Below are positions 1 to 36,383 of a DNA stretch of 36,383 nt, in pieces. Numbering within the stretch: the stretch's first letter is position 1; the number at the start of each line of letters is the position of its first letter. Both the position numbers and the translations under genes were made by a program. The DNA is from a virus. The stretch lies in IMG/VR virus record IMGVR_UViG_3300037502_001927, positions 1-36,383 of that record. The stretch is one strand, 5' to 3'. The notes beneath the pieces are model-generated. The model did not search any database. It worked only from the letters and a program-made list of their open reading frames with translations, and had not been told where the DNA came from.

Positions 1-127
1 CGCATCACGACCAAGTGATGCTAGGTAGCCGAGAGTGGTGGCCGGCACACCCAACAACTGAGCACGGCAACGAGGACATGTACGCCGCAACCCGCCGCGC
101 CATCGTCAGGGCTGCGGCTGAGATTGG
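1..127. repeat. Terminal direct repeat, copy 1 (circular-closure overlap)
   Basis: Bases 1-127 are identical to 36257-36383. The frame that enters the second copy at 36257 continues without interruption from base 128 to the stop at 180-182. The overlap therefore marks where a circular or circularly permuted genome was cut open. A length of exactly 127 matches a common assembler k-mer size, so this is best read as an assembly overlap rather than physical terminal repeats. Confidence 0.93.
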
Positions 128-182
128 AAAAGGACTGCGCCCGTTCCCGAGTGACGAAGAGATCAGGGAGAACTGGACATGA
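3..182 (+). CDS. 3' part of a small phage protein whose gene crosses the contig join
   Basis: This is the downstream end of the gene that starts at 36055. Joined through the 127-bp overlap, the whole gene is 384 nt and encodes 127 residues. It is a paralogue of the next full gene (226-597): both share an N-terminal RELLEAAAKAAG block, a central PLTDDGDALRLAV block and a C-terminal ATRRAIV block. These look like members of a small hypothetical family common in phages of Burkholderiales. I see no catalytic motif. The stop overlaps the ATG of a 16-codon mini-frame at 179. Confidence 0.85.
   Translation, partial: HHDQVMLGSREWWPAHPTTEHGNEDMYAATRRAIVRAAAEIGKGLRPFPSDEEIRENWT
96..127 (+). repeat. 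32-bp direct repeat, copy A (end of paralogue gene)
   Basis: These 32 bases encode the RAIVRAAAEIG tail of the junction-spanning gene and recur exactly at 185-216. The copy at 36352-36383 is the same copy seen again in the contig overlap. Confidence 0.9.
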
Positions 183-229
183 CTCGCGCCATCGTCAGGG
201 CTGCGGCTGAGATTGGGAGGCAAGCATGA
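179..229 (+). pseudogene. 16-codon mini-frame, relic of a third paralogue tail
   Basis: The ATG at 179 overlaps the upstream TGA, and the TGA at 227-229 overlaps the ATG at 226. Between them lie 16 codons reading MTRAIVRAAAEIGRQA, the C-terminal tail of the same small-protein family. Bases 185-216 exactly repeat 96-127. The simplest reading is that a third tandem paralogue lost everything but its tail, leaving a coupled mini-gene that still bridges its neighbours. It may be translated, but no function is suggested. Confidence 0.6.
185..216 (+). repeat. 32-bp direct repeat, copy B
   Basis: This is an exact copy of 96-127. It lies between the end of the junction-spanning gene and the start of the 226-597 gene, immediately before the GGGAGG ribosome-binding site. 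Confidence 0.9.
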
Positions 230-597
230 GTGACCGCGAACTACTTGAGGCCGCCGCCAAGGCGGCGGGGCTGACGCTTGGTGCTTGGAGCGACGACTAC
301 GGCGCGTTTATGTACCGAGGTGTGGAGCCGGGTAAAAGTTGGTGGAACCCCCTCACCGACGACGGCGATGCGCTGCGGCTGGCGGTGAGGTTGGGACTTC
401 ATGCAAAGCAATTTCCAATTCTTGACAACGGCTTCGACGCTCCGCGTGGGATGGTTGAGGTGTGGCGTGTCGTGTGGTGTGTCGATGACGACGACCCGTT
501 GCACGTTGAGTTTTTGCGGAGCGGCGATGACAGGCTTGTCGCCACCCGCCGCGCCATCGTTGGGGCTGCTGCTTGGCTAGCAAAGGATATGAAATGA
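226..597 (+). CDS. Small phage protein, paralogue of the junction-spanning gene
   Basis: This encodes 123 residues of unknown function. It shares RELLEAAAKAAG (residues 4-15), the PLTDDGDALRLAV block near residues 42-54 and the ATRRAIV tail with the gene at 36055-182, while the sequences between are unrelated. The pattern fits an old tandem duplication whose middle diverged or was exchanged. A GGGAGG ribosome-binding site at about 215-220 sets the ATG at 226. The stop overlaps the next gene by four bases, so the two are probably translated together. Confidence 0.85.
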   Translation: MSDRELLEAAAKAAGLTLGAWSDDYGAFMYRGVEPGKSWWNPLTDDGDALRLAVRLGLHAKQFPILDNGFDAPRGMVEVWRVVWCVDDDDPLHVEFLRSGDDRLVATRRAIVGAAAWLAKDMK

Positions 598-917
598 GTG
601 ACTTGAGAGACGCTGCGCGTCAAGCGCTGGAGGCGTTGGAAGACCACGCCAAGCAGTACCCGCACATGCAGAAAGGCTACACGGTAGATGCCATCACAGC
701 CCTCCGCGCCGCGCTGGCAGAGGAAGCACTGCAACGCCTGACTGATGCGAATCAGGAGATTGAGGCCGCGCTGGAGAAACCCAAGTTCACCCTGTCATGC
801 GGCTGCCAGTCGCAGTATGGCGGCGTCCCTGCGTACTGGGAAAGAGATGGCAGCACTGCCTTCGGCATGATCTGCGAGAAGCATTGGCACAAGTACGGCG
901 CAAGGAGCGAAGCATGA
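594..917 (+). CDS. Small phage protein with a Cys/His cluster
   Basis: This encodes 107 residues. The ATG at 594 overlaps the previous stop (ATGA) and is preferred over a TTG seven codons upstream. The N-terminal half is helical and rich in Ala, Glu and Arg. The C-terminal half has SCGC near residue 70 and a later CEKHWHKYG, which could bind zinc, though this is only suggested by the spacing. It belongs to the coupled chain of small accessory genes. I do not recognise a function. Confidence 0.8.
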   Translation: MSDLRDAARQALEALEDHAKQYPHMQKGYTVDAITALRAALAEEALQRLTDANQEIEAALEKPKFTLSCGCQSQYGGVPAYWERDGSTAFGMICEKHWHKYGARSEA

Positions 918-1201
918 GATTTGTCCAAGAGCACGCCGCAGCGGTGCTGGACTACTGCCGGCACGCTCGCACGATGAGCGAGATCAGGCAGCACTTTTAC
1001 GAGCGGCCTGACCAAGCGCGCTATGCGGTCCAGAACCTCGTCAAGTCCAACCACCTCGTCAACCTGCTGCCAGGCGCGCGGCGGGGGCTGTACCTGACTA
1101 TCAGCAAGCCGCCTGTGCTGCGGTTAAAGCCCAAGTCCGTCAAGCCAGCGCCTGTGCTCAGGCCGGTGGCCAACAGCGTGTGGCAACTGGGAGTCCTATG
1201 A
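914..1201 (+). CDS. Small putative winged-helix DNA-binding protein
   Basis: This encodes 95 residues. The ATG at 914 overlaps the upstream stop by four bases, and a possible earlier start at 797 would overlap the previous gene heavily. Residues 1-55 have the helical pattern of a winged helix (VLDYCRHARTMSEIRQHF, then a second helix ending LVKSNHLVNLL), followed by a GLYLTI strand resembling the wing. The tail is basic and proline-rich. A DNA-binding accessory or regulatory role is plausible but inferred from pattern only. Confidence 0.75.
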   Translation: MRFVQEHAAAVLDYCRHARTMSEIRQHFYERPDQARYAVQNLVKSNHLVNLLPGARRGLYLTISKPPVLRLKPKSVKPAPVLRPVANSVWQLGVL

Positions 1202-1434
1202 GCCTCGTCACCCCAGTTTGCGTCTATCTGGCCGTGAACCCAGACGCAGAGCTGACCACGGAAGTGATCTCTGCTCGATGGGGCACCGATCAGAACAACG
1301 TCACCAGTTCACTGAAGCATGCGGAAACGAAGGGCTGGGTGAAGTCCACGCTTAAACAGAACCCGATGCGCGTCAGCAAAAAGATACGCGTCTACACTGC
1401 CGGTGATCGGCTATTGAAGGAGATCGCAAGATGA
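1198..1434 (+). CDS. Small putative winged-helix protein
   Basis: This encodes 78 residues. The start at 1198 overlaps the previous stop (ATGA). The order of predicted helices, TTEVISARWGTDQNNVTSSL then KHAETKGWVKS, followed by a basic strand, resembles a compact winged-helix fold. A basic KKIRVYTAGDRL segment could contact DNA. It sits beside another winged-helix-like gene, so the two may be a related pair of phage regulators. No specific family is recognised. Confidence 0.75.
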   Translation: MSLVTPVCVYLAVNPDAELTTEVISARWGTDQNNVTSSLKHAETKGWVKSTLKQNPMRVSKKIRVYTAGDRLLKEIAR

Positions 1435-1616
1435 CCTCTCGAATTCCCAAAGGCGGCGACCAGCAGGGCCGATACCCCGAGGCCGCCGAATGCTGCACTG
1501 ATATTGGCGTAGACGATGATGCAGACTTGAGCATCGAACGAGCCACAATCTATCTGGCTGCCGTTGTAGCGGCAGTGCTGTGCATCATTCTGGCTTTAAG
1601 CATGTTGGCATCATGA
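1431..1616 (+). CDS. Small single-pass membrane protein
   Basis: This encodes 61 residues and is coupled by ATGA overlap to both neighbours. The first 36 residues are polar and acidic (DDDADLS). Residues about 38-60 form one strongly hydrophobic segment (ATIYLAAVVAAVLCIILALS) that ends almost at the C-terminus, so it is probably tail-anchored in the inner membrane. It lies far from the holin and endolysin in transcription order, so a lysis role is not supported. Exclusion or envelope modulation is possible but speculative. Confidence 0.7.
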   Translation: MTSRIPKGGDQQGRYPEAAECCTDIGVDDDADLSIERATIYLAAVVAAVLCIILALSMLAS

Positions 1617-1813
1617 GGCAACTCTCGGCCGACACAGCCCTCTGCGCCGGCAGCCACCGCGCAGAATGCAACAACTGCATGCGCAGACTTTCACCGCCGC
1701 ATGACCGCCAAGTTTGGATGGTCGCCTGGGTGATGGACGACAAACCATGCCCAAGCTATTTGCCGCCCAGCAAAGCAGTCTTTTCGCGCGAGCCGGCCGA
1801 AGATCCAAAGTAA
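1613..1813 (+). CDS. Small Cys-rich phage protein
   Basis: This encodes 66 residues, starting at the ATG at 1613 that overlaps the previous stop. A CAGSHRAECNNC cluster near residues 11-22 (Cys, His, Cys, Cys) suggests a zinc site, and a later CPSYLPP is typical of a small family found in betaproteobacterial phages. Function is unknown. It ends the rightward accessory chain, and its last 58 bases run antisense through the 3' end of the holin gene. The convergent ends therefore leave no room for a separate terminator. Confidence 0.7.
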   Translation: MRQLSADTALCAGSHRAECNNCMRRLSPPHDRQVWMVAWVMDDKPCPSYLPPSKAVFSREPAEDPK

Positions 1814-2271
1814 TAGGCCACCACGCTAGCCCAGGCCCCGCCCAGGGCGCCGAGCATGACCAGCAGCGCGTCTCCGCCAGTTTCAGGCTTGCCTTCAGCC
1901 AGCAGCCAGCTTAGCACGCCGAAAAAGCCGCACGTGATGCCGATGGCCAAGAGCCGCGGTGTCCAGGTGTCACCGCTGGCCGCCTCGCGCTTTCGCGCAC
2001 CATCGCGGTCTGCCTGGTGGATCCGCTCCAGATCAATGTCCAGCTCGCGCATGCGCACCTGAAACGCCTGCTCTGCGGCTTTAATCTTGACCAGCGCATC
2101 GGCGCCACCGACGGCCATCGCCTGCGAAATGTCGGCCTCAGAGCCATCAGGACGGCCTAGAAGAGCATCGGACAGGGCAGACGCAGCTACCCCTGCCAGC
2201 GGGCCGCCGAGCGCTGTGGCGAGGCCTGGTGCAACGGTTCTGACAACGCTTTTCCAGTCAAAGTCCATCAT
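1756..2271 (-). CDS. Holin (GTA_holin_3TM-like)
   Basis: This encodes 171 residues. Residues 1-40 are glycine- and alanine-rich and mildly hydrophobic (LATALGGPLAGVAASAL). A charged helical middle follows (about 60-105, ending ADRDGARKREAASG). Two clear membrane segments come near 110-125 (LLAIGITCGFFGVLSWLL) and 138-155 (LVMLGALGGAWASVVAYYF). The layout matches the three-TM holins of phages and gene-transfer agents. It would form the inner-membrane lesion that releases the endolysin. The ATG at 2271 overlaps the endolysin stop, so the two are translationally coupled. The 3' end overlaps the convergent gene on + by 58 bases. Confidence 0.85.
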   Translation of the reverse strand: MMDFDWKSVVRTVAPGLATALGGPLAGVAASALSDALLGRPDGSEADISQAMAVGGADALVKIKAAEQAFQVRMRELDIDLERIHQADRDGARKREAASGDTWTPRLLAIGITCGFFGVLSWLLAEGKPETGGDALLVMLGALGGAWASVVAYYFGSSAGSREKTALLGGK

Positions 2272-2744
2272 CCCTCCATCAGGTCAGCAATCCGACGCGC
2301 CCAGCCACGCGAGAACGCCGGCCAGTTGGTCAGGCCGGTCATGAATCGCAGCCGCTGGGCCAGCATGCGCATGCGCAATGAATTGGCGTCCTGTGCATAA
2401 GCCGCAGTCAGAGTCTTAGGTCCGATCACTCCATCGGCCTCAACGCCCAGCGCCCGCTGCAACCATTTCGTTGCCTGACTTGGGCCTGAGTTCACCGCGG
2501 CGTCAAACACTGCATACCTAATGCCTGGCGGCAGATCATCGGCGCGCACGGGCTTCCAGTAACGCTCCATGTATACCCGCTGCGCTAGATCAAGCGGCAG
2601 CTCGCGCATGTCGCCTGTGTATCCCACCTCGCGGGCGACTGCCTCGGTAATGCCGTAGCGTGTTTTGCCTCCTGGGTCGGCAGGATGGTCGGAGAAATCG
2701 CCTTCGTGGCCCAACAGAAGGGCAAATGCGGTTTGAAAGTTCAT
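2268..2744 (-). CDS. Endolysin, GH108 muramidase
   Basis: This encodes 158 residues and cleaves the glycan strands of peptidoglycan at the end of infection. The N-terminal signature HEGDFSDHPADPGG holds the presumed catalytic Glu14, followed by TRYGIT as in glycoside hydrolase family 108. The C-terminal half (VNSGPSQATKWLQRALGVEADG) matches the associated peptidoglycan-binding region. There is no signal peptide, so it should depend on the adjacent holin. Its length is normal for the family. No Rz/Rz1 spanin pair was found beside it. Confidence 0.93.
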   Translation of the reverse strand: MNFQTAFALLLGHEGDFSDHPADPGGKTRYGITEAVAREVGYTGDMRELPLDLAQRVYMERYWKPVRADDLPPGIRYAVFDAAVNSGPSQATKWLQRALGVEADGVIGPKTLTAAYAQDANSLRMRMLAQRLRFMTGLTNWPAFSRGWARRIADLMEG

Positions 2745-2751
2745 ACAAAAC

Positions 2752-4959
2752 TCACAAAATAGAATTAAATTCTAGGGAAAATCCTATTGATACAATATAT
2801 TGCCCTTCTCTATTGTCTAAAGTTAATGCATCTTGAAATAATTTAGTGATTTTGCTGTTGTTGCTTTGCTGCATTCCGTTAAAATTACCAGCAGTGTTTA
2901 AATAATAATAAGACAAAGCATATATATTTGGCAAATAAGCAATTCCAACATTATTAGAAAAATATGCGCCAGCTTTATTGCCTGACACAGTATATGAGGT
3001 TAAGCTAGGCAAATAGCCATCAGACGATAATGGAAAATCATTGCTTTTAGTGTATGACGTTAAAATATTATTGTTGTATAAATATGAAATTGTGTACGTT
3101 TGTGAAGCGCCTCTTGTAAATGAATCTCCTACTGGAAAAAGCGTACTTACATAACTTAATGAAACTATGTTGTCAATGCTTATATTATAATCTGGATCAT
3201 AAAATACTTTAATTGTATTGTTAACTGATCCAAAAAAATCATTTGTTAAAGTGTCATAATTATTTGCTGTGTATGTTGCCGATACAGATGAAAGTCTACT
3301 TTCTGAGTCTGTAGCAGAAATAAAATCTGTAAAAGTTGATTGAGGATTAATCGGATATGTTCTCCCAATAGCTGGGTAAAAATTGCTATATTGATACTTT
3401 TGCAGGACGTTGTTATTAAAATAAAAATGAGCGTTAAAAGTAGAAGACGCATCTTTGTTGTCATAAGATGCAGAAACTGTGTTGTCAGAAAATGTATATA
3501 AATTGTAAGCAATGTTTAAGGATTTGCTATTTGAAAATTTATCTGTATATCTAATTATTGGCGTGAACCCGGAAAAATTTTCAAAGTATTCATAAGGAGC
3601 AACAATTTGATTTCCATTTTGACTTTTTGAAAATCTTAGAGCCAGTGGAGCCAAAACTTTGTTTATAGTTTTTTGCAACAAAACAGAAACAGAACCATCG
3701 TCAAAATTTAATCTTGCAACTTTTTCAATATCTTGTGTGCTATTTAATGTGCCTCTTGTTACAGCAAAAATCCACCACGTGCCATTGTGTTTTTTGGCTG
3801 TGATTGCATACACATTATCATTAATTGATGTTTGCCATATTCTTAAATAATCAGGCGCTTTTTGAATTTTAATTATTCTGCCACCTTCTTGAAAGCTCAC
3901 ATATATTTTATCGTTGCCATCAGAAAAAGTATGTATTTGGGCAAAAGAATACTGCCCGCCGGCATTGTTTGTATAAACAAAATCTGTAGCTATTGTTTGA
4001 TTTTTGTAATCATATTCTGCTTGCCATCGATAATTTATTGGCCCAGTAGTTGATGATGATATTTGAAGATATGCAACTAAATACCAAACACTGCATGATT
4101 TTGGGTTGCTTAAAAAACCAATCAGCTTGGGATTGCTCCAATCCTGCCCCTGGAACTCAATCACGCAGTTGTCGCCAACCTCAAAGACCTCGGCGTTGCA
4201 GTCCTGGTACAGAATCGGCACGGCTGAAAGCGTGCTGGTCTGATTGATGCCCAGCCCCTGCGAGCCCAGCCCCAAGGCGGTTGAACGATCATCTGTCAGC
4301 GTGACATCGGCGGTGTCGTTTTCGTAGTTGATGGAAGTGATGACGCCGCGCCTGTATGTCGGCTTGAACTTCTGCCATCCTGGCAAGATGGCGGCATTGA
4401 AATACGCCTGCGGCCCGGTCATCAGCTCGCGCGCCAGAAGCTGGCCATCGGCGGCGGTGTGCGCAGCGCCACCAGGCACCATAAGCACATGTTGTGGCTC
4501 ACCGGGGATCTCAATGGTTGCCACCTCGCCTGATGCGTCTGGCGTGAAATCCGCGCACCAGATCTCACGCGCGGCGCTGTAATTCTTGTCCTGGATAACG
4601 TTGATTCGCTTGGCCAGCTCGCCGCGGTTCAGGATCATCGTTGTCAGCTCGCGCTGGCGTGCGTCTCGCTCGTCTTCTTTCGTGCGCAGCGCAACGAGCG
4701 CCTTTTCCATCGCCGCCGTGTCTGCCGATGGATTGGCAGCATAGACCGCTAGCTCTGCAGCCCAGGCGGCATTAAGAACCTGCACTTGGCTGTTGAGGCT
4801 GGCCACCGCATTGCTGGCCTGCGTGATCTGAGTCTCCACCGCCGCAAAGTCGGCCTGTAGCTGGGCCAGCAACGCTGCCGCGCTTGCGGCTCCTGTGTCA
4901 AGTGCTACCGAGTACCTGCCTTCGCCAAGGTTGCTCAGTACCGTAGCCTTGCCCATCAA
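2752..4959 (-). CDS. Tail-tip hub/receptor-binding protein with an AT-rich C-terminal domain
   Basis: This encodes 735 residues. Residues 1-290 are GC-rich and phage-like: a short beta segment, a coiled coil at about 25-130 rich in Ala/Gln/Glu, then an OB-fold-like region (GVITSINYENDTADVTLTDD near 205, GDNCVIEFQGQDWSNPKLIGF) resembling baseplate hub or spike proteins. From about residue 292 (below position 4085) composition changes sharply to AT-rich, Asn/Ser/Tyr-rich coding, probably an exchanged host-recognition domain. The frame stays open across the boundary. The start overlaps the end of the upstream gene by four bases. The domain function is inferred from position and composition. Confidence 0.8.
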   Translation of the reverse strand: MMGKATVLSNLGEGRYSVALDTGAASAAALLAQLQADFAAVETQITQASNAVASLNSQVQVLNAAWAAELAVYAANPSADTAAMEKALVALRTKEDERDARQRELTTMILNRGELAKRINVIQDKNYSAAREIWCADFTPDASGEVATIEIPGEPQHVLMVPGGAAHTAADGQLLARELMTGPQAYFNAAILPGWQKFKPTYRRGVITSINYENDTADVTLTDDRSTALGLGSQGLGINQTSTLSAVPILYQDCNAEVFEVGDNCVIEFQGQDWSNPKLIGFLSNPKSCSVWYLVAYLQISSSTTGPINYRWQAEYDYKNQTIATDFVYTNNAGGQYSFAQIHTFSDGNDKIYVSFQEGGRIIKIQKAPDYLRIWQTSINDNVYAITAKKHNGTWWIFAVTRGTLNSTQDIEKVARLNFDDGSVSVLLQKTINKVLAPLALRFSKSQNGNQIVAPYEYFENFSGFTPIIRYTDKFSNSKSLNIAYNLYTFSDNTVSASYDNKDASSTFNAHFYFNNNVLQKYQYSNFYPAIGRTYPINPQSTFTDFISATDSESRLSSVSATYTANNYDTLTNDFFGSVNNTIKVFYDPDYNISIDNIVSLSYVSTLFPVGDSFTRGASQTYTISYLYNNNILTSYTKSNDFPLSSDGYLPSLTSYTVSGNKAGAYFSNNVGIAYLPNIYALSYYYLNTAGNFNGMQQSNNSKITKLFQDALTLDNREGQYIVSIGFSLEFNSIL
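2760..4085. other. AT-rich coding island inside the tail-tip gene
   Basis: Two 60-base lines counted by hand (3061-3120 and 3181-3240) have 27% and 20% GC, against 72% for a line in the RecT gene (34441-34500). The island covers the last ~440 codons of the tail-tip gene and ends abruptly near 4085. This is a sign of transfer of the receptor-binding module. Confidence 0.9.
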
Positions 4960-6425
4960 CGCTCTCCAACTTCCATATATGCGTCGTTATTTCCGACGTA
5001 ATAATTGATGTACGACGCGACAAAGTTTCTGTCGCCGGCAAAAACACGCTGCGACGGCCGCAGCAGCCAGTCAATAGCAGATCGAACTCTGACGTTGCCG
5101 CCAGAAACCGAAACCGAGCGTAGGCCCTGCAATGTGCGGTTGTAAGCTGGATCTGGCGTCTCGTTGATGGCAAAGCCAGAGGAATATCCTTCAATAATCG
5201 CCGTATAGCGGAATGGTCCCTGATTTAGCGTCACTGTCTGCACAGGCCCGTTTGCCATTTGGTATTCAACAACAAAACCATTCGGCAACGTCACCTGACG
5301 AAGTATCTTGAACTGCGTCGCCGCGTTGATCTGTGTAATGTAGCTTTGCGCTGCTGGCACGACGCACTGGACGTAGTTGCTCAGGCCCGTCTGCAGCGTA
5401 GCCTGCCAGCTCGAGATAGGCACCCGCACCGTGCCGCCTGGCGTGGTGAGCTCCATCACGTAGTAGGTCGTCGCGTCGCCAAGCTGGCCAGTAAAGTCAT
5501 GATTCAATAAACTATTACTAGCACCGAGTGGTGATGCAACTTGAACTTGCCCGAATAAATGAAAAACTAACGATGATGCTGATGCTAAAATACTAGGAAC
5601 AGAAATTAAGCCGCAAATGTTATTTGATAAAACAGCAGGCTGGCCTAATGGTCCAAAATCAGTAATGTCTGCTTGTACTTCAAGCGCAGATAGTATATTT
5701 ACATTGCCAAGAGGGCCAGATTCTTCAAAATAAATTTCAGGATCTGGAGCTTTATTTGGAAATGCTTGTGATGGTGGAGTAAAATTTGATGTATAGCGAG
5801 CTATACCTTTTGTCAATCTAAAGTCATCAATATAACCTGAAAAAAAGAAACCATTATAAAGTCCCAATCTACCAATTGAAAAAGGGTTTGTACTATTACT
5901 TAAAGCTGAAGATGAAGTTGCAGATTGTTGTTCAATTCCATTAAGATACAATTTAAAGATGTTTGAATTTCTAACTATTGCGACATGATACCAAACGCTT
6001 GATGTAACTGTTGAAGTTGTTTGTAAAGTAATTATATTTGTAGATCCGCTGTAAGCCTCAAATATAATATAATTTGTTGCTGTTCTTGAACATGCAAAAG
6101 GAATTGTACCATTAGACAAAAAAGAATCAGCTTGTCCGCATATAAGATGAGTTTGTCCTGTTGTGCTAAAATAAATCCAAAATTCTATAGTAAAATTACC
6201 AGACCCAAAATCAAAATCTGCCGAATCAGGTATTGATAAATAATCACCTGCTCCATCAAAATATCCAGATGCGCCGCCGAATTTTGATTGCGTTGTGCTT
6301 ACTTGCGCATTGCCATTAGCCGTGACTGTTTTCGGGCTTGGCGAATTATCTGTAAACGTAGTGCTGCCATTTGCTCCATCCATGTGGAGCAAAAGCGAGA
6401 CACTACTGTAATTCGGATCAGCCAT
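4956..6425 (-). CDS. Tail protein with LamG/concanavalin-like N-terminal domain
   Basis: This encodes 489 residues. Residues ~8-215 carry a laminin-G/concanavalin-like jelly roll: LLLHMDGANGSTTFTDNS, YFDGAGDYLSIPDS, NFTIEFWIYFS, VWYHVAIVRN and FKLYLNGI occur in the expected order. Such domains usually bind glycans. DNA for residues ~29-305 is AT-rich, whereas residues ~306-489 return to the GC-rich backbone and resemble a conserved tail-tip protein. The start overlaps no gene and lies 2 bases after the upstream stop. It probably forms part of the adhesion tip together with the next gene. The order LamG first, conserved part last, is worth noting. Confidence 0.8.
   Translation of the reverse strand: MADPNYSSVSLLLHMDGANGSTTFTDNSPSPKTVTANGNAQVSTTQSKFGGASGYFDGAGDYLSIPDSADFDFGSGNFTIEFWIYFSTTGQTHLICGQADSFLSNGTIPFACSRTATNYIIFEAYSGSTNIITLQTTSTVTSSVWYHVAIVRNSNIFKLYLNGIEQQSATSSSALSNSTNPFSIGRLGLYNGFFFSGYIDDFRLTKGIARYTSNFTPPSQAFPNKAPDPEIYFEESGPLGNVNILSALEVQADITDFGPLGQPAVLSNNICGLISVPSILASASSLVFHLFGQVQVASPLGASNSLLNHDFTGQLGDATTYYVMELTTPGGTVRVPISSWQATLQTGLSNYVQCVVPAAQSYITQINAATQFKILRQVTLPNGFVVEYQMANGPVQTVTLNQGPFRYTAIIEGYSSGFAINETPDPAYNRTLQGLRSVSVSGGNVRVRSAIDWLLRPSQRVFAGDRNFVASYINYYVGNNDAYMEVGER
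5505..6330. other. AT-rich coding island in the LamG-domain gene
   Basis: By eye the DNA between about 5505 and 6330 is far richer in A and T than the sequence on both sides, while the reading frame continues. It encodes the LamG-like domain and its linker. This is a second patch with the same character as the one at 2760-4085. Confidence 0.85.
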
Positions 6426-6427
6426 GA

Positions 6428-6823
6428 TCAGCCAATGGTTGCGCTAACCAGTTTTACAGGCCCGCCAGAAACAATCGACAAGGTATTCAGCACCAGCTTG
6501 CCGCTGACCGCTGCGCTGCCGGCCTGCGTTGGCAAACTCAGATGCACGTTGTTATCCGAGTCACAGAACTCGCCATATGCTGCCGTGCCGGTGGCATTGG
6601 CGCTAGTGTCTTCCGCCGAAGTTACGTCAAACGTAAGCACGCCCGTCGATGCCGACACGGTACCGCACGGATCAGCCAGCGGGATTTCGGCAAGTAGGAC
6701 ATCCGAGGCATCGCGAATTCTCAGCTTGCCTGCGGCAGAGCCGGCGTCGATTAGGTCACGGAAGGCCTTGTGAGCCTCTTCTTTGGCGTCTACGGAATAG
6801 GTTGCAACTGATGGCACTGCCAT
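6428..6823 (-). CDS. Putative tail structural protein
   Basis: This encodes 131 residues and is not firmly assigned. The ATG at 6823 is chosen because a CAGGAG ribosome-binding site lies 7 bases upstream; an in-frame TTG at 6829 would sit too close to it. The C-terminal half is beta-rich (STGVLTFDVTSAED, KLVLNTLSIVSGGPVKLVSAT), as in small tail-tip or tube-associated proteins. It lies 2 bases from the adhesion gene that follows and 2 bases after the previous stop, inside the tail-tip cluster, which supports a virion role. Confidence 0.75.
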   Translation of the reverse strand: MAVPSVATYSVDAKEEAHKAFRDLIDAGSAAGKLRIRDASDVLLAEIPLADPCGTVSASTGVLTFDVTSAEDTSANATGTAAYGEFCDSDNNVHLSLPTQAGSAAVSGKLVLNTLSIVSGGPVKLVSATIG

Positions 6824-6825
6824 GA

Positions 6826-7185
6826 TCAATCTCCTGAAAGTTTGGACTTGATGAGTAAGGTAAGCGTGGCCTGGCCACTCGACACAGTGAAGGACTCTAC
6901 AGCGGCCTGGAACAGGCCATCGGCAAGCGAGACGGTGATCAGTGCGTACAGACGCATCAGGCGCTCTACGGCGGTTTTCTGGGCCTCTGAGGCCACTTGC
7001 CAGACCAGGCGCACCGTGCGGTCAGCCTGTGAATAGCCGAAGTCATTGAACACAGCAGAGCCATCAAGCGTGGCCACGCGCGTCACCCGGCGCGTCATGC
7101 TGCTGAGGTCTGACCTATCAGTGTCTAGCTCAAGCTGGACCACGCCCAGCGGGTCGGCGGTTGTCGCGGCGATGGTTGCGATCAT
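6826..7185 (-). CDS. Putative minor tail protein
   Basis: This encodes 119 residues. It lies directly after the tape measure gene, the usual place for distal tail proteins of siphoviruses. The sequence is mixed beta with a helix near residues 65-85 (SEAQKTAVERLMRLYALI). The C-terminus TVSSGQATLTLLIKSKLSGD looks like beta hairpins. No catalytic motif is visible. The assignment rests on position and size, with no recognised family. Confidence 0.75.
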   Translation of the reverse strand: MIATIAATTADPLGVVQLELDTDRSDLSSMTRRVTRVATLDGSAVFNDFGYSQADRTVRLVWQVASEAQKTAVERLMRLYALITVSLADGLFQAAVESFTVSSGQATLTLLIKSKLSGD

Positions 7186-7186
7186 G

Positions 7187-8941
7187 TCATGTCCCCAACA
7201 GCATTTCCAAGCCGTCCTGATTTACGCGGGTCTGAATCGTCTTCAGTATCTCCCACATGAATGCCTCAAGGTGCGGCTGCAGGCCGGCGCCGTCAATCTG
7301 AACCAGCGCGTTTCCGCCTTGAATGGCCTGCGATCTGGCGTTGAGGTTGTCGATCTGAGCCTGGGTTAGGTTTTTCTGCAGCACCAAGGCTTCCTCGCGG
7401 TAGGAGTTTTCTTTCTCTAGCTGCTTTTCAATCAGTTGCAGTTTTTCAAGTCCATAAAACCCGTCGATGTCTTTGAGCGCTCCGAATGCGCTGCCGATTA
7501 CTTCGCCTGTGCTAGTAACCGTAACGTTGATTGACTCAAACGCCGCAATGACTTTCTGAGCATCGGCCTGGACGTTTGCAATGTCCAGCCTGACCTTGGC
7601 CTCGATAAACTTGATGCGTTCGTTGGATGCAATTTCTTGCAGCTTGGCTTGGTAGTCATTCGCTACCTTGGTCTGCTGAATGAGGACTTTTTGCTCGTCC
7701 AGGTATTGTTTTTGGAGCTTTGCGCTTTCGTCCTTGCTCTTTGTCTTGGCTTTGCTAGTCTCTTCCGCAGCCTTAACGGCATCCAGCATGGCCTGTTCTT
7801 CGGCGCCTATGGCTACCGCAAGACCGGCGCTGGCGTTTGTAGATTTCTTGGTTGCGTCCTCAAGGCCAAGGAATTTCGGAACAAGCCCGTCAACTGCGTT
7901 AGTTGCTTTGGTAAGTGATCCCTCAATAGCTGTCTTAAATCTTTCAGCTTCAGCCGTATTTCTTTTTTGAGCTTCTGCAAGAGTAATATTGCCCTTAACA
8001 AAATCGTTGAGCGTGCTGGCAGTTGAAACTGTTGCTGCAATGATTGTGCCGAGCGCTTCGCCAAAAAGTACAAATGCAGACGTTGAGCCAACTACTACAA
8101 CAGTTGCGCCCTCAATCGCTTTTATAAGCAACCTAAATGCGCCAGCGTCGCCAATAGTTACTTGCGCATCTGTGATCGAGTTTTTAAGCCTGGAAAGCTC
8201 GTTGTTAAAACTGCTGAAATCAGCAGATCCAAACTGAGTCTTGAGCTGTTCGGCAACTTTGATGAGCTCGGGGATCCCTATTTGGCCTTTGGAGATTAGG
8301 TCGAAGAATTGTTCATTGGTGACGCCCAGCGAGTTGGCGAAAGTGTTGAAGAACCCCGGCAGGCGCTCCGCAACAGACTTCAGATCATCCAACTCAAACT
8401 TGCCCTTACTGACGCCCTGAGCCAGCTGTGTGAAGGCACCGGTTACATCCGCGCTGCTAGTGCCAAGCGCAGCAAATGCCGTGGCAAATCCTTCGAATAC
8501 CTTGCGCGAGCCTTCGCCTTCGGCCGCAGTGCCCTTGGCCGCAGCCGCAAACGAGGCATAGGCGCCAGCCGCGCCGCGGACTTCAATGCCCAAGCGGTTG
8601 GCGGTGTTGGTTATGAAGTCCAGCTCTTTCTGCGCCGCGTCAGTCGATCCCGTGACCAGCTTTAGCGTGTTGCGAAATTGCTCAATCGCAACATTGGCGT
8701 CAATAAAGTCCTTGATGACCAGCGAGCCGGCCAGGGCTTGCAGCGCTACTGTTGCAGACGCGATGCCGGCCCTGTTGCCGCCGATCTTCTCTAGCTGATC
8801 GTTGGTGCCGCTCAGGGCCTTGGTGGACGTGTCGGCATTGCCCGACAGCGCTGCCAGATCTTTTTGAATCCCAGCGATGGCGGCATTGGTCTGGTTCTGA
8901 GCCTTAAAAATCAGCTCAACGGTTTGTTGTATGTCGGCCAT
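7187..8941 (-). CDS. Tape measure protein
   Basis: This encodes 584 residues and sets the length of the tail. It is Ala/Lys/Gln-rich and largely helical. The N-terminal region (ANVAIEQFRNTLKLVTGS, then LDFITNTANRLGIEVRGAAG and GTSSADVTGAFTQLAQGVSKGK) matches the conserved N-terminal domain of phage tape measures. Hydrophobic segments occur around residues 270-310. At this length the tail should be short to medium. The gene overlaps the end of the chaperone frameshift product by 26 bases, as expected for this gene pair. Confidence 0.93.
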   Translation of the reverse strand: MADIQQTVELIFKAQNQTNAAIAGIQKDLAALSGNADTSTKALSGTNDQLEKIGGNRAGIASATVALQALAGSLVIKDFIDANVAIEQFRNTLKLVTGSTDAAQKELDFITNTANRLGIEVRGAAGAYASFAAAAKGTAAEGEGSRKVFEGFATAFAALGTSSADVTGAFTQLAQGVSKGKFELDDLKSVAERLPGFFNTFANSLGVTNEQFFDLISKGQIGIPELIKVAEQLKTQFGSADFSSFNNELSRLKNSITDAQVTIGDAGAFRLLIKAIEGATVVVVGSTSAFVLFGEALGTIIAATVSTASTLNDFVKGNITLAEAQKRNTAEAERFKTAIEGSLTKATNAVDGLVPKFLGLEDATKKSTNASAGLAVAIGAEEQAMLDAVKAAEETSKAKTKSKDESAKLQKQYLDEQKVLIQQTKVANDYQAKLQEIASNERIKFIEAKVRLDIANVQADAQKVIAAFESINVTVTSTGEVIGSAFGALKDIDGFYGLEKLQLIEKQLEKENSYREEALVLQKNLTQAQIDNLNARSQAIQGGNALVQIDGAGLQPHLEAFMWEILKTIQTRVNQDGLEMLLGT

Positions 8942-9532
8942 CGCGCTGTTTCGTTTCGTAGTAGGCGGCCCAGATTGCCACTTCTTCGTTGGTCAGGTAT
9001 CCCTGCGGAATTATGTCTGGGCGATGCTCGTAGAGGTAGCCGCCGCGCAAATCCAGAAAAGCGAGCGCTGCGCTCAGCTCTGGATCGGTTGCGAGGCGGC
9101 GCTTGGCTTTACAAGCTCGGCGCCCTGTCCTGTGAGTTCGCTGATCTTGTTGGTGAGCTGCAGGAACTCAATCGGAAAGTTCTCTGCCAGCTTGACCGCC
9201 GTTGGCATGTCAATGGTTGGCTGGACGCTGCCCATCACCAGCATCTCAATGCGCTTGGCAATCTCGCCAGGCGTGTCGCCGGTCATGCCCAGCGCCTGCC
9301 TGATGGCTTTGGCCTGATCTGCCTTGCTGGCCAATGCCTTGATGATGCTCTCAATGGAGCTTTGCCGCGTTGATGCCTCCATGGCCTGATGGAGCTCGGC
9401 AGCGGTCAAGCCGCGCACCTCCCACTCAGCAGGTTCGCCATCGTCAAAAAAAGGCGCGAGAGCCTCTACAGACACTCGCGCCTTCCGGGCCTCGAACTTT
9501 GCGCGCTCGAAGCGGTCGGAATTGAAAGGCAT
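8916..9532 (-). CDS. Tail assembly chaperone, -1 frameshift product (gpG-T type)
   Basis: The 0-frame chaperone stops at 9074-9076. The -1 frame stays open from about 9160 to a TGA at 8916-8918 and has no start codon of its own. Read after a -1 shift near the GTA-AAG codons, it adds 63 residues including DPELSAALAFLDLRGGYL and PQGYLTNEEVAIWAAYYE, which look like a genuine conserved C-terminal domain. The fused product would be about 205 residues. Many long-tailed phages make such a pair from this locus to load the tape measure. The exact slip point is inferred. Confidence 0.8.
9074..9532 (-). CDS. Tail assembly chaperone (gpG-like), 0-frame product
   Basis: This encodes 152 residues, located between the tail tube and tape measure genes as in lambda-like tails. 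The sequence is helical and charged. It begins MPFNSDRFERAKFEARKARV and contains EWEVRGLTAAELHQAM, a pattern common in these chaperones. It is expected to coat the tape measure during tail assembly together with its longer frameshifted form. The ATG overlaps the tail tube stop by one base. Confidence 0.85.
   Translation of the reverse strand: MPFNSDRFERAKFEARKARVSVEALAPFFDDGEPAEWEVRGLTAAELHQAMEASTRQSSIESIIKALASKADQAKAIRQALGMTGDTPGEIAKRIEMLVMGSVQPTIDMPTAVKLAENFPIEFLQLTNKISELTGQGAELVKPSAASQPIQS
9107..9113 (-). promoter_or_regulatory. Candidate -1 frameshift slip site (TGTAAAG)
   Basis: In the 0 frame the codons are GTA AAG; stepping back one base places the lysine tRNA on AAA. The A-AAG tetramer is a known slippery core, but the upstream codon does not re-pair well, so this is a weaker heptamer than lambda's GGGAAAG. 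It is the best candidate I see in the ~85-base window where both frames are open. Confidence 0.45.
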
Positions 9533-10506
9533 CAGCTCACCTCAGATGCAGCGCTTGAAGCGGAAATCGTACAGGCAGCGCTGATGTTGTCCCCGGCCGG
9601 GAATGTGCGAGTAATCCCCAGCTTGCCCTGGCTCAGCATGTATGCCGACTTGTAGCGATCCGGGAAAAACTTAAACCACAGATCCTGGTTTTTCAGCAGC
9701 ACTAGGCCATCGGAAACGCCATCCTCAAGGTAAGCGGTAAACGTGCCTTGGTTTAGCGTGCTGGACGTTGCGCCCAGCGTGGTGCCGTAAATTTGCGTGC
9801 TGGTCACAGAGTGCGAGGTCTCAGGCGGTACGAAATCAGAGGCAAGCTGTACGTCCGAAAAGATCGGCGCCGCGAAACTCGCGTGAATTGCCTTCGGCAC
9901 TGAGCCAGTGTGAATCTCTGGCAGCGCAGCCAAGAACGTGACGGAACCAGCGCTGTAGTTGATGGTGTAGAGCGGATAGTCCGCCCGCTCGGTGTGAGTG
10001 CCCACCACCGTGAAAATCTCGGCAGCCGTCACCTTGGCAGCAGTCACCGAGGTCGTGCGCACCTGGCCAATCTCCACCGAAGTGGTCGCGATCAGCGGAG
10101 GCCCGCCTGCTGCAGCTCGCGTCTCGGAAAACGCCGTGCTGTCAGTGCCAGACACCGCAGCCACAGCGCCGCTGCTGTTAACGGTGATGCTGGTGATATT
10201 GTGCGTGTCAGTGCTCACGCCGCGGGTGATCGTCGCGGTAGTTGCAGCGACCGTGGTCACAACGCCGTTCAGGTTCAGCGTCATGGCGCTGATGTTCACC
10301 TTGTCGTTGTCCGTTGCGTGCGGCGTGATGACGCCACCCGTCAGCAGCCCATTGGGCCGCACAACAGGCGCATATCCGCTTCGCTTGCTCCACAACGATG
10401 CGGAGCTGGTGAATGTGGTGTCGTCGCCTGAATTGGTCAGGGCGACCATGGCAGTAGAGGTTTGTCCGGCCTCGTACTGCAGCTTTGCGTTTTCAGCGGT
10501 TGCCAT
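9532..10506 (-). CDS. Major tail tube protein
   Basis: This encodes 324 residues and polymerises into the tail tube. Thr, Ser, Ala and Val dominate, giving a beta-rich profile. The N-terminus (AENAKLQYEAGQTSTAM) and the C-terminal LWFKFFPDRYKSAYMLSQGK region look like tube proteins. A middle segment of about 100 residues (VVTTVAATTATITRG... SITVNSSGAVAAVSG) could be an extra Ig-like decoration domain. The gene starts 14 bases inside the preceding small gene and abuts the chaperone, the usual siphovirus order. No sheath gene is present. Confidence 0.85.
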   Translation of the reverse strand: MATAENAKLQYEAGQTSTAMVALTNSGDDTTFTSSASLWSKRSGYAPVVRPNGLLTGGVITPHATDNDKVNISAMTLNLNGVVTTVAATTATITRGVSTDTHNITSITVNSSGAVAAVSGTDSTAFSETRAAAGGPPLIATTSVEIGQVRTTSVTAAKVTAAEIFTVVGTHTERADYPLYTINYSAGSVTFLAALPEIHTGSVPKAIHASFAAPIFSDVQLASDFVPPETSHSVTSTQIYGTTLGATSSTLNQGTFTAYLEDGVSDGLVLLKNQDLWFKFFPDRYKSAYMLSQGKLGITRTFPAGDNISAACTISASSAASEVS

Positions 10507-10693
10507 CAGTTTTCTCCATCGTCAGGGTTTTTGGAGGACGTCCGCGCCGCCTGGGTGGCGGATCTGCTTGGACCGGTTCTGCAGGCGCATCTTGGTAGAC
10601 CACATGCCGAGCCGGATCAAAGTCTGACTCATTCAGCAACACCCATGGCCCTTGCGAGGCCGGATGCTGCGAAACGACGCGGACTGTCTTCAT
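10493..10693 (-). CDS. Small head-tail region protein with an AT-hook-like motif
   Basis: This encodes 66 residues. The ATG at 10693 overlaps the coat protein stop. It begins MKTVRVVSQHPASQGPWVLL and contains ESDFDPARHVVY, a pattern seen in small proteins placed after coat genes. The C-terminal PPPRRRGRPPKTL has an RGRPP core like an AT-hook, which could touch DNA but may simply be a flexible basic tail. The exact role is unknown. Confidence 0.75.
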   Translation of the reverse strand: MKTVRVVSQHPASQGPWVLLNESDFDPARHVVYQDAPAEPVQADPPPRRRGRPPKTLTMEKTDGNR

Positions 10694-11838
10694 CAGCCGA
10701 GGAGCAGAGCAACGTGCTCGGGCTTGATCACCTTTACCCCCCAGGCGCAGGACACTTCCCACTGCATTTGGCGGTATTGAGGATACATCGCCACCTCGAA
10801 CGACAGGCCAGAGCGCGGATCCACGATGGTGGTCCGATCCGACGCCAGATCGCCGCCAGCAGGCAGCGCCGGCAGACGCTGAGCCAGGATGATGGCCGAG
10901 CGGCCAAAGCCCATGTTGCGAACCGAGGTGCCCACCACCGTGATGGCGGTTGCAGAGGCAGCAATGGCTTGGCGCAGACCAGGCGCGGCTAGCACCACGG
11001 TGCCACCGCCGGAAACGTCAGCGTCGCCGGTCACAACCACATATTGGTTGGTATCGCCGGCAAAGGTGATGACGTCACCGGCAACGATGGTCCCTGTGCC
11101 TGCAGAGGCTAGGGTGATCGTCGTGGCGCCCACAGCGTAACCTGCGGTGTTGGTGGTCGCGCTTGCGGCGGTGCCCTTGGTGTGCGTCTTGATCTGCGCA
11201 GACTCACGCACCATCATGCCGTTGATGTCCAACAGCACGCCCTGGCGCAGCATGGAGTCACCGAACTCTTGCGAAGACGATGCCTGCTTGCCACGCAGAT
11301 TGGCGCCTGCTGCGGTGTCAATCACCAGCTGCATGTCGCTCAAAGGAGCGCCGTTGTCAGCCAGGATCTTGCGGGTCAACGAGGCGGCGCTGTAGTCACC
11401 AGCAGTGCCGAAAGGCGTCGTGGTGGCGGCACCAGCAGCGCGAGATGCAGAGATGTAGGTTGCAGCCAAGTCGGCCTCAATCTCGTTGCACAGCGTGCGG
11501 ATAGCCTGCTGGATTTGCGCGCCCTGAATGGCAGCAGCGGCAGGGCCAGAACCACGCTCTTCTTCGCCGGTCCAGCGAATCGGCACGCGGCGCGCCTTGG
11601 TGATCTTGATCTCCTGATCTCCAATGGTCTGGTCGCCATCGTTCGGAGGCGTGACGCCTGCGGTGATATCACCAGCAGACGCGGCCGGCGCGACGAACGA
11701 GCGCACGGACTGGTTGACGGCAGCGCGAGATGCCTGAGCATCCAGCGTAACGGCCGGGATCATGCCGACCAGCTCGCGGCTGACGACATCCAGGTTGCTG
11801 TAAAGGGTCGGGATCAGATTGGTAAGGGTGGCACCCAT
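10693..11838 (-). CDS. Major capsid protein, P22 coat family
   Basis: This encodes 381 residues and forms the icosahedral shell. The N-terminal part (NLIPTLYSNLDVVSRELVGM, then QSVRSFVAPAA) and IKITKARRVPIRWTGEEE are characteristic of P22-type coat proteins, an HK97-fold branch. A beta-rich segment near residues 235-285 (TITLASAGTGTIVAGDVITF, NQYVVVTG) corresponds to the inserted domain of that family. A GGAG ribosome-binding site precedes the ATG at 11838. The scaffold gene lies directly upstream and a small connector gene overlaps its stop. Confidence 0.93.
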   Translation of the reverse strand: MGATLTNLIPTLYSNLDVVSRELVGMIPAVTLDAQASRAAVNQSVRSFVAPAASAGDITAGVTPPNDGDQTIGDQEIKITKARRVPIRWTGEEERGSGPAAAAIQGAQIQQAIRTLCNEIEADLAATYISASRAAGAATTTPFGTAGDYSAASLTRKILADNGAPLSDMQLVIDTAAGANLRGKQASSSQEFGDSMLRQGVLLDINGMMVRESAQIKTHTKGTAASATTNTAGYAVGATTITLASAGTGTIVAGDVITFAGDTNQYVVVTGDADVSGGGTVVLAAPGLRQAIAASATAITVVGTSVRNMGFGRSAIILAQRLPALPAGGDLASDRTTIVDPRSGLSFEVAMYPQYRQMQWEVSCAWGVKVIKPEHVALLLG

Positions 11839-11856
11839 GATGGTTCTCCAGGAAAA

Positions 11857-12528
11857 TCAGACAAGTTGGACGCCTGACTTCGCCGCTTCCACCTTTTGTT
11901 GAGGTGTCATGGCTTCGAAATCGGCTCGGGTCATGGTTTTGGCACCATCGCCTCGCGCGTTGGATGACCGGACTCCAGCACCTCCCGTGCCGGTGGCTTT
12001 CAACAGCTCAGGCCGCGATTTTGCAATCGCCGCCACGCCGTCCCGCAAAGGCAGGAGACGACCGTCATCTGCTTTATACAGCAGATCGTCACCTTCCCAT
12101 GCGAGGCGGTTGCTGACGTAGGTTTCGACAATATCACGTGCAATGAATTCGTGACCTGAAAGCGCCTCGGAAATCGCAGCTTTTTGCAGAGATCCGCGGT
12201 ACTTCCCGCTGATCTCATCGCGCTGAGCTGCGGCCTGCTGAAGCTCACGCTCCAGACGCTTAACGCGAACCTCATATTGCTTGGCAGCCTCGGCCGCGCC
12301 CTTTGCATCGGGCAGGGTCTCAAGGTCTTCAAGCGAATCAATGCCCAGCTTTTCCATCATAGAAGCCTGAGCAGATTCCAGAGCCGTCAGCTTCTCGCGC
12401 AGGCCCTTGCGCCCGCTGATGGATTCTTGCCTAGCAGCATCACGCTGGCCGACCAGATCATCAACGAATGATTTGAGCGCCGAGAATTTCTCGTCGCCAA
12501 TCGCGTCTTTAAGGTCTTCGATGTTCAT
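11857..12528 (-). CDS. Capsid scaffolding protein
   Basis: This encodes 223 residues lying just before the coat gene, the standard place for a scaffold. It is highly charged and helical, with a coiled coil around residues 75-105 (AAKQYEVRVKRLERELQQAA). A conserved part follows (ISEALSGHEFIARDIVETYV), then a flexible Gly/Ser stretch and a short helical C-terminus (MTRADFEAMTPQQKVEAAKSG) of the kind that binds coat protein. No protease signature is visible. A GGAAGA sequence serves as ribosome-binding site. Confidence 0.88.
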   Translation of the reverse strand: MNIEDLKDAIGDEKFSALKSFVDDLVGQRDAARQESISGRKGLREKLTALESAQASMMEKLGIDSLEDLETLPDAKGAAEAAKQYEVRVKRLERELQQAAAQRDEISGKYRGSLQKAAISEALSGHEFIARDIVETYVSNRLAWEGDDLLYKADDGRLLPLRDGVAAIAKSRPELLKATGTGGAGVRSSNARGDGAKTMTRADFEAMTPQQKVEAAKSGVQLV

Positions 12529-12566
12529 CTTGATGTCGTCTTCCGTTTATGATAGCACCAACTACC

Positions 12567-12890
12567 TCAGGCTGCGATGCGGAAATCTTCCAACGACTTG
12601 CCGGCCGCCAGTGCATCAGACAACCATTTTGGCTTGATGCCGCGTCCCGTCCAGGTGTGGCCATGCTGATCACGGAATTTCACCGCAACTGCAGCGCGCT
12701 TGCTACTCTTGGCTTGGCTATCGGAGATGCGCACAACCTTGGCGCCAGATCCGAGATCGGCTGCGGTCAGGTTGTACTGAGACATGATAGAAAGGACTTG
12801 CTTGATGGCCTCGCCTCGCTCCTCGCGCTGCCGCTGGGCAATCTGCTGCTCAAGTTCAGCCTTTTGGGCCATCAGTTCTGCAATGGTCAT
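12567..12890 (-). CDS. H-NS family nucleoid protein
   Basis: This encodes 107 residues. Residues 1-40 form a coiled-coil oligomerisation region (MAQKAELEQQIAQRQREERG). The C-terminal domain holds the H-NS core TWTGRGIKPKWL at 79-90, followed by GKSLEDFRI, as in betaproteobacterial H-NS/BpH3-like proteins. Both domains are present, so it should bind AT-rich DNA and oligomerise rather than act as a truncated antagonist. A strong AGGAG ribosome-binding site precedes the ATG. It is the first gene of the leftward morphogenesis block, divergent from the portal, and could silence phage or host AT-rich DNA or compete with host H-NS. Confidence 0.92.
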   Translation of the reverse strand: MTIAELMAQKAELEQQIAQRQREERGEAIKQVLSIMSQYNLTAADLGSGAKVVRISDSQAKSSKRAAVAVKFRDQHGHTWTGRGIKPKWLSDALAAGKSLEDFRIAA

Positions 12891-12933
12891 ACGGGTACAC
12901 TCCTGAAAAGATAACGGACCTTCAGCATAACAG

Positions 12934-12945
12934 ATATTTAAATAT
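12934..12945. promoter_or_regulatory. 12-bp perfect AT palindrome at the portal start
   Basis: ATATTTAAATAT is fully self-complementary and its last two bases are the A and T of the portal ATG at 12944. It lies in the 53-base gap between two divergent genes, where promoters for both blocks might be expected. No convincing -35/-10 pair was found. The site would suit AT-preferring binding by the H-NS homologue encoded next door, which is inference. Confidence 0.5.
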
Positions 12946-14290
12946 GGCCAACCTCGACATTTATCGGATGAAGTTCATTGGCCACGCGCTGGAGGGCGAC
13001 GGTCCGTTTCGGCCTGTCGTTACCTACGATGGCCAGCTCAGGCCAATCAGCGTATCTACAAGCTACCTGATCCAGTACCCGCGGGAGTCTGAGAGCAAAT
13101 ACGCTAGGCGCAACGAAATCGCTTTCTACGCCAGCCCGCTGGCCCAGGTATGCAATCGCTTTGTGGGCTATTTGTCCACGCGCCAGCCGGTGCGGGACAT
13201 GAACAACGAGCTTTATCAAGCCATGGCCGAAGACATCGATGGCCGAGGCAATGCCATCGACGTATTCTGGTCGCAGTTCTCGCGGCATGCCAAGGCCCGC
13301 GGCACCATGCTACTGCTGGTGGACATGCCTGCTGCCATGGCCCAGAGCCTGGATGACCAGCTGCGCAGTCGCGTGGCGCCCTATTGGACGATGATCTTGC
13401 CAGAGTTGGTGAAGAACTATGAGATCGGTGATGACGGCAAGTTCAATTACGTAGAGTTTTCAGGCAATTTCACCCGCGACAACGAGCGAGTTGCTTGCAC
13501 CTGGAGATTTGACCGGGAGGGCTGGATCGCCAAGGACACCGGCCATATAGTCCTTGCAGCAGGCGTGCACAATCTGAGCGAGTGCCCAGTGCTGATCTTC
13601 ACCGAGGGCGGGGAATTTCCGCACTTCGGCTCATTCGCCGCCATCGCTGATCTGTCGCGCAGGCTGTTCAATTTGGACAGCGAGCTAGACGAAATCCTGC
13701 GCAGCCAGACATTCAGCCTGCTGACCATGCAGGTATCGGAGAATTCCACCGACGCGCAGAAAATCCAGGCCGCGCAGGTTGTCGGAGAAACCATCGGCGC
13801 ATCGAATCTGATGGTCCACAGCGGCAGCACACCGGCTTTTATTGCACCGCCTGATGGGCCTGCACGCATCTACCTTGACCGCATTGTGGCCTTGCGTGAT
13901 CAGATAAACGAGATCGGCTTGGTTGTCGGCGGATCCTCCGCGCGAGAGTCTGGCTTAGCCCTGCAGATGCGATTTCAGGCCCTAAACGGCGAGCTGGCCA
14001 TGTTCTCCAGCCGCATGGAGGATCTCGAGCGCAGGGCCTGGGAGCTTTCGAGGCAGTGGCTGGGCCTTACGCAGGCCCCAGAGGTCTACTGGGACCGCGA
14101 CTACAACCTGTCCGATGTGGCCACCGAACTGACCGTCCTGGCCGACATGCAGGCCGCGGCAATGCCTCGCGTGGTCATTGCCGAGCAACAGCGGCGCATT
14201 GTGGCCCAGCAGTTTGGCGGCCTGGACCAGGAAAAACAGGACAGAATTCAGGCTGCGATTGACGAGCGTCTCTTGGAGGTGCAGGAATGA
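12944..14290 (+). CDS. Portal protein (DUF4055-like)
   Basis: This encodes 448 residues. As the dodecameric ring at one capsid vertex it is the channel for DNA. Its length, the N-terminal YPRESESKYARRNEIAFYAS, PVLIFTEGGEFPHFGSFAAI and the long helical C-terminus (GLALQMRFQALNGELAMFSSRMEDLERRAWELS) match portals of the DUF4055 type. It lies on the strand opposite coat, scaffold and terminase. No good ribosome-binding site precedes the ATG; the region upstream is an AT palindrome. The stop overlaps the next gene (ATGA). Confidence 0.88.
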   Translation: MANLDIYRMKFIGHALEGDGPFRPVVTYDGQLRPISVSTSYLIQYPRESESKYARRNEIAFYASPLAQVCNRFVGYLSTRQPVRDMNNELYQAMAEDIDGRGNAIDVFWSQFSRHAKARGTMLLLVDMPAAMAQSLDDQLRSRVAPYWTMILPELVKNYEIGDDGKFNYVEFSGNFTRDNERVACTWRFDREGWIAKDTGHIVLAAGVHNLSECPVLIFTEGGEFPHFGSFAAIADLSRRLFNLDSELDEILRSQTFSLLTMQVSENSTDAQKIQAAQVVGETIGASNLMVHSGSTPAFIAPPDGPARIYLDRIVALRDQINEIGLVVGGSSARESGLALQMRFQALNGELAMFSSRMEDLERRAWELSRQWLGLTQAPEVYWDRDYNLSDVATELTVLADMQAAAMPRVVIAEQQRRIVAQQFGGLDQEKQDRIQAAIDERLLEVQE

Positions 14291-14634
14291 GCGCAGCGGT
14301 TCACAACATCACCGTGGAAGCGGGCGCCACGTTCGTGCGGATCTTCCGATGGCTATCGGACGATGTGCCTGTCAACCTCACAGGCGCCACTGCCAAGCTG
14401 CAGATTCGCCAGACTGCCGCCTCTGAAGACGTTCTGTTTGAGGCCAGCACGGCCAACGGCAAGCTGTCCATTGCGGCGGCCCTGGGTGAGATCACGCTGA
14501 CAATCACAGCAGCAGAGTCCACCGCCTTTGATTGGACGTTTGGCAAGTATGATCTTGAAGTGACCACAGCAAGCGGCACGGTCTATCGACTCATCCGCGG
14601 TACGGTCTCCATTTCGGCTGAGGTGACGCAATGA
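14287..14634 (+). CDS. Small beta-rich virion protein
   Basis: This encodes 115 residues, coupled to the portal by ATGA overlap. The strand-turn pattern ([61 protein letters not shown]) is an Ig-like or BppU-N-terminal-like beta sandwich. Proteins of this shape often attach fibres to the virion, and the next genes encode a jelly-roll protein and a head-fibre-like protein. The function is inferred from fold pattern and neighbours. Confidence 0.75.
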
Positions 14635-15293
14635 CGGATGTTGTGCAAGTTGTAACCCAGGGACCGCAAGGCCCTGGCGGCTCGCTGGCCAATTACGGGG
14701 CGTTCTACGACGGGACGGACCAAACCATTGCGTCGGCCACGACGGCCTATGTGGTGGCCATAGGCAGCACTTACGAAGCTCGCAACATCAGCATCGTAGA
14801 CGGCAACAAGATCACATTTGCCCAGGCTGGTACGTATTCACTGACCTACAGCTTGCAGATCCACAACTCGGAAAACAATGCGGTCCACTCCGCTAGAGTC
14901 TGGCTGCGCAAAAACGGCACCGACTACGCGAACAGCACATCAATCTTTGACATCCCAGGTGCACATGGAGGCATGGATGGCGCAACCGTCGCCACCAACA
15001 CCATAGTAGGAACTGCTGCGGCTGGTGAGTATGTGCAGATCGTTTGGTCTGGCAGCTCTACCAATCTGAGCATTCAGCACAGCGCTTCTGGCACATCGCC
15101 GACAAGGCCAGCAACGCCTAGCGTAATCATTTCCATCGATCAGGTCATGTTCTCGCAAACCGCGCCTCTGCAGTTCATCGGCAACACAACCGAGCCCGTT
15201 ACCCCTACGGGAGGCGGAATTCTCTACGTCCAGTCTGGCGCCTTAAAGTACAAGGGCAGCTCTGGCACCGTCACAACCCTGGCCGCGGCCTAA
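14631..15293 (+). CDS. C1q/TNF-like jelly-roll virion protein
   Basis: This encodes 220 residues. A short collagen-like stretch (QGPQGPGG) near residues 10-17 leads into a jelly-roll region with C1q/TNF-like strands ([49 protein letters not shown]). Such trimeric domains occur in phage fibres and capsid decorations. The C-terminus, [20 protein letters not shown], resembles tail-fibre attachment repeats. It follows the portal-coupled beta protein and precedes the head-fibre gene, so an exposed surface role is likely. The ATGA overlap indicates coupled translation. Confidence 0.75.
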
Positions 15294-15305
15294 AGGACCA
15301 CCATC

Positions 15306-15605
15306 ATGGCAAAGCTCTACGTCACCGAATTCCAGTTCCTCGAAAACGCCAACGACATCGGCGGTGTGCCTCAGGCGGCCCGGCTGCCTGGCACCACCAA
15401 CGTGGTGACCTTTACCACCTCAAGCGTGCAGTCTGCCGTTTTCGGCGCCAACACGCGATTTGTGCGCGTTGTCTCTGATGTTGCCGCATGCTTGGCCTAC
15501 GGGAGCAACCCGACTGCCACCACCAGCGGGCTGAGGCTGGCTGCTGAATCACCAGAGTACTTCGGCGTGACCCCTGGCCAGCGGCTGGCTGTCATTGGGG
15601 CCTGA
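15306..15605 (+). CDS. Small beta-rich virion protein
   Basis: This encodes 99 residues, beginning MAKLYVTEFQFL. It contains FGANTRFVRVVSDVAACLAY and PEYFGVTPGQRLAVIGA, a conserved pattern in small proteins next to head-fibre or tail-fibre genes of proteobacterial phages. It is probably a virion decoration or fibre-base component. An AAAGGACC ribosome-binding region precedes the ATG. The molecular role has not been pinned down from sequence. Confidence 0.75.
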   Translation: MAKLYVTEFQFLENANDIGGVPQAARLPGTTNVVTFTTSSVQSAVFGANTRFVRVVSDVAACLAYGSNPTATTSGLRLAAESPEYFGVTPGQRLAVIGA

Positions 15606-15607
15606 TT

Positions 15608-18600
15608 ATGCTGGGCAAAAACATTGGCCGCGTGGGCCGGCCAAATATATCAAGCGATGGCCGGCGTTTGATTTCGCTCGGCCTTGATTTTACTGCCGGC
15701 ACTACTCTTGATCGACGAATCACCTTCTCCCGCACCAGCAACGCCACGCTGACGGACAGCAATGGCCGGGTTGCTTACGCGCCGCACAACCTGCTGACGA
15801 ACTCGGAAAGTTTTGAAGCAAGTGTTTGGACAAAAGTAGCCACTTGCTCCGTAGCTGCAAACTCCACAGTTGCACCTGACGGCACAACGACTGCCGACAC
15901 TTTGAGTTTTCCCGCGACGGGAGATGGCGTTTATCAGTCTGTCAGCGCAACAGTTGGAACTGTATACACCGCATCTGTTTGGTTGTGGGGAACTTCAAAC
16001 GGTACGGTGACTATTAAGTCACCCGGCGCTGGTTTGTCGCCAACAGTCGTAAATATCACGACAACACCAACACGCTTTTCAATTACCTACACGGCCACGG
16101 TTACAAGCGAGGGCATCTATATCCTGCGGGATACGGCAGGGCAGATGTCAACCGTATTTGCCTGGGGAGCCCAACTCAACGTAGCCAACGCGCCGGTCAA
16201 TCTGCTGACGTTCTCGACTTTTGGAAATGCTGTTGCGGGAAGTCCCGGCACCGCACCTACAACTTGGTCGATTTTTGGTACAGGGACGCTTGCTGTCTCA
16301 AGCCTTGACGGGACCAATAACTCTCTGTCTCTTGCGGCGGTCGGGGCACAGTACTTCTTGTTCCAGACTTTTACCGCAAATACCAACACAACGTACACAA
16401 TAAGTGCTTACGTTGAAAGCAATACAGGTCTTTCAGCAGTTCAAATATTTGCTCTTTCTGGCGCACCTTCCGGGTCTACTTCTAGCTACACAGCAAATGG
16501 AGTGACAATCAACTCCACAACGTACATTCCGGTTGCTGGAGACAGACTTGCAATTACGTTAGTTGTGGCCGGAACAGGTGGAAGTACTAATGTTCGTTTA
16601 GGGCCTGGGGCGTCTAGTGTACAAACTGGAACTGTGGCATTTTCTCGCCCGCAGATCAACACCGGCTCCACTGCTCTGCCCTATGTAGCAACGACCAGCA
16701 GCATCTATCTGCCGCCGAGCTATAACAGCACAACACCCAAAAATCTCCTTGGCTTCACGCAGGAGTTTGACAATGCGGCGTGGACGAAGAGCAACTCGTT
16801 CGTGCAGACGAACCTGCTGACTTGGAGTCAGGAATTCAATACCGCCCCATGGGCAACGGACGGTGTGAGCATAACTGCGAACACGACAGTTGCTCCAGAC
16901 AATACAACCACCGCAGACACAATAACTGTGACTGCTGCTGGAGGTTTCAAAAAGGTAATCCAGCCCTTTTCGGTTACAAACGCCGTAACCTATACTTTTT
17001 CTAGCTATGTGCAAGCTGGAACTGCTTCAAGCGCCACGCTGTATGCTGGTGGGTTTACTGTTACTTCTGCAACTATTAGTGGTCCCGGAACTTTGGGTGC
17101 AACAGGTTCTAGCGGTTTAGTAGTTACTGGACTGTCTACCTCCCAATGGACGCGAGTGTCAATTACTGTGACAGCCAATGCTTCCGGCTCACAGCAGTTT
17201 AATATCTATCCAGGCGATTGGAATACGCAAACTGTCGGGCAATCCGTTGCTGCTTGGGGCGCTCAACTAGTCCAAGGCTCCGTCCCCGGCGATTACCAAG
17301 TCACGACCTCTGCTGCTGCGGCGGTGCAGTACAGCGATCCGAACGGGACTCGGACGGCGGATAAGTTGGTTGAGGATACGGCTGCGTCTACTACGCACCG
17401 TGTATTTAATGGCAGCGCAGTCACCATCCCAACAACCGGCCCCAGCGCAAACACTATTTATGCCAAGGCTGGCGAGCGCACAGCAGTTCGGCTGACCGAC
17501 AACGATTTGGTTGGTGCAGACTTTGATCTGTTGACTGGCGCAGTGTCAAACATTGCATCCGGTGCTACGGCAACTGCAACGAGCGTCGGCGGCGGGTGGT
17601 GGAGGCTTTCCGTAGTCCGCACTTGCGCGACTGCAAACGGACGCGTGGTGCTCTATCTTTTGAGCGGCGGAACGGTGACCTACACCGGCGACGGCACCAG
17701 TGGCATTTACATCTGGGGAGCCCAGCTCAGCAACAGCGCCAGCGTGGACCCCTACGTCTACAACCCGCAAGCAGCGCCCACCAGCACGGCCTACTACGGC
17801 CCGAGGTTTGACTACAACCCGACGACTCTGGCGGCTAACGGGCTGCTGATTGAGGAGCAGCGGACGAATTTGTTGACGTATAGCGAGCAGTTTGACAATG
17901 CGGCTTGGAATAAAGGCACAGGCGGGTCAATCGCTGCAAACACGGTAGTAGCACCTGACGGCACAACGACGGCAGACGCATACACGTGGGCCACAAGCAC
18001 ATCAGCTTTTGCTTTTTTGTCGCAGGGGGGAATAAGTGGAACACCTACAAATCCACACACGTCTTCAATTTGGCTCAAGCGACCCACTGGTTCTGGCTCG
18101 CGCACGGTTAGACTTGCCGTTTCTGATATAACCACAAGTACTGGAAACTCACCTGATCTTACTGTTACAGATTCTTGGCAGCGATTTAACTTTACCCGCA
18201 CCAGTGCCACTAACACAGGTTTTGTCGGCATGGGCTTGCAAGGCGGTCTTGCAGGTACGCCTATTGCTGCTGGTGAGATTCTGGAGGTCTGGGGCGCTCA
18301 ACTAGAAGCCGGCTCCTTTGCCACCAGCTACATCGGAACAGTAGCCTCCCAAGTCACCCGAGCAGCGGACAATGCGTCGATGCTGGGGGATAACTTTGCG
18401 ACTTGGTATAACGCTACAGAAGGAACGATTTCTAGCGAGGCAAGTTGCTTTGGGCTGCGTGCTGCTGGCAACGGAGTGGTTGGTATATCTGATGGAACTA
18501 CAAACAACCGTTTTGGAATTGTCGCTGTTTCAACAAATAACGCGGTTACCAATTACATGGTGACCGGTGGTGTTGTACAAGCAGATCTTACAGTGAACAG

Positions 18601-18844
18601 TGCAGCGGCTAATAGCGCGGTATTCAAGTCCGCATTTGGTTATAAGGCAAATGACTTTGCGTCTAGCGTCAATGGTGGCGCGGCGTTAACTGACACATCC
18701 GGCAGTATTGCTACTGTGAATCGTTTGGTAATTGGTAATGTCTATGACGTTGCCGCATCAAATCAACTAAATGGTTGGGTTCGCCGCATTGCCTACTACC
18801 CCGTCAGGCTCCCGGCAGCAACTCTTCAGAGCATCACATCATGA
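15608..18844 (+). CDS. Modular head-fibre/spike-like protein
   Basis: This encodes 1078 residues. The N-terminus (GLDFTAGTTLDRRITFSRTS) is typical of phage head-spike/fibre proteins. Modules begin NLLT or NLLG (residues ~61, 198, 379, 402, 754) and most end WGAQL, with a C-terminal concanavalin-like domain from about 890 (WYNATEGTISSEAS, FASSVNGG, LNGWVRRIAYYPVRLP). One module (402 to ~566) lies inside another: NLLGFTQEFDNAAWTKSNS breaks off at 401 and appears to resume near 570 with DPNGTRTADKLVEDTA. The domains probably bind host surface glycans. The stop overlaps the next ATG. Confidence 0.82.
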   Translation: MLGKNIGRVGRPNISSDGRRLISLGLDFTAGTTLDRRITFSRTSNATLTDSNGRVAYAPHNLLTNSESFEASVWTKVATCSVAANSTVAPDGTTTADTLSFPATGDGVYQSVSATVGTVYTASVWLWGTSNGTVTIKSPGAGLSPTVVNITTTPTRFSITYTATVTSEGIYILRDTAGQMSTVFAWGAQLNVANAPVNLLTFSTFGNAVAGSPGTAPTTWSIFGTGTLAVSSLDGTNNSLSLAAVGAQYFLFQTFTANTNTTYTISAYVESNTGLSAVQIFALSGAPSGSTSSYTANGVTINSTTYIPVAGDRLAITLVVAGTGGSTNVRLGPGASSVQTGTVAFSRPQINTGSTALPYVATTSSIYLPPSYNSTTPKNLLGFTQEFDNAAWTKSNSFVQTNLLTWSQEFNTAPWATDGVSITANTTVAPDNTTTADTITVTAAGGFKKVIQPFSVTNAVTYTFSSYVQAGTASSATLYAGGFTVTSATISGPGTLGATGSSGLVVTGLSTSQWTRVSITVTANASGSQQFNIYPGDWNTQTVGQSVAAWGAQLVQGSVPGDYQVTTSAAAAVQYSDPNGTRTADKLVEDTAASTTHRVFNGSAVTIPTTGPSANTIYAKAGERTAVRLTDNDLVGADFDLLTGAVSNIASGATATATSVGGGWWRLSVVRTCATANGRVVLYLLSGGTVTYTGDGTSGIYIWGAQLSNSASVDPYVYNPQAAPTSTAYYGPRFDYNPTTLAANGLLIEEQRTNLLTYSEQFDNAAWNKGTGGSIAANTVVAPDGTTTADAYTWATSTSAFAFLSQGGISGTPTNPHTSSIWLKRPTGSGSRTVRLAVSDITTSTGNSPDLTVTDSWQRFNFTRTSATNTGFVGMGLQGGLAGTPIAAGEILEVWGAQLEAGSFATSYIGTVASQVTRAADNASMLGDNFATWYNATEGTISSEASCFGLRAAGNGVVGISDGTTNNRFGIVAVSTNNAVTNYMVTGGVVQADLTVNSAAANSAVFKSAFGYKANDFASSVNGGAALTDTSGSIATVNRLVIGNVYDVAASNQLNGWVRRIAYYPVRLPAATLQSITS
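16811..17305 (+). repeat. Nested carbohydrate-binding-like module
   Basis: The segment encodes residues ~402-566, a complete NLLTWSQEF...WGAQL module. Flanking sequence reads as two halves of another module, so this copy appears to have been inserted within it, in frame. Boundaries are approximate. Confidence 0.6.
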
Positions 18845-19320
18845 TCGACGAAACCCTAACCGAGCCCATCGTCACCGAGGGCTACTCCGACTACATGGTT
18901 GTTTTTGCTGATGAGGCGGAAGCTCTGTCAGTCCTGTACGAATTAGTACCAATCACTCATCAGCAGGTACGCAAAGATGTCGAAATAACTAATTACTTGA
19001 TCAAAGGCGATGCTGACAGCAACTTTGAGGACTACACCACGACCACGCTACAAGATGGCATGGAAGTGTTGGACTCATGGCCGATTGTGGTTGGAGCGAT
19101 TGATCCCGATGCGCCGACAACTATGCTGATCCCCAAGTACAAAGCTATTGACATGATCGGCACGATCTACGAGCCTGCGCCTGATCCGGTGCCTGAGAAC
19201 TACAAGCCGCTGCCGTACACGGGCTACCACGCCAACGTGCGCAACATCGGGCCAGCGCCTGAACTGGATGCGTTTGTGGTGACGCCATTTCCTGTAACTC
19301 CGCTGAGGGTGTGGGCATGA
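18841..19320 (+). CDS. Phage protein of unknown function after the head fibre
   Basis: This encodes 159 residues. The ATG at 18841 overlaps the fibre stop by four bases. The protein is acidic, with a likely N-terminal alpha/beta part (YSDYMVVFADEAEALSVLYE) and a proline-rich C-terminus (PAPDPVPENYKPLPYTGYHANVR, then VTPFPVTPLRVW). Similar C-termini are common in small proteins that follow fibre genes. It could be a fibre chaperone or a minor virion part, but nothing in the sequence decides this. Confidence 0.75.
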   Translation: MIDETLTEPIVTEGYSDYMVVFADEAEALSVLYELVPITHQQVRKDVEITNYLIKGDADSNFEDYTTTTLQDGMEVLDSWPIVVGAIDPDAPTTMLIPKYKAIDMIGTIYEPAPDPVPENYKPLPYTGYHANVRNIGPAPELDAFVVTPFPVTPLRVWA

Positions 19321-19583
19321 CTGACGAAGATTTCAGCCGTCTTGAAACCAAGGTAGACAAGCTCGGAGATGCCATCGGCAAGCTGATCCTCTTTGAGGAG
19401 CGCCAGGCCAACCAGGGCGAGCGCATCGGCCGGTGCGAGGCCCAGCTTGCTGCGCATGATGTCTCCATCAGCCGCGTGGACCGAAAGGTCGAGATGTGGA
19501 TCAACCGCGGCATCGGCGTATGGGGCCTGGCAGTGACGGTGTTCGCGCTGGTACAGTTCGGCAGCAAGTTGGTCGGCAAATGA
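19317..19583 (+). CDS. Coiled-coil membrane protein (XhlA-like)
   Basis: This encodes 88 residues, coupled on both sides by ATGA overlaps. Residues 5-60 form a heptad-like coiled coil (DFSRLETKVDKLGDAIGKLI, RCEAQLAAHDVSISRVDRK). Residues 63-82 form one membrane helix (INRGIGVWGLAVTVFALVQF). The layout resembles XhlA/hemolysin-type accessory lysis proteins. It lies in the neck-gene cluster, away from the holin and endolysin, so lysis is only one possibility. Confidence 0.75.
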   Translation: MTDEDFSRLETKVDKLGDAIGKLILFEERQANQGERIGRCEAQLAAHDVSISRVDRKVEMWINRGIGVWGLAVTVFALVQFGSKLVGK

Positions 19584-20020
19584 CCATCTCAGTCCAGATC
19601 GGCGACATCGGCGGCCTGATCAACAGGCTGACGGCCATCCCTGTGGGCATGGAGAAATACGTCATTCGCAATCTCTCGCAGATCGCCTACGACAACGCCG
19701 AGGCTGGAGCCGACAAGCACACCAAGACTGGAGCGCTGCGACAGTCGCTTTACAACAGGCCCATCGATGGCGGCCGAGCTGTCGGACATGACCGCAACCG
19801 GGCGCCGTATGCGGCCTTCGTTTTGCTCGGCACTAGGCCGCACACGATCAAGCCTAAGAATAAAAAGGCCCTGCGCTGGGCTGTCGGCAATCGGTTTGCC
19901 TTCGCCAAGTCCGTCAAGCATCCAGGCTACCGCGGCGACAACTACCTCCTGCGCGCGGCCACCGAAGCAGTGCGCCAATTCGACCGTATCGTCAACGACG
20001 CAATCAGGCAGCAAAGATGA
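19580..20020 (+). CDS. Tail completion/neck protein (HK97 gp10-like)
   Basis: This encodes 146 residues. The pattern IAYDNAEAGADKHTKTGALRQSL, then PYAAFVLLGTRPHTIKPKNKKAL and YRGDNYLLRAATEAVRQFDRIV matches HK97 gp10-like proteins, which close the head-tail joint. The ATG at 19580 overlaps the previous stop and is preferred to longer in-frame options that overlap the membrane-protein gene. It lies before a connector and terminator pair on the same strand. Confidence 0.85.
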   Translation: MTISVQIGDIGGLINRLTAIPVGMEKYVIRNLSQIAYDNAEAGADKHTKTGALRQSLYNRPIDGGRAVGHDRNRAPYAAFVLLGTRPHTIKPKNKKALRWAVGNRFAFAKSVKHPGYRGDNYLLRAATEAVRQFDRIVNDAIRQQR

Positions 20021-20322
20021 CCATCCTCAACTACCCAGACGCCTATCTGGCCAAGTTCTGCACCGTAGACCGCGAGACCAGGGCCTTCGCCGAGGTGGAC
20101 ATGCTCGGCACGTTTGCGGAGTCCTGGCGAAATCGGCTGGCGGTGCTGAAGTGCTACGTGCTGGCCTGCCTGGAAAACATGTCGGACCCTGAAGACCTCT
20201 TCACGGCCAAGCTGGCGGCTTACCGCAAGGAATTCGACGGCATGCTGGCCCAGGCTCGAGCGGCCACGCCGGATGCCTCGGGCAATGCGCTGATCTTCAA
20301 CGTGCCGCTGGAACGCGCATGA
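20017..20322 (+). CDS. Head-tail connector protein
   Basis: This encodes 101 helical residues (YPDAYLAKFCTVDRETRAFA, ESWRNRLAVLKCYVLACLEN, FTAKLAAYRKEFDGMLAQA). Its size, position between the gp10-like and terminator-like genes, and ATGA overlaps with both suggest a head-tail adaptor. No specific family motif is certain. Confidence 0.7.
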   Translation: MTILNYPDAYLAKFCTVDRETRAFAEVDMLGTFAESWRNRLAVLKCYVLACLENMSDPEDLFTAKLAAYRKEFDGMLAQARAATPDASGNALIFNVPLERA

Positions 20323-20681
20323 ACGCCGCCCTGGAAGCCGCCCGCGATGCCTTCGCCACCATTCCAGGCGTGGCATCGTGCAAGATCGGCTTGGAGCCGA
20401 ATATCTCGCCCGAGGATTACCCTCTGATCCGCTTGGTGCCGTTTCGGATCACGCCGGGGCGGCCGTATGGCAATCGCAGCTCGGAAACGTTCGTTTACTT
20501 CGGCGTGCCCGTGGCCACAAGCGAGGGCCTGGAATCGGTCTATGCCGAGCTGTTTGAACTTGAGGCGGCCATCCTGGCAAAGCTCAAGACTTTGCAAGGC
20601 CGCTACGTTGAGACCATCACCGACGAAGACCGTTTGGAGGCGTACAAAATTTTCTCTATTCGTTGTTTTCTCGAGGGCTAG
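20319..20681 (+). CDS. Tail terminator-like protein
   Basis: This encodes 120 residues with an alpha/beta arrangement (ALEAARDAFATIPGVASCKI, PEDYPLIRLVPFRI, SETFVYFGVPVATSEG, ESVYAELFELEAAILAKL) that fits tail terminator proteins capping the finished tail. It is the last gene of the rightward cluster. Its final 26 bases run antisense through the end of a 58-codon gene on the other strand. Confidence 0.75.
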   Translation: MNAALEAARDAFATIPGVASCKIGLEPNISPEDYPLIRLVPFRITPGRPYGNRSSETFVYFGVPVATSEGLESVYAELFELEAAILAKLKTLQGRYVETITDEDRLEAYKIFSIRCFLEG

Positions 20682-20832
20682 AGTATTCCTCTCGGTCTTC
20701 GCGCCATAGGTCAAAGCACACCGCGGCGCGCTGGCCGACGTTGCTGAAATCCTCGCGCATGGTCGGATTGGCCATGCAGCGCGCGATGAACTGGTCGCGG
20801 TCCTCTTCAGGGCCCGGCTTGGGTAAAGGCAT
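20656..20832 (-). CDS. Small conserved phage head-region protein
   Basis: This encodes 58 residues and is short enough to be missed by automated calling. It starts at the ATG at 20832, 26 bases inside the end of the Mu gpF-like gene, and stops with TAG at 20656-20658. The sequence begins MPLPKPGPEEDRDQFIARCM and contains NVGQRAAVCFDLWRED. This PLP-K/E-E/RCM/AVC-W pattern occurs in small proteins and in the N-termini of proteins next to head proteases and gpF-like genes. It fills the gap between convergent clusters. The function is unknown. Confidence 0.8.
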   Translation of the reverse strand: MPLPKPGPEEDRDQFIARCMANPTMREDFSNVGQRAAVCFDLWREDREEYSSPRENNE

Positions 20833-21928
20833 TGGCAGCTTGCTCCAGGTTGATGATTCGGTAGGCTGGATCCTTGGACTCGTTGGTCACGGCAATGGCT
20901 GATTCACCGTTCAGCACGCGCTGCAGTTTGTCGCGGCTGCCAGCGACCTGAGCGGCCACCGGCTGGCCCAGTCGGCGTAGGAAATAGCGATCTGCGTTTT
21001 CGTCTTCTGGTGGCTGGCGGCGGCCGGTCAGGTCCAGGCGCGGCGCGCTGATGCAACGGCAGAACGGATGGAATGGCGGATTCGGCGCCAATTTCTTCGG
21101 ATACACCCCAGGCCCAAGGCCGTACTGGTCGCGACCCGTGATCAACGAACAGATGCACGGATCCTTGCCCGTGCGACTGCGGCGGATCTGGACGTATTCG
21201 ACTTCCTCGTCGGCCAGCAACAGGCTCGCCTCGCGCTCTGCATAGGCCTTGTGCAACTCGGTGCGGGCGATGCGCTCTGCAAAGAACCGCACACGTTCGA
21301 AAAACGCCACTTTGAGCCGTTTTTCCAGCACGTCCCTGGCTACCCCCTCATCCAGGCCGTCCAAGGCCTCCAGAACGCCGCTATAGGCCGCGCGCAGGGC
21401 TGGAGTGGAAAGATCATCGACCTGGAGCTGGGCCAGCACTTTTGCAATCTCGCGCTCAAGCCTGTCATCGGTCAGGATAACCTCGCGCAGGTACTTCGGA
21501 AGCTCGCGGTTGCGCCTGGTGATCTGCAGCGGCTCGGCGTCTGGATCGCTGAAGTTGTAGCCCTCGAACAGCTCGAGCGCCAGGCGCCTTGCGTCTTGCA
21601 TGCCTGACACATGACGCTGCACAATGCCCTGCACGACATTGGAGACGTCCTGAGCCTCGGCGTACAGCCGGCGCGAAAGCGACACCTGGCCAACCTGAAT
21701 GGCCAGCACCGAGGCTGTGCCGACGCTTTGATCCAGCACAGCAGACAGAGCCGCGGCCATCAGGTCAGCATAAGCTCCGGTAAAGCTGTCCATGACCTGG
21801 GCAATGGCGTCGCGCGGGGCAATGCCGCGGCGCATGAGATCCATCGCGCGCTCGTAAGCCGCCAGCACCTCGGCCTCGACATCGGCGCCAAGTGAGGCCA
21901 AGAGTTTCTGTTGCTCGGTCGGCGTCAT
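20807..21928 (-). CDS. Head morphogenesis protein, Mu gpF/SPP1 gp7-like
   Basis: This encodes 373 residues. A long helical N-terminal region includes RQLYAEAQDV-like coils and LPKYLREVILTDDRLEREIAKV. The C-terminal half carries the gpF signature: FFAERIARTELHKAYAERE, then EYVQIRRSRTG and a Cys/His set (CICSLITGRD, FHPFCRC) that probably binds metal. Such proteins are minor head components injected with or organising DNA entry. The ATG overlaps the large terminase stop, so it follows packaging genes directly. Confidence 0.9.
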   Translation of the reverse strand: MTPTEQQKLLASLGADVEAEVLAAYERAMDLMRRGIAPRDAIAQVMDSFTGAYADLMAAALSAVLDQSVGTASVLAIQVGQVSLSRRLYAEAQDVSNVVQGIVQRHVSGMQDARRLALELFEGYNFSDPDAEPLQITRRNRELPKYLREVILTDDRLEREIAKVLAQLQVDDLSTPALRAAYSGVLEALDGLDEGVARDVLEKRLKVAFFERVRFFAERIARTELHKAYAEREASLLLADEEVEYVQIRRSRTGKDPCICSLITGRDQYGLGPGVYPKKLAPNPPFHPFCRCISAPRLDLTGRRQPPEDENADRYFLRRLGQPVAAQVAGSRDKLQRVLNGESAIAVTNESKDPAYRIINLEQAANAFTQAGP

Positions 21929-23160
21929 AGCCCTTGGATCTTAACCGTCGCAGCGCCTGAGTCGCGCTTGCGAATCAGGGGCGACAAGGCATAGCGCAGG
22001 GCGTCGATGCCGTGATTCCAGGCGTCTACTACGTCCGGCATGATGTCGCCGGTCAACCGGTCCACGCGGTAGCTGTAAAGCCTAGTCTCTTTGATCAGTT
22101 GATCGCACCGCGGATGGATCACGATTTCGGCGTAGCTGCGCAGGTGGGCGATGCCGTCGTTGACGCTGCCAGGCCATTTGGCCACCGACACCACCCTGGG
22201 CAAGCCATGACGTTGCAGGTAGCTGATGCTTTCAGGGCGGGCGCTGTCGGCGCGCATCGTGTGCTGCTGCACACCAGGTATGAGCCGGGTCAAAAAATCG
22301 GCTGTGGCGTCGATCTCGAGGCCTTTGGCCTGGGCTTCGTGGTCAACCCAGATCCTGGCGTCTTTGATCCAGCACCGCACCGCGGCGGTCGGGTCTTGAG
22401 CGAAACCGAAATCCAGGCCGAAGTACGGGCCGTCCCAGCCTGGGCCACCGGCCTCGAAGTCACGCACCGCCACCTTGCCGGCCAGCACCTGGGCGTCGCT
22501 CTTGGTCAGGTAGGCACCATCCCAGACATGGGCATAGGTGCCTGGATCCATCATTGCCTGCTGGCGGCGGCGCAACTCGTCCAGCTCAGACGGAAAGAAT
22601 GGATTGTCCTGCCAATTGATCTCAACTATTTTGGACCGCTCAGGCGGTCGCTTTCGAAACCGCGTGTCTACCGGGCTGCCGTCCAGGCGCGGATTCCACA
22701 GCACCCACATCTCGGCCTTGGGCTGGCGGAAAACTGTCGGCTCGAGATCCAGCCAGGCCGACTCTGGCACGTCCTCGGCTTCTTCGACGATGGTCAGGTC
22801 GATCTTGGCTGTGGACTTGACCGCCGTGATGTTGTTACGCAGGCCTCGAAACAGAAATTCCGTGCCGTTGCGACCGCGCAGGTAGTCAACGCCGACGTCG
22901 TAATGCGCTGCGAGCCACGGGTAGGCCGCGATGGCCGCCTTCAGCTCAGCGTGAAATGACTCTTTGATGCTGACCTGCAGCTCGCGCGTGCAAAGCACCC
23001 GCAGCGGCTCTATGAAGCCCCAGATGGCCGCCATGAGCGCCATGCTGAAGCTCTTGCCGCTGCCGCGACCGCCGTAGACGCCGCGGTACAGGTATGCCCC
23101 TCTGGGTTCTTTGAAGACCCCGAGGATTTTCGGCGGCAGCTCGACGCGGACCGTGGTCAT
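21925..23160 (-). CDS. terL: Terminase large subunit
   Basis: This encodes 411 residues and is the packaging motor and nuclease. Walker A is GVYGGRGSGKS at about 27-37 and Walker B is LTIVEEAED near 122-130. The C-terminal nuclease has GLDFGFAQDPTA at about 248-259, then RADSARPESISYL and DIMPDVVDAWNHGIDALRYAL, as in the Terminase_3 group. It is of normal length and all key motifs are present. It overlaps the small subunit stop (ATGA) and the gpF-like start. Whether cutting is at cos or headful pac is not shown by the sequence. Confidence 0.97.
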   Translation of the reverse strand: MTTVRVELPPKILGVFKEPRGAYLYRGVYGGRGSGKSFSMALMAAIWGFIEPLRVLCTRELQVSIKESFHAELKAAIAAYPWLAAHYDVGVDYLRGRNGTEFLFRGLRNNITAVKSTAKIDLTIVEEAEDVPESAWLDLEPTVFRQPKAEMWVLWNPRLDGSPVDTRFRKRPPERSKIVEINWQDNPFFPSELDELRRRQQAMMDPGTYAHVWDGAYLTKSDAQVLAGKVAVRDFEAGGPGWDGPYFGLDFGFAQDPTAAVRCWIKDARIWVDHEAQAKGLEIDATADFLTRLIPGVQQHTMRADSARPESISYLQRHGLPRVVSVAKWPGSVNDGIAHLRSYAEIVIHPRCDQLIKETRLYSYRVDRLTGDIMPDVVDAWNHGIDALRYALSPLIRKRDSGAATVKIQGL

Positions 23161-23582
23161 TCAGATTTTGCGATCAGCTCAATTCTGTGGACCAATGGCG
23201 ATTTATCGTCGCCGCTGATCTCGAGTTTCTCGCCATATTTCTTCGGAGCGAGTTTCGATAACAACCACTTGCGAGTATCTACTTGGAGTTTGTGCTTTTG
23301 CACAGCGGCCCAATCCTTCCGGCCATCGGGGGTTTCTCCGACATCGACGTCGGATAACTCCATGACCTCTTGAGCGATGCGCTCGACGTAATTCTCCCTC
23401 GCGCGTGCGTAGTTCTCAGCCAGCGCACTGTCCTGACTCACCCACAGCATGAAGGTGCTGTTCTTCACGCCAGCCTTCTCGCAGGCCTTCCAGCAGCTCA
23501 TGCCGACTTCCATGTTCGCCAGGACGGCATCGGCCAGCTTCGCCCGCTCCGGGCTTCCTTGCTTGGTCGGTTTGTTTGCCAT
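23157..23582 (-). CDS. terS: Terminase small subunit
   Basis: This encodes 141 residues from the ATG at 23582, which has AGGAG five bases upstream; an in-frame start at 23606 lacks this. The N-terminal region has a helix-turn-helix-like pattern (LANMEVGMSCWKACEKAG, VKNSTFMLWVSQDSALAENY). Then comes an oligomerisation helix (ARARENYVERIAQEVMELSD) and a C-terminus with KWLLSKLAPKKYGEKLEIS, typical of small terminases. It recognises the packaging site. The repeat-rich non-coding region just upstream is a candidate for that site. Confidence 0.9.
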   Translation of the reverse strand: MANKPTKQGSPERAKLADAVLANMEVGMSCWKACEKAGVKNSTFMLWVSQDSALAENYARARENYVERIAQEVMELSDVDVGETPDGRKDWAAVQKHKLQVDTRKWLLSKLAPKKYGEKLEISGDDKSPLVHRIELIAKSE

Positions 23583-23652
23583 GTTTGCTCCTATGTTAGT
23601 GACCACTCATGGTTTCAGAAACTGGTCCGGCGCTTGCCGCTGGACTCTACGC

Positions 23653-23676
23653 GTTCTACACGTCTACACGTAGAAC
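23653..23676. repeat. Inverted TCTAC/GTAGA cluster
   Basis: GTTCTAC at 23653-23659 pairs with GTAGAAC at 23670-23676 as 7-bp inverted arms; a further TCTAC lies at 23663-23667. It uses the same core as the tandem repeats at 23744-23770. Confidence 0.7.
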
Positions 23677-23698
23677 ACGTGATTTTCAAAACCCCTCC

Positions 23699-23730
23699 AT
23701 GTGCGTGCGCATGTGTGTGCGCATGTGTAT
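23699..23730. repeat. Alternating purine-pyrimidine tract with 12-bp tandem repeat
   Basis: All 32 bases alternate purine and pyrimidine, a pattern able to adopt Z-DNA under supercoiling. It contains GTGCGCATGTGT twice in tandem at 23705-23728. Whether the structure forms in vivo is unknown. Confidence 0.8.
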
Positions 23731-23743
23731 TAGTATAGACATG

Positions 23744-23770
23744 GTGTAGAACGTGTAGAACGTGTAGAAC
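23744..23770. repeat. Three tandem GTGTAGAAC repeats (iteron-like)
   Basis: Perfect 9-bp units at 23744-23752, 23753-23761 and 23762-23770. The motif also occurs inverted nearby at 23653-23661. Short tandem repeats of this kind are typical binding arrays for replication initiators or small terminases. Confidence 0.9.
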
Positions 23771-23793
23771 TCCAATGCTGACAACAACTTAGC

Positions 23794-23814
23794 ACGTGTA
23801 GAGACTCTACACGT
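23794..23814. repeat. 21-bp dyad ACGTGTAGAG-A-CTCTACACGT
   Basis: Two perfect 10-bp arms flank a single central base, immediately after the primase stop. A one-base centre fits a protein-binding dyad or cruciform better than an RNA terminator, and no U-run follows in either direction. Confidence 0.85.
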
Positions 23815-23815
23815 T

Positions 23816-25969
23816 CTACTCGTCCTTAATCCAGACCCGAACACTCCTTCCGTTGGTGGATTTCGTGACCACGGTGCGCCAGCCGAGCACTCGCATCACT
23901 CGACCGACTCGTTTCTGCGCAATCTGGTCATGGCGACCGATCTCGATCTTGAGACAGTCGGACAAAATCTCCGATGTTGTAGGACGATTCTGATTCCACA
24001 GCCAACCTCCGATGACGGCTTCCCAGGAGTCAGAATCGCGCCTGGACTCGACTTCTTGGTTCTGCAAGTCCATCGGGACGTCCCACCATGAGCCGCCATC
24101 GTTGAACAGGTGGACGGCTTCAGCAAAGAGCTGGTCTCGGTTGTCACGCAGCCAATCGTGGTTTACGTTGCCGCAGCGAACGGGCCAGAACCGGCGTGCT
24201 CCAGTTTCGTCTCTCTGCCAGTCGTCGCGGTTCGTTGTGCAGGCCAGAACCGTTTGTCTAGGATGGTTTTCTGTGTTCCTTCCGTAGCTCTTTCTATATC
24301 TATCCATCTGGCAAGAGATAATGCCTTTGATGCGCTCGACTTCTGCTCGAGTAAATGAGTGCATCTCAGCAATCTCCACCAGCATGTGGCCTTTCAGGAC
24401 TTCGTAGAAGTCTTTGTGCGTCACGTTTTCATGACACTCTGTGAACCACTTGCCTCCGAGGATGCGCAGCGCGGTGGACTTGCCGGCGCCTTGCGTTCCC
24501 TCCAGAACAGGCACGGTATCAACCTTGCAGCCTGGCCGAAACACGCGGGCCACCATTGACATGACCCAGCAGCGGCCTACGGCGTCGGTGTAGGCGTTTT
24601 CTGGGGCTCCAAGGCCTTCTGACATCAAGTAGGACAGCCTGCGCACACCGTCCCAGGCAAGCGACTTCAGCCAGTCCTTGCACTCGTTGCGGGTGTCGTG
24701 GAAGGCGGCCACCACAGCAGCGTCGTGGCACGTTTGAAGGCCGATGCGCGTGAGTCCTACGTGGCGTTGCATGTAGAGCTGCAGCAGCACGTCGTCAGCG
24801 TCTTTCCATTGGCGTGCCTCGCCCTGCCATGTGGTCATGATCGTGTCCAGGAACTCGTCATACCAAATCTTGCCGCGCAGATTTGGATCAGACTCAATCG
24901 CCCTGACCACGTTGTCAAGGTTCATGATGGGCGTTCCGTTCGGCATCAGCACCAAATCAAGCTGTGGCCGAGCGTCGATCTCGCCTGTCTCTGGATCAAT
25001 TGATGGTGCGATGGAGACCGCTGCAGATGGTTTCGCAGGCTTGGCCTTCCACTTGGTCGCCCGCGGCTTCATCCATGCCTTGCATTCATCCCAGTTTGAA
25101 AAGTCCGCGTCTGCGGCATCCCACCCGTCCGGTTGGTCTGAGACATCCAGAATCTTGACCTCTGCCGCGCTGGCGGAGATGATCTGCGCCACGCGCTCCA
25201 TGGCCTTTCGGCCAGGCTCGTCTGCGTCCGGCCATAGCAGCACCTTGCGGCCTGCCAGCGGCGTCCAATCGGCCTTGTCGGCAGCCATGGCGCCCGCGGG
25301 CCATGTCACCACCACATAAGGGCCAGCGAAGCGTCGTGCAGCCTCTGCGCCCTTCTCGCCTTCGACCACCAGCACCGCAGCGCCAGAACGCTCTGCAATC
25401 TCTTGGAGACCGTACAGCGGCCGCGGCGCAGGCCACTGACCCATGCCCCACCGCTCACCGTCCCATGTCCACGGGATGATCTGTTTGCGCTCTCCTTGCG
25501 GGTCGTAGCGGGCCACGTAGCCCAGCACTTCGCCGTGTGCGTTGCGGTAGGTCCACCGTGCCGATGGCTTGCCGTAGCGAGTGTGCACACACAGGCATTC
25601 TGCAAAGTCTGCTGGCACTGGCGTGACCACGCGCCTGGCGGATTCTGGTGGCGGAACTGCGCGAGCGTGACCGTTCACGCGATGCTGTGGCTTGGTTTCG
25701 CCGCCGAGCTGTCGGTACGCATCACCCATTGGCAGCTCGTAGATCGCGGCGTACAGGCTCACCAAATCGCTTCCGTGGTCACCAGTTGCAAAGTCTGACC
25801 ACGCGCCTGTTGCGAGGTTGACCTTGAGGGACTGACCTGCAGCACCGCTGAGATCGCCAGCCACCCAGGAATTGCCGCGCTTGCGGCCGGCTGGGAGCCA
25901 GGATGCGAGGTGAGTTTCAGCCGATGCGAGGAGTTGACGGGCCAGGCCGTCGAAGTCGAGGCCGGCCAT
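23816..25969 (-). CDS. Replicative primase-helicase (Toprim + VapE/VirE-type ATPase)
   Basis: This encodes 717 residues. Residues ~45-75 (KVNLATGAWSDFATGDHGSD) resemble the N-terminal region of phage primases. The Toprim core follows: LVVEGEKGAEAA near 200-211 and LLWPDADEPGRKA near 245-256. The C-terminal ATPase has Walker A PVLEGTQGAGKST at about 487-499, KGHMLVEIAEMHSFTRAEVE, and CTTNRDDWQRDETGARRFWPV, all features of the VapE/VirE superfamily 3-like helicases. It would prime and unwind phage DNA. No zinc-ribbon cysteines are visible at the N-terminus. Two genes upstream encode a small protein and an SSB-like protein. Confidence 0.93.
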   Translation of the reverse strand: MAGLDFDGLARQLLASAETHLASWLPAGRKRGNSWVAGDLSGAAGQSLKVNLATGAWSDFATGDHGSDLVSLYAAIYELPMGDAYRQLGGETKPQHRVNGHARAVPPPESARRVVTPVPADFAECLCVHTRYGKPSARWTYRNAHGEVLGYVARYDPQGERKQIIPWTWDGERWGMGQWPAPRPLYGLQEIAERSGAAVLVVEGEKGAEAARRFAGPYVVVTWPAGAMAADKADWTPLAGRKVLLWPDADEPGRKAMERVAQIISASAAEVKILDVSDQPDGWDAADADFSNWDECKAWMKPRATKWKAKPAKPSAAVSIAPSIDPETGEIDARPQLDLVLMPNGTPIMNLDNVVRAIESDPNLRGKIWYDEFLDTIMTTWQGEARQWKDADDVLLQLYMQRHVGLTRIGLQTCHDAAVVAAFHDTRNECKDWLKSLAWDGVRRLSYLMSEGLGAPENAYTDAVGRCWVMSMVARVFRPGCKVDTVPVLEGTQGAGKSTALRILGGKWFTECHENVTHKDFYEVLKGHMLVEIAEMHSFTRAEVERIKGIISCQMDRYRKSYGRNTENHPRQTVLACTTNRDDWQRDETGARRFWPVRCGNVNHDWLRDNRDQLFAEAVHLFNDGGSWWDVPMDLQNQEVESRRDSDSWEAVIGGWLWNQNRPTTSEILSDCLKIEIGRHDQIAQKRVGRVMRVLGWRTVVTKSTNGRSVRVWIKDE

Positions 25970-25971
25970 GG

Positions 25972-26217
25972 TCAGACATCCAGTTCATCGATGTCCCCTT
26001 GACTCCTCGCATGGAAAGCGAGGATTCGCTCGCGCTGCAGAATCAACTGCGTCACGGCCACCACATCGGCGCCCGTGAAGTCGCGTACACGGCTTTGAAG
26101 GAGCATTTTCTTGGCCATGTCCAGGGTGTCTCCAACTTGGACAAGTGCCTCATGCCAATGCCCATCACCGCGCATGTTCTTGAGCGCGGCATCGAATGGA
26201 TGCGTGTCAATGTTCAT
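25972..26217 (-). CDS. Small protein upstream of the primase-helicase
   Basis: This encodes 81 residues of unknown function, mostly helical (HWHEALVQVGDTLDMAKKML, GADVVAVTQLILQRERILAF). The ATG at 26217 is preferred over an upstream start because GAGGT lies just before it. It ends 2 bases before the primase ATG, so co-translation is likely. A candidate promoter lies 58-88 bases upstream. Confidence 0.75.
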   Translation of the reverse strand: MNIDTHPFDAALKNMRGDGHWHEALVQVGDTLDMAKKMLLQSRVRDFTGADVVAVTQLILQRERILAFHARSQGDIDELDV

Positions 26218-26274
26218 CTTCGTTACCTCACAAACAGACAGACAGAAAAGCCAGAACGTCATCTGGCCCCAAAC

Positions 26275-26305
26275 AGTATAGACCCGCAGCGCGGGCCTAA
26301 GTCAA
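26275..26305 (-). promoter_or_regulatory. Candidate promoter with inverted repeat in the spacer
   Basis: On the - strand TTGACT (26305-26300) and TATACT (26280-26275) each match sigma-70 boxes at five of six bases but are 19 bases apart, two longer than optimal. The spacer holds CCCGC-GCT-GCGGG, a 5-bp inverted repeat that may be an operator or a short hairpin ending the upstream transcript. Transcription would run into the small gene, the primase and the terminases. Confidence 0.5.
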
Positions 26306-26308
26306 GCC

Positions 26309-26677
26309 TCACCAGGGCACGTCGTCATCCATGTCATCAAAGTTCGTCTTCGGCTTCGCAGCCGCTTGGCGCTCCTGCTGCGCACGCTCCCGGATGGCAA
26401 TAGCATCACGCTGATCCTGGGTCATACGAGGCGCAGGCGCGGCAGCTGGTGCAGGGGCCGGGGCGTAGCCGGACTGCTCGTCCTTCGGCTTCACAGACAG
26501 GCTCATGTACTTCTGGCCCGCCAGCTTGGTGCCGTCGCGGCCGGTGCGCAACCAACCGCTGATCCAGTATTCGCGGCTGTCGACGTTGATGCTGCCGCGG
26601 TAGTCAGGACGGTTTTCGTTTCCCTGCTTGTCGTTCTTGGCCAGAAGGCCGCTGTTTTCGTTGCTGTACTGAGTCAT
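26309..26677 (-). CDS. SSB-like protein with an acidic tail
   Basis: This encodes 122 residues. Residues 1-65 are beta-rich (YRGSINVDSREYWISGWLRT, KYMSLSVKPKDE) and could form a small OB-like fold. A Pro/Ala linker (APAPAPAAAPAP) and a charged stretch lead to FDDMDDDVPW. That ending strongly resembles the DDDIPF acidic tip by which SSB recruits replication and repair proteins. It lies just upstream of the primase-helicase. The SSB role is inferred from the tail and context; the fold is not certain. Confidence 0.7.
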   Translation of the reverse strand: MTQYSNENSGLLAKNDKQGNENRPDYRGSINVDSREYWISGWLRTGRDGTKLAGQKYMSLSVKPKDEQSGYAPAPAPAAAPAPRMTQDQRDAIAIRERAQQERQAAAKPKTNFDDMDDDVPW

Positions 26678-26880
26678 GGTTCCTCTATGGTGATGCGGCT
26701 GCGCCGCTTGGTGATGGGCCTGCGGCCCAGGTGAAACAGGTGGCAGTGTGGGCAGTGGTAAATCTGCCGGCTGCGGCCACGGCGCGAGGAGCGTTCGCTT
26801 ACGCGCTGGGCCTGTGTGAATGTGGAGAATTGAACCTTACCTTCGCAGGCCGATGCTCGGTAGGTGTCGGATGGTGTCAT
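26674..26880 (-). CDS. Small zinc-ribbon-like protein
   Basis: This encodes 68 residues from the ATG at 26880, which overlaps the stop of the upstream frame (ATGA); an in-frame ATG at 26898 is also possible. It contains an isolated cysteine (SACEGKVQF) and a CPHCHLFHLG motif near the C-terminus, in a basic context (RSSRRGRSRQIYHCPHC). Similar small phage proteins are taken to bind zinc. The function is unknown. It precedes the SSB-like gene with an overlap of four bases. Confidence 0.75.
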   Translation of the reverse strand: MTPSDTYRASACEGKVQFSTFTQAQRVSERSSRRGRSRQIYHCPHCHLFHLGRRPITKRRSRITIEEP

Positions 26881-26978
26881 GCTGTCAGAAGCCGCCATGC
26901 GGTTGCTGCGCAGAGTGGGACTTGTCCGTTGCCAATGGCTTTAAGTCGGTCAACACGCGCCGTCACACCGTTGGCTAC
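26877..26978 (-). pseudogene. Detached C-terminal tail (motif X) of the cytosine methyltransferase
   Basis: Codons from GTA at 26978 read VANGVTARVDRLKAIGNGQV and on to PLCAATAWRLLTA. GNGQVP is motif X of cytosine-5 methyltransferases, and VDRLKAIGN is the usual lead-in. The rest of the enzyme ends at 27412, 433 bases upstream, in a different frame. In its present frame this tail forms the end of the 479-codon overlapping frame, so it could be translated as part of that polypeptide. The HNH stop codon lies at its first bases. Confidence 0.75.
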
Positions 26979-28316
26979 GCGAGGCGTGGCATCCTCCCAG
27001 CGACCATCTTGCCAATACGTTTTGCCGTGGTATGCCAGAAGTCGTGACAGTGCTTGCACAGCGTCTGGATGTTCTCCGGCTCGTTGTGCGTCTTGTCCTG
27101 GTTGATGTGATGCGCCTGTAATGCCCTCGCGTAGCCGCATGCCTCGCACTTCTTCTTCAAGTGCTTCCGCGCACGCCATGAATACCCGTGCTTCGTCAGG
27201 TCGGTTCTGGTATTCGCACAACTCAGCGAGCAGAAGCGCCGCTTCATGAACACCGACAGGTCTTCCAATCTCCCGCTGAATCTCTTGCGCTGCATCTCCG
27301 TTCCGCAGCATTCGCAGAACTTCGTTTCTTCCGGTTTCCGTTCCATCGTGCTTGCCCATAAGCCAAAAGCACATTTTAACATGGCTTATGGGTTGCAGCG
27401 ATGTCCAATCGTCAGGCCAGCCCATCAACTTTTCCACCCACGGCGGGTTCAGACTCCCACCAATCTGCTCGCTCAATGGCCGCGAGTTCTTGTCGTGCGT
27501 GGCTTGACTGGCCTTGCCGCTCCTGTAGTCGCGCGACAGGGGGGTGGCGAACTTCACCGCGTCCACCAGTTGCACCTGCTTGCCTGGAGCCGGTCGGCCA
27601 CTGCTGCCCCGAGAGTCCGCAGCCATTGGTGTCGGCCACATCGACACCGCCCCGGCCAATGTCGTCCCGCGTTTCGATTTGCCTGCCGCCTTGCCAATGC
27701 CACGGATCTGCACGTTGTCCTGAGTGGTTGGCGTAGGCCAGCGGGTCGGCGTGTTGATCATTTGCGCCAAGCTCACGCCGGTCATGTTCGGCGTGATCGT
27801 TCCACCGCGCTGGCCATCCGTTGCTGATGGTGTTGCCCACAAGCCAGAACCTGTCCCGCTGATGCGGCGCTCCAACGTCGGCAGCTCCCAGCACTGTCCA
27901 GCGGCAGTCATACCCGAGCGCGGCCAGATCACCGAGCACTCTTCCGAGTCCCCGAGTAAGGAGCGCTGGGCTGTTTTCCACGAAGACGTAGCGGGGTCGT
28001 ACCTCGCCAACGATGCGCGCCATGTGGGCCCACATGCCGCTGCGCTCTCCGTCAATGCCGGCGCCTTTGCCTGCAACGCTGATGTCCTGGCAGGGAAAGC
28101 CGCCAGATATGACGTCAACACGGCCGCGCCATGATCGTCCATCAAAGGTGCGAACGTCATCCCAAACCGGGAAGGGCGGGAGAAGGCCGTCATTCTGTCT
28201 GGCGGCAAGTACGCTTGCGGCGTAGGGCTCCCACTCAACGGCGCAGATGGTGCGCCATCCGAGCAGCCCCCCCCCGAGAATGCCTCCACCAGCGCCCGCG
28301 AATAAAGCCAGCTCAT
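26877..28316 (-). CDS. 479-codon frame overlapping the cytosine methyltransferase (possible second subunit)
   Basis: This frame starts at an ATG (28316), eight bases after GGAGG, and runs +1 to the methyltransferase over its whole length, then through the HNH insertion, ending in the methyltransferase motif X tail. It begins MSWLYSRALVEAF and contains SLNPPWVEKLMGWPDDWTSL; I recall database proteins of this type. They may themselves be frame-shifted readings of methyltransferases. Split cytosine methyltransferases with one subunit in an alternative frame (M.EcoHK31I) are known, so a real product is possible. It could equally be a chance open frame in GC-rich DNA. Confidence 0.4.
   Translation of the reverse strand: MSWLYSRALVEAFSGGGCSDGAPSAPLSGSPTPQAYLPPDRMTAFSRPSRFGMTFAPLMDDHGAAVLTSYLAAFPARTSALQAKAPALTESAAACGPTWRASLARYDPATSSWKTAQRSLLGDSEECSVIWPRSGMTAAGQCWELPTLERRISGTGSGLWATPSATDGQRGGTITPNMTGVSLAQMINTPTRWPTPTTQDNVQIRGIGKAAGKSKRGTTLAGAVSMWPTPMAADSRGSSGRPAPGKQVQLVDAVKFATPLSRDYRSGKASQATHDKNSRPLSEQIGGSLNPPWVEKLMGWPDDWTSLQPISHVKMCFWLMGKHDGTETGRNEVLRMLRNGDAAQEIQREIGRPVGVHEAALLLAELCEYQNRPDEARVFMACAEALEEEVRGMRLREGITGASHQPGQDAQRAGEHPDAVQALSRLLAYHGKTYWQDGRWEDATPRVANGVTARVDRLKAIGNGQVPLCAATAWRLLTA
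26975..27346 (-). CDS. HNH endonuclease inserted in the methyltransferase gene
   Basis: This encodes 123 residues from the ATG at 27346; a longer start at 27382 is possible, and neither has a good ribosome-binding site. The N-terminal zinc site is FCECCGTEMQRKR with FCSLSCANTRTD. The C-terminal HNH core is CEACGY, LQAHHINQDKTHNEPENIQT, LCKHCHDFWH. All core residues are present, so the enzyme should be active. It fits almost exactly in the 433 bases that separate the methyltransferase body from its motif X tail, as a mobile homing-type gene would. Confidence 0.85.
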   Translation of the reverse strand: MERKPEETKFCECCGTEMQRKRFSGRLEDLSVFMKRRFCSLSCANTRTDLTKHGYSWRARKHLKKKCEACGYARALQAHHINQDKTHNEPENIQTLCKHCHDFWHTTAKRIGKMVAGRMPRLA

Positions 28317-28320
28317 TCAC
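27412..28320 (-). CDS. DNA (cytosine-5) methyltransferase, truncated before motif X
   Basis: This encodes 302 residues from a GTG at 28320 that overlaps the VRR-NUC stop. Motif I is LFAGAGGGILGG, motif IV GGFPCQDIS (catalytic Cys77), motif VI YVFVENSP and motif VIII HQRDRFWLVG. The target-recognition region carries degenerate repeats (LAYANHSGQRAD, DVADTNGCGLSG). The frame ends EPAVGGKVDGLA where the family continues to motif X; that tail is displaced by the HNH insertion. It may be inactive alone or need the tail in trans. It would otherwise methylate phage DNA against restriction. Confidence 0.88.
   Translation of the reverse strand: MNELALFAGAGGGILGGGLLGWRTICAVEWEPYAASVLAARQNDGLLPPFPVWDDVRTFDGRSWRGRVDVISGGFPCQDISVAGKGAGIDGERSGMWAHMARIVGEVRPRYVFVENSPALLTRGLGRVLGDLAALGYDCRWTVLGAADVGAPHQRDRFWLVGNTISNGWPARWNDHAEHDRRELGANDQHADPLAYANHSGQRADPWHWQGGRQIETRDDIGRGGVDVADTNGCGLSGQQWPTGSRQAGATGGRGEVRHPPVARLQERQGQSSHARQELAAIERADWWESEPAVGGKVDGLA
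28267..28275 (-). repeat. G9 homopolymer in methyltransferase motif I
   Basis: Nine consecutive G on the coding strand encode three glycines next to motif I. Slippage here would swap between the methyltransferase frame and the overlapping 479-codon frame. It is also where a sequencing length error would be most likely. Confidence 0.8.
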
Positions 28321-28796
28321 GCGGCCTCCAGCAACGCCTGCGCATCCTCAACCGACCGGCAAACTCCGGCCACGCCGCCCGCCTGGCGAATCGTGGCGAG
28401 GAACTCTTCCTGGCCTGGACGCATGCGGCCGGTGGAGGACTTGACCTCAATGGCCAACGTGCGGCCGTCCTTGAGCACGCCCGTGATGTCGCTCATACCT
28501 TTGGCCGTGTTCGCCCTGATGTACCGCACAGACCCGTCGCGGTTGCGCTCCTGGAACGTGCCCGAGTTCTGCCGCCAGCACTTGGCGACCTTCGGGTGCC
28601 GCTTCAGCAGCGCCATGACGGCCTTGAGAATCTGCGCCTCTGTAGGCTGGCCTGACGCCTTCCTGGGCCCACGCTTGGCCGGCTCAGGCGGGATGTCCAA
28701 CAACACGCGGGGCTTGCCGCTGATGGCGGCATAGCGATCCATGGTCGCCTGATTGCGCAGCATCTTCTCGCGCAGGGTTTCGCGGCCTCTGGTCAT
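28317..28796 (-). CDS. VRR-NUC domain nuclease
   Basis: This encodes 159 residues from the ATG at 28796, which overlaps the helicase-methyltransferase stop. The C-terminal ~90 residues form a VRR-NUC (PD-(D/E)XK) domain: EAQILKAVMALLKRHPKVAK, then GMSDITGVLKDG with the active-site Asp, LAIEVKSSTGRM with the Glu-x-Lys, and PGQEEFLATIRQAGGVAGV. Such phage nucleases are linked to branched-DNA processing. The N-terminus is basic. It lies between the helicase fusion and the cytosine methyltransferase, each coupled by overlap. Confidence 0.9.
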   Translation of the reverse strand: MTRGRETLREKMLRNQATMDRYAAISGKPRVLLDIPPEPAKRGPRKASGQPTEAQILKAVMALLKRHPKVAKCWRQNSGTFQERNRDGSVRYIRANTAKGMSDITGVLKDGRTLAIEVKSSTGRMRPGQEEFLATIRQAGGVAGVCRSVEDAQALLEAA

Positions 28797-30994
28797 GCTG
28801 CAAAAAGCCCGCGCTGCTCGCGCGTGGCGTCGGTGATGTTCTCCACGGCCAGCTCCCAATACTGCGGCTTCAGTTCAGTGCCAACAAACCTGCGGCCCAT
28901 CTTCACTGCGCAGTAGCCCTCAGAACCAATTCCAGTGAACGGGCTGAAGATCAAGTCTCCGCGATTGGTCCACAGATGAATGCACCGCTCGATGACGTCG
29001 AGCTGCAGCGGGCACATATGCTTTTCGTCGTTCTCATCGCGGGCTGGCAGTTTGTTCAGCGTGCGCCCTTGGTCAATGTCGCTCCAAATCGGGCTGGCGT
29101 ACTTCTGCCACATCATGACGGGCAGATCGTCGCCATGCGTCACCCGAGGCTCTGCGTCTCCAGGCTTGCGCATCGTCACCACGTAGTCGGGCAGGCCCAT
29201 GCGCGACATGCTGGCGTTCTCGCGGATGGTCTTGTGCAGCAGGCCCAGCGCCTTGGTGCGCTGCATGGCGACTACGGGGTCTTTCCAGATGCACACCTCT
29301 GAATGGTAGATGAAGCCGGCATCCTGGAATGCCCGGATCAGATCGCCCCGGAAGTCGCGCAGCCCGATGAACCCTTGCCGCATCTTGGTGGTCGGCAGGT
29401 TCATGCAGTGGAAGCTGACATTGCGCCCAGGCTTGATGATGCGGAACAGTTCGCCGATCAGGTAACGCAGCTGGGCCACGAACTCCGCATCGTCGCGGCA
29501 GTTGCCCATGTCGTGGTCGCTGTTGGAATAGACGAACAGATCAGCGAACGGGGGCGAGAACACTGAGTAGTCGATGCTGTTGTCTGCCATGCGCCGGGTC
29601 CACTTTACGCAGTCCCCAAGATGCACGGTGAACCCGTCGCCTTGGTGCGTGTCCTCGCGGTATTCGTCCACAATGTTTTGCTGCCCAGACAGTTCATGGT
29701 TCATGATGTCTTTCATGTGCTCGATCATGTTCGCGCTCATTTCGTGGTGCTGCTCTTCTTTGCGTTTGAGGTTCAGCAGAATCTGGCCTTCGTTCTCGGC
29801 AGTGAACAGATGCACCTGCACGCTGCGCTTCTGGCCGAACCGATGGCATCGGCGCACGGCCTGGTAGAACTTCTCGAATGAGTCATCCAGCCCGACGAAC
29901 GCCATGCGAGCGCAGTGCTGCCAGTTCATGCCGAAGCCGCAAATCTTGGGCTTGCTGATGAGAACGCGCAGACTGCCACGGCTGAAGGCCATCATCTGCT
30001 CGGCCTTGTATTCGGCGCTGTCTGACCCTTGCACATTGATACTGCCGGGAATCAGGCTCTGCAGCAGTTCGGCCTCGTCGTTCAGATGGCACCAGATCAG
30101 CCACGGCTCAGACGATTCCGAATTGACCACATTGGCCAGCGCCCTGCATCGCTGCTCAATGCTTGCGCGCTGCGCTTGACGGCGCTCTGTAAGGGTCTGC
30201 GCAGGCCGGCTGAATAGGTCGTTGCCTAGCGGATCTGTCTCGACCACATGCTCAAGGTATTGCGGGGCCGGCAGCACGTACCGCGAACCGTCGAATCCGA
30301 GGTCGGAAGGATTGCGCAGCACCACGGCCCACGTTCCCATCCACTCCCAGAACTTTGATGCACCCCAGCCCTTCAGGCGCCAGGTGCCGGTGTCTCCGGT
30401 GTCGTTCACAAAGTACGTGGCCAGCATCTCGGTGCGCGTCATCACGCCGAGAAACTCGCACTGGTTGCCCAGCTCCTCAAAATCGTTCGGGCTTGGCGTG
30501 GCCGTGCAGCTCAGGCGGTACGGAATGCCCTGCGCTGACTCAATGATGCGCGTGCGGGTCTTGCCATCGTGCGCCTTGAGGATGCTGGACTCGTCCAGCA
30601 CAAGCCCATGCAAGCCGCCGAAGTCGATGGCATCCATGCGCTCGTAGTTCGTGATCCAGACGCCAGGAGCATCCGGTGAGCCACCGTGCGGAACCCGCCG
30701 CACCGTGATGCCGAACGTGTAGCCCTGCTCAATGGTCTGCTCTGACACGGCCAGCGGTGCCAGGATCAGCACCGCGCCGTTCGTGTGCGATGCCACCTCG
30801 TCAGCCCATGACAGTTGCATCAGGGTCTTGCCCAGCCCGGTGTCCGCAAAGATCGCCGCACGGCCGCGGCGCACGGCCCATGAGACGATGGCGTGCTGGA
30901 AGTCGAACAGATGTTCGTTTAGCCTTCCCGGATGATGGCCAGTGGCCACCTCGGCGCGGCGCTTGCCGGCCACGAAGTCCTCATAGTTTTGCAC
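28793..30994 (-). CDS. SNF2-type helicase fused to a DNA N6/N4 methyltransferase
   Basis: This encodes 733 residues from a GTG at 30994 with a strong AAAGGAG site. Helicase motifs: Walker A FADTGLGKTLM (~49-59), LVLDESSILK (~131-140), SCTATP (~162-167) and FYQAVRRCHRFGQKR (~376-390). The methyltransferase half has SPPF (~480-483) and later FSPFTGIGSEGYCAVKMGRRFVGTE (~683-707), the order of beta-class amino-methyltransferases. Both halves look intact. The fusion suggests a translocating modifier of phage DNA, most simply anti-restriction, though recombination or replication roles are possible. Confidence 0.92.
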   Translation of the reverse strand: MQNYEDFVAGKRRAEVATGHHPGRLNEHLFDFQHAIVSWAVRRGRAAIFADTGLGKTLMQLSWADEVASHTNGAVLILAPLAVSEQTIEQGYTFGITVRRVPHGGSPDAPGVWITNYERMDAIDFGGLHGLVLDESSILKAHDGKTRTRIIESAQGIPYRLSCTATPSPNDFEELGNQCEFLGVMTRTEMLATYFVNDTGDTGTWRLKGWGASKFWEWMGTWAVVLRNPSDLGFDGSRYVLPAPQYLEHVVETDPLGNDLFSRPAQTLTERRQAQRASIEQRCRALANVVNSESSEPWLIWCHLNDEAELLQSLIPGSINVQGSDSAEYKAEQMMAFSRGSLRVLISKPKICGFGMNWQHCARMAFVGLDDSFEKFYQAVRRCHRFGQKRSVQVHLFTAENEGQILLNLKRKEEQHHEMSANMIEHMKDIMNHELSGQQNIVDEYREDTHQGDGFTVHLGDCVKWTRRMADNSIDYSVFSPPFADLFVYSNSDHDMGNCRDDAEFVAQLRYLIGELFRIIKPGRNVSFHCMNLPTTKMRQGFIGLRDFRGDLIRAFQDAGFIYHSEVCIWKDPVVAMQRTKALGLLHKTIRENASMSRMGLPDYVVTMRKPGDAEPRVTHGDDLPVMMWQKYASPIWSDIDQGRTLNKLPARDENDEKHMCPLQLDVIERCIHLWTNRGDLIFSPFTGIGSEGYCAVKMGRRFVGTELKPQYWELAVENITDATREQRGLFAA

Positions 30995-31048
30995 TCTTTC
31001 TCCTTTCGTTGCGGCCGTGCCGCAGGTTGAAAAATCATCGGGTCCGGC

Positions 31049-31255
31049 TCACCACCGGGCCGGATCCGCATCCTGATGCGTCTCGCGCAGATACCGCGAC
31101 GGCAGCCGCTTGACCGTGCCGCGCAGCACAGACTCAGGCAAACCGGGAAACGGCCAATCCTCGCGGATGCGGGCCACGCGCAGGGTTGCTACGCCGACCT
31201 CCAGCACCATGGCGTCCTGGCCGTCTGACAGGCGCACGCGGTCGCCTTGCTTCAT
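31049..31255 (-). CDS. Small KOW/SH3-like protein
   Basis: This encodes 68 residues beginning MKQGDRVRLSDGQDAMVLEV, a pattern of small KOW/SH3-like beta barrels that bind nucleic acid or protein. The C-terminus is basic and ends DADPARW. The ATG overlaps the previous stop. A 54-base gap with a strong AGGAG site separates it from the helicase fusion. The function is unknown. Confidence 0.7.
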   Translation of the reverse strand: MKQGDRVRLSDGQDAMVLEVGVATLRVARIREDWPFPGLPESVLRGTVKRLPSRYLRETHQDADPARW

Positions 31256-31494
31256 TCCAGAATCTCCCGAATCTGCCCGAGCATTTCGCGCATTGCGTCC
31301 AACTGGATGCCACGGTCTACGCTGGTGCTTAGCTGGTAACCATACGCCTGCATGTTGCGCTCGGACAGCTCGCGCAGATGATCCAGCGCAGCAATGGCCA
31401 TGTGTGCCGTGGCGATGTCTCGCGCCGTGATCTTCTGGCCTCGCCGCTCGGTGAGTTCCACTAGGCGCAGGCGTGCGGTGTCCAGGGCGCTCAC
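31252..31494 (-). CDS. Small helical early protein
   Basis: This encodes 80 residues, starting at a GTG at 31494 that overlaps the regulator stop (GTGA). It is almost entirely helical (RLRLVELTERRGQKITARDI, AHMAIAALDHLRELSERNMQ, QLDAMREMLGQIREIL) and probably forms a coiled coil. No family is recognised. It is coupled to both neighbours. Confidence 0.7.
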   Translation of the reverse strand: MSALDTARLRLVELTERRGQKITARDIATAHMAIAALDHLRELSERNMQAYGYQLSTSVDRGIQLDAMREMLGQIREILE

Positions 31495-31730
31495 GGCTTA
31501 GCCCCCGAAGCGAACCACTCTGGCCTGATCTGCATCAGTTGCCACATGCGAGCCGGCGGGGGCGTCTCGCCCCACTTGTGCACGGCCACGCGGCTGATGC
31601 CCAGCAAGCGGGCCAATGCGCTGATGGAGCCTGCCCGCGTGATCGCGTCGGCTGTGCTGATGGCCGGCAACGGGCCGGCGTGGGGCCGGCATAAGGCCGG
31701 CATGGGGCCGGCATGGCGTTTTTGTTTCAT
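31491..31730 (-). CDS. Cro/YdaS-like helix-turn-helix regulator
   Basis: This encodes 79 residues if it starts at the ATG at 31730; a GTG at 31736, an ATG at 31703 and an internal TTG are alternatives, and none has a clear ribosome-binding site. The C-terminal half has the helix-turn-helix ITRAGSISALARLLGISRVA followed by VHKWGETPPPARMWQLMQI, typical of Cro/YdaS-type repressors. The N-terminal DNA is a five-fold 11-bp repeat that is not in step with codons, so the true protein may begin after it. Divergent from the early + genes, it probably controls both directions. Confidence 0.8.
   Translation of the reverse strand: MKQKRHAGPMPALCRPHAGPLPAISTADAITRAGSISALARLLGISRVAVHKWGETPPPARMWQLMQIRPEWFASGAKP
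31662..31716. repeat. Five GCCGGC sites at exact 11-bp spacing
   Basis: GCCGGC occurs at 31663, 31674, 31685, 31696 and 31707, each 11 bp apart, in units close to GGCCGGCATGG. Eleven is not a multiple of three, so the repeat does not encode a repeated peptide, while it is close to one helical turn. A row of palindromes on one face of DNA at the start of a repressor gene looks like a cooperative operator. Confidence 0.9.
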
Positions 31731-31736
31731 GCCCAC

Positions 31737-31850
31737 ACTGTAACCGATCCCGCGTCAAACTGTAAACCCTAGTTTTCAGTCGGGAATGCGTTGCAGGTGT
31801 TAACTTTGGTTTATGATTCTTCCATCGCAACACGCAACCGGAGACGCAAC
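31737..31850. promoter_or_regulatory. Divergent early promoter region
   Basis: This gap of about 114 bases separates the regulator (-) from the first early + gene. Toward + there is TTGCAG at 31791 and TATGAT at 31812, but with only 15 bases between them. Toward - there is a TTTACA-like box without a good -10. It is AT-richer than its surroundings. The assignment rests mainly on position. Confidence 0.45.
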
Positions 31851-32096
31851 ATGACCACCATTTACACCGTCAAGCCAGAGTACCTGATCCGCGACGCCGA
31901 GCAAATTGAGCGCGACGCCGAGCAGTCCCTGCGCGCATGGATCATCCTGGGCCAATCCGACAAGTTCAGCACCGCAATGGCAACCGCCCGTGCCTTGCGG
32001 TCTGCGGCCGCCGAGCGCAGCGTGACGATCCGCCGCGAAATCCTGCGCAACTCTGGTTTCACCGTCAAGACACCGCGTGCAGCCTGCGCAGCCTAA
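31851..32096 (+). CDS. Small early protein
   Basis: This encodes 81 residues. The ATG at 31851 follows a GGAG site and is preferred over an in-frame start at 31791. It is helical and charged (LIRDAEQIERDAEQSLRAWI, TARALRSAAAERSVTIRREI). It is the first gene transcribed rightward from the divergent region. No domain is recognised; an early regulatory or host-takeover role is only suggested by position. Confidence 0.75.
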   Translation: MTTIYTVKPEYLIRDAEQIERDAEQSLRAWIILGQSDKFSTAMATARALRSAAAERSVTIRREILRNSGFTVKTPRAACAA

Positions 32097-32163
32097 TACC
32101 CCGCTGCGGTGGCAGCGGCAAGCCCAGCGGCTTGCCAGTGTCACCCACCAACCAAACCACACC

Positions 32164-32247
32164 ATGCAACCCCTTCGCCCCATCGACTACGCCTTCGCCG
32201 CCGCCTTCGGCATCACCCTCGGCTGCCTGCTGGCGGCCTTCATCTAA
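32164..32247 (+). CDS. 27-residue membrane peptide
   Basis: The ATG at 32164 opens 27 codons reading MQPLRPIDYAFAAAFGITLG then CLLAAFI, one membrane-spanning helix after a short basic start. No clear ribosome-binding site precedes it. It fills part of a 170-base gap between two genes on the same strand. It might be a small membrane effector or a chance frame. Confidence 0.45.
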   Translation: MQPLRPIDYAFAAAFGITLGCLLAAFI

Positions 32248-32266
32248 ACCACAGGAGCCCTATCAC

Positions 32267-32692
32267 ATGCAAAACCTTACCACCTACGGCCCCAGCGATA
32301 GCGCCACTTGGGGCCAGTGCACAGACCCGCGTGACCCGCGCTGGGACGGCGACCGCGAGCCCAGCGACAGCCACCGAGCTGATGCGGCAGACGAACTTCT
32401 GGCCGACACGTTCAGCACCAGCCTCTGGCTGTGCGACAACCTGCGCCAGCCAGAAGGCGGAACCACCGACGTGCGCGGCTTTGAAGACCTGGACATGAGC
32501 GAGGCCACCACAGACCAGCTCTGGACGCTGATGCTGACCGGCTCTGATGCGCAGTGCCTACACGCCCGCATGGAGATGAAAGACCGCATCCTGCGCGACG
32601 AGCGCACCTGGATTGATGACCGCGCCATGGAACTCATGGCCGACAGCATGAACGACGATCCCTATTTTGATGACCCCCACCACTGGTACTGA
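32267..32692 (+). CDS. Acidic early protein
   Basis: This encodes 141 residues. The ATG at 32267 follows AGGAG by nine bases and is chosen over an upstream open stretch that overlaps an earlier gene. It is very acidic and Asp-rich (DPRDPRWDGDREPSDSHRAD, DDPYFDDPHHW at the C-terminus). A DNA-mimic or inhibitor role is conceivable from charge alone but not supported by any motif. Confidence 0.75.
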   Translation: MQNLTTYGPSDSATWGQCTDPRDPRWDGDREPSDSHRADAADELLADTFSTSLWLCDNLRQPEGGTTDVRGFEDLDMSEATTDQLWTLMLTGSDAQCLHARMEMKDRILRDERTWIDDRAMELMADSMNDDPYFDDPHHWY

Positions 32693-32704
32693 AAGGACCA
32701 CACC

Positions 32705-32917
32705 ATGACAACCACGTTTAAGGCTCACAGATCCACCACCACGGCGGAATTCGGGCATACCGTTTTCATCATGAGCAGCGGCGCCGGCAAGCTGGACTGC
32801 AGCATCTGGCTCACTGATGAGGAGGCCCTGCAGCTCGCTTCGGAGCTCCGCGCCGCCGTGGCCCAGGGCTCGGCAGTCGCCGATTCGTCCGCAGAACTCA
32901 CCACGGAGACAGCATGA
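32705..32917 (+). CDS. Small protein before the exonuclease
   Basis: This encodes 70 residues. It begins with a Thr-rich segment (TTTFKAHRSTTTAEFGHTVF) then a helical part (LTDEEALQLASELRAAVAQG). A GAAAGGA ribosome-binding site precedes the ATG. The stop overlaps the exonuclease ATG, suggesting coupled production. No family is recognised. Confidence 0.75.
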   Translation: MTTTFKAHRSTTTAEFGHTVFIMSSGAGKLDCSIWLTDEEALQLASELRAAVAQGSAVADSSAELTTETA

Positions 32918-33594
32918 CCACCATCACCGACACCCAGCGAACCGACGAGTGGCACGCCGCCCGCGCCGGCAAGGTAACCGCCAGCCGCTTCAAGGACGTA
33001 CTGGCCCGCAACAAACCCACGGCCGCACAGGCCAAGGCCGGCGAACCGGGAAACCCGAGCGCCGCCCGCACGACATACCTCTGGCAGATCGTGACTGAGC
33101 GCCTGACGGGCCAGCCCGTGCAGATGCCCGACGCCGCTCCGCTGCGCTGGGGCCGCGAGAACGAAGACGCCGCCCGCGTGGCGTATCAGTTCACTACCTC
33201 GGCCAGGATCACAGAGACGGGCTTCATCGCGCATCCGAAGCTGCCCATCGGCGCCTCGCCTGACGGCCTGGTTTCAGACGAATCTGACCCCGATGGCGCC
33301 TTCGGGCTGATCGAGATCAAGTGCCCATGGAATTCGCAGGTGCACCTTGAGACCTGGCTCAACGGCATGCCAGAGGATCACATGCCGCAGATCCAGGGCC
33401 AGATGTGGCTGACAGGCCGCGAGTGGGCAGATTTCGTGAGTTTTGATAGTAGAATGCCAGCAGACTTGCAGCTCTATGTGCAAAGAGTCAAGGCAGACCC
33501 CGAGTTCCAGTCTAGGCTGGAGCGGGAAATCATCGGATTCAGTGCAGAGGCTGACGACATTGTGTCCAGGCTACGCGCAAAGGTATCGTTCTAA
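32914..33594 (+). CDS. YqaJ/lambda-type exonuclease
   Basis: This encodes 226 residues and should degrade 5' ends of dsDNA to expose single strands. N-terminal WHAARAGKVTASRFKDVL and RWGRENEDAARVAY carry the first conserved elements; IGASPDGLVSDES holds the active-site Asp and LIEIKCPWNSQVH the Glu-x-Lys. MPQIQGQMWLTG follows as in the YqaJ family. It normally pairs with an annealing protein; here the RecT-like gene follows after one inserted gene. Confidence 0.92.
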   Translation: MTTITDTQRTDEWHAARAGKVTASRFKDVLARNKPTAAQAKAGEPGNPSAARTTYLWQIVTERLTGQPVQMPDAAPLRWGRENEDAARVAYQFTTSARITETGFIAHPKLPIGASPDGLVSDESDPDGAFGLIEIKCPWNSQVHLETWLNGMPEDHMPQIQGQMWLTGREWADFVSFDSRMPADLQLYVQRVKADPEFQSRLEREIIGFSAEADDIVSRLRAKVSF

Positions 33595-33599
33595 TCGCC

Positions 33600-34229
33600 A
33601 TGATCGGTCAGAAATTTGGATTGCTTGAGGTCATTTCCCAAGCTAGTCCAGTGTTTGTTGGAAAAAAGAAACCTTGCCGACGTGCCAGATTTGTTTGCAG
33701 GTGCGATTGCGGTTTTGTGATGTTTGTGATTGCTAACAACCTGAAAAATGGCAATAGCAAATCATGTGGCTGTACTCGCGCTGCATCAAGAAAAACTCAT
33801 GGCCGCAACGGATCAGATCCAACTTATTCAACATGGGTCGCAATGCGCCGCCGTTGCTTGGATAAGTCTTTCATCTCGTACCCACGATATGGTGGTTGTG
33901 GCATCAAAGTTTGCGAACGATGGAATCGTTTTGAGAACTTTCTTGCGGACATGGGAGAGCGCCCAACCGGCAAGACGCTCGACAGAATCAACAACGAAGG
34001 CAACTACGAGCCCGGTAATTGCAGATGGGCTACGCCACGGGAACAGCGTGCCAATCAGCGACCACAACAAACAACTGCGATTACACATCAAGGCAAAACC
34101 CAAACGATGGCTGAATGGGCTCGTGAATCTGTCGTTACCTACACAACTTTTGCCAAACGGATTTATGCGGGATGGTCCGTTGGCAGAGCATTAAATGAAC
34201 GATCCCACGCAACCAAAAGGAGTTTCTGA
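33600..34229 (+). CDS. Homing-endonuclease-like protein between exonuclease and RecT
   Basis: This encodes 209 residues. CRCDCGFVMFV and SKSCGCTRA form a zinc-like pair. Then come RYGGCGIKVCERWNRFENFL, GKTLDRINNEGNYEPGNCRW and ATPREQRANQR, a pattern found in phage HNH/AP2-type selfish endonucleases. The C-terminus (MAEWARESVVTYTTFAKRI) looks like a DNA-binding helix pair. The DNA is less GC-rich than its neighbours (43% in 33601-33660, counted). It separates two genes that normally cooperate, consistent with later insertion. Confidence 0.75.
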   Translation: MIGQKFGLLEVISQASPVFVGKKKPCRRARFVCRCDCGFVMFVIANNLKNGNSKSCGCTRAASRKTHGRNGSDPTYSTWVAMRRRCLDKSFISYPRYGGCGIKVCERWNRFENFLADMGERPTGKTLDRINNEGNYEPGNCRWATPREQRANQRPQQTTAITHQGKTQTMAEWARESVVTYTTFAKRIYAGWSVGRALNERSHATKRSF

Positions 34230-34955
34230 ATGTCAACTGCACTCGTTCCCGTCGATCAAGTCGAGCGTATGGCTCTGGCCGTCGCCAAGTCCGGCCTGTT
34301 CGGGGTCAAGACCCCAGACCAGGCCATGGCCCTGATGCTTATCGCGCAGGCTGAAGGGCTGCACCCGGCCATCGCCGCCCGTGACTACCATGTGATCAAC
34401 GGCAGGCCCACCCTCAAGGCCGACGCCATGCTGGCCCGCTTCCACTCGGCAGGCGGCTCTGTGCGCTGGGGCGAATACACCGACCGGCGCGTGGTCGGCA
34501 CGTTCAGCCACCCGCAAGGCGGCAGCGTGGAGATTGAGTGGACGCTGGACATGGCCATGGCTGCCGGCCTGACCAAGAACCCGACTTGGAAGTCCTACCC
34601 GCGCCAGATGCTCCGCGCCCGCTGCATCTCCGAAGGCATCCGCACCGTGTTCCCAGGCGTGGTCGTCGGCACCTACACGCCCGAGGAGGCCGAAGACATG
34701 GACCAGCAGCAGGCCCAGCCGGCCGCGCCTCGAGACATGGGGCCGGTGGTTGAGGTTGCAGACTTCGGCAGCGTGATGCGCCAGATCGACGCCGCGCAAA
34801 GCATCGACGCGCTGAACGCCCTGCGGCCTGTGATCCGCACGCTTGACAAAGACGCCCGCGATGAGGCCATGGACGCCGCCAAGGTACGTGCTGGCCAGAT
34901 TCGCGCAGCGCAGGCGCCTGTGGAGACGCTGGAGGCCGCAGATGAGCCAATCTGA
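34230..34955 (+). CDS. recT: RecT family single-strand annealing protein
   Basis: This encodes 241 residues that should anneal strands exposed by the exonuclease. The conserved region MALMLIAQAEGLHPAIAARD, YHVINGRPTLKADAMLARFH, GGSVRWGEYTD, WTLDMAMAAGLTKNPTWKSY and RQMLRARCISEGIRTVFPG is typical of RecT-like proteins. The C-terminal ~70 residues are variable and helical. An AAAGGAG site lies before the ATG. Its stop region overlaps the next gene and opens the coupled chain of small genes. Confidence 0.92.
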   Translation: MSTALVPVDQVERMALAVAKSGLFGVKTPDQAMALMLIAQAEGLHPAIAARDYHVINGRPTLKADAMLARFHSAGGSVRWGEYTDRRVVGTFSHPQGGSVEIEWTLDMAMAAGLTKNPTWKSYPRQMLRARCISEGIRTVFPGVVVGTYTPEEAEDMDQQQAQPAAPRDMGPVVEVADFGSVMRQIDAAQSIDALNALRPVIRTLDKDARDEAMDAAKVRAGQIRAAQAPVETLEAADEPI

Positions 34956-35115
34956 CACCCAGCATCGCGTGATTCTGTGGACCGATCCAGAGACCGGCAA
35001 TGACCGTCATCTGGTCGTCCGTCCGGTGATCCACCTGGACGTGGTAGCCGACTGCCGCACCCGTGACGCGGCTGAGAAGCTCGCTGCGGAGCTGAATGCC
35101 AGGGAGGCCGCATGA
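34942..35115 (+). CDS. Small protein after RecT
   Basis: This encodes 57 residues. The ATG at 34942 overlaps the RecT gene by 14 bases and the stop overlaps the next ATG. A beta pattern (HRVILWTDPETGNDRHLVV, IHLDVVAD) is followed by a helix (DAAEKLAAELNAREAA). The function is unknown. Confidence 0.75.
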   Translation: MSQSDTQHRVILWTDPETGNDRHLVVRPVIHLDVVADCRTRDAAEKLAAELNAREAA

Positions 35116-35327
35116 GCCGAGACGACATCATCAATTTGGCGCGGCAGTCGGGCCTAGCACCAGAGTGGATGCCAAGCATTGCCCATCCACAAATGCAACA
35201 CCTAGAGCGCTTCGCCGCCCTTGTCGCCGCTGCCGAGCGCGAGGCCATTCTGCAAATGAGCGCAGACAACTGGTTTAAGACTCAGTGGGCATACGACGAA
35301 GCTATCCGCGCAAGAGGTCAAGCATGA
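35112..35327 (+). CDS. Small helical phage protein
   Basis: This encodes 71 residues. MSRDDIINLARQSGLAP and FAALVAAAEREAILQM follow a pattern frequent in small proteins of proteobacterial phages, with no assigned function. It has ATGA overlaps on both sides. Confidence 0.78.
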   Translation: MSRDDIINLARQSGLAPEWMPSIAHPQMQHLERFAALVAAAEREAILQMSADNWFKTQWAYDEAIRARGQA

Positions 35328-35623
35328 CCCCCCGCCAAGCCGAAACCCTGGCCATCATCCGCGAACGCCAGCCTGTGGCCATGGCAGACATCGCATTCAG
35401 GCTTGGGTGCGAGGGAGCCACGGCCCGCACCTATCTGCACCAGCTGCACAAAGCCGGCCTGATCGTGCCGTCCAGCGCAGGCCGCTGGGCACGCTGGAGA
35501 ATCGCGCCGCCACCACCACCACCAGAACCCGAAACCGTGGCCCTGCAGCGGGCTATCGAACAGGCGCCAAGCATCTGGCATTACGCACGCCGCTTGCGTG
35601 CCATCAGTGGAGTTTCAGCATGA
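35324..35623 (+). CDS. Winged-helix protein
   Basis: This encodes 99 residues. The start at 35324 overlaps the previous stop. Residues 1-55 read as a winged helix: MTPRQAETLAIIRERQPVAM, ADIAFRLGCEGATARTYLHQ, LHKAGLIVPSSAGRWARWRI. A proline run (PPPPPPEPE) links to a helical C-terminus. A regulator of the surrounding genes is plausible, from fold pattern only. Confidence 0.8.
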   Translation: MTPRQAETLAIIRERQPVAMADIAFRLGCEGATARTYLHQLHKAGLIVPSSAGRWARWRIAPPPPPPEPETVALQRAIEQAPSIWHYARRLRAISGVSA

Positions 35624-35817
35624 TCCGCATCCCGAATCCTTTTCGCACGCCATCACCAGAGGAACTCATCGCCCGTGAACTTGACCAAGCCCGTCGCGGC
35701 CTGCTCGAGGCGCAGACCGGGCGTGACTACGCCAATGCGATGGTGATCTATCACGAAAGCCGAATTGACCGGCTGCGCACGCAGCTGGAGATCATGACTC
35801 AGGAGGCAGCCGCATGA
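35620..35817 (+). CDS. Small coiled-coil protein
   Basis: This encodes 65 residues from the ATG at 35620 (overlap with the previous stop). After PNPFRTPSPEELIARELDQA the rest is a heptad-like helix (RRGLLEAQTGRDYANAMVIY, SRIDRLRTQLEIMTQEAA). Such small coiled-coil proteins are common in early phage operons. The function is unknown. Confidence 0.75.
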   Translation: MIRIPNPFRTPSPEELIARELDQARRGLLEAQTGRDYANAMVIYHESRIDRLRTQLEIMTQEAAA

Positions 35818-36065
35818 GCTGTGCAGAAAACGAATTGAAGGTCATCCGTGTCAAGCTCACCAACGACAAGTCAGTGGCGGTTGATCAGGACTACTTCTGG
35901 CGCCCACTGCACACCTGCCCGCTGTCGGCCAAGGTGCAACTTTTGACCACAGGCGGTGTTGCCGTGTACGGGCAGTACACGCCTGCGGCTACCGGATACC
36001 TCGGCTGGGCACCGCTGCCCAAGAAACCAAGCTGGATGGAAGGGAGCACACCACATGGGTACTGA
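35814..36065 (+). CDS. Small beta-rich protein
   Basis: This encodes 83 residues. Likely strands are LKVIRVKLTNDKSVAVDQDY, KVQLLTTGGVAVYGQY and YLGWAPLPKKPSWM. It is coupled to the previous gene by ATGA overlap and overlaps the junction-spanning gene by 11 bases. No domain is recognised. Confidence 0.75.
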   Translation: MSCAENELKVIRVKLTNDKSVAVDQDYFWRPLHTCPLSAKVQLLTTGGVAVYGQYTPAATGYLGWAPLPKKPSWMEGSTPHGY

Positions 36066-36383
36066 CCGCGAACTACTTGAGGCCGCTGCGAAGGCGGCAG
36101 GGATGAGCTATGTACACGATCTCGGTGTTCTTTCACACGACGATTTCAACGAGTTCGTCCGATGGGACCCCCTCACCGACGACGGTGATGCGCTGCGGCT
36201 GGCGGTGAAGTTGGGGCTGGCGATCAGCATAGATGCCGTCGAGCGAGAAACCTGGGCGCATCACGACCAAGTGATGCTAGGTAGCCGAGAGTGGTGGCCG
36301 GCACACCCAACAACTGAGCACGGCAACGAGGACATGTACGCCGCAACCCGCCGCGCCATCGTCAGGGCTGCGGCTGAGATTGG
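36055..36383 (+). CDS. 5' part of the junction-spanning small gene
   Basis: The ATG at 36055 opens the frame that continues, via the 127-bp overlap, from base 128 to 182. It begins MGTDRELLEAAAKAAGMSY and shares three conserved blocks with the paralogue at 226-597. Taken whole it is 127 residues. An AAGGGAG ribosome-binding site is about 10 bases upstream. The function is unknown. Confidence 0.85.
   Translation, partial: MGTDRELLEAAAKAAGMSYVHDLGVLSHDDFNEFVRWDPLTDDGDALRLAVKLGLAISIDAVERETWAHHDQVMLGSREWWPAHPTTEHGNEDMYAATRRAIVRAAAEI
36257..36383. repeat. Terminal direct repeat, copy 2 (circular-closure overlap)
   Basis: Identical to bases 1-127. It should be counted once, giving a circle of 36,256 bp. 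Confidence 0.93.

Follow-up and report, generated by a model that had tools for sequence, protein, structure and literature searches.

A C5-methyltransferase gene in the window (the whole stretch of viral DNA analysed here, 36,383 nt) lacks motifs IX and X, and a second reading frame runs over almost all of it. The question raised by this locus is whether the second frame is a gene and, if so, whether its product completes the methyltransferase. The earlier note had described a 479-codon frame on the same strand, shifted by one base, that stays open across the methyltransferase and an HNH open reading frame (ORF) and ends in motif X; the sequence bears this out, and the frame leaves only the first 4 nt of the methyltransferase gene free, so that the two overlap by 905 nt. 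The spacing given there for GGAGG, 8 nt from the ATG of the second frame and 4 nt from the GTG of the methyltransferase, is also correct. The methyltransferase ORF is referred to here as alpha, and the second frame (frame 2) as beta:

28325..28329 (-), GGAGG, Shine-Dalgarno-like, 4 nt to the alpha GTG and 8 nt to the beta ATG
27412..28320 (-), alpha, C5-methyltransferase ORF with a GTG start, 302 codons, motifs I-VIII, no IX or X
26877..28316 (-), beta, ATG-to-stop ORF, 479 codons, +1 relative to alpha
28270..28305 (-), alpha motif I, LFAGAGGGILGG, conserved in alignment A1
28078..28104 (-), alpha motif IV, GGFPCQDIS, which holds the catalytic Cys
27967..27987 (-), alpha motif VI, VFVENSP
27835..27873 (-), alpha motif VIII, GAPHQRDRFWLVG
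27525..27839 (-), beta variable region, the putative target-recognition region, with (W/F)(A/P)TPxxxD repeats
27813-27839, 27714-27740, 27612-27638 and 27525-27551 (-), the four (W/F)(A/P)TPxxxD repeats of beta
27405..27452 (-), beta motif IX, LNPPWVEKLMGWPDDW, a cassette-borne copy from GGA at 27435 onward
26895..26957 (-), motif X, RVDRLKAIGNGQVPLCAATAW, read in the beta frame in the window and in alpha in uninserted relatives

Alpha has the C5-methyltransferase fold, with a match to PF00145 (E 1e-34, residues 4-169), a match to residues 15-179 of M.HhaI in profile comparison (E 7e-22), and motifs I, IV (PCQ), VI (ENx) and VIII. Motifs IX and X are both present at the locus, in beta only. 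Beta contains WPTP repeats resembling a target-recognition region, motif IX, an insert-encoded segment and motif X, and it matches phrog_1008, 'DNA methyltransferase' (E 4.8e-37).

Elsewhere in the window, a VRR-NUC gene (28320-28859) adjoins a gene for an SNF2-like helicase fused to an N6/N4 DNA methylase (PF01555, PF00271; 28796-30994), and a VapE-like primase is encoded at 23816-25969.

Partition of the conserved motifs between two frames

To avoid bias, relatives were collected by the alpha frame only, giving 80 viral loci and 80 loci from bacterial genomes (Pseudomonas, Acinetobacter, Nitrosomonas, Akkermansia, Anaerolineales, Spirochaetia and others). Among the genome loci, motif IX was found by pattern in frame 2 in 59 of 80 and in alpha in none, and motif X lies in alpha in 68 of 80. 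In relatives without the insert, alpha carries motifs I-VIII and X and beta carries IX. The motif IX pattern is E.LMGWP..W, in which E, M, P and W are invariant in the beta alignments, and this segment of beta shares 48-55% identity with the motif IX found in single-chain methyltransferases. In the single-chain methyltransferase of Gordonia phage Inspectinfecti, motif VIII is followed by the same PTP repeats and by IX and X, and in Streptomyces phages Samy and Heather and Mycobacterium phage SheaKeira the two halves are consecutive genes. Existing annotations vary: alpha is the frame chosen in some phages, frame 2 is annotated rather than alpha in phPA-G and Vibrio phage 1.236, and both frames are annotated in Diva ('g49 internal gene').

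Given motif IX, the PTP repeats, and the single-chain and two-gene relatives, beta is most readily understood as the half of the enzyme that recognises the target. AlphaFold produced no confident fold for beta alone, with or without the insert (mean pLDDT 45-48), a Foldseek search with beta returned no match, and no solved structural relative of beta was found; the basis for assigning the target-recognition region is therefore its position, the repeats, motif IX and the selection pattern. Within the insert segment of beta, helices are predicted with pLDDT of about 80. Pfam and NCBIfam hold no family for beta; the Pfam TPR matches of frame 2 were discarded as weak, below the cut-off and mostly within the insert.

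We consider it very probable, from the motifs, alignments and selection pattern, that the locus encodes a C5-methyltransferase whose two subunits are fully overprinted and which a homing endonuclease cassette has split anew. Alpha would be the catalytic half, with motifs I-VIII. Beta, starting 4 nt downstream of the alpha start and probably from the same Shine-Dalgarno site, would run in the +1 frame across the whole alpha gene and supply the target-recognition region and motif IX. The ancestral arrangement would be that of the relatives with motif X at the end of alpha. Both chains would then be made, and may assemble into an active enzyme that protects the phage DNA.

A single chain with motifs I-X could instead be produced by programmed +1 ribosomal frameshifting that fuses alpha to the downstream beta frame, the beta start being unused. 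One shift would complete the chain both in the inserted lineage and in actinophages whose alpha ends after motif VIII, and single-chain enzymes of this motif order do exist (Inspectinfecti). We nevertheless regard frameshifting as improbable: the 150 codons before motif VIII, which would go untranslated in such a shift, are open and under purifying selection in frame 2, and in 135 of 153 loci the beta ATG keeps to a fixed +4, counted from the aligned alpha residue 1. One frameshift also yields no complete enzyme in uninserted relatives, where beta holds IX and alpha holds X.

Beta might also be a real overprinted protein with a role other than that of a methyltransferase subunit, for example as a regulator or an anti-restriction protein, and its first 150 residues indeed match no known domain. 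This seems quite improbable for a protein that carries motif IX, which the pattern search found in none of the 80 genome alphas, gains motif X in the inserted loci, and has PTP repeats that occupy the place of the target-recognition region in the single-chain relative.

The HNH cassette and the position of motif X

The borders of the insert were obtained by alignment with uninserted L014 and L018 and inserted L009-L012. At motif IX the uninserted relatives read ...GTGGGTCGAGTGGCTGATGGGGTGGCCGCTCGGGTGGACCGACTTAAAG..., and the window has 454 nt between GTGGGT and the point where the host sequence resumes as CGCGTAGCC. The inserted elements are:

26982..27435 (-), HNH cassette, 454 nt, inside the motif IX coding sequence
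26975..27382 (-), HNH endonuclease ORF in the third frame, 135 aa, with a possible internal start at Met13
27355..27392 (-), 11-bp inverted repeat around the first HNH ATG (CCCATAAGCCA...TGGCTTATGGG), RNA fold z -3.7

The cassette starts with a recoded replacement of motif IX and then contains the HNH ORF, which matches PF01844 (E 1e-4) and phrog_1271 (E 1.8e-11). Because its length is 1 mod 3, the upstream beta frame is joined to the downstream alpha frame, which encodes motif X. The same cassette type occurs in at least 15, about 17, further contigs, and in all relatives that have it motif X is missing from alpha and forms the end of beta. A divergent HNH cassette (L043/L047) sits at the same site and rotates the frame in the same way. 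In the window, the cassette moved motif X from alpha to beta. With the frame rotated, alpha therefore stops within the cassette and beta reads as target-recognition region, motif IX, cassette-encoded linker and motif X. We envisage that the 454-nt homing-endonuclease cassette entered the motif IX codons and brought the recoded motif IX with it, and that its length would then have put motif X, which lies downstream, in frame with the upstream part of beta.

An alternative for the inserted lineage is that the methyltransferase is dead, the fusion of beta to motif X a relic, and the HNH protein alone of importance. Residue-level constraint on beta within the cassette is weak, in keeping with this, and it is mainly openness that is kept. 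Openness itself argues for a functional beta, since the frame is stop-free through the cassette in 17 of 17 window-type sequences and in L043, where each would be expected to contain about 3-6.5 stops. Motif X and the alpha body are also intact, and X is conserved while the old beta tail, displaced by the insertion, has decayed in most inserted sequences; it is gone from the window and still readable, fused to the HNH, in L010 and L012 (= L124, L125). A dead enzyme is accordingly judged very unlikely.

The distribution of the cassette is patchy, with L013, L014 and L048 uninserted and L009-L012 and L123-L140 inserted, and the 25 relatives of the HNH ORF are nearly all found within methyltransferase genes. 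This distribution suggests that the HNH protein drives homing. A group I or group II intron was ruled out, as no Rfam match to an intron RNA core was found in the window region (permissive search) or in five inserted loci. The inverted repeat could form a hairpin that hides the HNH start, as reported for MobE; no covariation support was found for the hairpin. In L233, a Spirochaetia MAG, alpha ends just past motif VIII and beta has both IX and X with no HNH insert, so this split arose or persisted without a cassette too.

Two further observations concern mobile elements in this family. L092 and L018/L051 have the recoded motif IX and a WEDG segment with the HNH gone and X in alpha, and are possible scars of cassette loss. 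At 1802-2257 of L149, an endonuclease is annotated in an overlapping frame of the Inspectinfecti single-chain methyltransferase, another hidden homing element.

Openness and selection in the second frame

In the window alone, synonymous shuffles of alpha contain 4.5 frame-2 stops on average, and 1.3% contain as few as observed; by itself, this openness is weak evidence, being only mildly unusual (P about 0.013). The earlier note had looked to missing constraint, and to stops among close relatives, as signs against a second gene; applied to the relatives, this test did not refute it. The frame is open in 80/80 bacterial-genome loci and open to the end region in 75/80 viral loci, 155/160 in total, and in the 73 bacterial-genome loci measured there are no interior frame-2 stops against 249 expected by shuffling. 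The GC content of these genes, in which frame 2 is open throughout, is 47-68%. The viral exceptions are L096 and L120, with a point stop in frame 2 and alpha intact, and L079, L113 and L114, with indels that fuse the two frames.

Some loci show disruptions of other kinds. An in-frame stop in alpha, with the overlapping beta open, is present in L196 (Microvirga sp.), L193 and L188, and that of L196 falls at the Q of FPCQ. Single indels fuse alpha to the C-terminus of beta, or the reverse, in L079, L113, L114, L072, L073 and L126; some are apparently near G-runs, and they may be sequencing errors or phase variation.

For the measurement of selection, alpha codon position 1, which is frame-2 position 3, served as the test site, and alpha-nonsynonymous changes were divided into those silent and those not silent in frame 2, with substitutions counted in matched pairs with unchanged neighbours. 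Changes that alter frame 2 proved depleted, with omega at 0.28-0.31 (z -6.6) for the conserved body and at 0-0.12 (z -9.1) for the variable region, compared to 1.2-1.4 (z +2.0) for flanking non-overlapping genes in the same test. Alpha is under strong constraint in the body (omega 0.02-0.09) and under little in the variable region (0.52 for transversions, z -2.4). Taken together, these values indicate that both frames code in the body and that frame 2 does most of the coding in the variable region. The flanking genes, which offer more sites, were used as the control because a small single-chain control had also shown a deficit in the first codon-position test (3 observed vs 9.2 expected). Signals also came from two other comparisons, of same-codon use in homologues and of frame-2 similarity between pairs after codon shuffling; both were set aside as confounded by relatedness, since single-chain controls scored too.

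Frame 2 is a real gene under purifying selection (omega about 0-0.3), as measured in the overlap by the homologue alignment that the earlier note had proposed, and both frames are coding across the family. The other possibility raised in that note, a frame open by chance in GC-rich DNA with alpha the sole translated frame, is scarcely credible whatever the window-only P: the stops expected are absent, the frame is open across 47-68% GC, and the selection on it is not seen in flanking genes.

Comparison with known systems

Two functional proteins seldom share a long overlap on the same strand, and overprinted halves of one enzyme are rarer still; to our knowledge, M.EcoHK31I is the only known case of the latter. 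Its small chain, too, is said to have been described by Lee et al. in 1995 as read from an overlapping frame. The genes of M.AquI are consecutive and not known to be overprinted, whereas alpha and beta overlap by 905 nt in the window.

In one account, M.EcoHK31I is a two-polypeptide C5-methyltransferase specific for YGGCCR, with motifs I-VIII and X in alpha, IX in beta, and the target-recognition region assigned to alpha (PMC3404938). The resemblance to this enzyme suggested in the earlier note holds for the uninserted relatives, which share its motif partition. By the selection pattern both frames are coding here, and they may likewise give two chains. The resemblance does not extend to the window, where beta has both IX and X, begins 4 nt after the alpha start and spans the whole gene. 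The target-recognition region also differs, being in alpha in that account of M.EcoHK31I (PMC3404938) and, by the selection pattern, in beta here. M.AquI, a two-subunit C5-methyltransferase specific for CYCGRG, has the same motif split as the window, I-VIII in alpha and IX-X in beta, in the part of the same source available, which reports no HNH cassette for it (PMC3404938); the window has one.

The ShiLan domain is an HNH ORF hidden in another frame of an actinophage methylase, with the host frame stop-free and no intron or intein signature (PMC11855218). The window shares with it the out-of-frame HNH inside a phage methylase and the open host frame through the insert. The ShiLan host, however, is a single-frame gene read on in the same frame (PMC11855218), whereas the host in the window was already a two-frame gene, and its insert replaces motif IX and hands motif X over to the second frame. 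In phage Aeh1, the HNH homing endonuclease MobE splits nrdA, an enzyme gene, into two functional chains (PMC2988022). The window cassette would likewise leave an enzyme divided between two chains; MobE splits one frame, whereas the cassette re-partitions an overlapping pair of frames and is itself read through. phrog_1008, the PHROG that contains the overprinted frame, is labelled 'DNA methyltransferase', and the label is silent on the overlap with the methyltransferase gene and on the missing catalytic motifs.

A hidden out-of-frame HNH in a phage methylase (PMC11855218) and homing endonucleases that split enzymes into working halves (PMC2988022) are thus already known. Our literature searches, drawn largely from papers outside subscription, returned no account of this family as overprinted, and none of a cassette re-partitioning motifs between overprinted subunits. 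Both frames are kept open in at least 155 loci, in phages and in bacteria of several phyla, so that in annotations alpha routinely passes for a complete methyltransferase despite having no motif IX. If the enzyme does consist of two subunits, alpha expressed alone would fail and methylome predictions would mislead. The cassette would be a selfish element that redistributed the parts of an enzyme over two chains and apparently did not destroy it, and this case makes the origin of split methyltransferases directly testable. On balance, we lean towards a broader reading, in which a widespread phage and prophage enzyme has long been overprinted, with catalysis in one frame and recognition in the other, and HNH cassettes repeatedly enter the shared motif IX and, through their length, swap the owner of motif X, the cassette DNA coding for both the endonuclease and a new helical segment of beta.

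A different C5-methyltransferase family, found in L006 (Escherichia phage ESSI2_ev129) and L142-L145, also shows an overlapping frame that stays open, contains WPTP repeats and ends in LNPxxxxWLMGLP, and HNH insertions occur there too. Overprinting may be general among phage C5-methyltransferases.
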